Origin: Barnesiella sp. An22
Lineage (GTDB): Bacteria; Bacteroidota; Bacteroidia; Bacteroidales; Barnesiellaceae
DNA length: 64,000 nucleotides
Direction: 5' to 3'
NCBI RefSeq assembly: GCF_002159975.1
Contig: NZ_NFJR01000004.1
Location: forward strand, 124,001 to 188,000
Shown here piece by piece: positions 1 to 64,000 of this stretch. Positions within the stretch are counted from its first letter, which is position 1; each line of letters opens with the position of its first letter. The notes beneath the pieces are model-generated. The model worked only from the letters and a program-made list of their open reading frames with translations, made no database searches and was not told the origin of the DNA. The position numbers were made by a program, and so were the translations under genes.

Positions 1-402
1 CCCCAGGTGTCGGTGTGGATACAAAACTTCAACATCTCGGTGTTGGGCGATGTAAACCGTCCGGGCATGTTTACCATCGAAAACGAGCGGGTGAGCATTC
101 TCGATGCGATAGCTCTGGCCGGCGACCTGGCCATTACCGGCCGGCGCGACAATGTGCTGCTGGTGAGAGTCAATGCCGACGGAACCAAGTCTATTGCCCG
201 TATCAATCTGAATGACAAAAATCTGATCTCTTCGCCCTATTTCTATTTGCAACAAAACGATGTGCTGTATGTGGAGCCCAACAAGTCGAAAGCCAATTCG
301 GCCGTAGTGGTACCGCCTACGACTACGCTCATATTCAGTGCCACATCTATTTTGCTGACGATTGCTAACTTGATTATTACGGCCTGGAGTATTTCGAAAT
401 AA
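1..402 (+). CDS. Wza-type polysaccharide export protein, C-terminal part
   Basis: This is the 3' part of an outer-membrane polysaccharide export protein; the reading frame is already open at base 1, so the gene starts outside the window. The visible part holds an SLBB-type segment (G-D-V-N-R-P-G, then S-I-L-D-A-I-A-L-A-G-D-L) as in the periplasmic ring domains of Wza. It ends in a hydrophobic stretch (about the last 30 residues) that could anchor it in the outer membrane. It lies 5 bp before the Wzc-like kinase, the usual export/co-polymerase pair of capsule or exopolysaccharide loci. Family assignment is by motif and neighbour. Confidence 0.85.
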   Translation, partial: PQVSVWIQNFNISVLGDVNRPGMFTIENERVSILDAIALAGDLAITGRRDNVLLVRVNADGTKSIARINLNDKNLISSPYFYLQQNDVLYVEPNKSKANSAVVVPPTTTLIFSATSILLTIANLIITAWSISK

Positions 403-407
403 CAACT

Positions 408-2819
408 ATGGAAGAAGATAAGCAAAAGAATACAGAGGAGAAAAACTCGGAGGAGTCGTTCGACGTCACGGGTTTTCTGCTGGAGTGCCTTGCGCACTGG
501 AAATGGTTTGTCGCCTGTGTGGTGGTGCTGGCTGCGGTAGCGCTCTTCTACTGCTTCAGGCAGACCCCGCTCTACGAGGTGACCTCGGCCGTCTATATTC
601 AAGACAACAAGAGCGACAACGGCAACGTGCTGTTGGAGAGTCTGGGTTTGTCGCCCTACAAAAACAATATCGACAACGAAATCGAGGTATTCCGCTCGAA
701 AAATCAGATAACGGCCGTAGTCGAAGCGCTGGGGTTGTACAAGTCGTATGCGTGGAAATCGTTCATGCGCACCACGCCGCTTTATGGCAATTCGCCGGTC
801 GAGTTTGCGCTCGATTCGATTGACCTGCGAGCAATACAGTCGCCGCTTCAGGTCGAGCTCAAACCGTTGCATGGGGGTAAGTTTCACCTCGAAGCCAAGA
901 CTCACACCCTCGATGGTGATAAGGTGATGCTTTGCGACCAGGTTATCGACGGGTTGCCCTATGAGCTGCCGTTTGCCGGCGGTACGGTGCAGTTGCGCTA
1001 CACGGGCGATACGATTCCCGTGCTGGAGAAGACGCTGTCGATGACCCTCTCCAACCCGCGAAGCGTGAGCAAGGCGATTACCTTGAACCTGACGGTAGCC
1101 TTTGCCTCGAAAGATGCAACCATCCTCACCGTGATTTACCGCACCCCGGTCGTTCAGGAGGGTAAGGACTTTGTCAGTACGCTGGTCGACTTCTACAACA
1201 TCGACGCAGCCAACCTGAAAAATATGGGAAATGAGAAGACTCAGGAGTTTATCGATTCGCGCCTTTCGTCCATCTCGGAAGAGCTGGCCGTTGTCGAGGC
1301 GCAAGTCGAGGCTTATCGCAGCCACAACAACCTGATAGACATTTCGACCGAGGCCCAGCTCTACCTCGAGCAGACCGGCTATGCCGATGGTCAACTGGCC
1401 GAGTTGGAGTTGCAAAAGAGTCTGGTCGACTATGTCGAAGAGTTCCTGGCCGTCCCCGAAAACGAGTATATGCCTATCCCCGTGCTGGGTATCGACAACG
1501 AAGATTTTGCCGCATTGATAAACGAATACAACAAGAGCCTGCAGCAGCGCGAACGGCTGTTGCTCTCCTCGTCGGAGTCGAACCCCGTAGTGGCCGAACT
1601 GACTCGCAGTGTCAAAACCCAGCGGGCTCTGTTGCTCAAGGGCATCGAGAGTATCCGCAAGGGGGTCGAAATCAAGAAACGGGATATTTCGAAACAGGAC
1701 AGACGCCTCGAAGACAAGATTAAGAATGTGCCGGTTTACGAGCGGGAGCTCTCCGACATCATTCGTCAGCAACGTATCAAGGAGAACCTCTATATCTTCC
1801 TGCTGGAGAAACGTGAGGAGAACTCCCTGGCCAAGAGCATGGTGGTGCCGGTAGCCCGCATCATCGACGACCCCGACTCGACCAACGAGCCGGTATCGCC
1901 CAAGAAGGTGCTGATTCTGTGCGCGGCCGTCCTGTTGGGCTTGCTGATACCGGGCTTTGTCATCTACCTGCGCATGGTCTTCTACCCCGTATTGAAAGAC
2001 AAGAAGACTCTCGAGCGCCTTACCTCCATACCCATTCTGGCCGAGATTTCGCGCAAGCCCGAGGGCAAGTTCTTCGTGGTCGAGAAGAAGAGTGTGGAGC
2101 CCATTGCCGAGCTCTTCCGCTTGGTGCGCAACAACTTGCAGTTTGTACTCACCAGTTCCGACAAGAAGGTGCTGGCCGTCACCTCGTCGGTTATGCACGA
2201 AGGTAAGACCTTTATCGCTTCGAACATGGCCCTGAGCTTTGCCCTCACCGGCAAACGGGTGCTGCTCATGGGGGTGGATATTCGCCGGCCCCGCCTCTCC
2301 GAGAAATTCCACATTCCCAATCGCGAGGGGGTTACCACCTATCTGTCGGGCGTTAATACCGACCTGGCTTCGCTCATTCACCCCTCGGGTGTCGACCCCA
2401 ATCTCGACGTGCTCATGGCCGGTCCCATACCGCCCAACCCCAACGAGCTGTTGATGAGCAAGCGTTTCGACCAGATGATTGACTATGCCCGTGCCCACTA
2501 CGATTATGTGATACTCGACACGGCACCGCTGGGCATGGTTTCCGATACCTTCCTGCTGACGCGTGCCGTCGATATCGTGGTGTATGTGGCTCGTGCCAAC
2601 TATACCAACAAGGCGGCTATCGAAATGCTGAACGGCTGGATTCGCTCCAAACGCATCGCCGTGCCTACCTATCTCATCTTGAACGATGTGAACATGAAGT
2701 CGAAAGCCTACTCTTACCGGCAGTATGGCGGTGGCCGATATGGTTACGGATATGGTTACGCCAACCAGTCGCGCGAGATGTTGCCGTGGTACAAGCGGTT
2801 GTTCAAGAAGAAAGATTAA
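408..2819 (+). CDS. Wzc-like polysaccharide co-polymerase / tyrosine autokinase
   Basis: Inner-membrane chain-length determinant fused to a cytoplasmic BY-kinase, 803 aa. A first membrane helix covers about residues 31-50, a long periplasmic coiled-coil part follows, and a second helix lies at about 500-525. The kinase domain has a Walker A (S-S-V-M-H-E-G-K-T, Lys600), a Walker A' (G-V-D-I-R-R-P) and a Walker B (V-I-L-D-T-A-P). The tail carries seven tyrosines at 768, 770, 773, 778, 780, 782 and 784 in a Gly-rich run, the usual autophosphorylation cluster. It should act with the preceding export protein in capsule or exopolysaccharide polymerisation and secretion. The ATG follows the previous stop by 5 bp, so the two are probably co-transcribed. 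Confidence 0.93.
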   Translation: MEEDKQKNTEEKNSEESFDVTGFLLECLAHWKWFVACVVVLAAVALFYCFRQTPLYEVTSAVYIQDNKSDNGNVLLESLGLSPYKNNIDNEIEVFRSKNQITAVVEALGLYKSYAWKSFMRTTPLYGNSPVEFALDSIDLRAIQSPLQVELKPLHGGKFHLEAKTHTLDGDKVMLCDQVIDGLPYELPFAGGTVQLRYTGDTIPVLEKTLSMTLSNPRSVSKAITLNLTVAFASKDATILTVIYRTPVVQEGKDFVSTLVDFYNIDAANLKNMGNEKTQEFIDSRLSSISEELAVVEAQVEAYRSHNNLIDISTEAQLYLEQTGYADGQLAELELQKSLVDYVEEFLAVPENEYMPIPVLGIDNEDFAALINEYNKSLQQRERLLLSSSESNPVVAELTRSVKTQRALLLKGIESIRKGVEIKKRDISKQDRRLEDKIKNVPVYERELSDIIRQQRIKENLYIFLLEKREENSLAKSMVVPVARIIDDPDSTNEPVSPKKVLILCAAVLLGLLIPGFVIYLRMVFYPVLKDKKTLERLTSIPILAEISRKPEGKFFVVEKKSVEPIAELFRLVRNNLQFVLTSSDKKVLAVTSSVMHEGKTFIASNMALSFALTGKRVLLMGVDIRRPRLSEKFHIPNREGVTTYLSGVNTDLASLIHPSGVDPNLDVLMAGPIPPNPNELLMSKRFDQMIDYARAHYDYVILDTAPLGMVSDTFLLTRAVDIVVYVARANYTNKAAIEMLNGWIRSKRIAVPTYLILNDVNMKSKAYSYRQYGGGRYGYGYGYANQSREMLPWYKRLFKKKD

Positions 2820-2850
2820 AGGCCGGTAAGGCTGTAAGATAAAGCGGCGG

Positions 2851-2885
2851 GGGCGGCTCTTGGCAAAGGGACCGCCCTCGTTGTT
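2851..2885 (+). terminator. Probable terminator after the Wzc-like gene
   Basis: GGGCGG at 2851-2856 pairs with CCGCCC at 2872-2877. A T/G-rich tail (TCGTTGTTGTTGG) follows. It lies 32 bp after the kinase stop. The T-run is imperfect. Confidence 0.55.
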
Positions 2886-2970
2886 GTTGGTCGGGGAGGA
2901 GAAGAATCACACATTTTCTCCGACAATCACACACTTCTTTTTTCTCCCCCCCCCCTTTTGATAAAACGAG

Positions 2971-3010
2971 AAACCCTCGAGAGTACCGCAATAACGGTTC
3001 TCGAGGGTTT
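2971..3010. terminator. Long stem-loop between convergent genes
   Basis: AAACCCTCGAGA (2971-2982) is the exact reverse complement of TCTCGAGGGTTT (2999-3010), and an inner ACCG/CGGT pair extends the stem. It sits between the convergent kinase and flavodiiron genes and could stop transcription from both sides. Confidence 0.7.
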
Positions 3011-3059
3011 CTTGTTAGGGGTATGTCGGCCCGATGCCGGAGCGTCGAGCAGTAGTGTG

Positions 3060-4250
3060 TCAGGCTTTGTTGATGCGAGCGGCCATTTCGCGCCCCAGAG
3101 CCCGGCAGAGCTCTTTGATTTCGGGGGTGAGACCCTGTTTCATCTCCACGCAGCAAGGCAGAGTCTCCCACTTCATCGACTCGCCGAAGGCGGCCAGATG
3201 CTTCACGGCGGCACCGGCCCACGAGAAGGAGCCGAAGTAGCCGAATACCCGGTTTTTGATGTCGCGGGTGGCAATCATGCTGGTGAGCATCTCGACCTCG
3301 GGGTAGAGACGATTGGAGTAGGTAGGGCTGCCGATGATGAGACCCTGGTAGCGGAATATGCTTTGGAGAATGAACGAGGGGTCGTCGTGCGATACGTGGT
3401 GCATCACGATGTTCTTGACGCCGTTTTCGGCCAGTTCGCGGGCAATCACCTCGGCCATCTGTTCGGTGTGGCCATACATGCTGCCATAGGCAATCACTAC
3501 ACCCGGCTCGGCCTCGTAGCGGCTCAGACGGTCGTAGATGTCGATAACCCTATTCACCTCGTTTTCCCACACGGGACCGTGAGTCGAGCAGATGGTTTTG
3601 ATTTGGAGGCAGGCCAACTTCTTCAAGGCTGTTTGTACGGCCGAGCCGTATTTGCCCACGATGTTGGAGTAGTAGCGCACCATCTCGTCCCAATATTTGG
3701 CGGTATTCAGTTGGGTGTCCTTGATGCCGCCGTCGAGAGTCCCGAAGCAGCCGAAGGCGTCGCCCGAGAAGAGCGTTTGGGTTTCGTTGCAATAGGTCAT
3801 CATGGTCTCAGGCCAGTGTACCATGGGCGTGAGGTAGAAGGTGAGCGAGTGTTTGCCCACGGTGAGGGTATCGCCGTTCTTCACACACAGCGTGTTGTCG
3901 TCGATGCCGTAGTAACCCTTCACCATTTCGAGGGTTTTGGCGTTGCCCACGATAGTCATGTGGGGATATTTCTGGCGGATAAACTGGATCGAGGCCGAGT
4001 GGTCGGGCTCCATGTGGTTGATGACCAGATAGTCGATTGTGCGGTCTCCGATAATTTCGGCGATGTGGTCCAGCAGACGGTCGGTATAGGCGGCATCGGC
4101 CGTATCGACCAGAACATTCTTTTCGTCGGTAATCAGATAGGCGTTGTAGGAAACTCCGTAAGGGAGCGGCCAAAGGTTCTCGAACTTGTGTTTACTGCGG
4201 TCGTTGACTCCTACATAGTGTATTCCTTCTGCGATTTCTGTTATCTTCAT
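3060..4250 (-). CDS. fprA: Flavodiiron protein (A-type flavoprotein, O2/NO reductase)
   Basis: Cytoplasmic di-iron/FMN enzyme, 396 aa, the normal length for the family. The N-terminal beta-lactamase-like domain carries the di-iron motif H79-x-E81-x-D83-H84, followed by ligands in M-V-H-W, F-S-G-D-A-F-G and S-T-H-G-P. The C-terminal flavodoxin domain starts near residue 250 with the FMN loop Y-G-S-M-Y-G-H-T-E. These proteins reduce O2 to water or NO to N2O and protect anaerobes. It stands alone: the aquaporin is divergent and the Wzc gene convergent. Which substrate, O2 or NO, is preferred cannot be read from sequence. Confidence 0.93.
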   Translation of the reverse strand: MKITEIAEGIHYVGVNDRSKHKFENLWPLPYGVSYNAYLITDEKNVLVDTADAAYTDRLLDHIAEIIGDRTIDYLVINHMEPDHSASIQFIRQKYPHMTIVGNAKTLEMVKGYYGIDDNTLCVKNGDTLTVGKHSLTFYLTPMVHWPETMMTYCNETQTLFSGDAFGCFGTLDGGIKDTQLNTAKYWDEMVRYYSNIVGKYGSAVQTALKKLACLQIKTICSTHGPVWENEVNRVIDIYDRLSRYEAEPGVVIAYGSMYGHTEQMAEVIARELAENGVKNIVMHHVSHDDPSFILQSIFRYQGLIIGSPTYSNRLYPEVEMLTSMIATRDIKNRVFGYFGSFSWAGAAVKHLAAFGESMKWETLPCCVEMKQGLTPEIKELCRALGREMAARINKA

Positions 4251-4457
4251 AATCCAATTAAATTAACCCGATATGATATAAATTCAAACCTAAAAATCAA
4301 TCCTTTTGTTTAAAAAAGGGCCTCAAAAGTAAGAAAAAAAGTGCGAATCTATATGCAAATTAGAATTTATTTTTTTTCTTTGTATAGAGAATCTTAATCG
4401 CTGAATCAACTAATTACTAACCAAGGTGCAAAATTGTACCGGAAAAACATTGAAATT

Positions 4458-5135
4458 ATGAAAAAGTATTTGGCAGAAATGTTGGGTACCATGGTACTCG
4501 TATTGATGGGTTGCGGAAGCGCCGTCTTTGCCGGTAACATAGCCGGTGTTTGCGGTGCAGGTGTAGGAACATTGGGCGTGGCTATGGCCTTCGGCCTTTC
4601 GGTAGTAGCCATGGCCTATACCATCGGCGGTATTTCGGGCTGCCACATCAATCCGGCCATCACGTTGGGCGTGTGGCTGTCGAAACGCATGAGCGGGAAG
4701 GATGCCGCCATGTATATGATTTTCCAGGTTATCGGAGCCATTATCGGTTCGGCCATCATCTATGCACTGGTGTCGACGGGCGGCTCGTCGGGAGTAACCA
4801 TGACGGGAGCCAACAGCTTTGGCGAGGGTGAAATGTTGCAAGCCTTCATTGCCGAGACGGTCTTTACCTTTATCTTCGTGCTGGTCGTGCTGGGTGCGAC
4901 CGACGAGAAACGGGGTGCCGGCAATTTTGCCGGTCTGGCCATTGGTCTGGCACTGGTACTCATTCACATCGTTTGTATTCCCATCACGGGAACTTCGGTC
5001 AATCCGGCCCGCAGTATCGCCCCGGCTCTCTTCGAGGGTGGCGTGGCTCTCTCGCAACTGTGGCTCTTCATCGTGGCACCCTTCTTCGGGGCAGCCATTT
5101 CGGCCATCGTTTGGCGTGCACTGACCAACGATTGA
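4458..5135 (+). CDS. aqpZ: Aquaporin (AqpZ/GlpF family channel)
   Basis: Inner-membrane water channel, 225 aa. Both half-helix signatures are present: C-H-I-N-P-A-I-T near residue 65 and T-S-V-N-P-A-R-S near 185. The small size and the residues around the second NPA (T-S-V-N-P-A-R) fit water-specific AqpZ more than glycerol facilitators. The ATG at 4458 is preferred over an upstream TTG at 4434, because it begins directly with the first membrane helix. It is a single-gene unit between an AT-rich upstream region and a strong terminator. Confidence 0.92.
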   Translation: MKKYLAEMLGTMVLVLMGCGSAVFAGNIAGVCGAGVGTLGVAMAFGLSVVAMAYTIGGISGCHINPAITLGVWLSKRMSGKDAAMYMIFQVIGAIIGSAIIYALVSTGGSSGVTMTGANSFGEGEMLQAFIAETVFTFIFVLVVLGATDEKRGAGNFAGLAIGLALVLIHIVCIPITGTSVNPARSIAPALFEGGVALSQLWLFIVAPFFGAAISAIVWRALTND

Positions 5136-5160
5136 TAAACAGAATCGTATAGATACAGGA

Positions 5161-5199
5161 AGAGCGGGGCTCCAGTCAAGGGGCTCTGCTCTTTTTTTT
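5161..5199 (+). terminator. Rho-independent terminator after aquaporin gene
   Basis: AGAGC-GGGGCTCC pairs with GGGGCTC-TGCTCT, followed by eight T. It starts 25 bp after the stop codon. Confidence 0.9.
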
Positions 5200-5290
5200 G
5201 TGATTGTATAGGGCGACCGATTGTCGTTGGAGGGGTGTTGCGCGGGTCGTGCTTGTGAGGCCTGTCTCTCTTAATCGGGTATTGCGACAA

Positions 5291-5328
5291 AAGCAAGAGC
5301 CCCTCCCGCGTGTGGCGGGAGGGGCTCT
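5291..5328 (-). terminator. Rho-independent terminator after serA
   Basis: A 14-bp perfect stem: AGAGCCCCTCCCGC (5296-5309) with GCGGGAGGGGCTCT (5315-5328), 5-nt loop. On the minus strand it is followed by TTGCTTTTGTC. Confidence 0.88.
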
Positions 5329-5357
5329 CTATTCGATACGGTAACTCGTGGGAGAGT

Positions 5358-6278
5358 TTATTTGTTGACTCTGAATTTGTCGATACCCTCTTTGAGGAAT
5401 CCTACCGATTGACGGGCGGCGGCGATACCGGCGTTGATGTTGGCCTCGGCCGTCTGGGCACCCATCTTCTTGGGGGTGAAGAATACCCGGTCGCCGAATT
5501 TCTCGGTCAGTGCGGCGGCTGTCGACGGAGCCACGTCGGCTACATAGCGGAAGTCGGGACGCTCCTCGAGCACGCGGGCCAAATCCTCTTCGTGAATCAC
5601 CTCCTTGCGGGCGGTGTTGATGAGCACGGCACCTTTGGGCATGAGCGACATCAGGGCGTGGTTGATTGACTGTTTGGTCTCGGCTGTAGCCGGGATGTGC
5701 AGCGATACGAACTGGCAGGTGCGGTAGAGCTCCTCGACCGAAGCCACGGGTTTCACGCCGTCTTTCTCCATCACCTCGTTGGGGCAGTAGGGGTCGAAGG
5801 CGTAGAGCTCCATGCCGAATCCTTTGGCGATGCGGGCTACATTGCGGCCCACTTGGCCATAGGCGTGGATACCCAGCTTTTTGCCTTTGAGTTCGGTACC
5901 CGAGGTTCCGTTGAAGTGGTTACGAATCATCAGGATGGTCATGCCGAATACCAGCTCGGCCACGGCGTTGGAGTTCTGGCCCGGGGTGTTCATTACACAC
6001 ACGCCCTTGGCGGTGGCGGCGTTCAGGTCGATGTTGTCGTATCCGGCACCGGCGCGAACGACGATTTTCAGATTCTTGGCGGCGTCGAGTACTTCGGCGT
6101 CGACGATGTCGCTGCGTACAATCAAGCCGTCGGCATCGGCGACAGCTTTCAACAGATCGGCTTTGGCGGTGTATTTCTCCAAGAGAGCCATTTCGATACC
6201 GGCGGCATCGAGCACCTCTTTAATACCGTTCACGGCTACGGCGGCAAACGGTTTTTCTGTGGCAACCAATACTTTCAT
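5358..6278 (-). CDS. serA: D-3-phosphoglycerate dehydrogenase (short form)
   Basis: First enzyme of phosphorylated serine synthesis, oxidising 3-phosphoglycerate to 3-phosphohydroxypyruvate with NAD. At 306 aa it is the short type without the C-terminal ACT regulatory domain. The substrate and catalytic segments are visible: R-A-G-A-G-Y-D-N-I-D, a NAD-fold loop H-A-Y-G-Q-V-G-R (the first glycine of the usual GxGxxG is Ala), and L-H-I-P-A-T. It lies 19 bp downstream of serC in the same direction, so the two form an operon. Lack of ACT suggests no serine feedback through that domain. Confidence 0.93.
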   Translation of the reverse strand: MKVLVATEKPFAAVAVNGIKEVLDAAGIEMALLEKYTAKADLLKAVADADGLIVRSDIVDAEVLDAAKNLKIVVRAGAGYDNIDLNAATAKGVCVMNTPGQNSNAVAELVFGMTILMIRNHFNGTSGTELKGKKLGIHAYGQVGRNVARIAKGFGMELYAFDPYCPNEVMEKDGVKPVASVEELYRTCQFVSLHIPATAETKQSINHALMSLMPKGAVLINTARKEVIHEEDLARVLEERPDFRYVADVAPSTAAALTEKFGDRVFFTPKKMGAQTAEANINAGIAAARQSVGFLKEGIDKFRVNK

Positions 6279-6297
6279 GTCGATATACTCCTATGGA

Positions 6298-7365
6298 TTA
6301 GTGGTTCTTTTCAAATTCCTTCATGGCCTCGATGAGCACTTCGACGCTCGACTTGGGCATGGCGTTGTAGATCGAAGCTCTGAAGCCGCCTACCGAGCGG
6401 TGACCCTTAATGCCTACGATGCCTTTGGTGCCGGCAAATTCGATGAAGGCGCTTTCGAGTTCCTTGTACTCCTCTTTCATTACGAAGCATACGTTCATGA
6501 TCGAGCGGTCTTCGTGAGCGGCGGTGCCTACGAACATCTTGCTCGAGTCAATGGCATCGTAGAGGATAGCGGCTTTTTCGAGGTCGCGGCGCTCCATCTC
6601 TTTGATACCGCCCAACTCCTTGTAGTATTTCAGGGTTTGCAGGGCAGCGTAGATGGGCAGACACGGCGGGGTGTTGAACATCGAACCCTTCTTCACGTGG
6701 GTGCGGTAGTCGAGCATGGTGGGGATGGCACGCTCTACATGACCCAGGGCCGACTCTTTGACGATGACGATGGTCACACCGGCAGGAGCCAGGTTCTTCT
6801 GGGCACCGGCGTAGATGACGTCGTATTTCGATACGTCGATGGGACGCGAGAAGATGTCGGACGACATGTCGGCTACCAGAGGTACTTTCACATCGGGGTC
6901 GAAACGCATTTCGGTACCGTAGATGGTGTTGTTCGAGGTGAAGTGGAAGTAGTCCACGTCGTCGGGTACGGTGTAGCCTTTGGGGATGTATGAGAAGTTG
7001 GCGTCTTTCGAAGAAGCTACTACGTCTACTTCGCCGAAGAGTCGGGCTTCTTTGATGGCGTTGACGGCCCAGGTACCGGTCTCGAGGTAGGCCGCTTTTT
7101 TGTTCAGCAGGTTATAGGGAACCATGCAGAATTGCAGGCTCGCGCCGCCGCCCAGAAACAGTACGGAGTATCCGTCGGGGACCTCGAGCAACTCTTTAAC
7201 CAGCGCTTGAGCCTCTTCGATAACGGCTGTAAACTCCTTGCTGCGGTGCGAAATCTCCATCAGCGACAGGCCTGTACCGGCAAAGTTGAGGACGGCGTCG
7301 GCCGTGTTTTTGATGGTGTACTCGCTCAGGATAGAGGGTCCTGCATAGAAATTGTGCTTCTTCAT
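6298..7365 (-). CDS. serC: Phosphoserine aminotransferase
   Basis: PLP enzyme, 355 aa, converting 3-phosphohydroxypyruvate and glutamate to phosphoserine; also used in pyridoxine synthesis in some bacteria. The start N-F-Y-A-G-P-S-I-L and the PLP-lysine motif [12 protein letters not shown] are typical. First gene of the serC-serA operon. A -7 box lies about 50 bp upstream. No serB is seen in the window. Confidence 0.95.
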
Positions 7366-7412
7366 AACGATATTTGTTTAGTGGTTGGTATAAATTTGGT
7401 ATTGATAGATTG

Positions 7413-7420
7413 CAAAGGTA
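7413..7420 (-). promoter_or_regulatory. -7 box of the serC promoter
   Basis: Minus-strand TACCTTTG fits the Bacteroidetes -7 consensus TAnnTTTG and lies 48 bp before the serC start. No clear -33 TTTG is seen at the expected distance. Confidence 0.6.
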
Positions 7421-7520
7421 CTTCTTTTTCTCTATGTTTTTGTTTAATTTATATCTTTTTTGTCGTTATAAAAGGCGATTTTGTGTCTATTTGCTAACTT
7501 GAGTTGGCATTCCTGACATC

Positions 7521-8792
7521 TTATTTATATCGACCTTTCCATAGTTCGTTCAGGTGCTCTTTCAGCTTGTTCTCGGCCGGATTGTTCTGCGGTTTCCACC
7601 ACCCGTGGTTTTTGAGGGCGTCGGGCAGGTATTGCTGGTCGACGAAGTGGCCGGGATAGTCGTGGGCATATTTGTAGTTCTTGCCATAGTCGAGCTCCTT
7701 CATCAGCTGGGTGGGAGCGTTGCGCAGGTGCAGAGGTACCGGCAGGTTACCCGTTTCGCGCACGGTCTCCAGAGCCTGGTTGATGGCCATGTAGGCCGAG
7801 TTGCTTTTGGGCGAACTGGCCAGGTAGATGGTGGTCTCGGCCATGATGATGCGGCTCTCGGGCCACCCGATGTTCTGCACGGCATCGAAGCAGGCGTTGG
7901 CCAGCAGCAGGGCGTTGGGGTTGGCCAGACCGATGTCTTCCGACGCTGAGATGACGAGCCGTCGGGCAATGAATGCCGGGTCTTCACCTCCCTCGACCAT
8001 GCGGGCCAGCCAGTAGATGGCGCCGTCGGGGTCGCTGCCCCGTATCGATTTGATAAAGGCCGATATGATGTCGTAGTGCATCTCGCCGTTTTTGTCGTAG
8101 GCGGCCGGGTTTTGTTGCAGCCGCTCGGTGACGATGGCATCGTCGATGACAATCTTTTCGTCTTCGCCTACGGCCTGCGAGATGAGGTCGATGATGTTCA
8201 GCAGCTTGCGGGCATCGCCTCCCGAGTAGCGGAAGAGGGCGTCGGTCTCGCGCACCTCAAACTCGCGAGTCTTTAAATAGGTATCGCAGTGGATGGCGCG
8301 GTCGAGCAGCTGTTGCAGGTGTTTCACCTCGAGCGGCTTGAGCACATAGACCTGGCAGCGCGAGAGCAGCGGGCGGATGACTTCGAACGAAGGGTTTTCG
8401 GTGGTGGCTCCGATGAGGGTCACCGTGCCGTACTCGACGGCTCCCAGCAGCGAGTCCTGCTGCGATTTGCTGAACCGGTGTATCTCGTCGATGAAGAGGA
8501 TGGGGCGCACTTTCGAGAAGATGTTGGCCTTGCAGCGGTCGAGCACCTCGCGCACCTCCTTTACGCCCGACTGTACGGCGCTGAGGGTGAAAAACGGGGC
8601 CTGTAACTGTTGCGAGATGATGTGGGCCAGGGTGGTTTTGCCTACACCCGGGGGACCCCACAGGATGAACGACGAGATCTTGCCCGAGTCGATCATGCGG
8701 CGCAAGACGGCACCGGGGCCTACCAGGTGTTCCTGCCCGATGTATTCGTCCAAGGTCTTGGGCCTGAGTCGTTCTGCCAAAGGTTGTAACAT
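7521..8792 (-). CDS. rarA: Replication-associated recombination protein A (RarA/MgsA AAA+ ATPase)
   Basis: Cytoplasmic AAA+ ATPase acting at stalled replication forks, 423 aa. Visible motifs are the Walker A G-P-P-G-V-G-K-T-T, Walker B L-F-I-D-E-I-H-R-F, sensor 1 G-A-T-T-E-N-P-S-F, and sensor 2 in G-D-A-R. The C-terminal tetramerisation region (Y-L-A-S-S-P-K-S-N, then Y-K-Y-A-H-D-Y-P) is also present. The frame is open 25 codons further upstream, but a TATATTTG -7 box at 8814-8821 lies inside that stretch, so the start is the ATG at 8792 (M-L-Q-P-L-A-E-R-L-R-P). Confidence 0.94.
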   Translation of the reverse strand: MLQPLAERLRPKTLDEYIGQEHLVGPGAVLRRMIDSGKISSFILWGPPGVGKTTLAHIISQQLQAPFFTLSAVQSGVKEVREVLDRCKANIFSKVRPILFIDEIHRFSKSQQDSLLGAVEYGTVTLIGATTENPSFEVIRPLLSRCQVYVLKPLEVKHLQQLLDRAIHCDTYLKTREFEVRETDALFRYSGGDARKLLNIIDLISQAVGEDEKIVIDDAIVTERLQQNPAAYDKNGEMHYDIISAFIKSIRGSDPDGAIYWLARMVEGGEDPAFIARRLVISASEDIGLANPNALLLANACFDAVQNIGWPESRIIMAETTIYLASSPKSNSAYMAINQALETVRETGNLPVPLHLRNAPTQLMKELDYGKNYKYAHDYPGHFVDQQYLPDALKNHGWWKPQNNPAENKLKEHLNELWKGRYK

Positions 8793-8813
8793 ATTCGCTT
8801 CGTTCCGTTGATA

Positions 8814-8821
8814 CAAATATA
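8814..8821 (-). promoter_or_regulatory. -7 box of the rarA promoter
   Basis: Minus-strand TATATTTG matches TAnnTTTG and lies 22 bp upstream of the chosen rarA ATG. It argues against the longer reading frame. Confidence 0.65.
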
Positions 8822-8967
8822 CTCCTTTCGGCCCGTATTTCCAAAGGAAAGTGGCCGAAAGATACACCCGTCACCCCGTTTTGTCGGAGGCGTAAAAGCG
8901 GGGGTAAAAATTGAATGTTTCTTGGAGCGATTCGTAAAAAACTGTTATCTTTACCCCCGACAATTTA

Positions 8968-10611
8968 ATGAAATGTATCATGCGTAAATTTATTCTTCTT
9001 TTGTGTCTGGCGGGGTTGGCTTCGATAGCCCCGGCAGCCGACACGGTCTTTGTCAAGGAGGCCCAGGTGCCTGTGCTGCTCGAGCGGCAGGACAATGTGA
9101 TGTTCTATCTGCGTATTCCCGCCCGGGAGAGCCGCGTGCTCGACCAGGTGGTACTCGATTTTTCACGCTGTGCCGACCGGGCTTCGGTGGCTGCGGTGAA
9201 GCTCTACTACGGCGGTGTCGAGGCTCGGCAGGACGAGGGGAAGAATCGGTTTGCGCCGGTAGGCTACATATCGAGTTTCAGTGCCGGGAAGACCCTCTCG
9301 GCCTATCCCTCCTATTCGGTCAAGTGTGCCGAGGTGACCCGTCCCGACAAACGGGTGGTGCTCCAGGCCGACTACGAATTGTACCCGGGTGTCAACTTCT
9401 TTTGGGTGAGCCTGCAGATGAAGCCGGGCACCTCGCTCTCGGCGAAGGTCGGTGCCGAGCTGGCCTCGGTATCGCTCGACGGTAAGAAAGCCTTGTGCCA
9501 TAGGGTTTCGCCCGACGGTATCGTGCATCGCATGGGTATCGGGGTGCGTCATGCCGGTAACGACGGGGCTGCGGCTTTCCGCATTCCCGGGCTGGTGACG
9601 ACCAACGAGGGTACGCTGCTCGGTGTCTACGACGTGCGCTACAACAGCAGTGTCGACTTGCAGGAGCATATCGACGTGGGGTTGAGCCGCAGCACCGACG
9701 GCGGTAAGACGTGGGAACCCATGCGCCTGCCGCTCTCGTTTGGCGAGTATGGCGGATTGCCTGCCGCACAGAACGGGGTGGGCGACCCCTCGATTCTGGT
9801 CGATACAAAGAACAACACGGTGTGGATTGCCGCCGCCTGGACACACGGCATGGGCAACCAGCGGGCCTGGTGGAGTTCGCAGCGGGGCATGGACTTGGAC
9901 CACACGGCACAACTCGTGCTCACCAAGAGTACCGACGACGGCAAAACCTGGTCGGAACCCATCAATATCACCTCGCAGGTGAAAGACCCCTCGTGGCGAT
10001 TCCTGCTGCAAGGGCCTGGGCGGGGCATCACCATGCACGACGGCACGCTGGTATTCCCCATCCAGTTTATCGACTCGACCGACGTACCCAATGCCGGCAT
10101 CATGTACAGCCGGGATGCGGGCAAGAGCTGGCATATCCACAACCTGGCCCGCACCAACACCACCGAGGCGCAGGTAGTCGAGATTGAGGAGGGGGTGCTC
10201 ATGCTCAACATGCGCGACAACCGGGGCGGCAGTCGGGCCGTGGCTATCACCCGCGACCTGGGGCGTACCTGGACCGAACATGAATCGTCGCGCAAGGCGT
10301 TGCCCGAGCCGGTGTGCATGGCCAGCCTCATTCGGGTCGAGGCCCAGGACAATGTGCTGGGGCGCGATATTCTGCTCTTCTCCAACCCCAACACGACGAA
10401 GGGGCGCAACCATATCACTGTCAAGGCCAGCCTCGACGGTGGGGTGACCTGGCTCCCCGAGAACCAGATTATGCTCGACGAGGAGGATAGCTGGGGCTAT
10501 ACCTGCCTGACGATGATCGACCCCGAGACGGTGGGGATTCTCTACGAAAGCAGTGTGGCTCACATGACTTTCCAGACGTTGAAACTCACCGAACTAATCC
10601 GTAAGAAATAG
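8968..10611 (+). CDS. nanH: Secreted exo-alpha-sialidase (GH33)
   Basis: Sialidase that releases terminal sialic acid from host glycans, 547 aa. A signal peptide covers about residues 1-24 and a carbohydrate-binding-like beta domain about 25-180. The catalytic propeller follows with the F-R-I-P motif and five Asp boxes: S-T-D-G-G-K-T-W, S-T-D-D-G-K-T-W, S-R-D-A-G-K-S-W, T-R-D-L-G-R-T-W and S-L-D-G-G-V-T-W. The domain order matches Bacteroides NanH. A second ATG at 8980 gives a tighter signal peptide and may be the real start. Monocistronic, with a weak promoter (TATCTTTA) just upstream and a terminator behind. No sialic-acid catabolic genes are adjacent. Confidence 0.94.
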   Translation: MKCIMRKFILLLCLAGLASIAPAADTVFVKEAQVPVLLERQDNVMFYLRIPARESRVLDQVVLDFSRCADRASVAAVKLYYGGVEARQDEGKNRFAPVGYISSFSAGKTLSAYPSYSVKCAEVTRPDKRVVLQADYELYPGVNFFWVSLQMKPGTSLSAKVGAELASVSLDGKKALCHRVSPDGIVHRMGIGVRHAGNDGAAAFRIPGLVTTNEGTLLGVYDVRYNSSVDLQEHIDVGLSRSTDGGKTWEPMRLPLSFGEYGGLPAAQNGVGDPSILVDTKNNTVWIAAAWTHGMGNQRAWWSSQRGMDLDHTAQLVLTKSTDDGKTWSEPINITSQVKDPSWRFLLQGPGRGITMHDGTLVFPIQFIDSTDVPNAGIMYSRDAGKSWHIHNLARTNTTEAQVVEIEEGVLMLNMRDNRGGSRAVAITRDLGRTWTEHESSRKALPEPVCMASLIRVEAQDNVLGRDILLFSNPNTTKGRNHITVKASLDGGVTWLPENQIMLDEEDSWGYTCLTMIDPETVGILYESSVAHMTFQTLKLTELIRKK

Positions 10612-10640
10612 TATAAATTATTGATTATAAACCTATAAAT

Positions 10641-10677
10641 GGAGGTAGACCCACCGAAGGGTTTGCCTCCTTTTTTG
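10641..10677 (+). terminator. Rho-independent terminator after the sialidase
   Basis: GGAGG-tag-ACCC pairs with GGGT-ttg-CCTCC, followed by TTTTTTGTT. Confidence 0.88.
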
Positions 10678-10818
10678 TTAAAAGTCTTAAATTTAAGAAT
10701 AAACATCCGGGACGGATTAAACTTTTGGGGCAAACCGTAGTCATATAAGCAGAAACGCAATTCGAATTAGCAGACCAATAGATGAATTACTTAACCATTT
10801 AACGAAAGGAAAACGATT

Positions 10819-11310
10819 ATGAAAAGAACAGTTGTATCGGTAGCGTTGGTATTGGCTTTGACCATGAGTGCTTTTGCCGGAAATCAAAATAAAAAACAGC
10901 CCCGGGAAAAATGTGAGTTTCCCTGCGAACAGATGGTGAAAAACTTGAACCTGAGCGACAAGCAGGTGAAACAGTTGAAAGAGGCCGATGAGACCTTCGA
11001 TGCCGAGGTGAAAGCGCTTCGCGAGAAAAGCAAGGAGTTCCAAAAGAACAATCGCGAGTCGATGAAGGCTGCCAAGGCTCGCCGCGACTCTACGTTGAAA
11101 TCGGTATTGACCAAAGACCAGTATATCCAGTATCTGGAGCAGAAAATAAAACGTCTCGAACGTCGTCCCGATGTCCGTTTCGACCGGAACGCTCGTCCCA
11201 TGAACAAACGCTTCGACGGCAAGCAGATGCGTCAGGGGCGTTGCCCGATGAGTCCGGCCTCCGATGCTCCGGCCATCAATCCCCCGGCTCCTGATGCCGC
11301 AGCAAAGTAA
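10819..11310 (+). CDS. Periplasmic Spy/CpxP-like small protein
   Basis: A 163-aa exported protein of unknown exact role. A signal peptide (about residues 1-20, ending A-F-A-G) leads into a highly charged helical part with L-N-L-S-D-K-Q-V-K-Q-L and V-L-T-K-D-Q-Y. This is the spaced pattern seen in Spy/CpxP and related Bacteroidetes proteins with LTxxQ-type repeats. Two cysteines follow the signal peptide (C-E-F-P-C). The tail is rich in Pro and Ala. Spy-like proteins act as periplasmic chaperones or stress sensors, and that role is inferred here. It stands alone between two terminators. Confidence 0.6.
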   Translation: MKRTVVSVALVLALTMSAFAGNQNKKQPREKCEFPCEQMVKNLNLSDKQVKQLKEADETFDAEVKALREKSKEFQKNNRESMKAAKARRDSTLKSVLTKDQYIQYLEQKIKRLERRPDVRFDRNARPMNKRFDGKQMRQGRCPMSPASDAPAINPPAPDAAAK

Positions 11311-11363
11311 ACAACCACTTCATACATGATTTATAGGTTTTTTAGGTAGGCTGAAAAAAAAAT

Positions 11364-11406
11364 GAGAGGCTATGCTTCCTCACGGGAACGTAGCCTCTCT
11401 GTTTTT
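11364..11406 (+). terminator. Rho-independent terminator
   Basis: AGAGGCTA (11365-11372) pairs with TAGCCTCT (11391-11398), followed by CTGTTTTTG. It ends the Spy-like gene. Confidence 0.85.
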
Positions 11407-11458
11407 GCCCGGTTCACTCCCTGGCGGGAGCTCGGGCTTCGAGGGAGGGAAAGAATAT

Positions 11459-11496
11459 AAAAAAAGGAGCCGTGTCGCCTCAGGCAGCACGGCTCC
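11459..11496 (-). terminator. Rho-independent terminator after clpB
   Basis: GGAGCCGTG (11466-11474) pairs with CACGGCTCC (11488-11496). On the minus strand a run of T follows the stem. It lies 24 bp after the clpB stop. Confidence 0.88.
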
Positions 11497-11519
11497 GTAT
11501 GGTTTATTTCACACCCGCA

Positions 11520-14108
11520 TCAGTTGCGGAATACGATTTGATCGTTTTCGGCATCGACCACAATAGGTTTCGACCGATCCACTTTCTGAGCCAGCAGGTC
11601 TTTCGACAGCTGGTTGAGGATGAGCCGGTGGATAACCCGTTTTACAGGACGTGCACCGAACTCGGGGTCGTAGCCCTCGGTAGCGATGAGGCTCAAGGCC
11701 TTGGGCGTGATTTCGAGCGTAACACCGTTCTTCTCGAGCATTTTCTTGATGTTGTCGATTTGCAGCGATACAATCTGTTCGATTTCGTTCTTCGTAAGCG
11801 GCGTGAACATGATGGTCTCGTCGATACGGTTGAGGAACTCGGGACGTATGGTCTGTTTCAACATCTCCAGAACCTGCTCCTTGGTCTTTTCGATTACATC
11901 GGCCCGGTTGGCATCGGTCATCTTCTCGAAGTTCTCACGAATCAGCGACGAACCCATGTTGGAGGTCATGATGATAATCGTGTTCTTGAAGTTGACCAAC
12001 CGCCCCTTGTTATCGGTCAGACGGCCATCGTCGAGTACCTGCAACAGGATGTTGAAGATGTCGGGGTGAGCCTTCTCGATTTCATCGAACAGCACTACAG
12101 AATAGGGCTTCCGGCGGATAGCCTCGGTCAACTGACCGCCCTCTTCGTAGCCCACGTATCCGGGAGGCGAACCGATGAGTCGCGTAGCGCTGAACTTCTC
12201 TTGATATTCACTCATATCGATACGCGTCATCATGTTCTCGTCGTCGAACAGATACTCGGCCAAGGCCTTGGCCAGCTCGGTTTTACCTACACCCGTCGTG
12301 CCCAGGAAGATGAACGAACCGATAGGTTTGCGGGGATCGTTCAGGCCGGCACGGCTCCGACGCACGGCGTCGGCAATGGCGGTGATGGCTTCGTCCTGAC
12401 CCACTACCCGTTTGTGCAACTCCTCTTCGAGGTGGAGCAGTTTGTCTTTTTCGCTCTGCATCATCTTGTTCACGGGGATACCGGTCCACCGCGATACGAC
12501 GTCGGCAATATCTTCGGCATCGACCTCCTCCTTGATCATGGCCTTGTCGCCCTGCAACTCGTGCAAGCGTTGCTGGGTAGCGTGTATGTCGTCCTCTTTG
12601 GCTTTGATTTTGGCATACCGTATTTCGGCCACCTTGCCGTAATCGCCTTCGCGTTCGGCCTTATCGGCTTCGAAACGCAGGTTCTCGATGTCGATCTTGT
12701 TCTGCTGTATGCGGTTGACAAGCTCTTTCTCCGATTGCCATTTGGCGCGGAACTTGGTCTCCTCCTCTTTCAGGTCGGCAATCTCCTTGGCCAGCTGTTG
12801 CAGCTTCTCGGTATCGTTTTCACGCTTGATGGCCTCGCGCTCGATTTCGAGCTGTTTGATACGCCGCGTGATTTCATCGAGGGCCTCGGGCACCGAGTCG
12901 ACCTCGATACGCAGTTTGGCGGCAGCCTCATCCATCAGGTCGATGGCCTTATCGGGCAAGAACCGGTCGGTGATGTACCGCTCCGACAACTGTACGGCAG
13001 CGATGATGGCATCATCTTTAATCCGCACCTTGTGGTGGTTTTCATACCGTTCCTTCAAACCACGCAGAATCGATATACTGCTCATCTCGTCGGGCTCGTC
13101 GACCATAACGATCTGGAACCGACGCTCCAGAGCCTTATCCTTCTCGAAGTATTTCTGATACTCGTCGAGGGTAGTGGCACCGATGGCCCTCAGTTCGCCA
13201 CGGGCCAGGGCAGGTTTCAAGATGTTGGCGGCATCCATGGCACCGTCGCTCTTGCCGGCACCTACCAGGGTGTGAATCTCATCGATGAAGAGGATGATTT
13301 CGCCCTCGCTCTGGATTACCTCGTTGACTACCGATTTGAGTCGTTCCTCAAACTCACCTTTGTATTTGGCGCCGGCGATAAGGGCACCCATGTCGAGCGA
13401 GAAGATCTGTTTGCTCTTCAGGTTCTCGGGCACATCGCCACGTACGATACGGTGAGCCAACCCCTCGGCGATAGCCGTTTTACCGGTACCCGGTTCACCT
13501 ATCAGGATAGGGTTGTTTTTGGTACGCCGGCTCAAGATCTGCAGCACCCGACGTATCTCGTCGTCACGCCCGATAACCGGGTCGAGTTTGCCGCTGCGGG
13601 CACGCTCGGTCAAGTTGATGGCATATTTGCTCAGCGCATTATAGGTGTCCTCGGCCGAAGCCTCGGTTACTTTCTTCCCTTTCCGCAGCTCATCGATAGC
13701 AGCTCCCAACTCCTTCTCGGTAACGCCGGCATCCTTCAGGAACGACGAAGCCGAACTTTTGGTCAGGAACAGACCCATCAGCATGGCTTCCAGAGCCACA
13801 AACTGGTCGCCCAGTTTCTGAGAGTAGTCGATGGCTTTTTGAAGAGCGTCGTTAGCCTCGCGGCTCAAGTAGGGTTCGCCCCCGCTTACCTTTGGCAACG
13901 ATTCTATCTCACGATCGAGCTGGCTGTTCAGCAAACCGGCGTTGACACCCAGCTTCTGGAAGAGGTACGAAGTAAGGCTCTCGCCCACTTGCAAAATCCC
14001 TTTCAGCAGGTGCACCGGCTCGATCGACTGCTCGTTGTGGTCGCGGGCAATCTGCACGGCCTTTTGCACGGCCTCTTGCGATTTGATTGTAAAATTGTCA
14101 AAGTTCAT
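11520..14108 (-). CDS. clpB: ATP-dependent disaggregase ClpB
   Basis: Cytoplasmic Hsp100 chaperone that works with DnaK to resolve aggregates, 862 aa, full length. Order: Clp-N domain (1-145), first AAA+ module with G-E-P-G-T-G-K-T and L-F-I-D-E-I-H-T-L, coiled-coil middle domain rich in Glu/Lys (about 410-525), second AAA+ module with G-T-T-G-V-G-K-T and [10 protein letters not shown], and the C-terminal small domain with the G-A-R-P-V-K-R motif. The start is M-N-F-D-N-F-T. Two copies of a 12-bp palindrome lie 109-196 bp upstream and may be stress operators. Confidence 0.97.
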
Positions 14109-14216
14109 ATGATGTTCTCCTTTCTAATTTCTTGGTTGTGTTTACGCCCTTGTATAGTCAAAAGAAGTGCCAAACCCAAAAGGATGAAATGTTGTCTGAA
14201 AATCAGTCGGTTAATA

Positions 14217-14304
14217 TGACAAAATGTCCTCGTTTATCCGTCCGTCCGTGGGGGCGTAGGGTAACGGGGTCATTTGTAGCATGTTCTGTTTCTGACAAAA
14301 TGTC
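14217..14304. promoter_or_regulatory. Twin TGACAAAATGTC palindromes upstream of clpB
   Basis: TGACAAAATGTC occurs exactly at 14217-14228 and again at 14293-14304, 76 bp apart, in the roughly 280-bp gap upstream of clpB. Each holds the inverted repeat GACA/TGTC. The exact duplication in a short gap suggests protein-binding sites. The cognate regulator is unknown. Confidence 0.45.
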
Positions 14305-14389
14305 GTCACTTCACACGTACAACACGCACGGCCCTCGAAAGTTCGAAGGCAGGCGGGTGATTATGGGGTGGAAACGGGTAAAGGCGGAG

Positions 14390-15271
14390 TTATTTCCGAG
14401 GTTGGACCGAAAGGGAATCGGGGCGGTCGGTAGACGTCGAGTCGGGCAGGGCGAGGGTATCGGTTGCGATGGCGGGAAGCTCCGGCCGCCGGGCGCTCGA
14501 ATCGTTGGTCGTGGCGGGCAATTCGAGTTTGAATTGGGGGCGCTCCTTGCCCCAGAGCGGAGCCGTAAATTTCGGTTTCGACGGGGCCACGATGGTATCG
14601 TTGGCCAGCAGGGTAGAGATGAGCACCGGGTTGGCGATGCGGCTCACCGGGGCATTCCGTTTCTTCTCGAGGTTCTGTTTGATAGAGTCGGTCTCCTGCT
14701 TGGTGAGCAGCCGGTTGTCGTCGCCGAAGAGGGTCATCAGCACCATCTTGGTGCGCAGGGCCCGCTTCTTGCGTTTCCATTCGCGATAGAGCTCCACGGG
14801 GTCGATAATCCCCACATAAGCTATACTTGCACCGAATGGCATGGTGTTGGGTGCCCCCATTGTGAAGTTGTTGACCGGGCCGGGCCGGTCGTCCGAGAGG
14901 GGACGCAGCAGGTTGCGCACCAGAAAATGGTCGACCATGCGGGCAATCGTTTCGTCGTGCAGACTGGCGATGCTGTCCTTCACGGCGTGCAGCAGGATGA
15001 CGTTGAGCATGAACTCCGAGGGGTTTTCGGGGAAGAGGGTCGAGGGTCTCATCATCTGAATCGAAGCCTTCTCGAGATGGTCGTCCAGCCGACGTTGGAT
15101 AAAGTGGTCGTTGGGGGTAGAGGTAGGCATCTGCTCGGTGCGGGGCCACGACTGTTCGCCCCCTTTGATTTCCAGCTCCGAGCCGTTGCCCGGTCGCATG
15201 GGGGGCGGGGTGGATTGTGCGCACACGGTACCGACGGCCGTCAGAAACAGGCCGCACAACCATAGTCGCAT
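14390..15271 (-). CDS. Exported protein of unknown function
   Basis: I do not recognise this 293-aa protein with certainty; it may belong to one of the Bacteroidales DUF families. A signal peptide (M-R-L-W-L-C-G-L-F-L, ending V-C-A-Q) is followed by a Pro/Ser-rich stretch. A helical core then runs to about residue 200, with conserved-looking Y-V-G-I-I-D-P-V-E-L-Y and M-T-L-F-G-D-D-N-R. The tail of about 90 residues is low-complexity Pro/Thr/Ser/Asp. The frame is open 9 codons upstream (15298), but the ATG at 15271 places the signal peptide at the start. No operon partner. Confidence 0.6.
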   Translation of the reverse strand: MRLWLCGLFLTAVGTVCAQSTPPPMRPGNGSELEIKGGEQSWPRTEQMPTSTPNDHFIQRRLDDHLEKASIQMMRPSTLFPENPSEFMLNVILLHAVKDSIASLHDETIARMVDHFLVRNLLRPLSDDRPGPVNNFTMGAPNTMPFGASIAYVGIIDPVELYREWKRKKRALRTKMVLMTLFGDDNRLLTKQETDSIKQNLEKKRNAPVSRIANPVLISTLLANDTIVAPSKPKFTAPLWGKERPQFKLELPATTNDSSARRPELPAIATDTLALPDSTSTDRPDSLSVQPRK

Positions 15272-15476
15272 ATCTCTTGTCGTTCGTGGTTTCACCATAC
15301 CATTTGCAAAGATACCCGCAATTTGGTAACCTTTTGGCGATTCTCCCGAAAATTAACCGTTAATAATATTATAAAAATATTTAGAAAAAGTCGGGCCATG
15401 ACCCCGAAACAGCAGAGCCCCTGATCTCTTCCACATCTATATAAATGCTTGATGCTTCTGGCAAAACACAAATAAA

Positions 15477-15508
15477 TTTGATTTTACCCGCGGCTTGCAC
15501 TATCTTTG
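15477..15508 (+). promoter_or_regulatory. Promoter for tgt
   Basis: TTTG at 15477-15480, 20-bp spacer, TATCTTTG at 15501-15508. It matches the Bacteroidetes vegetative promoter and lies about 100 bp upstream of tgt. The rest of the 15272-15608 gap shows only GC-rich sequence. Confidence 0.7.
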
Positions 15509-15608
15509 CCCAGGAAAAATCTGAGCCCGGGGCTTCCGGCGGCTGCACCGAGGTGCGGGTCGGGGCAGTGCGGTGTCTCCCCTTATTTTCAAACTTGAAC
15601 GACAGACG

Positions 15609-16739
15609 ATGGATTTTGAGCTGATACATACCGATGAGCGTAGCAGCGCGCGGGCGGGCGTCATCACGACCGACCACGGTACGATACTGACGCCTATCTT
15701 CATGCCCGTGGGCACGGTGGCGTCGGTCAAGGCCGTGCATCAGCGCGAGTTGCGCGACGACATCAAGGCCCAGATTATCCTGGGCAATACCTACCACCTG
15801 TACTTGCGGCCGGGCCTCGACATCTTGCACAAGGCCGGCGGACTGCACAAGTTCAACGGGTGGGAGCGCCCGATTCTTACCGACAGCGGGGGCTTTCAGG
15901 TATTCTCGCTCTCGGACCGCCGCAAGCTCACCGAAGAGGGGGCTCACTTCCGCTCGCACATCGACGGGTCGAAACACCTCTTCACGCCCGAGAATGTGGT
16001 GGACACGCAGCGCATCATCGGGTCGGACATCATGATGGCGCTCGACGAGTGTACGCCGGGCGATGCCGACTACGACTACGCCAAGAAGTCGCTGGCCCTT
16101 ACCCGCCGCTGGCTCGACCGGGGGTGGAAACACTTCTGCGAGACCGAGGGGCTCTATGGCTATCGGCAGACATTCTTCCCCATTGTGCAGGGGTGCGTCT
16201 ACCGCGACCTGCGTACCGAGGCGGCCAAGCATGTGGCCGACCTGGGGGCCGACGGCAACGCTATCGGCGGTCTGGCCGTGGGCGAACCTACCGAAAAGAT
16301 GTACGAGATGATCGAGGTGGTGAACGATATTCTGCCCCAAGACAAGCCCCGCTATCTGATGGGGGTGGGCACGCCGGCCAATATTCTGGAGGGTATCGAG
16401 CGCGGGGTCGACATGTTCGACTGCGTGATGCCCACGCGCAACGGCCGCAACGGCATGCTCTTCACCCGCAACGGCATTATGAACATGCGCAACAAGAAGT
16501 GGGCCGACGACTTTTCGCCCATCGACCCCGAGGGTACCTCGTTTGTCGATACCTGTTACAGCAAGGCCTATCTGCGCCACCTCTTCATCAGCGAAGAGAT
16601 TCTGGCCATGCAGATTGCCTCGATACATAACCTGGCATTTTATGTATGGCTCACCCAGGAGGCCCGTCGCCAGATTCTGGCCGGCACATTCAAGCCGTGG
16701 AAGGACGAGATGGTGCGCCGGGTGACTACACGGTTGTAA
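15609..16739 (+). CDS. tgt: Queuine/preQ1 tRNA-guanine transglycosylase
   Basis: Exchanges G34 for preQ1 in tRNAs with GUN anticodons, 376 aa. Family motifs: L-G-N-T-Y-H-L, T-D-S-G-G-F-Q-V-F-S-L (catalytic Asp92), G-G-L-A-V-G-E and D-C-V-M-P-T-R (nucleophile Asp). The usual zinc cysteines are missing. Where typical enzymes have P-E-C-D-C-Y-T-C, this one has P-E-G309-T-S311-F-V-D314, with a single Cys316 two residues later; the His of I-H-N-L is kept. The start at 15609 begins the conserved N-terminus; the frame is open 12 codons further up. The permease gene follows within 10 bp. Confidence 0.93.
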   Translation: MDFELIHTDERSSARAGVITTDHGTILTPIFMPVGTVASVKAVHQRELRDDIKAQIILGNTYHLYLRPGLDILHKAGGLHKFNGWERPILTDSGGFQVFSLSDRRKLTEEGAHFRSHIDGSKHLFTPENVVDTQRIIGSDIMMALDECTPGDADYDYAKKSLALTRRWLDRGWKHFCETEGLYGYRQTFFPIVQGCVYRDLRTEAAKHVADLGADGNAIGGLAVGEPTEKMYEMIEVVNDILPQDKPRYLMGVGTPANILEGIERGVDMFDCVMPTRNGRNGMLFTRNGIMNMRNKKWADDFSPIDPEGTSFVDTCYSKAYLRHLFISEEILAMQIASIHNLAFYVWLTQEARRQILAGTFKPWKDEMVRRVTTRL

Positions 16740-16747
16740 AACGTCGC

Positions 16748-17827
16748 ATGATGAAGGTACTGAAGAAAATAGACATCTATATCATCAAGAAGTTTCTGGG
16801 AACGTACTTCTTTGCGATAGCCCTTATTCTGGCTATCACCATCATGTTCGACATCAACGAGAAGCTCGATTCGTTTCTCAAGGCGCCGTTGTCGGCTACG
16901 ATATTCGACTATTTCTTCAACTTTCTGCCCTATTTTGCCAACCTCTTCAGCCCGCTCTTTACCTTCATTGCCGTCATCTTCTTTACCTCGAAGCTGGCCG
17001 ACAACTCCGAGATTATCGCCATGCTCTCGAGCGGCATCAGTTTCAAGCGGCTCTTTGTGCCCTATATGATTTCGGCGGCCATCATTGCGGCGCTGAACCT
17101 CTATTTGAGCTGTTATGTGATACCGCCGGCCAACGTGACCCGCATCGAGTACATGAATACCTATGTGAAGAACAAACGGGTCGACTATGCCAGCAACATC
17201 CAGTTGCAGGTCGAGCCCGGTGTCATCGCCTATATCGCCCGCTACGACAACAGCAACAAGACCGGCTACCGATTTTCGCTCGAGAAGTTCGACGACAAGG
17301 TGCTCAAGTCGCGCCTCACGGCCCAGACGGTCAACTACGATTCGGCCTACCACTGGCGGGTCAACAACTACCTGATTCGCAACTTCAACGGCATGCGCGA
17401 GGAGCTGGTGCGCGGTACTTCGCTCGATACGATTGTGCCCATCGAGCCCTCCGACTTCCTTATCTCGCAGAACGACAGCGAGATGATGACCACCCCCGAG
17501 CTGCGCCGCTACATTATCCGCCAGAAGGAGCGGGGGGTTGCCAACATCAAGAATTTCGAAATCGAATATGAACGGCGCTTCGCCATGGCGGCTGCCGCCT
17601 TTATCCTCACGGCCATAGGCATGTCGCTCTCGTCGCGCAAGGTGAAGGGGGGGATGGGTATCAACATCGGTATCGGGCTGCTGTTGAGCTTCTCCTACAT
17701 TCTCTTCTCGACCGTGACCTCGACCTTTGCCGTATCGGGAGCCACTTCGCCCATGCTGGCCATGTGGATTCCCAACATCATCTATACGGTAATCGCGGTC
17801 GTGCTGTATAAAAAGGCTCCTAAATAG
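16748..17827 (+). CDS. LptF/LptG-family permease (YjgP/YjgQ)
   Basis: Inner-membrane subunit of the LPS transport ABC complex, 359 aa (or 358 from the ATG at 16751). Three membrane helices lie in the first about 100 residues (F-L-G-T-Y-F-F-A-I-A-L-I-L-A near the start). A periplasmic beta-jellyroll-like middle follows, and three more helices end the protein (A-A-F-I-L-T-A-I-G-M-S-L-S-S-R-K, then I-G-I-G-L-L-L-S-F). The S-S-R-K-V-K-G-G loop is characteristic. It follows tgt by about 10 bp, an arrangement that suggests co-transcription. LptF versus LptG cannot be settled from this alone. Confidence 0.88.
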   Translation: MMKVLKKIDIYIIKKFLGTYFFAIALILAITIMFDINEKLDSFLKAPLSATIFDYFFNFLPYFANLFSPLFTFIAVIFFTSKLADNSEIIAMLSSGISFKRLFVPYMISAAIIAALNLYLSCYVIPPANVTRIEYMNTYVKNKRVDYASNIQLQVEPGVIAYIARYDNSNKTGYRFSLEKFDDKVLKSRLTAQTVNYDSAYHWRVNNYLIRNFNGMREELVRGTSLDTIVPIEPSDFLISQNDSEMMTTPELRRYIIRQKERGVANIKNFEIEYERRFAMAAAAFILTAIGMSLSSRKVKGGMGINIGIGLLLSFSYILFSTVTSTFAVSGATSPMLAMWIPNIIYTVIAVVLYKKAPK

Positions 17828-17933
17828 GAATAATTTCTTATTGTCTGAAAATAAATGCCTTTTTATTTTTTGCTGTGGAAATAATAGCCTACCTTTACCA
17901 CCCTATTCTTTTATTTAATTTCAAGTACAAATA

Positions 17934-18428
17934 ATGATTCAAGAAGATTTTGAGCAGCATGTGGTAAAACTGCAAGGTGCTCTGTTGGGCTTTGCCAAGA
18001 GTCTGACCCACAACGACGACGAGGCAAAAGACCTGTGGCAGGAGACCGCTCTGAAAGCCTTGGTGAATAAAGAAATGTACCGGGATTCGGGGAATATCAA
18101 GAGCTGGCTGTGCACCATCATGTTCAATCTCTTCCTGAATTGCCGCCGTCTTTCTTCCCGCCAGCAGGCCATGATAGCCGATTTCCAACTGGACGCTGCC
18201 GACGACATGGAGGAGGCAATCAATGCCGAATGTGCCGTATCGGATACCGATATTCAGCAGATTATGAATTTGTTGCCGGCCAAGAGCCGCGAACTCTTCT
18301 CCCTCTATCTGCAAGGATACCATTACGACGAGATTGCCCGGCGCCTGAATATGCCGGTGGGTACGGTGAAGGTCCAGATATTCCGCATCAAGAACAAGTT
18401 GAGAGCCTGCAAAAAGCAGATTTTGTGA
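17934..18428 (+). CDS. ECF-type RNA polymerase sigma factor
   Basis: A 164-aa sigma-70 family member with region 2 (D-E-A-K-D-L-W-Q-E-T, near residues 30-40) and region 4 (L-P-A-K-S-R-E-L-F-S-L-Y, followed by Y-D-E-I-A-R-R-L-N-M-P-V-G-T-V-K). Region 3 is absent, as in ECF factors. No anti-sigma gene lies next to it, so its signal is not evident. An AT-rich upstream region with TACCTTTA (near 17890) may be its promoter. The gene downstream is convergent. Confidence 0.88.
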   Translation: MIQEDFEQHVVKLQGALLGFAKSLTHNDDEAKDLWQETALKALVNKEMYRDSGNIKSWLCTIMFNLFLNCRRLSSRQQAMIADFQLDAADDMEEAINAECAVSDTDIQQIMNLLPAKSRELFSLYLQGYHYDEIARRLNMPVGTVKVQIFRIKNKLRACKKQIL

Positions 18429-18509
18429 CAGGCAGGTCCCGCGCTTTCGCCCGTAAGGCCCGACGGTATTTCCTCTCCTCTCGCCCATACGCACCGGTAA
18501 AAAAGATAG

Positions 18510-18547
18510 ACCCGCACCTCTTCGCAGAGATACGGGCCTTTTTCGTT
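18510..18547. terminator. Terminator between sigma factor and beta-barrel gene
   Basis: CCCG-ca-CCTCT pairs with AGAG-ata-CGGG and is followed by CCTTTTTCG on the plus strand. It sits between convergent genes. Confidence 0.7.
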
Positions 18548-18585
18548 TATTTAAATCAGGAAGTTAATACGTCGCATGTCGTTCG

Positions 18586-21105
18586 TTACATGCCCGTGCC
18601 GCTACCCGAGCCTCCCATGCCGCCGGCTGCGCCGCTACCGGCACCGCTGCTGCTCTTGAGGTCGTCGTTGTTGATACTGCGGCGGGCCTTCTTCACCGAG
18701 TTTTTCATCTGGCCGAACGAGTAGGTTATACCCAGCCGCACATACTGGCAGGGGTTGTAGTTGTAGTTGTCGATGCGGTAATCGTCGTTCTTGATGTGCA
18801 TGACAAACTTGCGCTCTTTCGAGAAGGGGTCGCTGGCCGAGAGGTTTATCTGCAACCGCTTGTTGAAGAACGACTGGCTCACACTGAAGCCGCAGAAGGC
18901 AAAGGGTGCCGTGGTTCCCACCAGCATGCGGAATCCCGAGTAGTAACCCACGTTGGCACTGATGGCACCGTCTTTCCAGGCATTCCAGCGGGCACCCAGA
19001 AAACCGTTGTAGTCCCACCCCTTGTTGGAGTAACCGGCCCGGGTCGAGCTGTAGTCGCCATATCCGCCCGAGAGGTTGGTATAGAGGTTGAGCGTGGGCA
19101 GTACGTTGCCCGAGAAGAAGACGTTCAGTTTGCACTCGCGGGCCCGGCCTATGTTGTCGTAGGTAATGTTGGCTATACCGTTTTCGTCCATGAAGATGGT
19201 CTGCTCGATACCGTTGTTCTGTATGCGGCCGTTCAGCTCGGTGGCCAGGCTCATGCCCGTGGCGGTAAAGAGGGTATATCCCAGCGAGAAGGTGTGCGAA
19301 ATCTCGGAGTCGAGGTTGGGGTTACCATAGCTCACCTGCATGGGCGAGGAGGTATCCTTGAAGGGGTTGAGTTGCCAGATGCCCGGGCGGCTGAGCCGCT
19401 GCGTGTAGGAGAGCTTGAAGGTCTGCATCTCGCGCGGTTGCCACGAGAGGGTCACATAGGGCACCACGTTGAAGAAGTCGTTGTCGAATCGAGTCTCTTG
19501 TGTACCTCCCTCGGTGTTGTGGTTGGTGGTGCGGCCGTCGTTCCAGGTCGATTCGAGCCGGGCACCTACCTTGCCGCTCCACTTCTTTATCTTCAGCACA
19601 TAGCCGGCATAGAGGCCCAGGATATGCTGCGTGTAGTCGAGGTCGTTGACCGGCAGCAGCACGTCGTTCCAGGTATCGGTAGGCTCGTCCCACAGGCTTT
19701 GGGTGCGGTTGCCGTCGCTCACGTTGCAGCGCATGATGTATTTGGCACCGGCTTCGATCTGGTGCATCTCGGTGAGGGGGTCGAAGTAGTCGATCTGCAC
19801 GGTCTGTTCGGTACCGTGAGCCTTGTTCTTGCTGCGTTCGATGTAGCTGTTCCAGTTGATGAGACCGTTGCTCTCGGTCGTGTAGTCCGAGTTGTTGGGG
19901 TTGTATTCAAACTGGTACGAAGCCGTGAGTGTGCGGTCTTTCTTGGCAAACGAGCGCTGGTAGTCGAGCGTTCCCGATATCGAGCCATAGTCGCTGCTCG
20001 AGTGGGTGAGCGACTGGTATTGGCTGCTGATGTCGTTGGCTCGGTTGTAGGAGGTGTAGTCGAGATTGGAGTTGGACTTGTTGTTGCCCAGCCAGCCGAA
20101 GGCTGAGAAGCTGATGAGGTTGAGGGTGTCGATTTCGTAGCTGGCCTCGATCGAGAGGTTGTGGCCGAGCCCTTCGAATCGCGACTTGCCGTAAACGGCC
20201 GAGTGGTTGAACTCGTCGCTGCCGTAGGTCTCGGAGAAGGTCTTCGAGTGACCTCCGTGGCCGTTGGTGTAGCGGCTGCCCGAGTAGCGGCCCGAGAAGG
20301 CGAACTTGCCAATCTGCGAGGAGAGGTAGATGTTGCCGCCGAATCCGCCTCGGTTGTCGGCGTTGGCCCCCACGCTGCCCACTACACCGTTGGTGTCGCG
20401 ACGGGTCACGGTGACGATATTGATGATACCGCCCACGCCCTCGGCCTCGTATTTCGACGAGGGGTTGGTGATGACTTCGATATTCTTGATCGAGCTGGCC
20501 GGCATGCTCTTGAGCACCTCCTTGAGGTTGTCGCCCGACATGATGGCCGAGCTCTTGCCGTTGAGCAGCACCTTGTAGTTGCTCTGTCCGTTGAGGCGGA
20601 TGTTCTCCTCGGCATCGACGGTAATCATGGGCACCTTGCGCAGCATGTCGAGAGCATTGTTGCTCGTGGCCTCGGGATCGGCCTCCATGTCATAGGTTAT
20701 CTTGTCGATGTCGCTCTTGATGAGGGGGCGTTGGGCCACGACGGTCACCTCCGAGAGTTCTGTTCCCTCGGTGAGGGTGAGGTTGCCCAGATTTTTGGTG
20801 CGCTCGCCCGGTTCTATCGACACCTCTACGCGGTTGGTCGCATAGCCTACCGACGAGATGACCAGCGTATAGCGGTTGCCGGCGGCAGCCGTAGCGGTGA
20901 AGTTTCCGTCCACGTCAGAGGCCACGCGGGTCAATACCTTGCCGTCGCTGTTTTCCACCCCCACGGTTACGAAGGGGATGGCTTCGCCACTGATCGAGTC
21001 GGTCACGGTGCCGCTTATCTTGCAATCGGCCGCAGCGGCGTGGGCCATAGTGAATACCGAGAATAACATTCCCAGCAGAATACCCAATTTGAAAACTCGT
21101 TTCAT
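18586..21105 (-). CDS. Outer-membrane beta-barrel protein, TonB-dependent receptor-like
   Basis: A large outer-membrane protein, 839 aa. It has a signal peptide (about 1-25), a carboxypeptidase-regulatory-like beta-sandwich (G-T-V-T-D-S-I-S-G-E-A-I-P, about 28-115), a plug-like region (L-R-K-V-P-M-I-T-V, then V-L-L-N-G-K, then I-E-V-I-T-N-P-S-S-K-Y-E-A-E-G-V-G-G-I-I-N-I-V) and a barrel of about 600 residues. The order fits the Bacteroidetes outer-membrane beta-barrel family rather than SusC. The last 18 residues are Gly/Ser-rich. It is the last gene of a five-gene operon with an ABC transporter and a GntR regulator, 46 bp after the preceding gene. Substrate unknown. Confidence 0.85.
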   Translation of the reverse strand: MKRVFKLGILLGMLFSVFTMAHAAAADCKISGTVTDSISGEAIPFVTVGVENSDGKVLTRVASDVDGNFTATAAAGNRYTLVISSVGYATNRVEVSIEPGERTKNLGNLTLTEGTELSEVTVVAQRPLIKSDIDKITYDMEADPEATSNNALDMLRKVPMITVDAEENIRLNGQSNYKVLLNGKSSAIMSGDNLKEVLKSMPASSIKNIEVITNPSSKYEAEGVGGIINIVTVTRRDTNGVVGSVGANADNRGGFGGNIYLSSQIGKFAFSGRYSGSRYTNGHGGHSKTFSETYGSDEFNHSAVYGKSRFEGLGHNLSIEASYEIDTLNLISFSAFGWLGNNKSNSNLDYTSYNRANDISSQYQSLTHSSSDYGSISGTLDYQRSFAKKDRTLTASYQFEYNPNNSDYTTESNGLINWNSYIERSKNKAHGTEQTVQIDYFDPLTEMHQIEAGAKYIMRCNVSDGNRTQSLWDEPTDTWNDVLLPVNDLDYTQHILGLYAGYVLKIKKWSGKVGARLESTWNDGRTTNHNTEGGTQETRFDNDFFNVVPYVTLSWQPREMQTFKLSYTQRLSRPGIWQLNPFKDTSSPMQVSYGNPNLDSEISHTFSLGYTLFTATGMSLATELNGRIQNNGIEQTIFMDENGIANITYDNIGRARECKLNVFFSGNVLPTLNLYTNLSGGYGDYSSTRAGYSNKGWDYNGFLGARWNAWKDGAISANVGYYSGFRMLVGTTAPFAFCGFSVSQSFFNKRLQINLSASDPFSKERKFVMHIKNDDYRIDNYNYNPCQYVRLGITYSFGQMKNSVKKARRSINNDDLKSSSGAGSGAAGGMGGSGSGTGM

Positions 21106-21151
21106 CTGTTATTAGTCAATTAAAGTGCGTGATGAATTGGTTGGTCTGTTC

Positions 21152-21976
21152 TTATTTTTTCTCTTTTTTGTCGGCTTTGTCGTCGGAGGAGTATTTCACG
21201 CCGATGCCGAAACTCACGGTGTCGATACTGTCGTTACCAATCGACTTCGACAGGTTGAACTCTATGAGATCGGTAGATCCGGTCACCCCGATGTTGTTGC
21301 CCTCGAGCGCCAGGGTATTGAGCGCCTTGGGGAGGAAGGCGGTGCCTATGTTGTTGTTCGAGAGGCTCAACGAACATGTATTGTTGAGGTATGCAAATAG
21401 TGTGCCGATATTGCATTGCTGGCAGGTGGTTCCACTGTGGCCTATGCTGTCCTGCATGACGAGCATACCCACGTTCGATTCCCGCACGACCACGTCGCCT
21501 TGCGATTGGACGATGAGTTTATCGAAGTTGCCCTCCGAGAAATAGAGCGTGACGTTGGGGTTGTGGTTCTCGACGATGAGTCGGGTGTTGTGGTCGTAGT
21601 CGAGAGTCTGTTTGCCAAACCACGACTGAGGTATCGAGTCGTTGGAGTCATCGGCCGCCGGCTGTTCCAGCCACTGGTCGGTGATATGCAGGGTGTCGCC
21701 CGTGTAGTTTTCGCCGTTGGCGAAGACGATACCCTGCCGGGAATCTTTCTTGTCGCGGGTCGAGATGAAGATGCAGGAATATACCGAGTCGTTGTCGGTA
21801 TCGTCGATAACGAGGTAACGCACGGGGGCGTTGTAATTTTCATTATAATCCAGCAACTCTTTCAGACTCTTCAATTTCGTTTCGGGCGAGAGGTTGCTGA
21901 TGACTTTGATGGCGATGATGGGGGCGAATATCATCACGGCCAGAACAATTAACAGGACTATGGTCGAGCGTTTCAT
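21152..21976 (-). CDS. Membrane-anchored protein, possibly beta-solenoid
   Basis: Unrecognised, 274 aa. One N-terminal membrane helix (about 5-27, T-I-V-L-L-I-V-L-A-V-M-I-F) suggests a periplasmic protein held in the inner membrane. The second half contains short regularly spaced strands with N-N-I-G/S-N-V-G turns, which looks like a parallel beta-solenoid; that is inference from the pattern. The tail is Lys/Asp-rich. Its ATG overlaps the GntR stop by 4 bp, so translation is probably coupled. In the operon it sits between the regulator and the outer-membrane barrel. Confidence 0.55.
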   Translation of the reverse strand: MKRSTIVLLIVLAVMIFAPIIAIKVISNLSPETKLKSLKELLDYNENYNAPVRYLVIDDTDNDSVYSCIFISTRDKKDSRQGIVFANGENYTGDTLHITDQWLEQPAADDSNDSIPQSWFGKQTLDYDHNTRLIVENHNPNVTLYFSEGNFDKLIVQSQGDVVVRESNVGMLVMQDSIGHSGTTCQQCNIGTLFAYLNNTCSLSLSNNNIGTAFLPKALNTLALEGNNIGVTGSTDLIEFNLSKSIGNDSIDTVSFGIGVKYSSDDKADKKEKK

Positions 21977-22365
21977 GATGCTTGGTTTGAGGGGTTTGAC
22001 GTGAGGTTTTCGATAAATTCCCGGTACATGGAGTCAATCTCGTCCATGGGGATGTGCAGGGTATAGAGCTGCATGAAGAAGCGTGGCAGTTCGGTCTTGA
22101 GGAATTCGTTTCGCCGGTATTCCGTGATTTTGTGTTTGGCGTCGGGCGAGACGAAGAAGCCGATTCCCCGCTTGTTGAAGATGATACCCTGGGTCTGCAA
22201 AAATTCATAGGAACGCATCACCGTGTTGGCGTTTACCTCCACGAGGGCCGCGTATTCGCGCACCGAGGGTATGCGGGCCCCAATGGCATAGTGGCCCAGC
22301 AGTATCTCGTCGCTGATGCGTTCGGCGATTTGCAGGTAGATGGTTTGGTTCTCTTTGAATTGCAT
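21973..22365 (-). CDS. GntR-family regulator, YtrA type
   Basis: A short 130-aa regulator. An N-terminal winged helix (I-Y-L-Q-I-A-E-R-I, then R-I-P-S-V-R-E-Y-A-A-L-V-E-V-N-A-N-T-V-M-R-S-Y) is followed by only about 50 residues, without the usual large ligand domain; this is the YtrA subfamily. Such regulators generally control the ABC transporter encoded with them, as here. The start at 22365 removes a 34-codon upstream extension that overlaps the permease gene. It lies 2 bp behind the permease stop. Confidence 0.85.
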   Translation of the reverse strand: MQFKENQTIYLQIAERISDEILLGHYAIGARIPSVREYAALVEVNANTVMRSYEFLQTQGIIFNKRGIGFFVSPDAKHKITEYRRNEFLKTELPRFFMQLYTLHIPMDEIDSMYREFIENLTSNPSNQAS

Positions 22366-22367
22366 AC

Positions 22368-23240
22368 TTATCGTTTGGTTTCGTTTATTTCGAGTTCTTT
22401 CATGCGCATGTATCCGATGTATCCGAACAGCAGATATTCTACGGCGCTGATGCCGTTGAGTATCCACACGAAGTCGTTGTTGTTGAAGCTGTCGAAGTAG
22501 TTGCCTACGACCAGGTAGGTGAACATCGACTCCAGCTCTTCCTTACCCAGCAGGGTGGTGTAGAAGATGATGACGATGATGCCCAGCAGGAAGCAGGCGG
22601 CAATGGTCTTGAGAAAACTGTTTTTCTGCCACAGCGTAGCTCCCAGCGTGAAGGTAACGATAATATTGATCGTGTAGTTCACCAGGAACGAGGTGCTGTA
22701 CATGTTGTTGTTCCAGAAGGTGAGCAAGCCTTGCAGCGGTGTGCCCGGGTTGAAGGCTTCGCCGCGTATCATCGACGAGGCTGTCTCCGAGACATACTGG
22801 GCCACCAGGATGGCTGCGAAGAAGAGAATGGGGTAGAGCACGATGGTCCACAGCAGGTGGGCGATATACTTCTCGGCGGTCGAGGCGGGAACCACCAGGT
22901 AGAGCACCCGTTTGGAGCGGCGGCCTATCTGATCGGCCAGGCTCGAAGCACTCTTGGCGATATAGACAAAGAAGCCGAGCCAGATAATTATCTGTATGCC
23001 TGTCGAAGCGATGGAGGGAATCAGTCCCTCTTCGTCGGTCGAGTGGAAGAGGAACATCAAGAGGGTGTAGATGCCTGCCAGCGAAAAGAACTGGAGCAAC
23101 AGTCCCCGTTTCCACTCGTGTATCTGCTTGGAGCAGTAGCGTCCGAAGCGTTTCAGACTGAAGAAGTTGGAGGCCGTCGGGCGTGTGGCTACCGAGGCGG
23201 CTGCCTCTTGGGCGTTGGGGGTTATGTCATATTCGTTCAT
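22368..23240 (-). CDS. ABC transporter membrane subunit (putative)
   Basis: A 290-aa inner-membrane protein with about six hydrophobic segments. The N-terminus of about 30 residues is hydrophilic and the first helix is near residue 50 (L-L-L-Q-F-F-S-L-A-G-I-Y-T-L-L). No sharp family motif is seen; the assignment rests on the ATPase gene 7 bp upstream and the YtrA-type regulator downstream. Together they would form a small ABC exporter or a transporter acting on cell-wall stress compounds. The substrate is unknown. Confidence 0.7.
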   Translation of the reverse strand: MNEYDITPNAQEAAASVATRPTASNFFSLKRFGRYCSKQIHEWKRGLLLQFFSLAGIYTLLMFLFHSTDEEGLIPSIASTGIQIIIWLGFFVYIAKSASSLADQIGRRSKRVLYLVVPASTAEKYIAHLLWTIVLYPILFFAAILVAQYVSETASSMIRGEAFNPGTPLQGLLTFWNNNMYSTSFLVNYTINIIVTFTLGATLWQKNSFLKTIAACFLLGIIVIIFYTTLLGKEELESMFTYLVVGNYFDSFNNNDFVWILNGISAVEYLLFGYIGYMRMKELEINETKR

Positions 23241-23247
23241 GGTCGTC

Positions 23248-24096
23248 TTATTTTACAGGGTTGGCAAATATACGTTCGATTTCCGCCGGTTTTTCGATGG
23301 CGTAGTTGAAGAGCATCTCGATGTCGAGCGGCGTCTCCTCGCCCGTGGGGTTGGGCAGGATGGCGCTGTATCCGGCAATGGTCGAGACCGAGTAAAGGGC
23401 CCCTTCGATGTCGGCCTCGCCGGCTCCCTTGATAAATCGCAGGTGCGAGGTGATGTCGGCCGTGTCGCTGTCGAGCAGCAGGCGGCCGCCCTCGAGAATG
23501 TCGATGCGGTCGATCATGTTTTCGAGGTCGCGCACCTGGTGGGTCGAGATGACGATGCTCTTCTGCTCGTTCATGCCCGAAGCGATGACCTTGCGGAACT
23601 GGCTCTTCGAGGGGATGTCCATGCCGTTGGTAGGCTCGTCCATGAGCAGCAGCGGGGTGTTGGTGGCCAGGGCAAAGCTCACCAGGTATTTCTTTTTCTG
23701 TCCCATCGAGGTCTTGGACAGGTTCTTGACATTCTCCAGTTCGAAGTCGGCCAGATACCGGTCGAACTGCTCGCGGTCGAAGCGGGGATAGAAGACGCTG
23801 TTGCGGCGCACGTAGGCATCGACCGAGATAGGGGGAAGGTCGAACTCCTCGGGTACGAGGAAAATCTTCTCGAGCGTTTCGGGGCGGCGGTGGCGCACCT
23901 CCACACCGTCGAGCGTGATGCGTCCCTTGTGGGGAAACATCAGGCCGCACATCATATAGAGCAGGGTCGATTTACCGATTCCGTTTTTACCCAGCAGCCC
24001 GTAAACCGAACCCGGTTGTATCGTCAGGCTTATGCCGTTGAAGATGGGGGCCTTCTTTTTGTGATAACTAAATTCAAGATTTTCAATCTGTAACAT
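23248..24096 (-). CDS. ABC transporter ATP-binding protein
   Basis: A 282-aa ATPase. Walker A G-K-N-G-I-G-K-S-T (about 37-45), Q-loop region, a degenerate signature K-T-S-M-G-Q-K-K-K, Walker B L-L-L-M-D-E-P-T-N-G-M-D and switch S-T-H-Q-V are visible. The C-terminal extension of about 70 residues is common in drug- or YtrB-type exporters. First gene of the operon. The ATG at 24096 starts the conserved fold (M-L-Q-I-E-N-L-E-F), and a TACATTTG box upstream supports it. Confidence 0.9.
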   Translation of the reverse strand: MLQIENLEFSYHKKKAPIFNGISLTIQPGSVYGLLGKNGIGKSTLLYMMCGLMFPHKGRITLDGVEVRHRRPETLEKIFLVPEEFDLPPISVDAYVRRNSVFYPRFDREQFDRYLADFELENVKNLSKTSMGQKKKYLVSFALATNTPLLLMDEPTNGMDIPSKSQFRKVIASGMNEQKSIVISTHQVRDLENMIDRIDILEGGRLLLDSDTADITSHLRFIKGAGEADIEGALYSVSTIAGYSAILPNPTGEETPLDIEMLFNYAIEKPAEIERIFANPVK

Positions 24097-24153
24097 AGTA
24101 TTTTGGGATAAAATTGTTTTACTGTTTTGGTGTATTAGTTTAATAGTACACTG

Positions 24154-24184
24154 CAAATGTAGATAAACTTTTTGAATCTGCAAC
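24154..24184 (-). promoter_or_regulatory. Promoter of the ABC/GntR/beta-barrel operon
   Basis: Minus-strand TACATTTG (24154-24161), a spacer of about 19 bp, and TTG within GTTG (24181-24184). It lies 58 bp upstream of the ATPase start and should also be the target of the YtrA-type regulator. No clear palindromic operator was identified. Confidence 0.6.
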
Positions 24185-24210
24185 AAAAAAACTTATTTTT
24201 TTTCTGTCTA

Positions 24211-24242
24211 TTTGCAAAAGCCGTTAATGATTTGTACTTTTA
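24211..24242 (+). promoter_or_regulatory. Promoter for the small acidic protein and OmpA-like gene
   Basis: TTTG (24211-24214), 20-bp spacer, TACTTTTA (24235-24242), 34 bp before the ATG. It is divergent from the ABC operon promoter. Confidence 0.55.
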
Positions 24243-24275
24243 CCCAATCAAATAACCCCAAAAAACATAGAAAAA

Positions 24276-24593
24276 ATGAGCCAAAACGAAGATATATTTG
24301 CCTACGACGAAGACAAGGCTGTAGAGTATATAAAGAATGTATTGCCCCAGGAATTGAAAGAGAAGTATAGCTACGACGACATTGTCTACGTTACCGATGT
24401 CGTGTACGACTATTACGAGCAGAAGGGGCTCTTCAACGAGGATGCCGGCGACGAGGTGGAGCTCGACGAAGACGACATCATCGACTTTGCCCGCAAGTGT
24501 GCCCACAAGGACGGCGTGAAAATCGACGACGAGGATATGCCGTTCCTGGTACGGGGTGAGTTGGATTACGAAGAGTCGCTGGGTGTTTTCTGA
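24276..24593 (+). CDS. Small acidic protein of unknown function
   Basis: A 105-aa cytoplasmic protein, strongly acidic (many Asp/Glu in Y-D-D-I-V-Y and V-E-L-D-E-D-D-I-I-D), without signal peptide or membrane segment. I do not recognise a domain. The ordered helix pattern and normal codon use suggest a real conserved protein. It precedes the OmpA-like gene by about 10 bp, so both are probably one transcript. Confidence 0.6.
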   Translation: MSQNEDIFAYDEDKAVEYIKNVLPQELKEKYSYDDIVYVTDVVYDYYEQKGLFNEDAGDEVELDEDDIIDFARKCAHKDGVKIDDEDMPFLVRGELDYEESLGVF

Positions 24594-24604
24594 GGAGGCG
24601 AGTG

Positions 24605-25303
24605 ATGAACAGGAAAACAGGATTTATCATATTGCTGGGTGTAGCCGCGTTGCTCCCCGTCGAGGCGGCCTCGCAGAATGTCTTTCAGAAGGCGGCCAAC
24701 ACGGTGTCGTCGTGGTTCTCGTCGGACAAGTCGAAAGGCGAAGTGGCCCCGACCGAGCATATCGACCTCACGCAGTTGACCCTCGACGAGAATATCTCGA
24801 TACCCGAGCTCGACAAGGAGGCCCGCAAGATACGCACCGCCCAGTCGCGTGAGATGCGCCGCTTGCAGAAGGCCCGTCTCACCGACCTGAAGCTGGTGCG
24901 CAACTACGAGGTAATCAAGGCTACCATAGCCGCTTCGAACCTCTTCCTGCCCAACGATACGGTGCTGAGCGAGAAGGCCGACATCTTTCTGCGTCCCTTC
25001 CTGGCCGACCTGCGCATACCCGATTACTACCATGTGATGCTGGTCATGCACAGCGACGATACCGGCTCGGAGGCTTACAGCCTCGACCTGACCCGCTCCC
25101 GGGTACAGGCCGTGCGCGACTGGTTTGCCCGCAACGGGGGCAATACCGACTTTGTGGTGACGTATGAGGCCGGTGCCTTTTCGCCTATCGCTTCGAATCG
25201 TACCATGGAGGGGCGGGCCAAGAACCGGCGGCTCGAAATCTATCTGATACCGGGCGAGAAGATGATCGATATGGCTCGCCGCGGTCAGCTCGACAAGCGG
25301 TAA
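24605..25303 (+). CDS. OmpA-family periplasmic protein
   Basis: A 232-aa exported protein with a signal peptide (about 1-24, ending E-A-A-S). The C-terminal OmpA/MotB-like peptidoglycan-binding domain spans about 105-220: F-L-P-N-D-T-V-L, V-M-L-V-M-H-S-D-D-T-G-S-E-A-Y-S-L-D-L-T-R-S-R-A-type pattern, and N-R-T-M-E-G-R-A-K-N-R-R-L-E-I. The middle is helical. It probably contacts peptidoglycan. An in-frame GTG precedes the ATG directly; the ATG is taken. Confidence 0.8.
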   Translation: MNRKTGFIILLGVAALLPVEAASQNVFQKAANTVSSWFSSDKSKGEVAPTEHIDLTQLTLDENISIPELDKEARKIRTAQSREMRRLQKARLTDLKLVRNYEVIKATIAASNLFLPNDTVLSEKADIFLRPFLADLRIPDYYHVMLVMHSDDTGSEAYSLDLTRSRVQAVRDWFARNGGNTDFVVTYEAGAFSPIASNRTMEGRAKNRRLEIYLIPGEKMIDMARRGQLDKR

Positions 25304-25390
25304 CCTTTCGGTTGTAAAACAAGTTCTCGGTCGGGGCAATTCCATTTGGAACTCTGGGTTTCATTTGTTTTTGCTCTCATCTTTCTTGTA

Positions 25391-25660
25391 TCTTCGGATA
25401 AGACAGGATACGGTTCGGGATAGTCAAAAACTGAAAAACTCCGTTTTTCTTTTGACTCTTCGCTCACCTTTCTGCCATCTTCGGATAAGATAGGATACGG
25501 TTCGGGATAGTCAAAACTGAAAAACTCCGTTTTTCTTTTGACTCTCCGCTCACCTTTCACTATCTTTGCACACTGCAAAATAGAATGTGGCCGGGCATGG
25601 TCAAACGCAGAAAACGGTTGTTTCTGTTTGATTTTGTACCCGCCTTTCTCTATTGGGGCA
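25391..25660 (+). repeat. Tandem 87-bp promoter-hairpin repeats
   Basis: Two nearly identical 87-bp units (25391-25477 and 25478-25564) are followed by a diverged third (about 25565-25660); a decayed unit may precede them. Each unit holds the hairpin AGTCAAAA...GAAAAAC-TCC-GTTTTTC...TTTTGACT (25422-25457 and 25509-25543). Its 3' arm includes a TTTG -33 element. In the third unit the outer arms read TCAAAC/GTTTGA, so pairing is kept by a double change. This array fills most of the 418-bp gap between the OmpA-like gene and proS. A diverged copy lies upstream of punA. Confidence 0.85.
25537..25568 (+). promoter_or_regulatory. Promoter of proS inside the repeat
   Basis: TTTG (25537-25540), 20-bp spacer, TATCTTTG (25561-25568). 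The -33 box is part of the 3' arm of the second repeat's hairpin. The resulting leader of about 145 nt would contain the third repeat's hairpin. Confidence 0.75.
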
Positions 25661-25720
25661 AATCCTTTGCTTGGGGCAGGGGAGAGTTTTTTCGTGTCAA
25701 TAAACAAACAGCATAAAATA

Positions 25721-27202
25721 ATGGCAAAAGAGTTGAAAGAATTGACCAAGCGTGCCGATAACTATTCGCAATGGTACAACGACTTGGTGGTAAAGGCCGA
25801 CTTGGCAGAACAGTCGGCCGTGCGGGGCTGTATGGTAATCAAGCCCTATGGATATGCAATTTGGGAGAAGATGCAACGCCAGCTCGACGACATGTTCAAG
25901 GCGACGGGCCACGTGAATGCCTACTTCCCGTTGTTGATTCCGAAATCGTTCCTGAGCCGCGAGGCCGAGCACGTAGAGGGCTTTGCCAAAGAGTGCGCCG
26001 TAGTGACTCACTACCGCTTGAAAACCAACCCCGACGGCACGGGCGTAGTGGTAGACCCCGCCGCCAAACTCGAGGAGGAGCTCATCATCCGTCCTACCTC
26101 CGAGACCATTATCTGGAACACCTATAAAAACTGGATTCACTCCTATCGCGACCTGCCCATCCTGTGCAACCAGTGGGCCAACGTGTTTCGCTGGGAGATG
26201 CGTACCCGCCTCTTCCTGCGTACGGCCGAGTTTTTGTGGCAAGAGGGGCACACCGCCCACGCTACCCGCGAGGAGGCCGAGGCCGAGGCTCGTCGCATGC
26301 TCGAGGTTTATGCCGACTTTGCCGAGAACTTCATGGCCGTGCCGGTAATCAAGGGTGTGAAATCGGCCAACGAGCGTTTTGCCGGTGCCCTCGATACCTA
26401 TACCATCGAGGCCATGATGCAGGACGGCAAGGCCCTGCAGTCGGGTACGTCGCACTTCCTGGGGCAGAACTTCGCCAAGGCATTCGACGTGCAGTTCATC
26501 AACAAGAACAACGAGCTCGAATATGTGTGGGCTACCTCGTGGGGCGTATCTACCCGTCTGATGGGTGCCCTTATCATGACCCACAGCGACGACAACGGTC
26601 TGGTGTTGCCGCCGAAACTGGCTCCCATCCAGGTGGTGATTATCCCCATCTACAAGAATGCCGAGCAACTGCACGCCATCGACGTGAAGGCCGACGAAAT
26701 CGCCGGCAAGTTGCGCGCCATGGGTATCTCGGTCAAATACGACAACGCCGACAATAAACGCCCGGGCTTCAAGTTTGCCGACTATGAGCTGAAGGGTGTG
26801 CCCGTGCGTCTGGTCATGGGAGCCCGCGACCTCGAGAACGACACCGTAGAGGTGATGCGCCGCGATACGCTCGAAAAAGAGACGTTGCCCGTCGACAACA
26901 TCGAGCAGGTTGTAAAAGGTCTGCTCGACGAGATACAGGCCAATATCTTCCAGAAGGCTCTCAAGTTCCGTCAGGAGCACACCATTACGGTCGACAGCTA
27001 CGACGAGTTCAAAGAGAAGATCGAGGAGGGCGGCTTTATCCTGGCTCACTGGGACGGCACGACCGAGACCGAGGAGCGCATCAAGGAGGAGACCAAGGCG
27101 ACGATTCGCTGTATCCCGTTCGATGGCGATACCACGCCGGGCGTCTGCATGGTTACCGGCAAGCCGTCGGCTCGCCGCGTGCTCTTTGCCCGCTCGTACT
27201 AA
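25721..27202 (+). CDS. proS: Prolyl-tRNA synthetase (archaeal/eukaryotic type)
   Basis: Class II aminoacyl-tRNA synthetase charging tRNA-Pro, 493 aa. It is the short type without the bacterial editing insertion. Motifs: [14 protein letters not shown] near residue 35, motif 2 ([23 protein letters not shown]), motif 3 with G-T-S-H-F-L-G-Q, and the anticodon-binding domain (P-I-Q-V-V-I-I-P-I) followed by a C-terminal domain. The start M-A-K-E-L-K-E-L is well defined; the open frame further upstream runs through the repeats and is not used. Confidence 0.96.
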
Positions 27203-27234
27203 TCGAGACGAATACAAGTTCAACCATACTGCAC

Positions 27235-27270
27235 AGGGCGGTTCCGACAGCGGGGCCGCCCTTGTTGTTT
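27235..27270 (+). terminator. Terminator after proS
   Basis: AGGGCGG pairs with CCGCCCT (27255-27261), followed by TGTTGTTTG. It begins about 33 bp after the proS stop. Confidence 0.7.
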
Positions 27271-27362
27271 GCGTTTGCAGGGAAACAGGGGGGGAGGATG
27301 TGACCGCAGACTCTCTCTCTGCGCGGCCGATACGGGAGACTCCGTTGCGTGAGGGGCAGGGA

Positions 27363-28526
27363 TTAGGGAATGACAGACGAGCCGGGGGTGGGGTAGTTCC
27401 CGTCGGATTGCCGGGCGTCCCGAGCCTGCTCTTTGGGACCGAAGGCCCGGTTACATTCGATGATTACTCCCTCGCGGCTGAAGTGGAGGGTAAGTACCCC
27501 GTTGTCGCCTATCATGGCCTTTACCCCCTCTTTGAGCGGTTTGTGTTCGGCATCGAACCAGGTGACGTCGAAGAGGTTGGCGAGTCCCGTCGGTCGCAGT
27601 ACCGCCTTCACCATGCCCGTTTGCCATTGGTCGTTGAAACGCTGGGCTCCGCTCTCGTAGACGAGCAGGTAGTTGGCCCCGTTGGCCACCAGGGCCAACC
27701 GGTAGTTGCCGCCCAGTCGGGTGTTGAGGCTTGACGAGGAGGCTTGCAGGAATTCATAGACCCCTTCGGTGGGGTCGGTGCTGTGGCGCAGGTACTCGTT
27801 CAGGGCTTCGGGTTCCCAGACAACCTGTCGTTCGGGATATTCGCACGGTGTGACCGTCCACGACTTCAGCTCAACACAGGCTCCGCGCCCCACGTAGATA
27901 CCCGCCCGGTCGCCAAAGAGGCGGTCGTCGCGGCAAAAGCCGATGCGGCATTCGCGCTCGTCGCCCAGCAAGATTTCGTATCCTCCCTGGGTAGGGACAA
28001 TGTGCAGCCGGTTGTAGTCGGTCTCGGGGCGGATGGCCGATGAGGCGATTCGCTGCCAATGGGAGTGAACCAAGGTGTCGCCATCGGCTACGGTCAGGAT
28101 GGTAAATTGCAGTTCGGGCAGCTGGTAGCCGTAGAAGTCGTCGTTTCCGGCCCGCATCAGTACGGCGTGGTAGTTTTGGTTATTGCGGTATCCCCATACC
28201 ACGCCCCACACCGGTCTCTTCACCGAACCAGCCCGCCGGCTCTTCCCGGAGTCGTCGACCCGATAGACTGCATACTTTCTGCCCGTTCGGTTGTGGCGAT
28301 TGGCCAGCTCGACCGTGATGGACGGACGCATTCCTTCGCCCGGAACAATGCCGGTAGATACTACGTTCACCACATCGCCGTCGGCATTGCGGTTACAATC
28401 CGATAAAACATCTTTTTGAATTACAGCCCGGCGCAGCGGCTCCTCACCCGTGTACCACGATTGGGCCACGCACGAACCGGCACAAAGCACGATAACCAGA
28501 ATAGTAAGGAGGAGATGTACATTCAT
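27363..28526 (-). CDS. Exported protein of unknown function
   Basis: I do not recognise this 387-aa protein. A signal peptide (about 1-21, ending C-V-A-Q) is followed by beta-rich sequence with many aromatic residues. It could contain two related jellyroll-type halves: the segment at about 40-225 has the look of laminin-G/concanavalin-like folds (W-G-V-V-W-G-Y, Y-N-R-L-H-I-V, W-T-V-T-P), and a smaller C-terminal part follows. This fold is inference only. The last 25 residues are polar and rich in Gln, Ser and Pro. It is monocistronic. Confidence 0.55.
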   Translation of the reverse strand: MNVHLLLTILVIVLCAGSCVAQSWYTGEEPLRRAVIQKDVLSDCNRNADGDVVNVVSTGIVPGEGMRPSITVELANRHNRTGRKYAVYRVDDSGKSRRAGSVKRPVWGVVWGYRNNQNYHAVLMRAGNDDFYGYQLPELQFTILTVADGDTLVHSHWQRIASSAIRPETDYNRLHIVPTQGGYEILLGDERECRIGFCRDDRLFGDRAGIYVGRGACVELKSWTVTPCEYPERQVVWEPEALNEYLRHSTDPTEGVYEFLQASSSSLNTRLGGNYRLALVANGANYLLVYESGAQRFNDQWQTGMVKAVLRPTGLANLFDVTWFDAEHKPLKEGVKAMIGDNGVLTLHFSREGVIIECNRAFGPKEQARDARQSDGNYPTPGSSVIP

Positions 28527-28739
28527 GGTTTTGCTGTTTGGGGCAGTCTGTTTTGCTTGTCAGGGTCACCACTTCAAAGATAAATCAAACCGGGCGAAGA
28601 ACAAAGGAAAAAGAAGGTTTTTTGTTATCGGTTTGTGTCGTAGCACTCTGCAATCGCTGCATGGAGAAAAAGGTTGCTTATACCTGAGGCTTGGAGAATT
28701 GTATCCGATGAGTATATTTCGAGGAGAAAGATAGCCCGA

Positions 28740-28764
28740 TTGTCAGGTATATTTTTTATATTTG
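28740..28764 (+). promoter_or_regulatory. Possible promoter of the OPA transporter gene
   Basis: TATATTTG (28757-28764) fits the -7 consensus; TTG at 28740 is too close for a standard -33. The rest of the gap 28527-28836 holds AT-rich sequence without a convincing gene. Confidence 0.5.
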
Positions 28765-28836
28765 CATATAAAACGAAATGAAAACGAAAAGTAACGAAAG
28801 ACACACATTATTTATTTTAATTAAAGCGCTAGAGAA

Positions 28837-30204
28837 ATGTTGAAAAAAATGCTGGGAAAAGTCGTCGACTTTTATCGGGCCTTGCCCCCGGCCGAGCGGC
28901 CGGCATCGCTTACCGATGAAGAGGCAGCCAGGTTGACGAAGAAATTGAGATTGCAAAGTTTTTTTGCGGGGACCCTGGGGTACAGTCTGTATTACGTATG
29001 CCGCACCGGGCTGAATGTGGTGAAGACCCCCATAGTCGAGAGCGGTATGCTCAACGACCAACAGCTGGGCATCGTGGGCTCGGCGTTGCTGTTTGCCTAT
29101 GCCATCGGTAAGTTTGTGAATAGTTTCATGGCCGACCACTCCAATATCAAGCGGTTTATGGCTACGGGGCTCATCGTCTCGTCCATTGCCAACCTCATCG
29201 TGGGAGTGTTGGGTATGGCCAAAGGTCTCATCGGGTTGTCGTCGATGGCCTTCTTTGTCTGCTTTTTCATCATGTGGGCCCTCAACGGCTGGTCGCAGTC
29301 GATGGGTGCGGGCCCTGCCATCATAGCCCTGTCGCGCTGGTTTTCGCCCAAGGAGCGGGGAACCTACTACGGTTTCTTCAGTGCAAGCCACAATCTGGGT
29401 GAGTTCTTCTCCTTCATCTTTGTCGGGTCGGTAGTCGGCTGGCTGGGCTGGCAGGCTGGTTTCATGGGCTCGTTCATAGCGGGGGCGATAGGAGTGCTTA
29501 TCATCATCTTCTTCCTGCACGACAGCCCCGAGAGCAAGGGGTTGCCCCATGTGGGCAATCCGCCCAAGGAGTCGACCGACAAGGCGCAGAAAGGCGTTTT
29601 GCGCAATCCCTACGTGTGGATTCTGGCCCTGGCCAGTGCCTTCATGTATGTGAGCCGCTATGCGGTGAACAGTTGGGGCGTGCGTTTCCTCGAGATGGAG
29701 AAGGGCTATTCGCTCGAACTGGCCACGACGGTTATCGGCATCAATGCCCTGTTGGGTATCTTCGGCACGGTGCTTTCGGGGTGGTTCTCCGACAAGTTTT
29801 TCAAGGGCAAGCGCAACATGCCGGCCTTTATCTTCGGGGTGCTCAACACCATAGCGCTCTCCCTCTTCCTGCTGGGCGGCGACAGTCTGGTGCTGAATGT
29901 CATCAGCATGGTGCTCTTCGGGGTGGCTATCGGGGTGCTCATCTGCTTCCTGGGCGGACTGATGGCGGTCGACATCGTTCCTCGCAACGCTACGGGGGCA
30001 GCCTTGGGTGTAGTGGGCATGGCCAGCTACATAGCCGCCGGTCTGCAGGATGTCATTTCGGGTACGCTCATCGAGAACTTCAAAACGGTATCGGGCGATG
30101 TGGTCACTTACGATTTCCTGCCCGTATCGATTTTCTGGATAGGAGCTTCCATCCTCTCGTTCGTGCTGGCTCTCTTTGTGTGGAATGTCAAGCCGGCCGA
30201 GTGA
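28837..30204 (+). CDS. MFS organophosphate:phosphate antiporter (GlpT/UhpT/UhpC family)
   Basis: A 455-aa inner-membrane transporter with about 12 helices. The signature Y-S-L-Y-Y-V-C-R-T-G-L-N near residue 50, G-K-F-V-N-S-F-M-A-D, and M-W-A-L-N-G-W-S-Q-S-M-G place it in the OPA family that exchanges glycerol-3-phosphate or hexose-phosphate for phosphate. The second half contains R-Y-A-V-N-S-W-G-V-R and W-F-S-D-K-F-F. The exact substrate cannot be read from the sequence. Monocistronic, with a terminator 27 bp behind. Confidence 0.88.
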   Translation: MLKKMLGKVVDFYRALPPAERPASLTDEEAARLTKKLRLQSFFAGTLGYSLYYVCRTGLNVVKTPIVESGMLNDQQLGIVGSALLFAYAIGKFVNSFMADHSNIKRFMATGLIVSSIANLIVGVLGMAKGLIGLSSMAFFVCFFIMWALNGWSQSMGAGPAIIALSRWFSPKERGTYYGFFSASHNLGEFFSFIFVGSVVGWLGWQAGFMGSFIAGAIGVLIIIFFLHDSPESKGLPHVGNPPKESTDKAQKGVLRNPYVWILALASAFMYVSRYAVNSWGVRFLEMEKGYSLELATTVIGINALLGIFGTVLSGWFSDKFFKGKRNMPAFIFGVLNTIALSLFLLGGDSLVLNVISMVLFGVAIGVLICFLGGLMAVDIVPRNATGAALGVVGMASYIAAGLQDVISGTLIENFKTVSGDVVTYDFLPVSIFWIGASILSFVLALFVWNVKPAE

Positions 30205-30230
30205 TGGCATAAAGATAATTGAACACGTGA

Positions 30231-30268
30231 AAAGCCGACGTCTTCGAAAAGAGGGCGCCGGCTTTTTC
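30231..30268 (+). terminator. Terminator after the OPA transporter gene
   Basis: AAAGCCG-acgtc pairs with ggcgc-CGGCTTT, followed by TTTCG. It lies between convergent genes. Confidence 0.75.
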
Positions 30269-30291
30269 GTATGAGGTGGTAGCGAGACCGT

Positions 30292-31926
30292 TTACGGTTG
30301 AGGCGGAGTAGAGCCTTTCGTCCCGGTATTCGGGTCGGTTGTCGGTGCGGTCGGTTTCGAATGAGGTTGTGATGCCGGAGTCGGTTGGGCTGAAGCGGTA
30401 GCCCCTCGACCGGATGCCGACGGAGTAGCCCCTGTGGGTTGCGAGTTTTGGGGGTGAGTTGTGGTCGGGGCAGCGGTCTCCTCCCAGTGGAAGGGTTCGA
30501 ACTGGCTCTCCTTGTTGGTCCAGCTGGGTTTACGCGACGCGTAGATGATGAAGGGGGCAATCACCACGACGAGGGTACCGATAATGAGCACCGAGAACCA
30601 CACGGCGTTGCTGCCTACCGAAATCTGGCTGGGGGGTATGAAGCTGAGCACGAAGGCCAGCAGGGAGCCCAGGAATCCCAGGCCGCCGATGAACCACATC
30701 ATGCCGTTGCCTTTGCTGCCGATGCGGAACGGGCGGTTGCTCTTCTTCATGTTGTACCGCAGGTAGATGGCAGCCGAGAAAATGAGCATGTACATGATGA
30801 GGTAGAGCACCACCGTGAGTTGCGACATGATTTGGTAGAAACTCTGCACCGAAGGCATCACGACGAAGAGCAGACTCAGCAGCGTGACGGCGGCACCTTG
30901 CAGGTAGAGGATATTTTTCTGCACGCCTATCTTGTTGGTCTTCTGGAAGAAGGGGGGCAGATACCCGGCACGACCCACGGCGAAGATACCTTTCGAGGGG
31001 CCGGCCACCCAGGTGAGCACACCGGCCAGCACCCCGAAGGCGAGTGCTATGGCAATGACCGGCGAGAGCCACGAGGCCTTGATGAAGTTGAAATAGTTGT
31101 CGAATCCGACCAGCAGACTCTGGGTGAGGTTGATGTCTTTTTGCGGGATGATGATACCCAGTGCAAAGGTGCCCAGCACGAAGATGAGCACCGTGATGGC
31201 TGAGCCGATGAATACCGCCTTGGGGTAGTTTTTCGAGGGGTTGTTGATGTCTTTCACGTGGATACCGCCCATCTCCATACCGGCGTAGAAGAGGAAGATG
31301 CTGGCGGCCAGCACCAGGTTGTCGAAGTTGGAGAAGTCGGGCAGGAAGCTACCTGAGAAGTCCATCTGCGACTTGCCGCCCATGACCAGATAGACGATGG
31401 CTAGAACCACCAGCAGTGCGGCCGGGATGATGGTACCCACCAGACCGCCCACCTTGGCCACCTTGCCTACCCAGTCGAGACCCTTCAGCGAGATGAAGGT
31501 GGCCAGCCAGTAGATGAACAGCACCACCGCCAGGGTGTAGAAACGGTTCGAGGCCAGCAGCATGTCGCCCGTGTGGTCCATGCCGATGAAGGCGATGGCC
31601 ACGGCGCCGAAGGTCAGTACCGTAGGATACCAGATAGTACTCTCGATCCATTGCAGCCAGATGGCCAGGAAGCCGGCCTTCTTGCCGAAGGCTTCGCCCA
31701 CCCAGCGGAACACACCGCCCTGCTTGTCCTGGAACATGGCGGCCAGTTCGGCGGCTACCAGAGCCGTGGGAATGAGGAATACCAGTGCGGCAAATAGATA
31801 ATAGAAGGCCGAGCTTACGCCATATTCGGCCTCGGCCGGCAGTCCGCGCAGCGAGACGACCGCCGTTACATTCATGATAGCGAGCGTAAATACGCCCAGT
31901 TTGACAGATTTACCGATGTTTGCCAT
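30292..31926 (-). CDS. gadC: Glutamate:GABA antiporter (GadC-like APC permease)
   Basis: A 544-aa inner-membrane amino-acid antiporter with about 12 helices. Typical segments include S-A-F-Y-Y-L-F-A-A-L-V-F-L, G-G-V-F-R-W-V-G-E-A-F-G, and F-Y-A-G-M-E-M-G-G-I-H. It should import glutamate and export GABA made by GadB, consuming a proton per cycle. The cytoplasmic tail of about 80 residues is unusual: after W-T-N-K-E-S-Q-F it is almost pure Pro/Thr/Ser/Ala/Gln. In E. coli GadC the tail plugs the channel at neutral pH; whether this tail does so is unknown. It belongs to the gad cluster but is not directly beside gadB. Confidence 0.88.
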   Translation of the reverse strand: MANIGKSVKLGVFTLAIMNVTAVVSLRGLPAEAEYGVSSAFYYLFAALVFLIPTALVAAELAAMFQDKQGGVFRWVGEAFGKKAGFLAIWLQWIESTIWYPTVLTFGAVAIAFIGMDHTGDMLLASNRFYTLAVVLFIYWLATFISLKGLDWVGKVAKVGGLVGTIIPAALLVVLAIVYLVMGGKSQMDFSGSFLPDFSNFDNLVLAASIFLFYAGMEMGGIHVKDINNPSKNYPKAVFIGSAITVLIFVLGTFALGIIIPQKDINLTQSLLVGFDNYFNFIKASWLSPVIAIALAFGVLAGVLTWVAGPSKGIFAVGRAGYLPPFFQKTNKIGVQKNILYLQGAAVTLLSLLFVVMPSVQSFYQIMSQLTVVLYLIMYMLIFSAAIYLRYNMKKSNRPFRIGSKGNGMMWFIGGLGFLGSLLAFVLSFIPPSQISVGSNAVWFSVLIIGTLVVVIAPFIIYASRKPSWTNKESQFEPFHWEETAAPTTTHPQNSQPTGATPSASGRGATASAQPTPASQPHSKPTAPTTDPNTGTKGSTPPQP

Positions 31927-32033
31927 ATACGTTTTGAATTAAGTTTGTCGTGGTGGAGCAGCCACATTCATGCAGATAAACAAACATCGGGCGGTTGTTG
32001 TTTTACCGGCATGAAATTATAAAGAAAGAAAAA

Positions 32034-32738
32034 ATGGAAAAACAAACTTCTCCGTCGGGGTGGCGACGGTATGAATCGAAAGTCTATGGCGCCCTGCACA
32101 TCGCTATTCTGGTGCTGTCGGTGTTTCTCATCATTACCATTTCGGTCGATACGTTTCGCAACCTCTCGTTTCTCAACCAAGGCAACTACATGACCGTGCA
32201 GTTGTGGGTGTGCACCTTCTTCATGTTCGACTTCCTGCTCGAGCTGGTGCTCTCGCCCCACAAGTGGCGGTATCTGAAGAGCCATTTCATCTTCTTCCTC
32301 GTGTCGATACCCTATCTCAACATCATCACCTACATGCACGTCGACTTCTCGCCCCAGGCCGGCTACTTCCTGCGGTTCATCCCGCTGGTGCGTAGCGGCT
32401 ACGCACTGGCCATCGTGGTGGGGTGGTTCACCCGCAACCGGGCGTCGAGTCTGTTGGTGTCGTACCTCACCATGCTGTTGGCTACGGTCTACTTCTCGAG
32501 TCTGCTCTTCTTTGTCATCGAGCATGATGTCAATCCGCTGGTCGTACACTATACCGATGCCCTTTGGTGGGCCTTTATGGATGTGACTACCGTAGGGTCG
32601 AATATCTATGCGGTCACGGCTACCGGCAAGATTCTGTCGGTCGTGCTGGCGGCTCTGGGCATGATGATGTTTCCCATCTTCACCGTCTATGTGACCAACT
32701 GGGCCCAGCAGGCGACCCGGCGCAAGGGCGATGCGTAA
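32034..32738 (+). CDS. Two-domain cation channel (VIC/KcsA-like) of the gad cluster
   Basis: A 234-aa inner-membrane protein. A voltage-sensor-like set of four helices (about 20-135) is followed by a pore module: helix 141-162, a pore loop with T185-T-V-G188-S-N-I-Y192, and a final helix 200-222. The filter departs from the T-V-G-Y-G-D of potassium channels: Y is Ser, the second Gly is Asn and Asp is Ile. Ion selectivity is thus uncertain. From memory, a channel gene accompanies gadB/glsA/gadC in Bacteroides, so a role in charge balance under acid stress is plausible. The ATG at 32034 is taken; an upstream in-frame start at 31995 adds only 13 residues. Confidence 0.8.
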   Translation: MEKQTSPSGWRRYESKVYGALHIAILVLSVFLIITISVDTFRNLSFLNQGNYMTVQLWVCTFFMFDFLLELVLSPHKWRYLKSHFIFFLVSIPYLNIITYMHVDFSPQAGYFLRFIPLVRSGYALAIVVGWFTRNRASSLLVSYLTMLLATVYFSSLLFFVIEHDVNPLVVHYTDALWWAFMDVTTVGSNIYAVTATGKILSVVLAALGMMMFPIFTVYVTNWAQQATRRKGDA

Positions 32739-32760
32739 TCCTTTGGCCGGATACAGCAAG

Positions 32761-32788
32761 AGAGCCGGGTGCCATCGCACCCGGCTCT
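32761..32788. terminator. Bidirectional terminator between channel and glutaminase genes
   Basis: AGAGCCGGGTGC (32761-32772) pairs perfectly with GCACCCGGCTCT (32777-32788), with T-rich sequence on the plus side. The flanking genes are convergent. Confidence 0.85.
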
Positions 32789-32815
32789 CTTGTCTTGTAG
32801 GAAGGCGATTGCCGG

Positions 32816-33781
32816 TCAGGCCGAGACAATCACCGAGTCGCCGCTGAATACCGAAAGGCCCAGCTTGTTCATGATGTAGCGAATGGCCAGTTGGGCCTTG
32901 ACCGAGTTGCCGGCGTCGTCGATAGGCGGGGCAAAGGCCGAGATGCCCATCACGCCCGGCAGTACGCCCAGGATGCCGCCGCCCACGCCCGACTTGGCCG
33001 GCAGCCCCGACGTGTAGAGCCAGTCGCCCGTGTGCTCGTAGAAACCTACGGTCGAGATGAGCGAGGTAATCTTGGAGGCCAGTGAAGCCTCGAACACCTG
33101 TTGGCTCGTCTTGGGGTTGACCCCCTTGTTGGCGATGGTGGCTCCGCAGATGGCCAGCTGTTGGGCGGTGATGCCCAGCGAGCATTGGCGGGTGTAGAGG
33201 TCGAGCGACAGGTCGGGGTCGTCGTAGATGCGACTGTAGTTTTTCAACAGCCAGGCGATGGAGCGGTTGTTGAAGTTGGTGTCCGACTCCGACTTGTAGA
33301 GCTCGTCGATCAGGACGGGAGCACTGCCCGAGAGTTGAGTGATGTTCTCGACGATGGCCTCCCACTTGGCCTGGGCGTTGCCGGTCGGCTGCACCATGCT
33401 GCACGCCGATATGGCACCGGCGTTGACCAGCGGGGTAGAGGGGTGGTCGTTCTCGAGCAGGATGGCCACAATCGAGTTGAAGGGCAACCCCGTGGCATCG
33501 GCCCCGATCATCGAGAGCAGTTTGTCGGCTCCGTACTGGCGCAGCACCAGAATGGCGGTGTGTACCTTCGAGACCGATTCGATGCCGAACCGGTACTGGG
33601 TGTCGCCCACCTCGATGAGGTGCCCGTTGGTGAGGCACACGCTTATGCCGAACAGCTGGCTGTCGATGCCGGCCAGATAGGGAATGTAGTCGGCATTCTT
33701 GCCGTCGTGGTTGTTGCGGTAGAGGTTGTGGGCCTCGTGCAGGGTTTGCTCGATTTGAGCAATCGAAATAACCTTTTTCAT
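32816..33781 (-). CDS. glsA: Glutaminase A
   Basis: Serine-dependent beta-lactamase-like glutaminase hydrolysing glutamine to glutamate and ammonia, 321 aa. The S-x-x-K motif is in I-E-S-V-S-K-V-H; G-A-I-S-A-C-S-M and G-L-P-A-K-S-G-V-G-G-G are also typical. In acid resistance the ammonia neutralises protons and the glutamate feeds GadB. It follows gadB by 5 bp in the same direction, so they are co-transcribed. Confidence 0.94.
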   Translation of the reverse strand: MKKVISIAQIEQTLHEAHNLYRNNHDGKNADYIPYLAGIDSQLFGISVCLTNGHLIEVGDTQYRFGIESVSKVHTAILVLRQYGADKLLSMIGADATGLPFNSIVAILLENDHPSTPLVNAGAISACSMVQPTGNAQAKWEAIVENITQLSGSAPVLIDELYKSESDTNFNNRSIAWLLKNYSRIYDDPDLSLDLYTRQCSLGITAQQLAICGATIANKGVNPKTSQQVFEASLASKITSLISTVGFYEHTGDWLYTSGLPAKSGVGGGILGVLPGVMGISAFAPPIDDAGNSVKAQLAIRYIMNKLGLSVFSGDSVIVSA

Positions 33782-33786
33782 AACCG

Positions 33787-35229
33787 TTACTTTTTGGATT
33801 TGCGGCGATAGCCCGTGTGGGTGAACATGGTGCTTTCGACCTCGATATTTTTCTCCTGGGCGATGCGGGTGGGGGTAGGATACTCGAGTTTCTCGAGGTC
33901 GGCCACGGCGTCGCAGATGTCTTTGAGCAACATGTCGGCCATGTCGCGGCTGAAGCCCTGGCGCACGACGATACGCATGACCACGTAGCTCTCTACGCTC
34001 TTGGGCAGCGAGTAGGCGGGTACCATCCAGCCGCTTTGGCGCAGACGGTCTTGCAGGTCATACAGGGTCCACTTGGCATTCTTGGCATAGTCGGGGTGCA
34101 TGTACCAGATGAAGAGCGGGTTCTCTACCCGGTCGCTGTAATTGACAAAGGGTTTCATCTTGCCAATCTCGTCGTGCAGGTATTGGGTAATCTGCATGCT
34201 GTTGTACTGGATGGCCTTGTAGCCCTGGAATCCCAACCGGATGAACTGGTAGTACTGGCCCAGAATCTGTGCGGCGGGACGCGAGAAGTTGAGCCCTACT
34301 TGCGTGATGTCGGCACCCAGGTAGTTGACGCTGAACGACATGTCGTCGGGTAGATACTTCTTGTCGCGCCATACGACCCACCCCAGACCGGGATAGACCA
34401 GGCCGAACTTGTGGCCCGAGGTACTGATGGAGAGTACCCACTTCAGGCGGAAGTCCCACTTCTTGTGCGGTTCGAGGAAGGGCAGGATGAATCCGCCCGA
34501 GGCGGCGTCGACGTGTATGGGAATGTCGTAGCCGGTCTTTTTGTTATAGGCGTCGAGCAGGTGGTCGAGCCGCTCCACGTCGTCGTTCAGCCCCGTCCAG
34601 GTAACCCCCTCGATGGGCACGATGCAGATGGTATTCTCGTCGCACATCTTGAGGGCCTCTTCCGGGTCGAGGGTAGGCTTGTCGAGCGTGAGCGGAACCT
34701 CGCGCATCTCGATTTGCCACAGTTGGGCAAACTTCTCCCACACAATCTGGTAGGCCGATGAGATGACAAAGTTGGGCTTGTCGGTGGGTTTGCCCTGGGC
34801 CTGACGTTTCTTGCGCCAGCGCAACCAGGCGGCCACACCGCCCAGCATACAAGCCTCGGACGAACCTATGGCCACGGCGCCGCTTTTCCATTTGGCCTCC
34901 TCGGGCGAGTTCCACAGGTTGGCCATGATGTTGATGCACTTGGCGTTCATCACGGCAATGCGGGGATACTCCGTCTCGTCGATGTAGTTGATGTTGATGG
35001 CCTCGTTCATCAGCTTGGTGGCATACTTGTCCATGTAGGTGGTGACGAAGGTGGCCAGGTTGAGGCGGGGTTGAGTCTGGGCAAAGGTCTCGTCCTTGAC
35101 CATCTGGTAGGCGATTTCGGGGGTGGTAGGTGCATCGGGTATGCGCTCTACGGGTGAAGGTTTCAACATTTCGTCGGACCCGAAGATGCTCGTTTTGGCA
35201 TCTCCTTCTCTTAAACTAAAATCTCTCAT
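33787..35229 (-). CDS. gadB: Glutamate decarboxylase
   Basis: PLP enzyme converting glutamate and a proton to GABA and CO2, 480 aa. The PLP lysine is in S-T-S-G-H-K-F-G-L-V-Y-P-G. H-V-D-A-A-S-G-G-F and S-S-E-A-C-M-L-G-G are family-typical, and the C-terminal H-T-G-Y of pH-responsive GadB enzymes is present (T-H-T-G-Y-R-R-K-S-K-K). First gene of gadB-glsA. The antiporter and channel of the same system lie downstream. Confidence 0.96.
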   Translation of the reverse strand: MRDFSLREGDAKTSIFGSDEMLKPSPVERIPDAPTTPEIAYQMVKDETFAQTQPRLNLATFVTTYMDKYATKLMNEAININYIDETEYPRIAVMNAKCINIMANLWNSPEEAKWKSGAVAIGSSEACMLGGVAAWLRWRKKRQAQGKPTDKPNFVISSAYQIVWEKFAQLWQIEMREVPLTLDKPTLDPEEALKMCDENTICIVPIEGVTWTGLNDDVERLDHLLDAYNKKTGYDIPIHVDAASGGFILPFLEPHKKWDFRLKWVLSISTSGHKFGLVYPGLGWVVWRDKKYLPDDMSFSVNYLGADITQVGLNFSRPAAQILGQYYQFIRLGFQGYKAIQYNSMQITQYLHDEIGKMKPFVNYSDRVENPLFIWYMHPDYAKNAKWTLYDLQDRLRQSGWMVPAYSLPKSVESYVVMRIVVRQGFSRDMADMLLKDICDAVADLEKLEYPTPTRIAQEKNIEVESTMFTHTGYRRKSKK

Positions 35230-35453
35230 TGTATAAAGTTTTTAATGAATGAAATCTGCGAATCCGGCACTCCCGGGGGAGGACGGCTTCTGCATGAGAC
35301 AACAGTCCCGACCGGGTGAATGTTTAGTGCGCGGGGGCAATTCCTGCACAATTTGGCACTTGTTAAAAAAGGGGGCGATAAACTTTCGGGGGTGTAGATT
35401 GTTCTCACCCTGTAAACGGGTCGGCAGGGATGCCGGCCGAAAACTGCAAGACT

Positions 35454-36653
35454 ATGAAAATTGAAACCGGGCGGGGTACGATTCCGCTCATTACACTGTT
35501 GGGGATATGGTCCATATCGGCCTTGAGCGCTTTGCCGGGGCTGGCGGTTTCGCCCATTCTGGGGCAGTTGTCCACCATCTTTCCCCACGCGTCCGAGTTT
35601 GACATACAGTTGCTCACCTCGTTGCCTTCGTTGCTGACGATACCCTTCATCCTGCTCTCGGGCAAACTCACCGAGCGGGTGAACAACGTGCTGCTGTTGC
35701 AGGTGGGGCTGGTGGTCTTTGCCTTGAGCGGGGTGCTCTACCTCTTCTCGGGGCAGATGTGGCAGTTGATTGCCGTGAGTGCCCTGCTGGGTATCGGGGC
35801 GGGCATCATCGTGCCGCTCTCGACAGGCCTCATCTCGCGCCATTTCACGGGGCGATACCGCACGCAGCAGTTCGGGTTGAGCTCGGCCATCACCAACGTC
35901 ACGCTGGTATTGGCCACGATGCTCACCGGCTATCTGGCCGAGGTGAACTGGCACTTGCCCTTTGTCGTCTATCTGGCTCCCGTGCTTTCGCTGCTGCTCT
36001 CCTTCTCGCTCAAGGGCGATTCGACTTCGGCCCGGCCGGTGGCCCAGAGCTCGACCGGACGCATCGACACGGGGCGGCTCGTGGGGCTGATGGCCTTCTA
36101 TGGACTCATCACCTATCTGGTGATTATCGTCAGCTTCAACCTGCCCTTCCTGATGAAAGAGTACCATTTCGATACGGGGGCGTCGGGCTTTATCATCTCG
36201 CTCTTCTTTCTGGCCATCATGTTGCCCGGCTTCTTCCTCAATCCCGTGTTGTCGTTTCTGGGGTCGCTCACCAAGTTTACGAGTCTGGTCAGCATTGCCA
36301 TAGGGCTGTTGCTTGTTCTGCTGTCGTCCAGCGAGTGGGTATTGGCCGTCGGGGCGGTATTCATCGGGTTGGGCTATGGGGTAATGCAACCCGTCATTTA
36401 CGACCAGACTACCCGGGTGGCCGATGCCTCGCGGGCAACCTTTGCCCTGGCGCTGGTCATGGCCATGAACTACCTGGCCATACTGCTTTGCCCGGTGATT
36501 ATCGATGCCCTCCAGTCGCTCTTCCACATTCGCACCCAGCGGTTTGCCTTTGAACTCAACCTGGGTATCACGCTGCTGGCGGTGGTGTGGGCCTATTGGA
36601 AACGGCACTCGTTCCTGTTCGACGATGCTCCCGTTAATCCCATACAGCCATGA
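35454..36653 (+). CDS. MFS transporter
   Basis: A 399-aa inner-membrane transporter with 12 predicted helices, of the drug/metabolite MFS type (G-I-G-A-G-I-I-V-P-L-S-T-G-L-I, then F-T-G-R-Y-R in the conserved loop). The substrate is unknown. The ATG at 35454 is chosen; an open extension of 8 codons has no support. Its stop overlaps the start of the next transporter by 4 bp (ATGA), so the two are translationally coupled. Confidence 0.8.
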   Translation: MKIETGRGTIPLITLLGIWSISALSALPGLAVSPILGQLSTIFPHASEFDIQLLTSLPSLLTIPFILLSGKLTERVNNVLLLQVGLVVFALSGVLYLFSGQMWQLIAVSALLGIGAGIIVPLSTGLISRHFTGRYRTQQFGLSSAITNVTLVLATMLTGYLAEVNWHLPFVVYLAPVLSLLLSFSLKGDSTSARPVAQSSTGRIDTGRLVGLMAFYGLITYLVIIVSFNLPFLMKEYHFDTGASGFIISLFFLAIMLPGFFLNPVLSFLGSLTKFTSLVSIAIGLLLVLLSSSEWVLAVGAVFIGLGYGVMQPVIYDQTTRVADASRATFALALVMAMNYLAILLCPVIIDALQSLFHIRTQRFAFELNLGITLLAVVWAYWKRHSFLFDDAPVNPIQP

Positions 36654-37597
36654 AGATGATGCGTAGTAAAGTAGCGATGGCCAACTGGGCCATGGTGGTG
36701 TCGAAGGTCTTCGGCGGCTTGAACGTGAACGCCCTGCACTACCTGTTGCCCCTGTGGCTTGCCCCGCTTACCGGGGCTACCTTCCGGTGCGTGTTTGCCG
36801 CCGTGGCTTTCTGGATTCTCGGCTTTTTTGCCCGGCCCGAAAAGGCCTCGACCCGCGACAAGTGGATACTCTTCCTGCTGGGAGCCGTGGGCATCTATGG
36901 CTACATGTTTTCCTATCTGATGGGGCTGAGCAAGACTACCCCGGTCTCGGCCGCCATCTTTACCTCGATGCAGCCCATCTGGGTCTTCGTCATATCGGTG
37001 CTCTTCATGCACGAGCGCATCACGCTGCTCAAGGTGGTGGGTATTCTGGTGGGGTTGGGGGGCGCCATGCTCTGCATCCTCACCCAGAAGAGCGACGACC
37101 TCGCCTCCGATGCGTTGACCGGCAATCTCTTCTGCCTGATGAGCTCGGTCATCTATGCCATCTATCTGGTGTTGAGCAACCAGTTTCTGAAGCGCACGGG
37201 TACCTATACCCTCATGCGCTACACCTTTTCGGGGGCGGCTGTGTCGAGCTTGATTGTGATGGCCTTTACCGGCTGTGATGCCCCGTTGTTCGAGTCGCCG
37301 CTCCACCTGTGGCCACTGGCGGCGTTGCTGTTTGTGCTGATATTCCCCACGGTGCTGAGCTATCTGCTGGTGCCCGTCGGGCTGCGGTATCTGAAGACGA
37401 CGGTGGTCGCCATCTACGGCTATCTCATTCTCATGGTGGCTTCGATTGTCTCGTTTCTCACGGGACAGGACCGTTTCAGTTGGACCCAGATTCTGGCCAT
37501 GGTGCTCATCTGTGTCGGGGTTTACGCGGTAGAGATTGCCGAGAGTCGCGGCAGCCGTGCCCCCACGTCGCATTTGCATTCATCGCCTCATGCGTGA
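36650..37597 (+). CDS. EamA/DMT-family permease
   Basis: A 315-aa permease with ten helices in two EamA halves (W-A-M-V-V-S-K-V-F-G-G at the start; L-S-Y-L-L-V-P-V-G-L-R-Y-L-K-T-T in the second). G-Y-L-I-L-M-V-A near the end is typical. The metabolite exported is unknown. Coupled to the MFS gene; its 3' end overlaps by 18 bp the end of a second EamA gene on the other strand. Confidence 0.82.
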   Translation: MKMMRSKVAMANWAMVVSKVFGGLNVNALHYLLPLWLAPLTGATFRCVFAAVAFWILGFFARPEKASTRDKWILFLLGAVGIYGYMFSYLMGLSKTTPVSAAIFTSMQPIWVFVISVLFMHERITLLKVVGILVGLGGAMLCILTQKSDDLASDALTGNLFCLMSSVIYAIYLVLSNQFLKRTGTYTLMRYTFSGAAVSSLIVMAFTGCDAPLFESPLHLWPLAALLFVLIFPTVLSYLLVPVGLRYLKTTVVAIYGYLILMVASIVSFLTGQDRFSWTQILAMVLICVGVYAVEIAESRGSRAPTSHLHSSPHA

Positions 37598-38533
37598 CGA
37601 CCCTTTGCGGAACCATCGCGGGGCCCGTTGCCACACCTTTTTCAGCTCTTCGGGATTGCGGGCCACGATAACCGTGGTGACGGCCACGAGTATGATGCCG
37701 ATACCCCAGGCCTGCACACGGCTGCAACTCTCGCCCAGGAAGAGGATGCCCATGACCACGGCGGTGAGCGGCTCCATGCAGCCCAGCACGGCGGTGGTAG
37801 TAGAGCCTATATGTTTGACGGCCAGGATGAGGGTGAGGTTGGAGATGAGTGTGGGCACCAACGCCAGCATGAAGAGGTCGATGCCGCTCTTCCACGACGG
37901 GATGGGAGCCAGCCCTTCGCCTCGCACCAGCAGGTTGACGAGGAAAAAGAGACTCCCGGTCGAGAGGATGTAGAAGGTGAGCTTCAGGCTGTCGATACGG
38001 CCGATGCTCGAGCGGTTGAGCCCCACGATATACGAGGCGTAGGTGAGTACGGTAGTCAGCGCCAGGGCCATGCCCGTAGGGTTCACCTCACTGCCGTTGC
38101 TCCCGCTCAGCAGGTAGATGCCGCCCAGGGCCAGCAGCGTGGCCACGGCAACGGGCACCGAGAGCCGCTCCTTGAAAAGGACGACCATCAATATCGTCAC
38201 TAGTACCGGGTAGAGAAAGTGCAGTGTGGTGGCCAGTCCGCTGGGTATGTAGAGGTACGACTGTGTGAGCAGGAACGAGGTGGCGGCGTAGAGCAGGGCA
38301 AAGCCGGCAATGACCGGCAGTTGCCGCTTCGCGATACGGAAGCTCTCGCGTCGGGCCAGCAGCACGAGCCCTACCAGCAGGGCCGATATGGCAAACCGGT
38401 AGAATACTACCGAGTTGACCGACACCCCGGCCTTCAAGGCTGGTATGGCAAAGAGGGGTACAAGCCCGAATGTGGCCGACGATACTACGGCATAGATCAG
38501 CCCTTTGATTGATTTTCTCTTCTCTTCCGTCAT
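37580..38533 (-). CDS. EamA/DMT-family permease (second, convergent)
   Basis: A 317-aa permease, ten helices, two EamA halves (F-G-L-V-P-L-F-A-I-P and L-G-C-M-E-P-L-T-A-V-V-M-G). It is only distantly like its convergent neighbour, so it is not a simple inverted duplicate. Starts at 38551 or 38596 are also open; the Met before T-E-E-K-R-K is chosen because the hydrophobic part follows soon. The 18-bp 3' overlap with the plus-strand EamA gene leaves no room for a terminator between them. Confidence 0.78.
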   Translation of the reverse strand: MTEEKRKSIKGLIYAVVSSATFGLVPLFAIPALKAGVSVNSVVFYRFAISALLVGLVLLARRESFRIAKRQLPVIAGFALLYAATSFLLTQSYLYIPSGLATTLHFLYPVLVTILMVVLFKERLSVPVAVATLLALGGIYLLSGSNGSEVNPTGMALALTTVLTYASYIVGLNRSSIGRIDSLKLTFYILSTGSLFFLVNLLVRGEGLAPIPSWKSGIDLFMLALVPTLISNLTLILAVKHIGSTTTAVLGCMEPLTAVVMGILFLGESCSRVQAWGIGIILVAVTTVIVARNPEELKKVWQRAPRWFRKGSSRMRR

Positions 38534-38685
38534 CACGGTATCTTTAAACATCTGAAATAATCTTTTTGTCGGGTGGATGAGAATGCGGGGCCGCATGGAA
38601 AACCGATGTTCCCGATACGACCCCGTATGTTTAGAAACTCATAATCCGCTACAACGGTTCACGACCGCAGGACGGCGGTGGGGAA

Positions 38686-39774
38686 TCACCTCCCCAGGCA
38701 CTCGTCGATATAGGCTTTCATGGCCGGCACGGCAGCCTCGGCGCTTTGCAGCAGCTTGAACTGCGCGCGGGTGCGCACCAGGTTGTGGTCGGGATACTTG
38801 ATTTTGTAGTAGGTATCGCCGTTGATGTAGTCGGCGAGGAACCGCACGGCCTGCATGTAGGGGAAGAGGGTGGCGGCGTAGGGCAGGTTGTCGATTTCGA
38901 CGTCGGTCAGGAATACGCGTGCCGTCTCCAGATAACCCTTGGTGAAGGCCTTGAAAATCTCCATGTTGAAGTTGACGTGGTCCAGATTCTTGTCGTCCTC
39001 CTCGCCGGTGTTGGCGGCGGTGCGCATGAAGTCGCCGAAGTCGGAGAAGATGTAGCTGGGCATCACCGTGTCGAGGTCGATCACGCACAGCACCCGGCCG
39101 TTCTCGTCGAACATCATGTTGTTTACCTTCGTGTCGCAGTGGCAGATGCGCTTGGGTAGCTTACCCTCGCGGTGCAGCCGTTCGGCCAGACACATGGCGT
39201 CGGCCCGTTTCTCGATTTCGTCGAGCAGCGGTTGCACCTCGGCCACTCGTCCCACGGGGTCGGCGGCCACGGCTTCGCGCAACTGTTTCAGGCGGAACTC
39301 CATGTTGTGGAAGTCGGGAATCGTCTCGCCCAACTCTACCGGGATGTCGGAGAGCATGGCTTGGAAATCGCCGAAGGCCTGCCCCGCATAGTAGGAGTAT
39401 TCGGGCGTGACAGCCTCGTAGCTCTTGGCGTTGTGGATAAAGATGAGCACCCGCCAGTAGCTCTCGCCGTCGAAGTAGTAGAGCTTATGGTCTTTCGTGG
39501 GGATGAGGGTGAGCACCTTGCGGTCGATGTCGGTTTCGCCCCGGGCCTCGAGTTTGTGCCGGATGTGGGTCGTCACCTGGTAGAAGTTGTTCTGGAGCAT
39601 ATCCACGTTGGTGAAAATCGTGTGATTGATGCGTTGCAGCACATAGTCGGGTGCCTCGGGCGGTGTGGTGGTCACCTTGTACGAGTCGTTGATGAGACCC
39701 GCTCCCAGTGGTTTTATCTCGACCACTTTGCCCGTCAAGGCAAAATGCGACAAGATTTCGTTCAAGTCTTTCAT
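38686..39774 (-). CDS. NahK-like N-acetylhexosamine/sugar 1-kinase family protein
   Basis: A 362-aa cytoplasmic kinase of the aminoglycoside-phosphotransferase fold. Catalytic loop C-H-C-D-T-K-V-N-N and metal motif V-I-D-L-D-T-V-M-P are clear. Along its length it resembles what I recall of Bifidobacterium NahK (S-H-F-A-L at the start, A-F-G-D-F-Q, T-I-P-D-F-H, then A-V-R-F-L-A-D-Y and H-N-L-V-R-T-R near the end). NahK phosphorylates GalNAc/GlcNAc at C1 for salvage of mucin sugars. Substrate here is inferred. An 80-codon open extension overlaps the next gene and is not used. It is 10 bp behind the epimerase-like gene. Confidence 0.82.
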   Translation of the reverse strand: MKDLNEILSHFALTGKVVEIKPLGAGLINDSYKVTTTPPEAPDYVLQRINHTIFTNVDMLQNNFYQVTTHIRHKLEARGETDIDRKVLTLIPTKDHKLYYFDGESYWRVLIFIHNAKSYEAVTPEYSYYAGQAFGDFQAMLSDIPVELGETIPDFHNMEFRLKQLREAVAADPVGRVAEVQPLLDEIEKRADAMCLAERLHREGKLPKRICHCDTKVNNMMFDENGRVLCVIDLDTVMPSYIFSDFGDFMRTAANTGEEDDKNLDHVNFNMEIFKAFTKGYLETARVFLTDVEIDNLPYAATLFPYMQAVRFLADYINGDTYYKIKYPDHNLVRTRAQFKLLQSAEAAVPAMKAYIDECLGR

Positions 39775-39784
39775 ACGTGTGTGT

Positions 39785-40726
39785 TTATTGTTTTTGTGGA
39801 ATAGATTCGATAAAAGTACGGTAGAGATTCTGATAACATTCGTAGAGTTCCCGCGGTTCGCTATACTCTTTGGAGTTGACCTCATACATGAAGGGGCCTG
39901 TGTAATCGGCGTTGTACAGCTCTTGCTGTATCTGGTTCCAGTCGTTGTCGCCTTTGCCGCTGCACGGGTTGGGCATGTAGTGGCACTCGGCACGGCCGTT
40001 TCCGTCAGAGACATGTAGAGTCTTCACCCGGTTGCCCATGGCTTCGATGAGCCGTTCGGGGTTGTCGATGTGGTTCATGTCGATAGCCGAATAGACGTCG
40101 CTGGGCATCTGTTTCATAATCAGCTCTACCTCTTCGACCGTACGGCACAACGGACGTTCGTATTTCTCGTTGCGAAGCAATTCGTGACCGAGCATATTCT
40201 CGATGACCATGATGGCGCCGGCTTCTTTGACCAAGGGGTTAAGTTCGTTGACCGAGCGCAAGAGTTGGGCGATGCGTTTGGGGCGTTCGTTGAGTCCCAA
40301 ATACCAGCTGGGGTGAAAGAGGATAACCCGGGGTTGCAGTATCTTGCAGAACCGCAGAATACGCCGTTGCAGGGCTACGGTACTCTGTCTGATTGTTTCG
40401 TCGCTTTGCGAGAGGTCAATCTCTTTGCCGAAGGGCATGTGTATCGACCAGATTTCGATACCGGCCGAGTCGGCAGCCTGTCGGGCGCTCTTCATGCGGG
40501 CCGTAATCTCTTCGTCGCTTTTCTCCTTATTGGTAAAAATTCCGGCACCCAACGATATCTCTATACAGTCGATGCCGGCCTCTTTCATGGTTTTGAGACG
40601 GTTGTAGTCGACTGCGTTGAAACCGATGGAACAGCCCACCCGCAAAGGAGGGTATTTCTCTTTTCCACTTGCCGAGATGGCAATGATTGCTAAAAGCACA
40701 AATAAGCATTTGATTTTTGTGAACAT
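39785..40726 (-). CDS. Exported sugar phosphate isomerase/epimerase-like TIM barrel
   Basis: A 313-aa protein with a signal peptide (about 1-21) and an AP-endonuclease-2/xylose-isomerase-like barrel. Visible are I-D-C-I-E-I-S near residue 50, H-M-P-F-G, H-P-S-W-Y, V-I-E-N-M-L-G, A-I-D-M-N-H and H-V-S-D-G-N-G, which supply the metal-binding His/Glu/Asp set of this fold. Enzymes of this fold in Bacteroidetes act on sugars or inositols; no exact substrate can be given. The gene lies between the esterase and the NahK-like kinase, all on the minus strand with short gaps. Confidence 0.75.
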   Translation of the reverse strand: MFTKIKCLFVLLAIIAISASGKEKYPPLRVGCSIGFNAVDYNRLKTMKEAGIDCIEISLGAGIFTNKEKSDEEITARMKSARQAADSAGIEIWSIHMPFGKEIDLSQSDETIRQSTVALQRRILRFCKILQPRVILFHPSWYLGLNERPKRIAQLLRSVNELNPLVKEAGAIMVIENMLGHELLRNEKYERPLCRTVEEVELIMKQMPSDVYSAIDMNHIDNPERLIEAMGNRVKTLHVSDGNGRAECHYMPNPCSGKGDNDWNQIQQELYNADYTGPFMYEVNSKEYSEPRELYECYQNLYRTFIESIPQKQ

Positions 40727-40762
40727 GATGAATTTTATTTAAGAATGATAATTGAATAGTCG

Positions 40763-41671
40763 TTAGCGTGTTGCCGGCTGGGGTACTGCCGTTTTTTCGG
40801 GTTCGACAAAGCGGCTGAAGAATTGCCAGATGTGTTCGCCCGTGACCAGGTCTTTCTCGCCCCACGAGTGGGTGCCGCCCATGATTTCATAGAGCCACAC
40901 CTCGTGGTTGTCGGTTCCGCCGACATATCGGTGGCGGATAATCGAGTGGCCCGACTCGGGATTGAGTGAGGCTATCGTGTCGGTCTCCTCGTGGGTGCAT
41001 CGATTTTGGGTAGCCCAGTAGCTCACGGCCAGAGGTACGGCAATGTATTCGCCCCAACCTCCTCGGTTCTCGGGGTCGCCGTTCCACATCGAGGTCTTGT
41101 CTTTCGTCCCGTGAATTTCGAGCAGGGGGACAGGAGTGTCGGCAGCCAGCTCGCGGTACATCCATTCGAGTGTGAGTCCCGCAATGGGAGCCACTGCCTT
41201 GAATACCTGAGGGGCCTTGTAGGCCAGCAGATAGCACATTTCGCCACCGTTGGAATAGCCTGTACAGAAGGTGTTGCGGGCACTCAGTCGATAGGTTTGT
41301 TGCAGGTGTTGTGCCAGTTCGCAGACGAATGCCACATCGTCGATGGTCATGTCGTCCTGAAAGGGGTACCCTACGTTCCAGCACGTTTTTCCCCGCTTGT
41401 CGCGAGCCCCTTGCGGGTAGCACACGGCAAACCCGTACTTGTCGGCGATAGAGTCCATGCCGAACCGTTCGGGGTCGGCACTGCCGCCGTAGCCGTGAAG
41501 CACGAAGACCAGCGGAGCTCCGGGAGCCAGATGGGCCGGAAGATAGAGTTTGTAACTGCGGTCGACGCCTCCCGACATGAAGGTGTGGTCGGTCAGGTTC
41601 CCGGTGGAGCCTGCGGCAAAGAGGAGATGCCCACACAACAGGGTAACGAGACAGAGTAAGATGCGTTTCAT
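40763..41671 (-). CDS. Secreted PHB-depolymerase/LpqC-family esterase
   Basis: A 302-aa exported alpha/beta hydrolase. Signal peptide about 1-20. The oxyanion region is V-L-H-G-Y-G-G, the nucleophile motif G-Y-S-N-G-G contains the catalytic Ser, and the late H-S-W supplies His. This family includes feruloyl and acetyl-xylan esterases as well as PHB depolymerases, so release of ester groups from polysaccharides is likely. Likely first gene of an esterase - epimerase-like - kinase run. The ATG at 41671 directly starts the signal peptide. Confidence 0.82.
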   Translation of the reverse strand: MKRILLCLVTLLCGHLLFAAGSTGNLTDHTFMSGGVDRSYKLYLPAHLAPGAPLVFVLHGYGGSADPERFGMDSIADKYGFAVCYPQGARDKRGKTCWNVGYPFQDDMTIDDVAFVCELAQHLQQTYRLSARNTFCTGYSNGGEMCYLLAYKAPQVFKAVAPIAGLTLEWMYRELAADTPVPLLEIHGTKDKTSMWNGDPENRGGWGEYIAVPLAVSYWATQNRCTHEETDTIASLNPESGHSIIRHRYVGGTDNHEVWLYEIMGGTHSWGEKDLVTGEHIWQFFSRFVEPEKTAVPQPATR

Positions 41672-41867
41672 ATTGATGGTATTAACTTCTATTTCAAAGG
41701 TAAGCAAAAAGCCTCGATCGAACGACTATTTATCGAAAATTTAAGAAAAAAATAGAATAGGACTTTGTCGAGCCAATGCGTCTGCCGAAGGGTAATGCGC
41801 TCTGTGTCCGTAAAAATTCCGAGACAATCATACTTTTCTTGTTTGCTTTGTTTATATTTGTACAAGT

Positions 41868-41951
41868 AGAATAGGAGAGTCGGCTCGGCATAGTCAAAAG
41901 TTGAAAACTATGTTTTCTATTTGCCACTGCTCTCGCCTTTCACTATATTTG
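41868..41951 (+). repeat. Diverged copy of the promoter-hairpin repeat upstream of punA
   Basis: This stretch shares with the proS repeats the order GATAGG/ATAGG, CGG-TCGG-ATAGTCAAAA, an inner hairpin (GAAAAC 41903-41908 with GTTTTC 41912-41917), TTTG, CGCC-TTTCAC and TATnTTTG. The outer arms are reduced to CAAA/TTTG. Spacing of all parts agrees with the proS copies 16 kb away. Confidence 0.75.
41920..41951 (+). promoter_or_regulatory. punA promoter
   Basis: TTTG (41920-41923), 20-bp spacer, TATATTTG (41944-41951), 33 bp before the punA ATG. It lies inside the repeat copy. Confidence 0.8.
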
Positions 41952-41984
41952 CAATCTTGGTTATTTATTAAAATAGTTACTGCG

Positions 41985-42797
41985 ATGATTGAAAAGATTA
42001 AAGAAACAGCTGCCTACATTGCCTCGAAGGTGCAGGTACTGCCTAAGACCGCTATCATATTGGGTACCGGGTTGGGCGAGTTGGTAAACCACATTACCGA
42101 TAAAACCGAGATACCCTATACCGAAATCCCCAACTTCCCGGTGTCGACCGTCGAGGGGCATCAGGGAAAACTTATCTTCGGGAAGCTCGGTAAAAAAGAT
42201 GTGATGGCTATGCAAGGCCGTTTCCATTTCTATGAGGGATATGACATGAAGCAGGTGACTTTCCCCGTGCGGGTGATGAAAGAGTTGGGCATCGAACACC
42301 TCTTTGTCTCCAACGCGGCCGGAGGCATGAACCCCGACTTTGCCATCGGCGACATCATGATTATCCGCGACCACATCAACCTCTTCCCCGAGCATCCGCT
42401 GCACGGCCGTAACTACAACGAGCTGGGCGTGCGTTTCCCCGACATGAGCGAGGCCTATTCGCATCGGCTTATTGCCAAGGCCCTCGAAATTGCCGAGAAG
42501 AACGACATCAAGGTACAGCAGGGTGTCTATGTGGGCACGCAAGGACCTACGTTCGAGACGCCGGCCGAGTATCGCTACTTCCGCATCATCGGTGGCGATG
42601 CCGTGGGCATGAGCACCGTGCCCGAGGTAATCGTGGCCCGTCATGCCGGTATCGAGGTATTTGCCGTGTCGGTCATCACCGACCTGGGCGTCGAGGGCAT
42701 TGTGGAGAAGTGCTCGCACGAGGAGGTGCAGAAGGCCGCCGCTGCCGCTCAGCCCAAAATGACCTTCATCATGAAGGAACTGGTAGAACAATTTTAA
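41985..42797 (+). CDS. punA: Purine nucleoside phosphorylase (PNP family I, trimeric type)
   Basis: Cleaves inosine/guanosine with phosphate for purine salvage, 270 aa. Motifs: G-T-G-L-G-E-L near residue 26, G-R-F-H-F-Y-E-G, S-N-A-A-G-G-M-N, D-H-I-N-L, G-P-T-F-E-T-P-A-E and V-G-M-S-T-V-P-E with the substrate-binding Glu and Met. The start at 41985 lies just behind the TATATTTG box; the 28-codon upstream extension would read through the promoter and is rejected. Confidence 0.95.
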   Translation: MIEKIKETAAYIASKVQVLPKTAIILGTGLGELVNHITDKTEIPYTEIPNFPVSTVEGHQGKLIFGKLGKKDVMAMQGRFHFYEGYDMKQVTFPVRVMKELGIEHLFVSNAAGGMNPDFAIGDIMIIRDHINLFPEHPLHGRNYNELGVRFPDMSEAYSHRLIAKALEIAEKNDIKVQQGVYVGTQGPTFETPAEYRYFRIIGGDAVGMSTVPEVIVARHAGIEVFAVSVITDLGVEGIVEKCSHEEVQKAAAAAQPKMTFIMKELVEQF

Positions 42798-42818
42798 GTA
42801 TCAACCGATAAAAACAGA

Positions 42819-42847
42819 GCAAAGCCCATGAGCGTCGTGGGCTTTGC
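42819..42847 (+). other. Stem-loop between punA and thiL
   Basis: GCAAAGCCCA (42819-42828) pairs with TGGGCTTTGC (42838-42847). It ends 11 bp before the thiL ATG and is not followed by T, so it is not a good terminator. It could affect thiL expression or stabilise the punA message. Confidence 0.5.
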
Positions 42848-42858
42848 CGGCTATACCT

Positions 42859-43902
42859 ATGGAAGAAAAACGAACCGAAATAGCTACGTTGGGCGAGTTT
42901 GGACTGATTGACCACCTGACGAAGCAGATACAACTCAAAAACGCCTCGTCGCTGAAAGGGGTGGGCGACGATGCCGCCGTGCTCGACTATGCGGGAAAGC
43001 GCGTGCTGGTCACCACCGACCTGCTGCTCGAGGGGGTTCACTTCGACCTCACCTACGTGCCCCTGAAACACCTGGGGTACAAATCGGCCGTAGTCAACTT
43101 CTCCGACATCTACGCCATGAACGGGACCCCGCGGCAGATAACCGTCTCGCTGGGCGTGTCGAAACGCTTCTCGGTCGAGAATCTCGAGGAGCTCTACGCC
43201 GGCATACAACTCGCCTGCGACATCTACGGAGTCGATCTGGTGGGCGGCGACACCTCGGCCTCGATGACCGGACTCACCATCAGCATCACCTGCATCGGCG
43301 AGGGCGACCCCGATAAGATTGTCTATCGCAACGGCGCCCGCGAGAACGACCTTATCTGTGTGAGCGGCGACCTGGGTGCCGCCTACATGGGGCTGCAACT
43401 GCTCGAGCGCGAGAAGCGCGTCTTTGCCGGCGAGACCGATTTCAAACCCGCATTCGAAGGTCACGAATACCTGCTCGAACGCCAGTTGAAACCCGAGGCC
43501 CGCAAAGACATTATCGAAGAGCTCGACAAGGCCGGAATCGTGCCCACCGCCATGATGGACGTCTCCGACGGCCTCTCCTCCGAGCTGCTCCACATCTGTT
43601 CGCAGAGCCATGTCGGGTGCCGCATCTACGAAGACCGCATCCCCATCGACTACCAGACGGCCACCATGGCCACCGAGTTCAACATGAACCTCGTCACCGC
43701 CGCCCTCAACGGAGGCGAAGACTACGAATTGCTCTTCACCGTACCCCTCGAGAAGCACGACACCGTCGCCGCCATCCCCGGCATTCGGGTGATAGGCCAC
43801 ATCACCAAACCCGACTTGGGCTGTTGCATGATTACCCGCGACGATGTCGAGATAACCCTGCGGGCTCAAGGTTGGAATTCGCTCGCCGAAGAGGAAGAGT
43901 AA
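42859..43902 (+). CDS. thiL: Thiamine-monophosphate kinase
   Basis: Phosphorylates thiamine monophosphate to the active cofactor TPP, 347 aa. The metal/ATP motifs are G-D-D-A-A-V near residue 37, T-T-D-L-L-L-E-G-V-H-F, V-N-F-S-D-I-Y-A-M-N-G, G-G-D-T-S and M-M-D-V-S-D-G-L. The only ATG that fits is at 42859. No TPP riboswitch or other thi genes are present nearby; a strong hairpin lies directly upstream. Confidence 0.94.
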   Translation: MEEKRTEIATLGEFGLIDHLTKQIQLKNASSLKGVGDDAAVLDYAGKRVLVTTDLLLEGVHFDLTYVPLKHLGYKSAVVNFSDIYAMNGTPRQITVSLGVSKRFSVENLEELYAGIQLACDIYGVDLVGGDTSASMTGLTISITCIGEGDPDKIVYRNGARENDLICVSGDLGAAYMGLQLLEREKRVFAGETDFKPAFEGHEYLLERQLKPEARKDIIEELDKAGIVPTAMMDVSDGLSSELLHICSQSHVGCRIYEDRIPIDYQTATMATEFNMNLVTAALNGGEDYELLFTVPLEKHDTVAAIPGIRVIGHITKPDLGCCMITRDDVEITLRAQGWNSLAEEEE

Positions 43903-44067
43903 GCCATACCGGCCGCTGTAAAATATACCCGGGAGAAGAGGCGAGATTAAAAACTTGCACTCTTCTCCCGATATATTTATGAGTCTGATAAACAAGGAGT
44001 CGGCTCGTTTGTGACTCCCTGTCACCACTTCATGGCTATGCTTTTCGATAGAAAAGTAAACGATAAA

Positions 44068-44099
44068 TTTGGTAGATTCAAACAAATCCATTACCTTTG
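44068..44099 (+). promoter_or_regulatory. tRNA-Phe promoter
   Basis: TTTG (44068-44071), 20-bp spacer, TACCTTTG (44092-44099), 16 bp before the tRNA. Confidence 0.8.
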
Positions 44100-44115
44100 C
44101 ACACGCAAAAATAAA

Positions 44116-44188
44116 GGTGCCATAGCTCAGATGGTAGAGCAAAGGACTGAAAATCCTTGTGTCCCCGGTTCGATTCCTGGTGGCACCA
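44116..44188 (+). tRNA. tRNA-Phe (GAA)
   Basis: The cloverleaf can be folded by eye. Acceptor GGTGCCA pairs with TGGCACC, D-arm GCTC...GAGC, anticodon stem AGGA/TCCT with loop CTGAAAA (anticodon GAA), T-loop TTCGATT, discriminator A. The T-stem CCCGG/CCTGG has one C-U mismatch. The CCA end is not encoded. Confidence 0.95.
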
Positions 44189-44212
44189 CTTTGAAGAAAA
44201 GCAAAAGACAGT

Positions 44213-44247
44213 AAAATCCTGATTTCCAAGCGAAATCGGGATTTTTT
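44213..44247 (+). terminator. Terminator after tRNA-Phe
   Basis: AAAATCCTGATTT (44213-44225) pairs with AAATCGGGATTTT (44233-44245), followed by further T. Confidence 0.88.
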
Positions 44248-44367
44248 GTTTTCCCCAGGCACGCAAAAAAACGGCAGAATGGCAAGACCAGTTCGAAAAG
44301 AGAATGATACATATTCTTTTGGAACTGGTCGAGTAAAGTATTGTGGTGACCGGTTTGTCTATAGCAT

Positions 44368-45198
44368 TCAAGGACGGACTGCCTTGACCTCTCCCGGGGG
44401 TACCCCGAACTGACGCTTGAATGCACTGAAGAAGTGCGAGCGGTTCTTGAAACCTACCGCTACGTATACATCGGAGGGTTTGGTGTCGCCTTGGGCTAAC
44501 AGCTCGTAGGCTTTTTCGAGGCGTTTGCGGATGAGCCATTTCTCGGGCGAGAGGTCGCTCACTTTGGCGAAGTCGCGCTTGAAGGTGGCGAGGCTACGCC
44601 CGGTGTAGGTGGCGAACTCGTCGAGTGTCATGTCTTGTGTGAAATTCACCTCCATGAAAGAGAGCAGGTCGATCTTCCACGATTCGTTGAAGTCGAACAA
44701 CGTGGGGTAGAAGCGATCGTCCGTATCGAGCAGGCAATAGAGGGCCTCTTGCATCTTCAAGCGGATGATTTCGTCCTTTGGTTTGAGGTTGGCATCGGTG
44801 TAGGGGAGGAGCGACAGGAACAGGCTTTGCAGGGCTGGAGTCTGGGGCAGCAGGAGGGCCGATTCGCGGAATCGTTTCACCTCTTTAGATAGGGTCGTCT
44901 TGTCTAACGTGCTGAAGAAGTTGCGCAGGAAATTGCGCTCGAAACGGATGCTGATGGCTTTGTAGGGTGTGCCGCCGGCGGTGTGTTTCAGCAGTTTTAC
45001 CTGGTGGTTCCGCTTGATGAAGACGTAGTTTCCTTTGCCTACCTTCAGGGTGTGTCCGTTGTCGTCGACCATCATCTCGCCCGAGTAGACGTAGATGAGG
45101 ACGTGGACGGGCATGCGGTATTCCGACAGCATTTCGTGCGGCACGAAGCAGCTGTATACGATGTTCCAGTAGTTATAAACTTGCGACTCTTTTAGCAT
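44368..45198 (-). CDS. AraC-family transcriptional regulator
   Basis: A 276-aa regulator. The N-terminal half is a cupin-like sensor (P-V-H-V-L-I-Y-V-Y-S-G-E-M-M-V, then V-G-K-G-N-Y-V-F-I-K-R). The C-terminal half (about 185-270) is the double helix-turn-helix: M-T-L-D-E-F-A-T-Y-T-G-R-S-L-A-T-F-K-R-D-F-type pattern and V-A-V-G-F-K-N-R-S-H-F-F-S-A-F-K-R-Q-F-G. The target is not evident; the truncated transporter gene upstream is on the same strand with a gap of about 190 bp. Confidence 0.88.
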   Translation of the reverse strand: MLKESQVYNYWNIVYSCFVPHEMLSEYRMPVHVLIYVYSGEMMVDDNGHTLKVGKGNYVFIKRNHQVKLLKHTAGGTPYKAISIRFERNFLRNFFSTLDKTTLSKEVKRFRESALLLPQTPALQSLFLSLLPYTDANLKPKDEIIRLKMQEALYCLLDTDDRFYPTLFDFNESWKIDLLSFMEVNFTQDMTLDEFATYTGRSLATFKRDFAKVSDLSPEKWLIRKRLEKAYELLAQGDTKPSDVYVAVGFKNRSHFFSAFKRQFGVPPGEVKAVRP

Positions 45199-45390
45199 GA
45201 CGGTGTAAATTTAAGTGTTTATCGTCGGGTGAACAAACTTTTCTCCTGGTCGTGTAGTTGGAAACGGCACAGACGTCTCTCGCCCGATGCCGGAACCTGC
45301 GCCGGTTACGGGGGTGTCTTGTTGTCAAGATGCAGTCTCGTTGTTTTGCAAATCAAGTCAACACTAAAAATGTGGTTATCGGGTTTGTTC

Positions 45391-45783
45391 TTATATTCTT
45401 ATGATGGCCACGCCTGCTATCATGAGTGCCACGCCGGCAAGCTGGAGGTACGAAATCTGTTTCTGTACCGATCCCATCCAACCGTATTTTTCCATCAGAA
45501 GGCTAAGTAGCATCTGCCCGAGCAGCAGGGCCATGAAAAATGCGCCTGCTCCAATCTGTGGTATCAGCCATGAATTGCCAAACACGGCGATGGCACCGCA
45601 TATACCGCCCAGCCACATCCACCACGGATTCTCTTTTTTGAAGGCCATGCGCATACGGCCCAGTTTGCCGCTCCCGATGCAGAAGACCGCAATCACAGTG
45701 GTTGCGATGAAAAACGACAGGGTGGATGCCTGTACTGCCGATTTTTGCGGCTCATTTGAGTCTCCTCTTTGGTGCCCTCCCAA
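45391..45783 (-). pseudogene. Truncated small DMT transporter (DUF606/YdcZ-like)
   Basis: The product contains three to four membrane helices of a DUF606-type exporter: V-Q-A-S-T-L-S-F-F-I-A-T-T-V, P-W-W-M-W-L-G-G-I-C-G-A, G-A-G-A-F-F-M-A-L-L-L-G-Q-M-L-L-S-L-L, and L-A-G-V-A-L-M-I-A-G-V. The first helix that normally precedes Q-A-S is missing. Upstream the frame continues without a good start (only TTG at 45783) to a TAG near 45837 and reads hydrophilic sequence. A 5' deletion is the simplest explanation; a short functional form started at a non-ATG codon cannot be excluded. Confidence 0.5.
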
Positions 45784-45862
45784 GAGGGCATATAGGCCCG
45801 TCGAGGGAGTAGCAAAAGGGGAATCGGCTGATGGCTATCTTGTTTTATTCCCGTACCGATAA

Positions 45863-46002
45863 AGCGGGGGTGCGACCCCGTGTGGAGTGCGCACCCCGCT
45901 GTTGACTCGAACGAGGGCCCCCGGTAGAATGGGGGGCGTAAACAGGTAGGATAAGTGTAACATCCTCGAGTTCGAGTCGAGGTCCCCTCTGGACTCTTTT
46001 TT
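45863..46002. other. Structured non-coding region with competing hairpins
   Basis: Several strong pairings lie here. AGCGGGG-(G)-TGCG (45863-45874) pairs with CGCA-CCCCGCT (45890-45900), GCCCCC (45917-45922) with GGGGGC (45932-45937), and AGGAT (45948-45952) with ATCCT (45962-45966). CCTCGA (45964-45969) pairs with TCGAGG (45977-45982). GACTCGAAC (45904-45912) could instead pair with GTTCGAGTC (45970-45978). GAG-TCC (45979-45985) pairs with GGA-CTC (45991-45996), followed by six T. No credible gene lies in 45784-46367, apart from a 42-codon minus-strand frame (45835-45963). Confidence 0.5.
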
Positions 46003-46186
46003 ATGAATAGACGTAGCGTGAGTTGTCGCTCGGTCCCCTCTTTTGTTTAGCCTGTGTGCCGTGCCGGTTGTGACCGGGGTGGGCAGGTCGGGCCTGTTTT
46101 CTCAGTCGTTTGTTGATATAGAGGCGTGAGGTGGGTGTTTTCTATCTACCCCCGGCCGATTTTTATTTACCGGAATAGCGAAGGGG

Positions 46187-46219
46187 GGCAAAAGCGCAAA
46201 CGGGGTGGCGCTTTATGCC
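46187..46219. other. Stem-loop in the non-coding region
   Basis: GGCA-AAAGCGC (46187-46197) pairs with GCGCTTT-a-TGCC (46208-46219). It lies 25 bp inside the transcript predicted from the minus-strand promoter at 46244-46274. No T-run follows on the minus strand. Confidence 0.5.
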
Positions 46220-46243
46220 GGGCCGAATCCTGTCGTCGTGACA

Positions 46244-46274
46244 CAAAGATGATAAAAAGATGACCGATGGAAAA
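46244..46274 (-). promoter_or_regulatory. Candidate minus-strand promoter with LytTR-type sites
   Basis: Minus-strand CATCTTTG (46244-46251) differs from TAnnTTTG by one base; at the -33 position there is only TTTT (46271-46274). The nearest direct repeat begins 39 bp beyond the -7 box, exactly as at the lytTR gene promoter. A weak -33 with an upstream operator is what an activator-dependent promoter looks like. Confidence 0.5.
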
Positions 46275-46289
46275 GTCGGTGAAAGGGGA

Positions 46290-46323
46290 GTGTATGAAAT
46301 GGCGGCGGGGGTGTATGAAATGG
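46290..46323 (-). promoter_or_regulatory. Paired direct repeats, candidate LytTR-binding site
   Basis: GTGTATGAAATGG at 46290-46302 and again at 46311-46323, period 21 bp. On the minus strand the unit reads CCATTTCATACAC, close to the VirR box known for a LytTR regulator (CCAGTTnTnCAC, recalled). A 17-bp extension of the first copy (46287-46303) is repeated exactly at 47727-47743, upstream of the lytTR gene. Confidence 0.6.
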
Positions 46324-46367
46324 ACCTTCGCCTGGCATTTGATACAAGGGGTGCGGGGTGGTGCGGA

Positions 46368-47276
46368 TTAGCGTTTGCGCCAGAGGATGTAGCTGGTGTT
46401 GGCGGGCATGCGGTACGACTTGCGGCCGAAGGTGTGGCGCTGCCCTTGGGCATCGGTGCTCCAGCCGTAGGAGAGGCTGCCTACCAGGTAGATGGCGTGG
46501 GTGACGCCGAGGTCCTCGAGGGCTTGGGCGAAGTCGTGGAACGACTCGTTCGAGAGGGTCTCGACGACCATGATTTCGCCGTTGCGGTCGCACAGCGAGC
46601 GGCGTATCGATTTGTTTTTGGGTTCGTTGTCGACCAGTTTGCCGTTGTCGACGAGCGGATATTGGCGGAAGAAGTAGCCGCCGGTCTCGGTGGCTCGCTC
46701 GAAGAGCGGGGAGTTTTCGGCCACGCCTACGGTGATGGTGTCGTGTATGATGGCACAGTAGCCGATTTTGGCTTTGCCCCAGGCCAAGGGTTCGCCCTTG
46801 AGCACGAAGGCGCCCACGATTTTACGGTTGTCGCGACGGATGTCGGCAGCCTGGGCTACGAAGATAATCGACGAATCCCGTTCGTTCAGTGCTCCTACCT
46901 GCAGCGAGGGGATGGCCCCGTGGGGGATATGGATGCGCAGCGGGATGTCGTTGATGGTGGTGTCGATTGTCTGGGTGTAGGGCGTGGCAAGGGTGTCGGG
47001 GCAGGAGCCCAGCCGGTCGACCACCCGGGGCTCGGGCACCGTGGTCGTGGAGGGTTGCTGCTCGAAGTAGGAGATGTTCTCTTCGTCGGTCTCGGGTGCC
47101 TCATTCCCGGGCGAGAGCAGCAGAAGCAGCGCAATGACCACCCCGATGAGGATAACGATGGCAATCACCCAGCGCAACCATCGGCTGTCGTTTTGGGGAC
47201 CGTTGGGGGCCGTGGCTCCCGAGTCACCGATAATCCGTATTTCGTCGTCTCTGATATTGTCTTTGAAGTCTGTCAT
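46368..47276 (-). CDS. Membrane-anchored protein of the LytTR operon, possibly phosphodiester-glycosidase-like
   Basis: A 302-aa protein with a cytoplasmic N-terminus of about 33 residues, one membrane helix (about 34-55, W-V-I-A-I-V-I-L-I-G-V-V) and a periplasmic domain of about 240 residues. The domain has G-Y-F-F-R-Q-Y-P-L-V, C-D-R-N-G-E-I-M-V-V-E-T-L and F-A-Q-A-L-E-D-L-G-V-T-H-A-I-Y-L-V-G. This reminds me of the NAGPA/DUF2233 phosphodiester glycosidase fold, but the match is weak and unproven. It follows the LytTR gene by 3 bp and so is its operon partner; a sensory or effector role is inference. Confidence 0.55.
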   Translation of the reverse strand: MTDFKDNIRDDEIRIIGDSGATAPNGPQNDSRWLRWVIAIVILIGVVIALLLLLSPGNEAPETDEENISYFEQQPSTTTVPEPRVVDRLGSCPDTLATPYTQTIDTTINDIPLRIHIPHGAIPSLQVGALNERDSSIIFVAQAADIRRDNRKIVGAFVLKGEPLAWGKAKIGYCAIIHDTITVGVAENSPLFERATETGGYFFRQYPLVDNGKLVDNEPKNKSIRRSLCDRNGEIMVVETLSNESFHDFAQALEDLGVTHAIYLVGSLSYGWSTDAQGQRHTFGRKSYRMPANTSYILWRKR

Positions 47277-47279
47277 CTT

Positions 47280-47645
47280 TTATTCCCTTTCCGATTCAAC
47301 GAGTTCTTTCAACTGTTTGAGCGCCTCGCGCGAGGGCGTCACCGTATATTTGTTCGAGCTGTTGTCCGACAAGATTAACTGCTGTTTGGGCAGGTTGATG
47401 TAGTAGATATATCTGCGGTTGATAATCAATTGTTTACCTATTCTGATGAAGGCTTTACCCGACGAACTGCCCAGTTGTTCGGCGATGAGTTTCTCGATTT
47501 GCCCCAACTGGTAGGTCACTAATCGGGCCTCCCCGTCGGCCAGAATCAAGGTAGAGTAGTTCCCGTCCGACGAGATATAGATGATGCGGTCTTGTGCGAT
47601 GCGCACCAGATCGGTCGAAGTCGATATGATGAGGTAGTCAGACAT
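47280..47645 (-). CDS. Stand-alone LytTR DNA-binding regulator
   Basis: A 121-aa protein made almost only of a LytTR domain: I-I-Y-I-S-S-D-G-N-Y-S-T-L-I-L near residue 22, F-I-R-I-G-K-Q-L-I-I-N-R-R-Y-I-Y-Y-I in the middle, and Y-T-V-T-P-S-R-E-A-L-K-Q-L near the end. No receiver domain and no histidine kinase gene are present, so it is not a classical two-component regulator; the membrane protein encoded behind it may pass the signal. The ATG at 47645 lies 18 bp behind a good TACATTTG box. Three 21-bp-spaced repeats upstream suggest autoregulation. Confidence 0.85.
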   Translation of the reverse strand: MSDYLIISTSTDLVRIAQDRIIYISSDGNYSTLILADGEARLVTYQLGQIEKLIAEQLGSSSGKAFIRIGKQLIINRRYIYYINLPKQQLILSDNSSNKYTVTPSREALKQLKELVESERE

Positions 47646-47662
47646 CTCTCTTTCGTCGGGAA

Positions 47663-47694
47663 CAAATGTAAAGAAGAAATCTTTTCGAGACAAA
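47663..47694 (-). promoter_or_regulatory. Promoter of the LytTR operon
   Basis: Minus-strand TTTG (47691-47694), 20-bp spacer, TACATTTG (47663-47670), 18 bp before the ATG. Confidence 0.75.
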
Positions 47695-47708
47695 CGAATC
47701 GGCCGCGA

Positions 47709-47763
47709 ATGTATCAACCGCGGTGTGGAGTGTATGAAATGGCCCCTTAAGCGGACGAAATGG
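47709..47763 (-). promoter_or_regulatory. Three 21-bp-spaced direct repeats upstream of the LytTR gene
   Basis: The central copy GTGTATGAAATGG (47730-47742) is perfect. The copies at 47709-47721 (8 of 13 bases) and 47751-47763 (10 of 13) are degenerate, all in the same 21-bp phase. The nearest copy starts 39 bp beyond the -7 box. Confidence 0.6.
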
Positions 47764-47793
47764 CCCGGAGCGGCCGCACTCCTCGATGCCGGG

Positions 47794-48642
47794 CTACTCG
47801 GCGGGGAGTAGCTCTACATCGACATAGAGGGGCAGGTGGTCCGATGCCTGGGTGACGTCGCCCGAGTGGAATCGGGTGGCGATTTGCGAGTCGGTCACCC
47901 GGCAGGGCACGCCGTTGTTCAGTTGCAATACGTAGTCGATGCACATCTTCGGCTCGCGCGACGAGTAAGTATTGCCTTCGACCGAGAGCACAGTCCAGTG
48001 CTGCTTGAGGGTCTGCAGGGTCGGTGAGTCGGGCTGTGCGTTCAGGTCGCCCAGCAGGAATACCGGCTTGTTGCTCTCGCCGTATCGTTCGGTAAAGATT
48101 CGGTTGATGTATTCGGCTTCACGCACCTGGGTCTCGGCCTGCAGGTCGAGGTGGGTAGAGGCTACAATGCAGTCGTCGAGTTCGACTACCGCCACGGTGC
48201 GAGGTTCGCCGCCCGGCGGCAAGGCGATGGTGTAGTGGTGGCCGATGCGGTTGCGGCACACCACCCCGATGCCGTACGATCCACCCCGGTAGGGCATGGC
48301 GGGGGCATAGGCATAGTGCCACTTCATGAGGCGGGCCAGACGGTCTATCTGGAAGATGCCGCCCGTGCGGGAGGTGCAGCTGTCGAGCTCTTGCAAGGCC
48401 ACGGCGTCGGCATCGAGCTCCAGCATCATCCGGGCTATCGAGGCGTAGCTGCCCGAGGTGTATTTGGTGAATGCCCCCACGTTGTAGCTGACGAGCCGGA
48501 TTGTGTTCGGGGCTTTGGGGTAGAGTGCGGTGGCATGAGGTTTACCGGGGTTCGCTTTGTGCACTTCTTGGGCCTGGCCCTGCAGCGGGAGAACGAGCAG
48601 CAGAGCCAGCAGGAAGGCCATCCGTATATCGGTTGTTTTCAT
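47794..48642 (-). CDS. Secreted endonuclease/exonuclease/phosphatase-family protein
   Basis: A 282-aa exported EEP-fold hydrolase. Signal peptide about 1-24 (ending G-Q-A-Q). Catalytic motifs in order: S-Y-N-V-G-A-F, L-Q-E-L-D-S (metal Glu), A-S-T-H-L-D, L-G-D-L-N-A-Q-P-D (Asp/Asn), and A-S-D-H-L-P (His). Members act on phosphodiesters in DNA, inositol phosphates or sphingomyelin; the substrate here is not predictable. It lies 18 bp behind the DUF4886-type gene. Confidence 0.85.
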   Translation of the reverse strand: MKTTDIRMAFLLALLLVLPLQGQAQEVHKANPGKPHATALYPKAPNTIRLVSYNVGAFTKYTSGSYASIARMMLELDADAVALQELDSCTSRTGGIFQIDRLARLMKWHYAYAPAMPYRGGSYGIGVVCRNRIGHHYTIALPPGGEPRTVAVVELDDCIVASTHLDLQAETQVREAEYINRIFTERYGESNKPVFLLGDLNAQPDSPTLQTLKQHWTVLSVEGNTYSSREPKMCIDYVLQLNNGVPCRVTDSQIATRFHSGDVTQASDHLPLYVDVELLPAE

Positions 48643-48660
48643 GGTTGTACGGGTAGGGGG

Positions 48661-49503
48661 TTAATAGTTCGACATGTCGGTGACGGCTGTGGGGCAGAGT
48701 ATGGCGGCGTGGGCGGCGTGCTGGGCAATGGCGGCCTGTTGCTCGGTAACTCCGTCGGGGCGATAGGCGATGCCAATCGACGATTCGCCGAAGAAGGTCT
48801 CGAACCAGGCACAGGCAGCCGTGTAGCGGCCATACTTCAGATTCAGGTGGTAGCCGTCGCGGCAGAGGGTGTCGCCCAGGCTGCTGCTGCGGGCATTCTG
48901 TATGGCGGTGCCGGTGGGGATAACGATGGTTATGTGCTGACGCTTGGCCACCTGGTCGTAGGAGAATACCACGTCGTCGTACATGGCCTGCTGGTTCTTA
49001 CCATAGCGGAAGAATCCCGGGTGTGTCGAGTTCTTGGCGTAGGCCCAGGTCTGCTGCAGGGCATATTGTACGTGGGGGTTGGTCGCATGGGCACGAACGT
49101 AGTCCATGAGTTCGGCCAGGTCGGGGAAGTAGGTGCTGTACTGCCCGGCCAGGGAGCTCACCTGCTGGAATACGATGTAGTCCCACTCCTCGTCTTTTAG
49201 GGCTTCGAGTAGGGTTGTGCCACGTTCTTCGGAGTATTGACCGTCGACATTTTTGCGGTAGCGATAGGCGGGGCGGTCGTGGCGGGCGTTGTCGAGGTGG
49301 CGCTCGATGGAGCATCCGCCTATGTAGGTGTTGGCCACGATGATATGTTTCCCGGCCGAGCGGGCTACCTCGTCGAGGTACTCGATGCCGTCATCGGCAA
49401 AGCTGTTGCCGATGGCCAGTATCTTTACGGTGTCGTTTTGAGCCTGAAGTGCTGCCGACAGGAGCAGGCACAAGGCGAGCAGAAGGGTGTGTTTGGTTTT
49501 CAT
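48661..49503 (-). CDS. Secreted SGNH/DUF4886-type hydrolase
   Basis: A 280-aa exported protein with signal peptide about 1-21 (ending L-Q-A-Q). The SGNH block I is I-G-N-S-F-A-D-D-G with the probable nucleophile Ser, and the late motif D-G-Y-H-L-N supplies Asp/His. This is the DUF4886 pattern common in gut Bacteroidetes, often linked with deacetylation or ester removal on glycans. It is co-directional with the EEP-family gene. Confidence 0.8.
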   Translation of the reverse strand: MKTKHTLLLALCLLLSAALQAQNDTVKILAIGNSFADDGIEYLDEVARSAGKHIIVANTYIGGCSIERHLDNARHDRPAYRYRKNVDGQYSEERGTTLLEALKDEEWDYIVFQQVSSLAGQYSTYFPDLAELMDYVRAHATNPHVQYALQQTWAYAKNSTHPGFFRYGKNQQAMYDDVVFSYDQVAKRQHITIVIPTGTAIQNARSSSLGDTLCRDGYHLNLKYGRYTAACAWFETFFGESSIGIAYRPDGVTEQQAAIAQHAAHAAILCPTAVTDMSNY

Positions 49504-49658
49504 AAGTGATGAATGTGTTTTATTGGATTTCGGGGAGCCAAATTACACAATTTTTTTGTCACGACGATACAAATGGACCCAATTTTTGAACCGAAAAAAG
49601 CGCGGCGTACCGGAGTGAGAGTCGTTGTCTTGCGGGTGCGGGCGAGTGCGATTACGCA

Positions 49659-50183
49659 TTATCCTAGCGTAATCGAATAGCGGCCGTGACGCAGGTCTTT
49701 GATAATCTCGAGGACCAGTTGCAGAATCTGGGGAATGGCTCTCCTGATTTCGGGCGAGAGGTGCATGCCCAGACTATGGCAGTTGCGCACGCTCACGGCC
49801 AGCAGTTCGATTTGCGGAGCCTCACCCAGGAGCAGCATGGCGTCGATCATCTCTTTCAGTCCTATTTCGTGGGCGCTCAGCAGGGGCGGGTAGTCGCGGG
49901 AATATCGGGGAGAGAGTCTTCGTATGGTCCCGACCGGACGGTTGTCGAGGGCTGCATCTACGAGAATGATGCGAGGATAGCTTTGCAACGTCTCCAGCAG
50001 GGCCAGTCCCCCGGTCCCCCCGTCGAGGACATCGACGCCGCGAGGCATCTCCATTTGGCTGAGGGTATGTACGATGTGTATGCCTATCCCCTCGTCGTTG
50101 AGCACGAGGTTTCCTATCCCCAGCACGAGGATAGGTTCGCTGTCGGGGGCCGTTTGGCGGGGCCTATTTTCGTTTCGTTTCAT
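49659..50183 (-). CDS. hyaD: Hydrogenase maturation protease
   Basis: A 174-aa endopeptidase of the HyaD/HybD family. It removes the C-terminal tail of the large subunit once nickel is inserted. G-I-G-N-L-V-L-N-D-E-G-I-G (Glu nickel ligand), L-D-G-G-T-G-G-L and S-A-H-E-I-G-L-K-E are diagnostic. It overlaps the cytochrome gene by 20 bp. A hairpin GATTACGC/GCGTAATC (49650-49657 with 49667-49674) spans its stop codon. Confidence 0.93.
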   Translation of the reverse strand: MKRNENRPRQTAPDSEPILVLGIGNLVLNDEGIGIHIVHTLSQMEMPRGVDVLDGGTGGLALLETLQSYPRIILVDAALDNRPVGTIRRLSPRYSRDYPPLLSAHEIGLKEMIDAMLLLGEAPQIELLAVSVRNCHSLGMHLSPEIRRAIPQILQLVLEIIKDLRHGRYSITLG

Positions 50184-50925
50184 GGCTTATCTCTTCTTTT
50201 TGTCGGTGTATCTGTTGTTGCTGGTTTTGCTCGGTTTCATACTCCTCGGCCAAATCTTCCCGGATGAACTTCCACCCGCCGATAATCGACGAGGCGATGC
50301 CGTTGCGCTCGATGTAGTCGTGGTAGAAGACCAGATAGATGTGTGCTATGGAGAAGAGGATAAAGGCCCACATGGCCAGGTGGTGAATCTGCCGCACGAC
50401 GAAGAATCCGCCGCATAGTTGGAGTATCCACGAGAAGAAGGGCTCCATCACGTTGTTGGTCGATACGCAGAACATGGCCAGACCGGTGACAGTCTGGATG
50501 ATAAACAGCACGAATACCCCGAAGTAGGTAAAGGCGGCCAGGCTGTTGTGTCCGATGTCGTAGAGGGGTTTGGGCGAGAGTAGCAGCACGTCGACCTTGG
50601 TCGTGTCGCGTATGCCCCGCCACTGCTTTCGGGTGAGGGGCAGGTAGTTGTTCCAGCGTGCAAACGAGTTGCCGGCAAAGGCCCAGTAGAGGCGTACGAG
50701 AAAGTTGAGGATAAAGACAAAGGCGGCTACGAAATGGATAAACCGTACCCAGCCAAACCAGTAGTTGGCCTCGGGGGGCGTGGCGTGCTGGATGGCCGGT
50801 GGATTGCCTATGAGGTAACCGGTCACACACAGTACGACAATGGCGACTGCATTGGCCCAGTGGAAGATACGCACGGGTAACTCCCAGACGTATATCTCGC
50901 GTAAGGATTTTCGACGGCTTATCAT
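50164..50925 (-). CDS. hyaC: Ni/Fe-hydrogenase b-type cytochrome subunit
   Basis: A 253-aa inner-membrane cytochrome b that takes electrons from the small subunit to the quinone pool. Four helices with haem-ligand His in V-R-I-F-H-W-A-N, R-F-I-H-F-V-A-A, and H-H-L-A-M-W are visible. The C-terminus is cytoplasmic and Gln-rich (about 20 residues longer than the fold). It overlaps hyaD and follows hyaB by about 27 bp. Confidence 0.93.
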   Translation of the reverse strand: MISRRKSLREIYVWELPVRIFHWANAVAIVVLCVTGYLIGNPPAIQHATPPEANYWFGWVRFIHFVAAFVFILNFLVRLYWAFAGNSFARWNNYLPLTRKQWRGIRDTTKVDVLLLSPKPLYDIGHNSLAAFTYFGVFVLFIIQTVTGLAMFCVSTNNVMEPFFSWILQLCGGFFVVRQIHHLAMWAFILFSIAHIYLVFYHDYIERNGIASSIIGGWKFIREDLAEEYETEQNQQQQIHRQKEEISHETKRK

Positions 50926-50952
50926 AACAGTTTCTTTTTTTTGAGGTTATCG

Positions 50953-52671
50953 TTATATCAGTTCACAGCGGTGTATGTGTTCGCCCCGCTCGTCGTAGAG
51001 ATGTACGGCGCAGGCCATACAAGGGTCGAACGAGTGTATGGTGCGTATGATTTCGAGCGGAGTTTGCGGGTCGGCGACCGGGGTGCCGATGAGCGAAGCC
51101 TCGAAGGCCGACCGTTGGCCGCGAGTATCGCGGGGCGAAGCGTTCCAGGTGGTGGGCACAATCATCTGGTAGTTCGACACTTTGCCATCCTTGATGTTTA
51201 CATAGTGGGCCAGCGAGCCGCGGGGAGCCTCGGTGAGGCCTACGCCCTGTGCCGTCTCGGGCCAGGTGCGGGGTTCCCACTTGACCCCGTTGAACATGCG
51301 GTAGTCGCCGTTCTTGATATTTTGCAGCAGGGCAGTGTAGAAGTCGGTTTGCCAGTCGGCCAGCAGACTGGCTTCGATGGCTCGGGCCAGGGTGCGACCT
51401 GCGGTGGAGTACATGGCTTCGTAGCCGACTCCCAGCTGGTCGAGACATCGGGTGGTGATGGCTCGGTAGGTTTCGTCGCCGCAGGCGTGTGCCACGATGT
51501 TGCGGGCCAGGGGACCTGTCTCCATGGGCATGCCTTTGTAGCGGGGGGTTTTTATCCAGCTGTAAGGCTGGTCGCGATCGAGGTACTGGTAGGGGGGGGT
51601 GGCTCCGGTGTAGTCGAGATGCGTTTCGCCTACCGAGGGGTGCAGGCCCACCTCCTTGCCCTGCGAATAGGAGTACCACGAGTTGTTCACAAACTCGAGC
51701 AGACCGTCCATGGCCCAAGGGTCGAACTCGACAACCCGCGACAGGTCACGGTCGACGACGATACCTCGGGGGCTCTTGTAGGTCGACAATTCGCCGTAGT
51801 GCCCCATGGGGTAGTCGCCGTAGGCGATGTAGTTGTGCAGGCCTCCACCGATGCGGGTCCACTCGGGATAGTAGGAGAGGATGGCCAGCACGTCGGGCAG
51901 GTATACCTGTTGCACGAAGGTCTGAGTGCGTTCGATAATCTGGGCTACGTAGTTGAGCCGCTCCATGTTGAGGGCGTTGGGGTCGTTGATGTTGATGGCA
52001 CAGGCCATACCTCCCACCAGGAAGTTGGGGTGCGGGTTCTTTCCGCCGAAGATAGTCTGTATCTTCACCATCTCCTTTTGCACGTCGAGAGCCTCGAGAT
52101 AGTGAGCCAGAGCCACGAGGTTGACCTCGGGCGGCAGTTTGTAGGCGGGGTGTCCCCAGTAGCCGTTGGAGAAGATGCTGAAGCGGCTTGTCTCGATGAA
52201 CCGCTCGATGCGTTCCTGTATCTCGACAAAGTAACCTATCGAGTTCTTGGGCCAGGGCGAGAGGCTTTGGGCCACCTCGGCCGCTTTGCGGGGATCGGCT
52301 TTCAAGGCCGACATCACATCGACCCAGTCGAGAGCCTGTAACTGGTAGAAGTGGGTCACATGGTCCTGTATGGTTACGGCCGACTGCATGAGGTTGCGCA
52401 CCTGCTCGGCATTGGGGGGCACGACGATGCCGAGGGCATTCTCGACCGCTCGTACCGAACAGAGCGAGTGTATCGAGGTGCATACGCCGCACACGCGCCC
52501 TACATAGGCCCACACGTCGCGGGGGTCGCGGTCTTTGACAATAATCTCGATGCCGCGTATCATGGTGCCCGAGCTGAAGGCGTCGGTGATGACGCCCCCT
52601 TCGATGTCGGCCTCGATGCGCAGGTGGCCTTCGATTCGGGTGATGGGATCTACAACAATTCGTTTGGTCAT
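50953..52671 (-). CDS. hyaB: [NiFe]-hydrogenase large subunit (group 1)
   Basis: A 572-aa catalytic subunit oxidising H2. The four Ni/Fe ligands are in R-V-C-G-V-C-T-S-I-H-S (N-terminal, about 60-70) and D-P-C-M-A-C-A-V-H (C-terminal). The tail after the last Cys (V-H-L-Y-D-E-R-G..., about 15 residues) is the part removed by HyaD. The N-terminus V-D-P-I-T-R-I-E-G-H is typical. It follows hyaA by about 20 bp. Confidence 0.97.
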   Translation of the reverse strand: MTKRIVVDPITRIEGHLRIEADIEGGVITDAFSSGTMIRGIEIIVKDRDPRDVWAYVGRVCGVCTSIHSLCSVRAVENALGIVVPPNAEQVRNLMQSAVTIQDHVTHFYQLQALDWVDVMSALKADPRKAAEVAQSLSPWPKNSIGYFVEIQERIERFIETSRFSIFSNGYWGHPAYKLPPEVNLVALAHYLEALDVQKEMVKIQTIFGGKNPHPNFLVGGMACAININDPNALNMERLNYVAQIIERTQTFVQQVYLPDVLAILSYYPEWTRIGGGLHNYIAYGDYPMGHYGELSTYKSPRGIVVDRDLSRVVEFDPWAMDGLLEFVNNSWYSYSQGKEVGLHPSVGETHLDYTGATPPYQYLDRDQPYSWIKTPRYKGMPMETGPLARNIVAHACGDETYRAITTRCLDQLGVGYEAMYSTAGRTLARAIEASLLADWQTDFYTALLQNIKNGDYRMFNGVKWEPRTWPETAQGVGLTEAPRGSLAHYVNIKDGKVSNYQMIVPTTWNASPRDTRGQRSAFEASLIGTPVADPQTPLEIIRTIHSFDPCMACAVHLYDERGEHIHRCELI

Positions 52672-52690
52672 GGTTCGGTGTTTTTAGCGG

Positions 52691-53872
52691 TTAGTCTTTC
52701 TCCTGTTCCAGGTGGTGCGCCTTCCGTTCGAGAGTTCTCTCCTGTTGCTCGATTTGCCGTTCGTCGGCGGCGAAAGCCTCGCGGTTGGGTTCGTCGTTGT
52801 CCATCTGGTTTTTAATGAGTTTACGTTTCTGTATATTGGTTACAACGGCATGAGCCGCCACACCGGCCGCAGCTACGGCGGTGAGCCCCAGTCCTATCTG
52901 GTCGGCTGTGGCTTCGATGCCGAATCCGTTGACATCGGGCAGGTGGTGATACAGGGGTTCGGCATCCCAGAATCCGGGTTCGGCACAACCGATGCAGCCG
53001 TGTCCCGACTGGATGGGATAGCTTACCCCCTCGTTCCATTTGATGACGGCACACGAGTTGAAGGTGTTGGGGCCCTTGCACCCCATCTTGTAGAGGCAAT
53101 ACCCCTTCTTGGCATTCTCGTCGTCGAAGGCTTCGACAAAGAGTCCGGCATCGAAGGCCGGCCGGCGGTAACAGGTGTCGTGTATGCGGCGTCCGTAGAA
53201 GGTGACGGGTCGCCCCATGGCATCGAGTTCGGGCAGTCGGTCGAAGGTGAGGATGTAGGTGATGACCCCGGCCATGACATCGGCGATGGGCGGACAGCCC
53301 TGCACGTTGATGACCGGTTTGCCCGATATGATTTTATGCACGGGTTTCGTATCGGTGGGATTGGGATAGGCACCCTGCACGCAGCCCGACGAGGCACAGT
53401 TGCCCCAGGCGATGATGGCGCTCGCTCCTTGGGCGGCCTCGTCGAAAATCTCTTTGGCCGAACGGCCGGCAATGGTGCAGTAGCCGGGATTGCCCAAGGG
53501 TATGGAACCTTCGACAATCATAATGTATTTGCCCCAGTTGGCTTTCATGGAGCGGTCGCGCACGGCTTCGGCCTGGAAGCCGCTGGCCGCCATGAGGGTG
53601 TCGGAGTAGTCGAGCGAAATCATCTCGAGCAGAATTTGCCCCACGAGCGGATGCGACGAGCGCAGAAACGACTCGCTGCAGCAGGTGCACTCCTGAAAGT
53701 GAAACCAGAGTACCGGTTTGCGGGGCTTGGACTGCAGGGCATCGACCACCTGGGCCAGACCGCTTTGCTGCAGTCCCAGCATGGCTCCCATGATGCCGCA
53801 GAATTTGAGAAACTGGCGGCGGGTATAACCCTTCGCCTTCAGCTCTTGGTAGAATGTTTTTTCTTTTCCCAT
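52691..53872 (-). CDS. hyaA: [NiFe]-hydrogenase small subunit with six-Cys proximal site
   Basis: A 393-aa Fe-S subunit exported by Tat: T-R-R-Q-F-L-K at about 17-23, then a hydrophobic stretch. The proximal-cluster cysteines are C62-T-C64-C65, C159-A-S-S-G-C164 and C193. The extra Cys64 and Cys164 are the two found in oxygen-tolerant enzymes such as E. coli HyaA. Medial/distal ligands follow (H-D-T-C-Y-R-R, G-C-K-G-P, C-I-G-C). A C-terminal helix would anchor it in the membrane; behind it about 45 very charged residues (Gln, Glu, Lys) form an unusual tail. The start is the Met before G-K-E-K; 16 upstream codons are rejected. Confidence 0.95.
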   Translation of the reverse strand: MGKEKTFYQELKAKGYTRRQFLKFCGIMGAMLGLQQSGLAQVVDALQSKPRKPVLWFHFQECTCCSESFLRSSHPLVGQILLEMISLDYSDTLMAASGFQAEAVRDRSMKANWGKYIMIVEGSIPLGNPGYCTIAGRSAKEIFDEAAQGASAIIAWGNCASSGCVQGAYPNPTDTKPVHKIISGKPVINVQGCPPIADVMAGVITYILTFDRLPELDAMGRPVTFYGRRIHDTCYRRPAFDAGLFVEAFDDENAKKGYCLYKMGCKGPNTFNSCAVIKWNEGVSYPIQSGHGCIGCAEPGFWDAEPLYHHLPDVNGFGIEATADQIGLGLTAVAAAGVAAHAVVTNIQKRKLIKNQMDNDEPNREAFAADERQIEQQERTLERKAHHLEQEKD

Positions 53873-53894
53873 GACAGATAGGTGTTTGGTCGTT

Positions 53895-54935
53895 TCAGCA
53901 AATGCGCGGCAGTTGCTCACCGCTCAGCATATCGAGAACCCGGGTTTGCCCCAGGGCAAGTTGCAGTAGTACTTCGGGCCGACGGTCGTCGGTCACGTGG
54001 CCGATGAGGCGGGCCTCCTTCCCGTGCGGGTCGTTGTGGATGAGGCGCAGGGCCTGTTCGCTATACTCGTCGGGCAGGAATACGAGCAGAATGCCTTCGT
54101 TGGCCACATAAAGGGGATCGAGCCCCAGCAGGTCGCAGGCCGCCCGTACCGACGGGGCAATGGGCAGAGCCTCTTCGTCGAGGGTGATGGTTACGCCGGC
54201 CCCCTCGGCTATCTCGTTGAGGGTGCTCGACAGGCCTCCCCGGGTGGGGTCGCGCAGCATGTGCACGTCGGGGACTCCGGCCAGCAGGTTCGACACGATG
54301 TGGGTGAGGGCGGCCGTGTCGCTCTCGATGGTCGTCTCGAATCCCAGATTTTCGCGCGTGGAGAGAATCGACACCCCGTGATTGCCTATCGGGCCGGTCA
54401 CGATTATGGCATCGTCTTTCTTCACTCGGTGAAGGCCTATTTCGATATTGCCGGGTACGACGCCTATGCCCGAGGTGTTGATGTAGAGTCCGTCGCATTT
54501 GCCATGCTCCACCACTTTGGTGTCGCCGGTGACAATCGACACTCCGGCTCGTAAGGCAGCCTGGTGCATGGCTTCCACGACTTTCCGCAGAGTGTCGAGG
54601 GGCAATCCCTCTTCCAGGATGAAGGCGGCCGAGAGGTAGAGCGGCGTCGCTCCACAGCAGAGCAGGTCGTTTACCGTGCCGTTTACGGCCAGGTCGCCAA
54701 TGTTACCTCCGGGGAAAAAGAGGGGCGACACCACAAACGAGTCGGTGGTGAACGCTATGCGAGGTGAGGCGATGGTGAGGGTGGCTCCGTCGTGAGCCTG
54801 CTCGAGCCAGCGGTTGGCAAAGGCCGGATAGAAGAGGGTCTCGATGAGCCGGCCGGTCATGCGTCCGCCCCCGCCGTGAGCCAGGGTAATGCAGTCGTTG
54901 GGCTGCGTGGGTAGAGGGCAATCGGGTATATTCAT
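53895..54935 (-). CDS. hypE: Hydrogenase maturation protein HypE
   Basis: Makes the thiocyanate on its C-terminal cysteine from carbamoyl supplied by HypF, the source of the CN ligands; 346 aa. The AIRS fold shows A-H-G-G-G-G-R-M near the start, S-G-I-G-V-V-P and R-D-P-T-R-G-G-L. The protein ends in P-R-I-C, the required terminal Cys. The ATG at 54935 is chosen over an extension to 54986 that overlaps the hypD end. hypD ends 13 bp before it. Confidence 0.95.
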   Translation of the reverse strand: MNIPDCPLPTQPNDCITLAHGGGGRMTGRLIETLFYPAFANRWLEQAHDGATLTIASPRIAFTTDSFVVSPLFFPGGNIGDLAVNGTVNDLLCCGATPLYLSAAFILEEGLPLDTLRKVVEAMHQAALRAGVSIVTGDTKVVEHGKCDGLYINTSGIGVVPGNIEIGLHRVKKDDAIIVTGPIGNHGVSILSTRENLGFETTIESDTAALTHIVSNLLAGVPDVHMLRDPTRGGLSSTLNEIAEGAGVTITLDEEALPIAPSVRAACDLLGLDPLYVANEGILLVFLPDEYSEQALRLIHNDPHGKEARLIGHVTDDRRPEVLLQLALGQTRVLDMLSGEQLPRIC

Positions 54936-54948
54936 ATTCTTCTTTTTT

Positions 54949-56037
54949 TTAAGCGGTTCGGTAGCGGTAAAATGCGGCGCAGGCACCTTCGCTCGATACC
55001 ATCGAGGGGCCCAGCGGGGAGTCGGGGGTGCAGCCTCGACCGAAGAGCGGACATTCGCAGGGCGAAATCTGTCCCTTCATGATTTCTCCGGCCCGGCAGG
55101 GCGAGGTGTCGGCAGAGTTTTGTATCGCACAGTGAAAACGGTTTCGTGCCTCATATTGTTCATAGGCTGGGCGCAGTTTCAACCCGCTGCCGGCAATGGT
55201 TCCCAACCCTCGCCAACGGGCATCGCAAGGGGTAAAATAGCGGGTTGTCTCGCGGCGGGCACGCACGTTGCCCTGAGGGGCGACAGCCCGAGGGTAGGCG
55301 TTGACGACCCGGGTCTCTCTCCGGGCCCGGAGTTGTACGGCCCGGTAGATGCCGTAGAGCAGATCGGCCGGTTCGAAGCCGGTAACGACGATGGGACGTC
55401 CCGTCTGCCGGGCCAGTTGCCGGTACTCTTCGAGGCCGGTAATCGAGCAGACGTGTCCGGCCGCGAGCAGGGCGTCGATACGGCATTCGGGATCGCGGGC
55501 CAGCTGTTCGATTGCAGCGGGCAGGGTGAAGAGCGAAGTGAGCAGCGAGAGGTTATCACGTCTGTCGGCGATGGTTTCACTCAGCAGCAGGGTGTAGAGC
55601 GGGGTAGTGGTCTCGAAGCCGACAGCCAGAAATACCACTTGTCGGTGCCGGTTCTCGCGGGCAATCTTCAGAGCGTCGAGCGGTGAGTAGACGATGCGGA
55701 TGTCGTGCCCTTCGGTACGCAGATGTTGCAGGCTGATGCCCTCGGTATCGGGCACACGCATCATGTCGCCGAAGGTGCAGAGTATCGTGTCGGGCATGCG
55801 GGCTATGGCCAGCGCCTGAGCTACAGTCTCGGCCGGGGTGACACATACGGGGCAGCCCGGGCCGTGAATCATCCGTACGGTATCGGGCAACAGCTCTTCG
55901 ATGCGGTAGCGCGACAGGGCATAGGTCTGTCCGCCGCACACCTCCATGATGCGGATCGGCTGTACGGCCTCCTGCCGGATGGCCCGAAGCAGGGCAGTGA
56001 GGTTGCGGGGATCCCGGAAGGGGCTGTCATACCACAT
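54949..56037 (-). CDS. hypD: Hydrogenase maturation protein HypD
   Basis: Fe-S scaffold on which Fe(CN)2CO is built together with HypC, 362 aa. Visible are M-E-V-C-G-G-Q-T, the thiol pair G-P-G-C-P-V-C-V-T-P, and G-F-E-T-T-T-P-L. The four C-terminal cluster cysteines are in the segment from about 290 to 345 (C-R-A-G-E-I, C-E-C-P-L-F-G-R-G-C). It overlaps the end of hypC by 11 bp. Confidence 0.95.
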   Translation of the reverse strand: MWYDSPFRDPRNLTALLRAIRQEAVQPIRIMEVCGGQTYALSRYRIEELLPDTVRMIHGPGCPVCVTPAETVAQALAIARMPDTILCTFGDMMRVPDTEGISLQHLRTEGHDIRIVYSPLDALKIARENRHRQVVFLAVGFETTTPLYTLLLSETIADRRDNLSLLTSLFTLPAAIEQLARDPECRIDALLAAGHVCSITGLEEYRQLARQTGRPIVVTGFEPADLLYGIYRAVQLRARRETRVVNAYPRAVAPQGNVRARRETTRYFTPCDARWRGLGTIAGSGLKLRPAYEQYEARNRFHCAIQNSADTSPCRAGEIMKGQISPCECPLFGRGCTPDSPLGPSMVSSEGACAAFYRYRTA

Positions 56038-56275
56038 GGCTCTCGGGGTTCAGGTGACGGGCCAGTGTTTCGAAGTCGGCCAAGGTGGCTTCGGCCTCCT
56101 CCCGGTCGAGCCGGGCAATGGCCATACCGGCGTGGGCCAGGATGTAGTCGCCTGTCGAGACGTCGGTATATTGAATGCAAATCTCTTTGTACACGCCGCC
56201 GAAATCGACGGTTGCCATACGCAGGGTGGGTGAGTTGTCGATGGCGACAATCTTCCCGGGAATAGCCAGACACAT
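56027..56275 (-). CDS. hypC: Hydrogenase maturation chaperone HypC
   Basis: An 82-aa chaperone that carries the iron centre to the large subunit. The N-terminal M-C-L-A-I-P-G-K with the essential Cys2 and the H-A-G-M-A motif define the family. First gene of the leftward operon hypC-hypD-hypE-hyaA-hyaB-hyaC-hyaD. The 84-bp gap to divergent hypF must hold both promoters. Confidence 0.96.
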   Translation of the reverse strand: MCLAIPGKIVAIDNSPTLRMATVDFGGVYKEICIQYTDVSTGDYILAHAGMAIARLDREEAEATLADFETLARHLNPESHVV

Positions 56276-56359
56276 GTTCGTTCGTTTTTTCGAGTATGCC
56301 CCATGAACAACTTACCGGCCTCGATTGTTTAAGGAGGAGTCTGAAAAAAACATTTGCAG

Positions 56360-58645
56360 ATGAATCAGTATCACATACATGTCAGGGGGCTTGTACAGGG
56401 TGTGGGATTCCGCCCCTGCGTCTATCGCCTGGCTACCGAAATGGGTTTACACGGCTATGTAGATAACAGCAACGACGGTGTACTCGTTGTATTGCAGGCG
56501 ACCGAGGAGCAGAAAGATTGTTTCGTGAGGGCGTTGCCCGAAGCGGCTCCGGCAGTCGCTACCATCGAGCGAATCGATGTCGAGACTCTTCCGGCTACTA
56601 CGACGTACGATTGCTTCGAGATTGCTCCCAGTCGCAGCGACGGCAACGAGATTACCCGCATTAGCCCCGATATAGCCATCTGTCCCGAGTGTTTGCAAGA
56701 CCGTCGTCGACAGCCCCACCGTATCGATTACCCCTTTATCAACTGTACTCACTGCGGACCCCGCTTTACTATCATCAAGGCTCTGCCCTACGACCGTGGG
56801 GTGACCACCATGAGCGACTTCGAACTGTGCGACACCTGTCGCCGCGAATATGCCGATGTGAGCGACCGCCGGTTTCACGCCCAGCCTATTGCCTGCAATC
56901 GTTGTGGCCCCGTGTATACGCTGCGCGACTCGAGCGGAGAGCTGGAGCGCGACTACCGTCGTCTGGTAGAGCGTGTGGCATCGACCCTGTCGGGCGGTGG
57001 ACTGGTTGCCCTGAAGAGCATGGGCGGGTACAACTTGTTGTGCGATGCCGACAATGCGCAGGCGGTGGCCCGCCTGCGCAAGTTGAAGGGGAGGTACGCC
57101 AAACCGTTGGCCGTGATGTATCGCGACGAGGCTACCGCCACCGACGACCTGGCCCTCACCGACGAGGAGCGTCGGGCCCTGACTTCGTGGCGCCGTCCCA
57201 TCGTCGTGTCGCACGAACGGGCTCACCATGCCTCCTGGCTCAACGAGGGGTATCGCTCATTGGGAGCACTTTTGCCCTATATGGCCATTCATTACGACCT
57301 GTTCGAGGCGGCCCCCCGGTTGCGGCGTATGGTTGTTACCAGTGCCAACCTGAGCGGAAATCCTATTGTCATTGCCGATGGTGAGGCTCATGACCAGTTC
57401 GACTCGCAAGTAGAACTGGTGGTGTCGTACAATCGCGAGATTTACAACCGGATAGACGATTCGGTGGTGTGCGAGTATGACGGCTTGTGCCGTCCCGTGC
57501 GTCGGGCCCGGGGGTATACGCCCGAACCGTTGCACAACCTGCAACCCACCGAAGGCATTCTGGCCGTGGGGGCCGAGCAGGTTTCGAGTTTTGCCGTGGG
57601 CAAACACGACGATATTCTGCTGGGGCAGTACATTGGCGAGTTGTCTTGTCGCGAGAATCTTGCCTTTTTCGAAGAGTCGTTTTCGCATTTTGCCACGCTG
57701 TTTCGTTTCACACCCCACTGTGTGGTGTGCGACCTGCACCCCGACTATGCGGCTACGATGTGGGGCGAACGGTATGCCGCCGAGCAGCATATACCCCTCT
57801 ATCGGGTACAACACCACCACGCTCATGCCGTGGCCGTGATGGTCGAGTATGACCTCGAGGGCGAGGTGTTGGCCTTGTGTCTCGACGGCACGGGTTATGG
57901 CGACGACTGTACGATTTGGGGCGGGGAGCTGTTGCGCTGCTCGCGTACCCGATACCGCCGTCTTTCGCATCAGCCCTATTTGCCTATGCCGGGAGGCGAT
58001 GTGGCTGCCCGTGAACCGTGGCGCATGGCCGTGTCGCTGCTCTATTCGCTCTACGGCGAGGCGATGCCTTTGCCTCCCGATTTCGTGGAACGGGTAGGAG
58101 CCGACCGTATCAAACTGATAAGTCGCCTGATAGCCCGCCGTATCAACACCCCGCTGAGTTCGGGTGCGGGCCGGCTCTTCGATGCCGTGGCTTCGCTTCT
58201 GGGGGTAGCCGATTACAACCGCTATCAGGCCGAGGCTCCGCAGAAGCTGGAGCAGTTGGCCGACGAGTCGGTGACGAAGGTCTATCCCTTCGACCATAAT
58301 AATCCTCTCGATATCTCGTGGCTGGTGGTGGCTATGGTGAACGACCTGCGTAACGGCGTATCCCGGGGTGAGATAGCCATGGCCTTTCACAACACCTACG
58401 CCGCCATGTGGTGTGCCGAGGTGGCCCGGCAGGCTGCCCGGCAGAAACTGTCGCGGGTGGTTCTCTCGGGAGGTGTTTTACAAAACAGGCTCTTGACCAA
58501 TCGGCTGATGGCCCTGTTGCGTCAAGTAGGGTTGCAGCCCTATTTGCCGGCTCTCGTGCCATGCAACGATGCCGGTATTGCCGTGGGGCAGATGGCTGTC
58601 GCTGCGGCGTGGCTGGAGCGGAGTGCGATTTTGAAAACCGATTGA
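56360..58645 (+). CDS. hypF: Carbamoyltransferase HypF
   Basis: Turns carbamoyl phosphate into the CN precursor, 761 aa. Order: acylphosphatase domain (V-R-G-L-V-Q-G-V-G-F-R-P, about 7-90), two zinc fingers (C-P-E-C-L, C-T-H-C, C-D-T-C, C-N-R-C; about 105-190), YrdC-like domain (L-K-S-M-G-G-Y-N-L-L-C-D), and Kae1-like domain with the metal site H-H-H-A-H-A-V. First gene of the rightward operon. An in-frame TTG at 56354 is ignored in favour of the ATG. Confidence 0.96.
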   Translation: MNQYHIHVRGLVQGVGFRPCVYRLATEMGLHGYVDNSNDGVLVVLQATEEQKDCFVRALPEAAPAVATIERIDVETLPATTTYDCFEIAPSRSDGNEITRISPDIAICPECLQDRRRQPHRIDYPFINCTHCGPRFTIIKALPYDRGVTTMSDFELCDTCRREYADVSDRRFHAQPIACNRCGPVYTLRDSSGELERDYRRLVERVASTLSGGGLVALKSMGGYNLLCDADNAQAVARLRKLKGRYAKPLAVMYRDEATATDDLALTDEERRALTSWRRPIVVSHERAHHASWLNEGYRSLGALLPYMAIHYDLFEAAPRLRRMVVTSANLSGNPIVIADGEAHDQFDSQVELVVSYNREIYNRIDDSVVCEYDGLCRPVRRARGYTPEPLHNLQPTEGILAVGAEQVSSFAVGKHDDILLGQYIGELSCRENLAFFEESFSHFATLFRFTPHCVVCDLHPDYAATMWGERYAAEQHIPLYRVQHHHAHAVAVMVEYDLEGEVLALCLDGTGYGDDCTIWGGELLRCSRTRYRRLSHQPYLPMPGGDVAAREPWRMAVSLLYSLYGEAMPLPPDFVERVGADRIKLISRLIARRINTPLSSGAGRLFDAVASLLGVADYNRYQAEAPQKLEQLADESVTKVYPFDHNNPLDISWLVVAMVNDLRNGVSRGEIAMAFHNTYAAMWCAEVARQAARQKLSRVVLSGGVLQNRLLTNRLMALLRQVGLQPYLPALVPCNDAGIAVGQMAVAAAWLERSAILKTD

Positions 58646-58658
58646 AGAGGGTGACGTT

Positions 58659-59018
58659 ATGCACGAATTGTCGTTGGCTTGCAGTGTGGTCGAGTTGGTC
58701 GGTAGCGAGTTGTGCCGGCATGGCGGCGGTACGCTACGAACCGTCGAGGTGACGGTGGGCGAGCTGTCGGGGGTCGATAGTGAGGCTTTTGCCTATGCCC
58801 TGCAGATGGTACTCGATCGCAGTGACTATGCCGGTGCCCGGGTGGCACTCACCCGGGTGTCGCCCCGTTCGCGATGCCGGGCTTGCGGTGCTGTTTTCGC
58901 TCCCGCATCGCTCTATGCGCCTTGTCCGCAATGCGGTGGCTACGATACCCGGTTGGAGGCCGGGCAAGAGTTTCGCCTCACGTCGTTGACGGTCGAGTCT
59001 GATGAAGATAAACCTTAA
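58659..59018 (+). CDS. hypA: Nickel-insertion protein HypA
   Basis: A 119-aa nickel chaperone. The N-terminal M-H-E-L-S-L includes the nickel-binding His2. The zinc site is C73-R-A-C76 and C89-P-Q-C92. It works with HypB to load Ni into the large subunit. 13 bp behind hypF and 18 bp before hypB. Confidence 0.95.
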   Translation: MHELSLACSVVELVGSELCRHGGGTLRTVEVTVGELSGVDSEAFAYALQMVLDRSDYAGARVALTRVSPRSRCRACGAVFAPASLYAPCPQCGGYDTRLEAGQEFRLTSLTVESDEDKP

Positions 59019-59036
59019 AAACAAAACAATAAAACT

Positions 59037-59786
59037 ATGTGTACCACTTGTGGTTGTGGCCATCGGGAGATGAGCCACGAAGAGATGCACCGTCGGGGGT
59101 TGCCTCATGGGCACGACACGGCGGTCGATATTGCCGTAGAGCAGGATATATTGAGTGACAACAATCGGGTGGCCCGGCAAAATCGGGCTCGCTGGAGTTC
59201 GATGGGGTGTGTGGCCATCAATCTGGTCAGTTCGCCGGGATCGGGCAAGACCGCATTGCTGGAACAGACCCTCGTCCGTCTGGACGAGCGGGGATTCCGG
59301 CGAGTGGCTGTTATCGAGGGCGACCAACATACCGACAACGATGCCGGCCGTATCCGTCGATTGGGTGTTCCCGCCGTCCAAATCAATACCCACAACGGTT
59401 GTCACCTCGATGCCCGCATGGTGGCCGAGGCGTTCGACGAGCTGCAAGTCTCCGACTCGCTGCTCTTTATCGAGAATGTAGGTAATCTGGTCTGCCCCGC
59501 CATGTTCGATTTGGGTGAGCATCTGCGGGTTGTCTTGCTGAGTGTAACCGAGGGCGACGACAAGCCGCTGAAGTATCCCTATATGTTTGCTGGGGCCGAC
59601 ATCTGTGTAATCAACAAGATCGATTTGTTGCCCTATGTCGATAGTCGTATAGACCGGCTGAAAGAGAATGCCTTGAAAATCAACGCAGATATTCGGTTTT
59701 TTGAAACATCGGCCACTCGAGGAACGGGGCTCGACGCGTGGTGCGACTACCTTGGCTCGTGTCTCGAGAGAAAGGAGGCAATATGA
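59037..59786 (+). CDS. hypB: Nickel-insertion GTPase HypB
   Basis: A 249-aa GTPase. The N-terminal metal motif is C2-T-T-C5-G-C7, followed by a moderately His-rich stretch (H-R-R-G-L-P-H-G-H). The P-loop is S-S-P-G-S-G-K-T (65-72); E-G-D-Q-H-T-D-N-D (metal/switch) and N-K-I-D-L-L follow. Its stop overlaps the next ATG by 4 bp. Confidence 0.96.
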   Translation: MCTTCGCGHREMSHEEMHRRGLPHGHDTAVDIAVEQDILSDNNRVARQNRARWSSMGCVAINLVSSPGSGKTALLEQTLVRLDERGFRRVAVIEGDQHTDNDAGRIRRLGVPAVQINTHNGCHLDARMVAEAFDELQVSDSLLFIENVGNLVCPAMFDLGEHLRVVLLSVTEGDDKPLKYPYMFAGADICVINKIDLLPYVDSRIDRLKENALKINADIRFFETSATRGTGLDAWCDYLGSCLERKEAI

Positions 59787-60412
59787 ATTTCTTCGACGAG
59801 ATGGCCGGCGTGTGGGACCGCACCAGTCGCCCCGATGCCGCAAAAATAGCGTCGTTGCTGTCGCTCTTGAGGCTTTCGCAGGGCGAGACGGTGCTCGATG
59901 TAGGTACGGGTACAGGTGTGATGATACCCTATATTCGTGAACGGGTAGGCTCCTATGTGCCGATTGTGGCCGTAGACAGTTCGGCCAAGATGTTGCATGA
60001 GGCTTCGTTGCGCTATGCCGGCGAAGGTGTACATTTTATTCAGGCCGATGTGGAGCGTGACCGGTTGGCCGGTCGCTTCGATGCCATTCTGCTCTATTCG
60101 GTTTTTCCACATTTTCGTTATCCGGTCGACACGATAGCCCGGTTGGTAACCGACAATCTGCGTTGCGGCGGGCGTCTGCTCATTGCTCATGCGCAAGGGC
60201 GTCGACATCTCAACCAGATACACGAGCGACTCGTCTCGCAGGTCTTTTCGCGCAAGCTACTCCCCGTAGCCGAGCAGGTCGAGCAGTTTACCCGGGTGGG
60301 ACTCACGGTCACCTCGTTCGATGAGACCGACGAGAGCTATCATATCCTGTTGCAACGGGTGGGAGTAGGAGATGAGTTGAGTGTCTCGGTGGCCGAGGCT
60401 ATTTATGAGTAG
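59783..60412 (+). CDS. SAM-dependent class I methyltransferase coupled to hypB
   Basis: A 209-aa cytoplasmic methyltransferase. Motif I V-L-D-V-G-T-G-T-G-V lies at about 34-43, followed by V-A-V-D-S-S-A-K-M-L (motif II), Q-A-D-V-E and L-L-Y-S-V-F-P-H-F. The substrate is unknown. It begins inside the hypB stop (ATGA), with an A-A-A-G-G-A-G-G Shine-Dalgarno at 59771-59778, which is unusual in this genome. It is therefore the fourth gene of the hypF operon and could serve hydrogenase maturation or regulation, but no such role is established. Its 3' end overlaps mnmD by 14 bp. Confidence 0.8.
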   Translation: MNFFDEMAGVWDRTSRPDAAKIASLLSLLRLSQGETVLDVGTGTGVMIPYIRERVGSYVPIVAVDSSAKMLHEASLRYAGEGVHFIQADVERDRLAGRFDAILLYSVFPHFRYPVDTIARLVTDNLRCGGRLLIAHAQGRRHLNQIHERLVSQVFSRKLLPVAEQVEQFTRVGLTVTSFDETDESYHILLQRVGVGDELSVSVAEAIYE

Positions 60413-61085
60413 GTCCGTTAGGTTTGCTGGCTCGCAATATCTCCCGCTTGCCGTGGGGTGGGCCCGGCAGTCGCTCGACGGTGAAGCCGATGGACTGCAA
60501 CCGTCGCCTGATTTCGCCCTTGGCGCAGTAGGTGGTGAGTATGCCGCCGGGAGCCAGATGGTCGTAGAGGGTGCGGAATATCGACTCGCTCCACATCTCG
60601 GGCTGTTTCTCGGGGGCGAAGGCGTCGAAGTAGACCACGTCGTAGAGCCCATCGACCGGGGTGCGGGTGAGGTCGGCGTGACGTTTGAGCAGGGTGAAGT
60701 TCGGAGCAATTTCGACCGGGCGGTCCCACTCGCAGCGGTGCAGCCGGGCAAAGGCCGGGCTCTGTTGCGGGGCGATGCGGGCGGGATAGTCGAGTCGGTC
60801 GGCAACCTCGGGGTCGAGCGGATAGAGCTCAAATGCGGTGTAGCGGATGTGCAATCCTCGCTCCTGGGCCTCGAGCAGGGTGAGCCAGGCATTCAGGCCG
60901 GTGCCGAATCCCACCTCGAGCAGGTCGATATTGCGTTTGTCCCGGGCCCGCAGAGCCATGTCGATGTAGACGTGGCGCGCCTCGGTCAGGGCCCCTTTGG
61001 TCGAGTGGTAGTGCTCGTCCAGCCCGGGCAGGTAGAGGGTAGGCACCCCGTCGTCGGTCGTTTGTATGACTATCGTGTCGCTCAT
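60399..61085 (-). CDS. mnmD: MnmD-type tRNA wobble-uridine methyltransferase
   Basis: A 228-aa methyltransferase corresponding to the MnmC2-type half alone, without the FAD oxidase domain. It would methylate (c)nm5-derived U34. Motif E-V-G-F-G-T-G-L-N-A-W-L and the domain motif Y-F-D-A-F-A-P-E-K-Q-P-E-M-W are typical of this DUF752 family. The ATG at 61085 precedes D-T-I-V-I-Q; 13 upstream codons are not used. It is convergent with the hydrogenase operon. Confidence 0.88.
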   Translation of the reverse strand: MSDTIVIQTTDDGVPTLYLPGLDEHYHSTKGALTEARHVYIDMALRARDKRNIDLLEVGFGTGLNAWLTLLEAQERGLHIRYTAFELYPLDPEVADRLDYPARIAPQQSPAFARLHRCEWDRPVEIAPNFTLLKRHADLTRTPVDGLYDVVYFDAFAPEKQPEMWSESIFRTLYDHLAPGGILTTYCAKGEIRRRLQSIGFTVERLPGPPHGKREILRASKPNGPTHK

Positions 61086-61212
61086 CGGTCGGTTGTGTAC
61101 AGATGTGGAACAAAAGTAAGACAATCTTTCCGATAAAGCGAGCCGGAGAAAAAAAAATTAGGTAGTGTAAAAATTTAAAACAAATGTAATATCCTGTCTA
61201 TCTTCGACCAGC

Positions 61213-61220
61213 TATCTTTG
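61213..61220 (+). promoter_or_regulatory. -7 box of the DUF47/PiT operon
   Basis: TATCTTTG, about 105 bp before the DUF47 start. No clear -33 TTTG. The 106-bp leader shows no evident element. Confidence 0.55.
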
Positions 61221-61325
61221 TAGCTGACAATCATACAGCGAGTTTTCGCCCTCGCTTTGTCTCGAAGGGTATCGACCGATGCTCTCTTGAACATAGACAG
61301 TGTTAAATATCTATACAATACGACG

Positions 61326-61973
61326 ATGAAAAATTCCTTTTTTAGCCGATTCACCCCCAAAGAACCCAAGTTTTTCCCTTTGTTGAAACAGTTGTCCGAG
61401 GTGCTGGTTGCCTCGTCGGCCGTACTGGTGGAGAGTATGGACCACGACAAATCCGACGAGCGCGATGCCTACTACAAACGTATCAAAGACCTGGAGCGTG
61501 AGGGCGACCGCCTGGCGCATCGTATCTTCGACGAACTGGGTACCACCTTCATTACCCCCTTCGACCGGGAGGACATACAGGCGTTGGCTTCGCACATGGA
61601 CGATGTAATCGACGGCATAAACAGTTGCGCCAAACGTATCTCGATTTACAATCCGCATGCCATTGGGGCAACCGGCAAGGAGTTGAGCCTGCTGGTACAG
61701 CAGGAGGCCGATTGCATCTGCAAGGCGATGGACGAGCTCGAGCGTTTCCGCAAGAACCCCACCCGGTTGCGCGAGTACTGCTCCCGGTTGCACGACATCG
61801 AGAACCAGGCCGACGATGTGTATGAACTCTTCATCAAACGGTTGTTCGAGGAGGAGAAAGATTGCATCGAACTGATCAAGGTGAAAGAGATCATGCAGAT
61901 ACTCGAGAAGACTACCGACTCGGCCGAGCATGTGGGCAAGGTGTTGCGGACGTTGATTGTGAAATATGCCTAA
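61326..61973 (+). CDS. DUF47/PhoU-like phosphate transport accessory protein
   Basis: A 215-aa all-helical protein of the PhoU-related DUF47 (YkaA/Pit accessory) family. Repeated E-x-x-x-D motifs are visible in L-E-R-E-G-D-R-L-A-H, F-D-R-E-D-I-Q-A-L, D-D-V-I-D-G-I and I-E-N-Q-A-D-D-V-Y, which bind metals in the family. It is 12 bp before the phosphate transporter gene and probably regulates it. An open extension of 23 codons is not used. Confidence 0.9.
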   Translation: MKNSFFSRFTPKEPKFFPLLKQLSEVLVASSAVLVESMDHDKSDERDAYYKRIKDLEREGDRLAHRIFDELGTTFITPFDREDIQALASHMDDVIDGINSCAKRISIYNPHAIGATGKELSLLVQQEADCICKAMDELERFRKNPTRLREYCSRLHDIENQADDVYELFIKRLFEEEKDCIELIKVKEIMQILEKTTDSAEHVGKVLRTLIVKYA

Positions 61974-61985
61974 CGACCGGGTGCC

Positions 61986-63002
61986 ATGGAGTTGCTGATT
62001 ATTATCATAGTTCTGGCGCTGTTGTTCGACTTTATCAACGGCTTTCACGATGCCGCCAACTCGATAGCGACCATCGTATCGACCAAGGTGCTCACCCCCT
62101 TTCAGGCGGTGTTGTGGGCGGCCTTCTTCAACTTTGTTGCCTTCTTCATAGCCAAGTACATCATCGGCGGATTCGGTATTGCCAACACCGTGTCCAAGAC
62201 GGTAGTCGAGGAGTTTATCACCCTGCCTATCATTCTGTCGGGTGTCATTGCCGCCATCATCTGGAACCTCTTCACCTGGTGGAAAGGCATCCCCTCCTCG
62301 TCGTCGCATACCCTTATCGGCGGCTTTGCCGGGGCGGCCATCATGGCCAGCGGCTTCGGGGCCATACAGCTCAACATCATTCTCAAGATAGCTGCCTTCA
62401 TCTTTCTGGCTCCCTTTATCGGTATGGTGGTAGCTTTCGGCTTCACGATACTGGTGTTGCATATTTGCCGCCGGGCCAATCCGCACAAGGCCGAGGTGTG
62501 GTTCAAGCGGTTGCAGCTGGTCTCGTCGGCCATGTTCAGCATAGGCCACGGCCTGAACGACTCGCAGAAGGTGATGGGTATTATCGCCGCCGCCCTCATT
62601 GCGGCTCACTCGCTGGGGCTGGGTGCGGGTATCGACAGCATAGCCGACCTGCCCAACTGGGTAGCCTTCTCGTGCTTCACGGCCATCTCGCTGGGTACCA
62701 TGTCGGGCGGTTGGAAGATTGTCAAGACCATGGGTACCAAGATTACCAAGGTGACCCCGCTCGAAGGGGTGGTAGCCGAAACGGCCGGAGCCTTTACCCT
62801 CTACCTGACCGAGTTCCTGAAGATTCCGGTGAGCACGACCCATACCATCACGGGTGCCATCATCGGCGTGGGTGCCACCAAGCGGCTCTCGGCCGTGCGT
62901 TGGGGTGTGACCAAGGACCTGTGGGTGGCCTGGATTCTCACCATCCCGGTGAGCGCCCTGCTGGCCGCCGGCATCTATTGGGTGGTCTCTCTCTTTGTGT
63001 AG
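61986..63002 (+). CDS. PiT-family inorganic phosphate transporter
   Basis: A 338-aa inner-membrane transporter with about 10 helices. The two PiT signatures are present: D-F-I-N-G-F-H-D-A-A-N-S-I-A near residue 20, and P-V-S-T-T-H-T-I-T-G-A-I-I-G-V-G near 285. It uses cation-coupled uptake of phosphate (probably as metal-phosphate). Co-transcribed with the DUF47 gene. Confidence 0.93.
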   Translation: MELLIIIIVLALLFDFINGFHDAANSIATIVSTKVLTPFQAVLWAAFFNFVAFFIAKYIIGGFGIANTVSKTVVEEFITLPIILSGVIAAIIWNLFTWWKGIPSSSSHTLIGGFAGAAIMASGFGAIQLNIILKIAAFIFLAPFIGMVVAFGFTILVLHICRRANPHKAEVWFKRLQLVSSAMFSIGHGLNDSQKVMGIIAAALIAAHSLGLGAGIDSIADLPNWVAFSCFTAISLGTMSGGWKIVKTMGTKITKVTPLEGVVAETAGAFTLYLTEFLKIPVSTTHTITGAIIGVGATKRLSAVRWGVTKDLWVAWILTIPVSALLAAGIYWVVSLFV

Positions 63003-63063
63003 TGGCAAATATTGCAGATATTCGAATATAAATTTACAATTTGAATAAAAAGTTGGAAAATAA

Positions 63064-63094
63064 TTTGCATTTTGTTTTTAAAGCGCTATATTTG
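63064..63094 (+). promoter_or_regulatory. his operon promoter
   Basis: TTTG (63064-63067), 19-bp spacer, TATATTTG (63087-63094). It matches the consensus exactly and lies 23 bp before the leader peptide ATG. Confidence 0.85.
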
Positions 63095-63116
63095 TCGTGA
63101 ATTATAATTGAGCATT

Positions 63117-63179
63117 ATGTTGTTTCTATCGTTGCATCATCACCATCATTTGCATATTCCTCGCAGAGGGGTACGGTGA
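63117..63179 (+). CDS. hisL: his operon leader peptide
   Basis: A 20-codon frame ATG-TTG-TTT... to TGA. Codons 7-11 and 13 are histidine (CAT/CAC), six His in seven codons. The stop lies 38 bp before the terminator stem. Position between a perfect promoter and hisG, the His run, and the terminator together identify an attenuation leader peptide. Ribosome stalling at His codons under histidine shortage would then allow hisG transcription. Confidence 0.85.
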   Translation: MLFLSLHHHHHLHIPRRGVR

Positions 63180-63216
63180 GTCGTGCATGTAGAAATGGCA
63201 TGGAGAATATTTATAT

Positions 63217-63248
63217 AGGCTTACCGTAGTTGCGGTAAGCCTTTTTTC
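63217..63248 (+). terminator. his attenuator terminator
   Basis: AGGCTTACCG (63217-63226) pairs with CGGTAAGCCT (63233-63242), followed by TTTTTCTT. It lies 21 bp upstream of the hisG ATG, between leader peptide and hisG. Confidence 0.85.
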
Positions 63249-63268
63249 TTTTAAAAAAGAGTTGAAGC

Positions 63269-64000
63269 ATGTTGCGAATTGCCATTCAGTCGAAGGGGCG
63301 CCTCTATGAAGAGTCGATGGCCCTGTTGGAAGAGGCCGGCATCAAGTTGCCGGGCGGAAAGCGAACCCTGTTGGTCTCGGCGCGGAACTTCCCGGTCGAG
63401 GTGTTGTTTTTGCGAGACGACGATATACCCGAGTCGGTCGCCTCGGGGGTAGCCGATGTAGGTATCGTGGGTTTGAACGAGGTGTTGGAGAAACGCTGTC
63501 CCGTAGGGGTGCTCAAGAAGTTGGGCTTTGGACGATGCCGCCTTTCGCTGGCTATCCCGCAGGACGTGGACTACCCGGGCCTCGGTTGGTTTTCGGGGCG
63601 CAAGATAGCCACCTCGTATCCCGGTATCCTCTCCGATTTTCTGCACCGCAACGGCATCGAGGCCGATATTCACGTGATAGCCGGGTCGGTCGAGATTGCC
63701 CCCGGCATTCGCCTGGCCGATGCTATTTTCGATATAGTGAGCTCGGGCAGTACGCTGGTGAGCAACCGGCTGAAGGAGGTAGAGCAGGTGGTCGAGTCGG
63801 AGGCGGTGCTTATCGGTACCGATTCGCTGTCGGACGAAAAACAGGAGATTCTCGACGAGCTCCTCTTCCGTTTCGAGTCGGTGCAGGCGGCCGATGGCAA
63901 GAAGTATATCCTGATGAATGTGCCGCAAACGCGGCTGGCCGACGTGCTTGCCGTGTTGCCGGGCATCAAGAGCCCCACGGTCATGCCTTTGGCCGATCCG
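63269..64000 (+). CDS. hisG: ATP phosphoribosyltransferase, 5' part
   Basis: First enzyme of histidine synthesis, joining ATP and PRPP; 244 codons are in the window and the gene runs past its end. The start I-A-I-Q-S-K-G-R-L, A-D-V-G-I-V-G-L-N-E, and the PRPP loop D-I-V-S-S-G-S-T-L are typical. The segment after about 210 (S-V-Q-A-A-D-G-K-K-Y-I-L-M-N-V-P) begins the C-terminal regulatory ACT-like domain. It is thus the long, histidine-inhibited form that works without HisZ. It is the first structural gene after the attenuator. Confidence 0.95.
   Translation, partial: MLRIAIQSKGRLYEESMALLEEAGIKLPGGKRTLLVSARNFPVEVLFLRDDDIPESVASGVADVGIVGLNEVLEKRCPVGVLKKLGFGRCRLSLAIPQDVDYPGLGWFSGRKIATSYPGILSDFLHRNGIEADIHVIAGSVEIAPGIRLADAIFDIVSSGSTLVSNRLKEVEQVVESEAVLIGTDSLSDEKQEILDELLFRFESVQAADGKKYILMNVPQTRLADVLAVLPGIKSPTVMPLADP

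Follow-up and report, generated by a model that had tools for sequence, protein, structure and literature searches.

A family of palindromic repeats with predicted promoters, probably mobile, lies upstream of proS and many other genes in Barnesiella

The window, a stretch of 64,000 nucleotides from the genome of Barnesiella sp. An22 (G000), contains four tandem units of about 84 bp upstream of proS (positions 25315 to 25660), each of which is matched by a covariance model, R1, that was built from 44 aligned units. A search of the whole genome with R1 at E≤0.01 gave 136 matches, which were reduced to 134 non-overlapping units in 75 head-to-tail arrays by removing overlapping echoes on the opposite strand; the first unit of the window, U0, fell below the cut and is not among the 134. 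On balance, we favor the conclusion that these repeats are a promoter-borne mobile palindromic element of the Bacteroidales that integrates next to a −7 box and brings a new promoter with it. Evidence that the family propagates comes from near-identical units at unlinked loci, presence and absence among congeners, and turnover. Together these observations lend good support to the mobile promoter cassette suggested in the initial annotation of this stretch.

The tandem repeat of about 87 bp described in that annotation was recovered by TRF at 25376-25558 (score 317) and by a second repeat search. Furthermore, the stretch 25391-25660 used as a BLAST query gave 51 matches in its own genome, far above chance. 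Three units had been counted in the array, and the near-identical pair among them, U1 and U2, stands; the count is now four, with the addition of U0 upstream, and both U0 and U3 are decayed. The features of the array, and of a single unit of the same family elsewhere in the window, are listed here with their R1 scores.

25315 to 25398, + strand: U0, the oldest, decayed unit, with its end near TATCTTCG; 24.6 bits, E 0.0049.
25399 to 25485, + strand: U1, with a decayed −7 box, CATCTTCG; 69.5 bits; in the TRF array.
25486 to 25570, + strand: U2, the best-preserved unit, ending in the predicted active promoter; 95.7 bits; DNA fold z −5.0.
25509 to 25516, + strand: outer 5′ arm of the U2 hairpin, AGTCAAAA (sequence and fold).
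25519 to 25525, + strand: inner 5′ arm of the U2 hairpin, GAAAAAC (sequence and fold).
25529 to 25535, + strand: inner 3′ arm of the U2 hairpin, GTTTTTC (sequence and fold).
25536 to 25543, + strand: outer 3′ arm of the U2 hairpin, TTTTGACT (sequence and fold).
25537 to 25540, + strand: −33 box TTTG within the 3′ arm of U2, by the consensus TTTG/TAnnTTTG in the excerpts of PMC7366714.
25561 to 25568, + strand: −7 box TATCTTTG of the predicted active proS promoter, with a 20-bp spacer from TTTG.
25576 to 25660, + strand: U3, a decayed unit in the proS leader; 33.7 bits; 25570-25640 fold z +0.35.
25651 to 25658, + strand: decayed −7 box of U3, TATTGGGG (sequence, congeners compared).
25721 to 27202, + strand: proS, prolyl-tRNA synthetase, the gene served by the array (ORF; name read from the sequence).
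41869 to 41953, + strand: single unit of the proS-array family, ending in TATATTTG; 88.9 bits.

The single unit at 41869-41953 is followed by a 271-aa ORF that we read as a purine nucleoside phosphorylase. Relatives of proS at 69-100% identity were found in all 19 genomes searched; the match in the congener G003 (locus L115) is split into two pieces and has one TAG inside.

In the excerpts of PMC7366714, the consensus of the Bacteroidetes primary sigma factor is TAnnTTTG at −7 and TTTG at about −33, and in Flavobacterium johnsoniae, according to the same excerpts, no −33 motif was found. The arms AGTCAAAA/GAAAAAC...GTTTTTC/TTTTGACT named in the initial annotation are found in both U1 and U2, and in U2 the TTTG of the 3′ arm lies 20 bp before TATCTTTG, as had been stated. 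The further claim that the second unit contains the active promoter is plausible, since of the four unit ends that of U2 alone holds an intact TAnnTTTG; activity at this site is a prediction from the consensus. As single-stranded DNA, 25483-25570 folds at −15 kcal/mol, compared with −5.7±1.9 for shuffles (z −5.0), and 25398-25484 folds with z −2.9. The palindrome covers the whole unit, including its AAGATAG...CTATCTT ends.

The third unit gives a different picture. U3 keeps the letters TCAAAC/GTTTGA, which had been taken as a compensatory change arguing for selection on the hairpin, but 25570-25640 folds no better than shuffles (z +0.35). Before a common CAAATCCTTTG, the congeners G004, G001, G002 and G007 read TATCTTTG or TATTTTTG where U3 reads TATTGGGG, so the end of U3 is at the position of the congeners' −7 box and is decayed in the window. 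The fold and this comparison mark U3 as a decayed unit and rule it out as a selected leader hairpin, which leaves little of the idea that a third hairpin serves in the proS leader. With such a fold and a decayed −7 box U3 alone is weak evidence, and the evidence for pairing comes from the family.

A genome-wide profile scan had been proposed as a check, and the many copies found occur at promoter-like sites before genes, as had been expected. The 75 arrays in G000 comprise 42 single units, 18 doubles, 8 triples, 3 arrays of four and 4 of five. Units are about 63-92 bp long and have the form short spacer, AAGATAGGAtgCGGyTCGGc, hairpin, gCTCrCCTTTCAC, TATCTTTG. Several types of hairpin core with very different letters occur between these flanks, and unlike types adjoin in single arrays. 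In the main subfamily the hairpin's 3′ arm contains the −33 TTTG; by our reading, several subfamilies do not keep it.

A strict gene caller placed a same-strand gene next downstream in 66 of the 75 arrays and none in 9, with a median of 42 nt from array end to start codon. This caller missed the starts of some obvious genes, and a mechanical same-strand ORF of at least 50 aa follows every one of the 75 arrays. In 5 of the 75 arrays the overlap with a called gene exceeds 30 nt. A diverging gene lies upstream in 39 of 75 arrays, and thus the neighborhood does not force the fixed direction. Many of the downstream genes appear from their first residues to be core genes (argS, metG, obgE, recR, dapB, lepA, nfo, rsmD and dinB among them); gene names other than proS are readings of protein beginnings, not annotation. 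TA(T/C)nTTTG stands at the end of 60 of the 75 last units and of 29 of the 59 internal units.

A −7 box is also found on the other side of many units. TA(T/C)nTT lies shortly upstream of 98 of the 134 units, at 4 nt from the model start in 66 and at 8 nt in 21. In 27 of 75 arrays a strict TAnnTTTG occurs within 26 nt of the leftmost unit, on its left side; the motif was present in 7 of 1350 control windows, which lay 150-600 nt farther upstream, were mostly coding and were unmatched in composition. The other 48 leftmost units have no strict −7 box on the left, which decay could explain, and some of the left boxes may be the ends of further decayed units, as is the case for U0 in the window. 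The left end of the unit, AAxATA, covaries with the −7 box, TATxTT: it is complementary to the unit's own box in 100 of 122 cases (shuffles 75.9±3.0) and to the upstream box in 84 of 98 (shuffles 66.1±2.4), tandem copies not being independent in either count. Of 20 scorable arrays, 15 have one and the same octamer on the left and on the right. A constant duplicated spacer was ruled out, as the left spacers of successive units differ within one array.

Identical 79-nt cores occur at the unlinked positions C53:183452 and C1:20557, on different contigs and before obgE-like and sdaA-like genes. Among 8811 between-array pairs of units in G000, 10 are at least 95% identical, and the 40-nt flanks of these 10 pairs are 38-71% identical on the right and 50-79% on the left in gapped alignment. 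The higher values occur where the neighbor is another unit, as the left neighbor often is.

The nine genomes of the genus differ in the number of units at a given promoter. At recR, G002, G005 and G007 have none, G001, G004, G006 and G008 have one, G003 has two and G000 has five. The empty recR promoter of G002 and G007 reads ..TTATTTCC TATTTTTG.., and the single unit of G006 lies between ATATTTCC TATATTTG and TATATTTG CAAACTCG, with an upstream flank that resembles the flank of the empty promoters. At obgE, R1 has no match in G001, G002, G003, G006, G007 and G008, one in G004 and three each in G005 and G000. At proS, no unit is present in G005 and G006, one in G001, G002, G004, G007 and G008 (those of G001 and G008 being weak, at 24.9 and 20.6 bits), two in G003 and four in G000. 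The proS region of G000 is 173 bp longer than that of G003, which is the length of two units. U0 aligns with the upstream part of the G003 promoter region, and on our reading U1 and U2 would separate a TATCTTTG from the CATGCCGCgAAAATAG that comes after it in G003; the alignment is not unique, since the aligner split the extra length over two gaps. Across G000, 17 of 59 pairs of tandem neighbors are at least 90% identical and 31 of 59 are below 75%, which suggests duplication plus the addition of other units, or very fast change.

The main rival to a mobile element is a promoter module homogenized by gene conversion. The palindromes would be functional and structure-dependent, tuning a set of promoters as a cruciform or through a protein that recognizes folded DNA, and would be kept by selection, with gene conversion between copies and compensatory substitution accounting for their rapid sequence change. 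We consider this unlikely, although several observations are in its favor: the placement before genes (66 of 75 arrays), the conserved CGGyTCGG and CTCrCCTTTC flanks around a varying yet paired core, and the fact that cruciform-capable inverted repeats upstream of genes are already known. G000 and G001 also share 25 orthologous promoters at which both have units, although the unit sequences have turned over. These amount to 25 of the 75 G000 arrays with an orthologous array among the 55 of G001, more than independent insertion into a thousand or so promoters (a guessed number) would lead one to expect, and therefore some positions are old, preferred or selected.

The units at the shared promoters, however, resemble each other little more than unrelated units do. 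Identity between the last unit and the best unit of the orthologous array is 72.3%, the mean for last units of different G000 arrays is 70.0%, and the genes downstream of the 25 promoters are 85.5% identical. A closer relative elsewhere in G000 was found for 23 of the 25, a count biased toward paralogues because these are numerous, and array size agrees at 8 of 25. Additionally, a selected module does not lead one to expect congeners without any unit at recR (3 of 9 genomes), obgE (6 of 9) and proS (2 of 9), between none and five units at one gene, or the apparent absence of the −33 TTTG from several subfamilies. The module alone leaves near-identical units at unlinked promoters unexplained; gene conversion could explain them.

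We think it improbable that the family is a conventional MITE of some insertion sequence, with AAGATAG/CTATCTT as terminal inverted repeats, a target duplication and a promoter carried by chance. The units are short and dispersed with complementary ends, near-identical dispersed copies exist, and the same −7 octamer on left and right in 15 of 20 scorable arrays is as a MITE would have it. Against this stand the single orientation toward the gene, the regular head-to-tail arrays, and ends that are the −7 box itself and covary with it (the 100 of 122 complementary cases above). In addition, exact left-end matches in its own genome revealed no longer, autonomous version: 3 of 32 such matches lay outside known units, and a reversed-pattern control gave 12. 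The RAYT-type transposase Y1_Tnp (PF01797), the one enzyme family searched for, is absent from G000, which rules out a RAYT/IS200-type mobilizer for this genome; it is present in 1 of the 9 genus genomes, in 6 of 25 genomes that carry the repeat and in 10 of 12 in which R1 had no match.

Pairing was assessed across the family, and compensatory changes indicate that it is conserved, in keeping with the initial annotation. In alignment A1 the whole unit is one imperfect palindrome of 28 pairs, in which 92.7% of cells pair, compared with 46.6-55.8% in slid controls and 86.5±0.4 in shuffles. Both sides have changed in 12 of the 28 pairs (shuffles 7.2±1.3), and there are 80 double-change cells against 21.3±3.7, a value reached by none of 500 shuffles. 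Pair 32-55, for instance, carries U-A, C-G, A-U and G-C. The number of further pair types (31) is unexceptional and was reached by 72 of 500 shuffles. Part of the excess over slid controls is expected, since the alignment was used to pick the pairs, but the double changes are not so explained. Two sets of columns are conserved as unpaired: 23-63 is T.C in 30 of 44 units and 27-60 is two pyrimidines in 36 of 44.

The molecule that folds is, we infer from these alignments, DNA, which fits better than RNA. Non-Watson-Crick cells in A1 comprise 28 G.T and 44 A.C, with 12 of the A.C cells at one pair where the −7 base is fixed; the corresponding counts are 127/97 in A2 and 55/40 in A3, a mild G.T excess in alignments fitted to an RNA model that favors G.U. 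These counts show no clear lean toward G.U and give no clear support to an RNA-level constraint, and the −7 box lies within the stem, so we place the constraint on DNA.

An RNA-level element, in which transcripts of inner promoters begin with the hairpin as a leader, terminator or mRNA stabilizer, is accordingly very improbable. Transcripts from an inner promoter would start immediately upstream of the next hairpin, so that readthrough RNA should include it, but the −7 box in the stem is untranscribed from that promoter and 42 of the 75 arrays hold one unit only. Rfam gave no match of the repeat to a known RNA family: at gathering scores it gave only a tRNA in the window, and it had no match at E≤1 in five carrier loci. 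Mutation alone, with local tandem duplication and quasi-palindrome template switching matching the arms without selection or mobility, has some appeal in the 17 of 59 tandem neighbors that are at least 90% identical and in a comparison of G006 with a near-identical fecal record, where units differ at 13 of 169 columns, with arms apparently exchanged, and the remainder at 17 of 1125 (98.5% identical), but it is scarcely credible, because simple palindrome correction would mend the conserved mismatches at 23-63 and 27-60 and cannot place near-identical units at unlinked promoters.

We return to a mobile element and propose a mechanism for it. A unit would insert beside an existing −7 box, such that the old box stays upstream and a like box closes the unit, which would bring its own −33 (in the main subfamily, within the hairpin's 3′ arm). 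The last promoter of the array would then drive the gene, and since the gene retains a promoter the insertion would be nearly harmless. The rebuilt box could accept the next unit, giving head-to-tail arrays of mixed subfamilies, while tandem duplication would also lengthen and shorten arrays; upstream units, now superfluous, would decay. The copying machinery probably recognizes folded DNA, either a hairpin or a cruciform, because the core conserves pairing and not sequence. Insertion beside a −7 box by a unit that ends in one would explain direction, arrays, mixed types, the left box and host tolerance together.

A broader claim is advanced more tentatively. The family may be a new kind of mobile element that targets the −7 box of the Bacteroidales primary sigma factor and ends in the same box, each insertion rebuilding the promoter. 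Such an element would be recognized as a folded DNA strand with interchangeable cores, would now serve some 75 operons of a single Barnesiella genome as their promoter, and would spread between Bacteroidales families by way of a putative enzyme. If this is true, dozens of ordinary genes in gut bacteria have promoters that are no longer the ancestral ones but have been replaced, and continue to be, by copies of one element, which escapes doing harm by rebuilding its landing site. This would be a concrete route to rapid promoter rewiring and a test bed for 'promoter propagation', and it would motivate a hunt for the putative enzyme that copies folded DNA. In the paired, freely varying core, nature would also provide a covariation experiment on DNA-level promoter structure, of a kind seldom available, and the proposed mechanism, apparently undescribed, would let a DNA repeat multiply while leaving genes intact. 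Target-specific insertion of elements recognized by their hairpin is known from IS200/IS605 and REP, and the insertion proposed here is similar.

The closest idea is that of 'mobile promoters', and the closest elements are promoter-bearing MITEs. In the reported definition of putative mobile promoters, a genome has similar short sequences ahead of several genes that are not homologous. To our knowledge, that definition includes no palindromic structure, bordering −7 boxes, head-to-tail arrays or interchangeable hairpin cores. The present family is like putative mobile promoters (Matus-Garcia et al. 2012; van Passel et al. 2014) in having 134 units before different genes, with near-identical units at unlinked loci, presence/absence and turnover; the promoter here is predicted from the consensus alone (TA(T/C)nTTTG, 60 of 75 last units). 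In contrast to them, it has a defined palindrome bordered on both sides by a −7 box, hairpin cores that are interchangeable, and units arrayed head to tail.

MITEs are likewise short, non-coding and multicopy. Correia elements of Neisseria and BrickBuilt of Porphyromonas gingivalis are described in the excerpts of PMC10969869 and PMC4596501 as short, non-coding, dispersed promoter-bearing elements near genes. BrickBuilt shares tandem repeats and a Bacteroidales host with our family; according to those excerpts its internal repeats are 23 nt long, it has a leader and a tail bearing terminal inverted repeats, and its promoters are bidirectional, whereas here the tandem unit is the element, its orientation is fixed and its end is the −7 box. 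REP/REPIN sequences with RAYT are high-copy extragenic palindromes that form arrays and are recognized as a folded single strand; REPs are treated in the excerpts of PMC3733652 and PMC8049555. Unlike these, our units occur at promoter-like places before genes, in a genome without the Y1 transposase, and have no constant GTAG tag, the spacer before AAGATAG being GTAG, TCAG, CCAG, GGAT and others by uncounted reading. The P. gingivalis capsule operon has a large upstream inverted repeat with a proposed cruciform, also in a Bacteroidales genome (excerpts of PMC3969353); it is likened here by description only and is described there at one locus, not as a dispersed family. Regeneration of the −7 box, orientation and interchangeable, pairing-conserved hairpins set the family apart from the mobile promoters and promoter-bearing MITEs that it resembles. 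No description of the family was found in the open-licence literature surveyed or by a term search in PMC2267715, which is weak evidence.

All nine genus genomes searched carry the family, with 41 to at least 75 matches when the best 75 candidates per genome were scored, and overall it is present in 14 of 60 genomes, that of the window included. In a wider sample of the order, at least 34 of 393 genomes and at least 19 of 206 genera match at E≤1e-4 among the best 11 candidates per genome. A sample of the class gave 6 of 295 genomes, one of which does not belong to the order and has a single match, at 2.2e-6. A strict pattern found 14 stretches, in Barnesiella, Ca. Caccoplasma, Ca. Aphodosoma, Paraprevotella clara, Mediterranea massiliensis, an uncultured Alistipes and an uncultured Bacteroidales bacterium, and in some other families the same flanks enclose hairpin cores of their own. 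Patchy presence together with a near-identical consensus would fit spread; the patchy distribution may also reflect old presence with later loss.

Carriage by phages or plasmids was considered and rejected. U2 had no match in 72,556 plasmid records, and the strict pattern found none in viral contigs. The unit of locus L017 matched 7 of 50,697 phage records. Two of these seven, L275 (MT836672.1) and L276 (MT835991.1), both named 'Bacteriophage sp.', read as bacterial chromosome, with genes that appear to be uvrA and prmA, and nadB, dapB, lepB and purD. L275 is 97.7% identical to G006 over 1294 columns. Based on the chromosomal genes and this identity, we take both records for mislabelled bacterial DNA.

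Several further features were observed at individual loci. Between L275 (6105-6273) and L080 (1414-1582), the 5′ arms look swapped between tandem units 1 and 2. A unit is followed by an apparent RNase P RNA gene, by reading, at L160 5164-5247 (Ca. Caccoplasma) and L166 1501-1584 (G243). The left border often mirrors the bases after the upstream −7 box (TATCTTTG TTACACG AAGATA; TTTGAC...GTCGAA), resulting in a second small palindrome around the start-site region, for example at L024 1667, L160 and L154. Finally, a second, apparently unrelated intergenic repeat (GCATCGGGGTGCGGTATGAC, CACCCCGCGCTGCGACGCGGGGTC) adjoins some arrays, at L023 and L024 near 6700, at L247/L269 in G001 and at L268 in G008.
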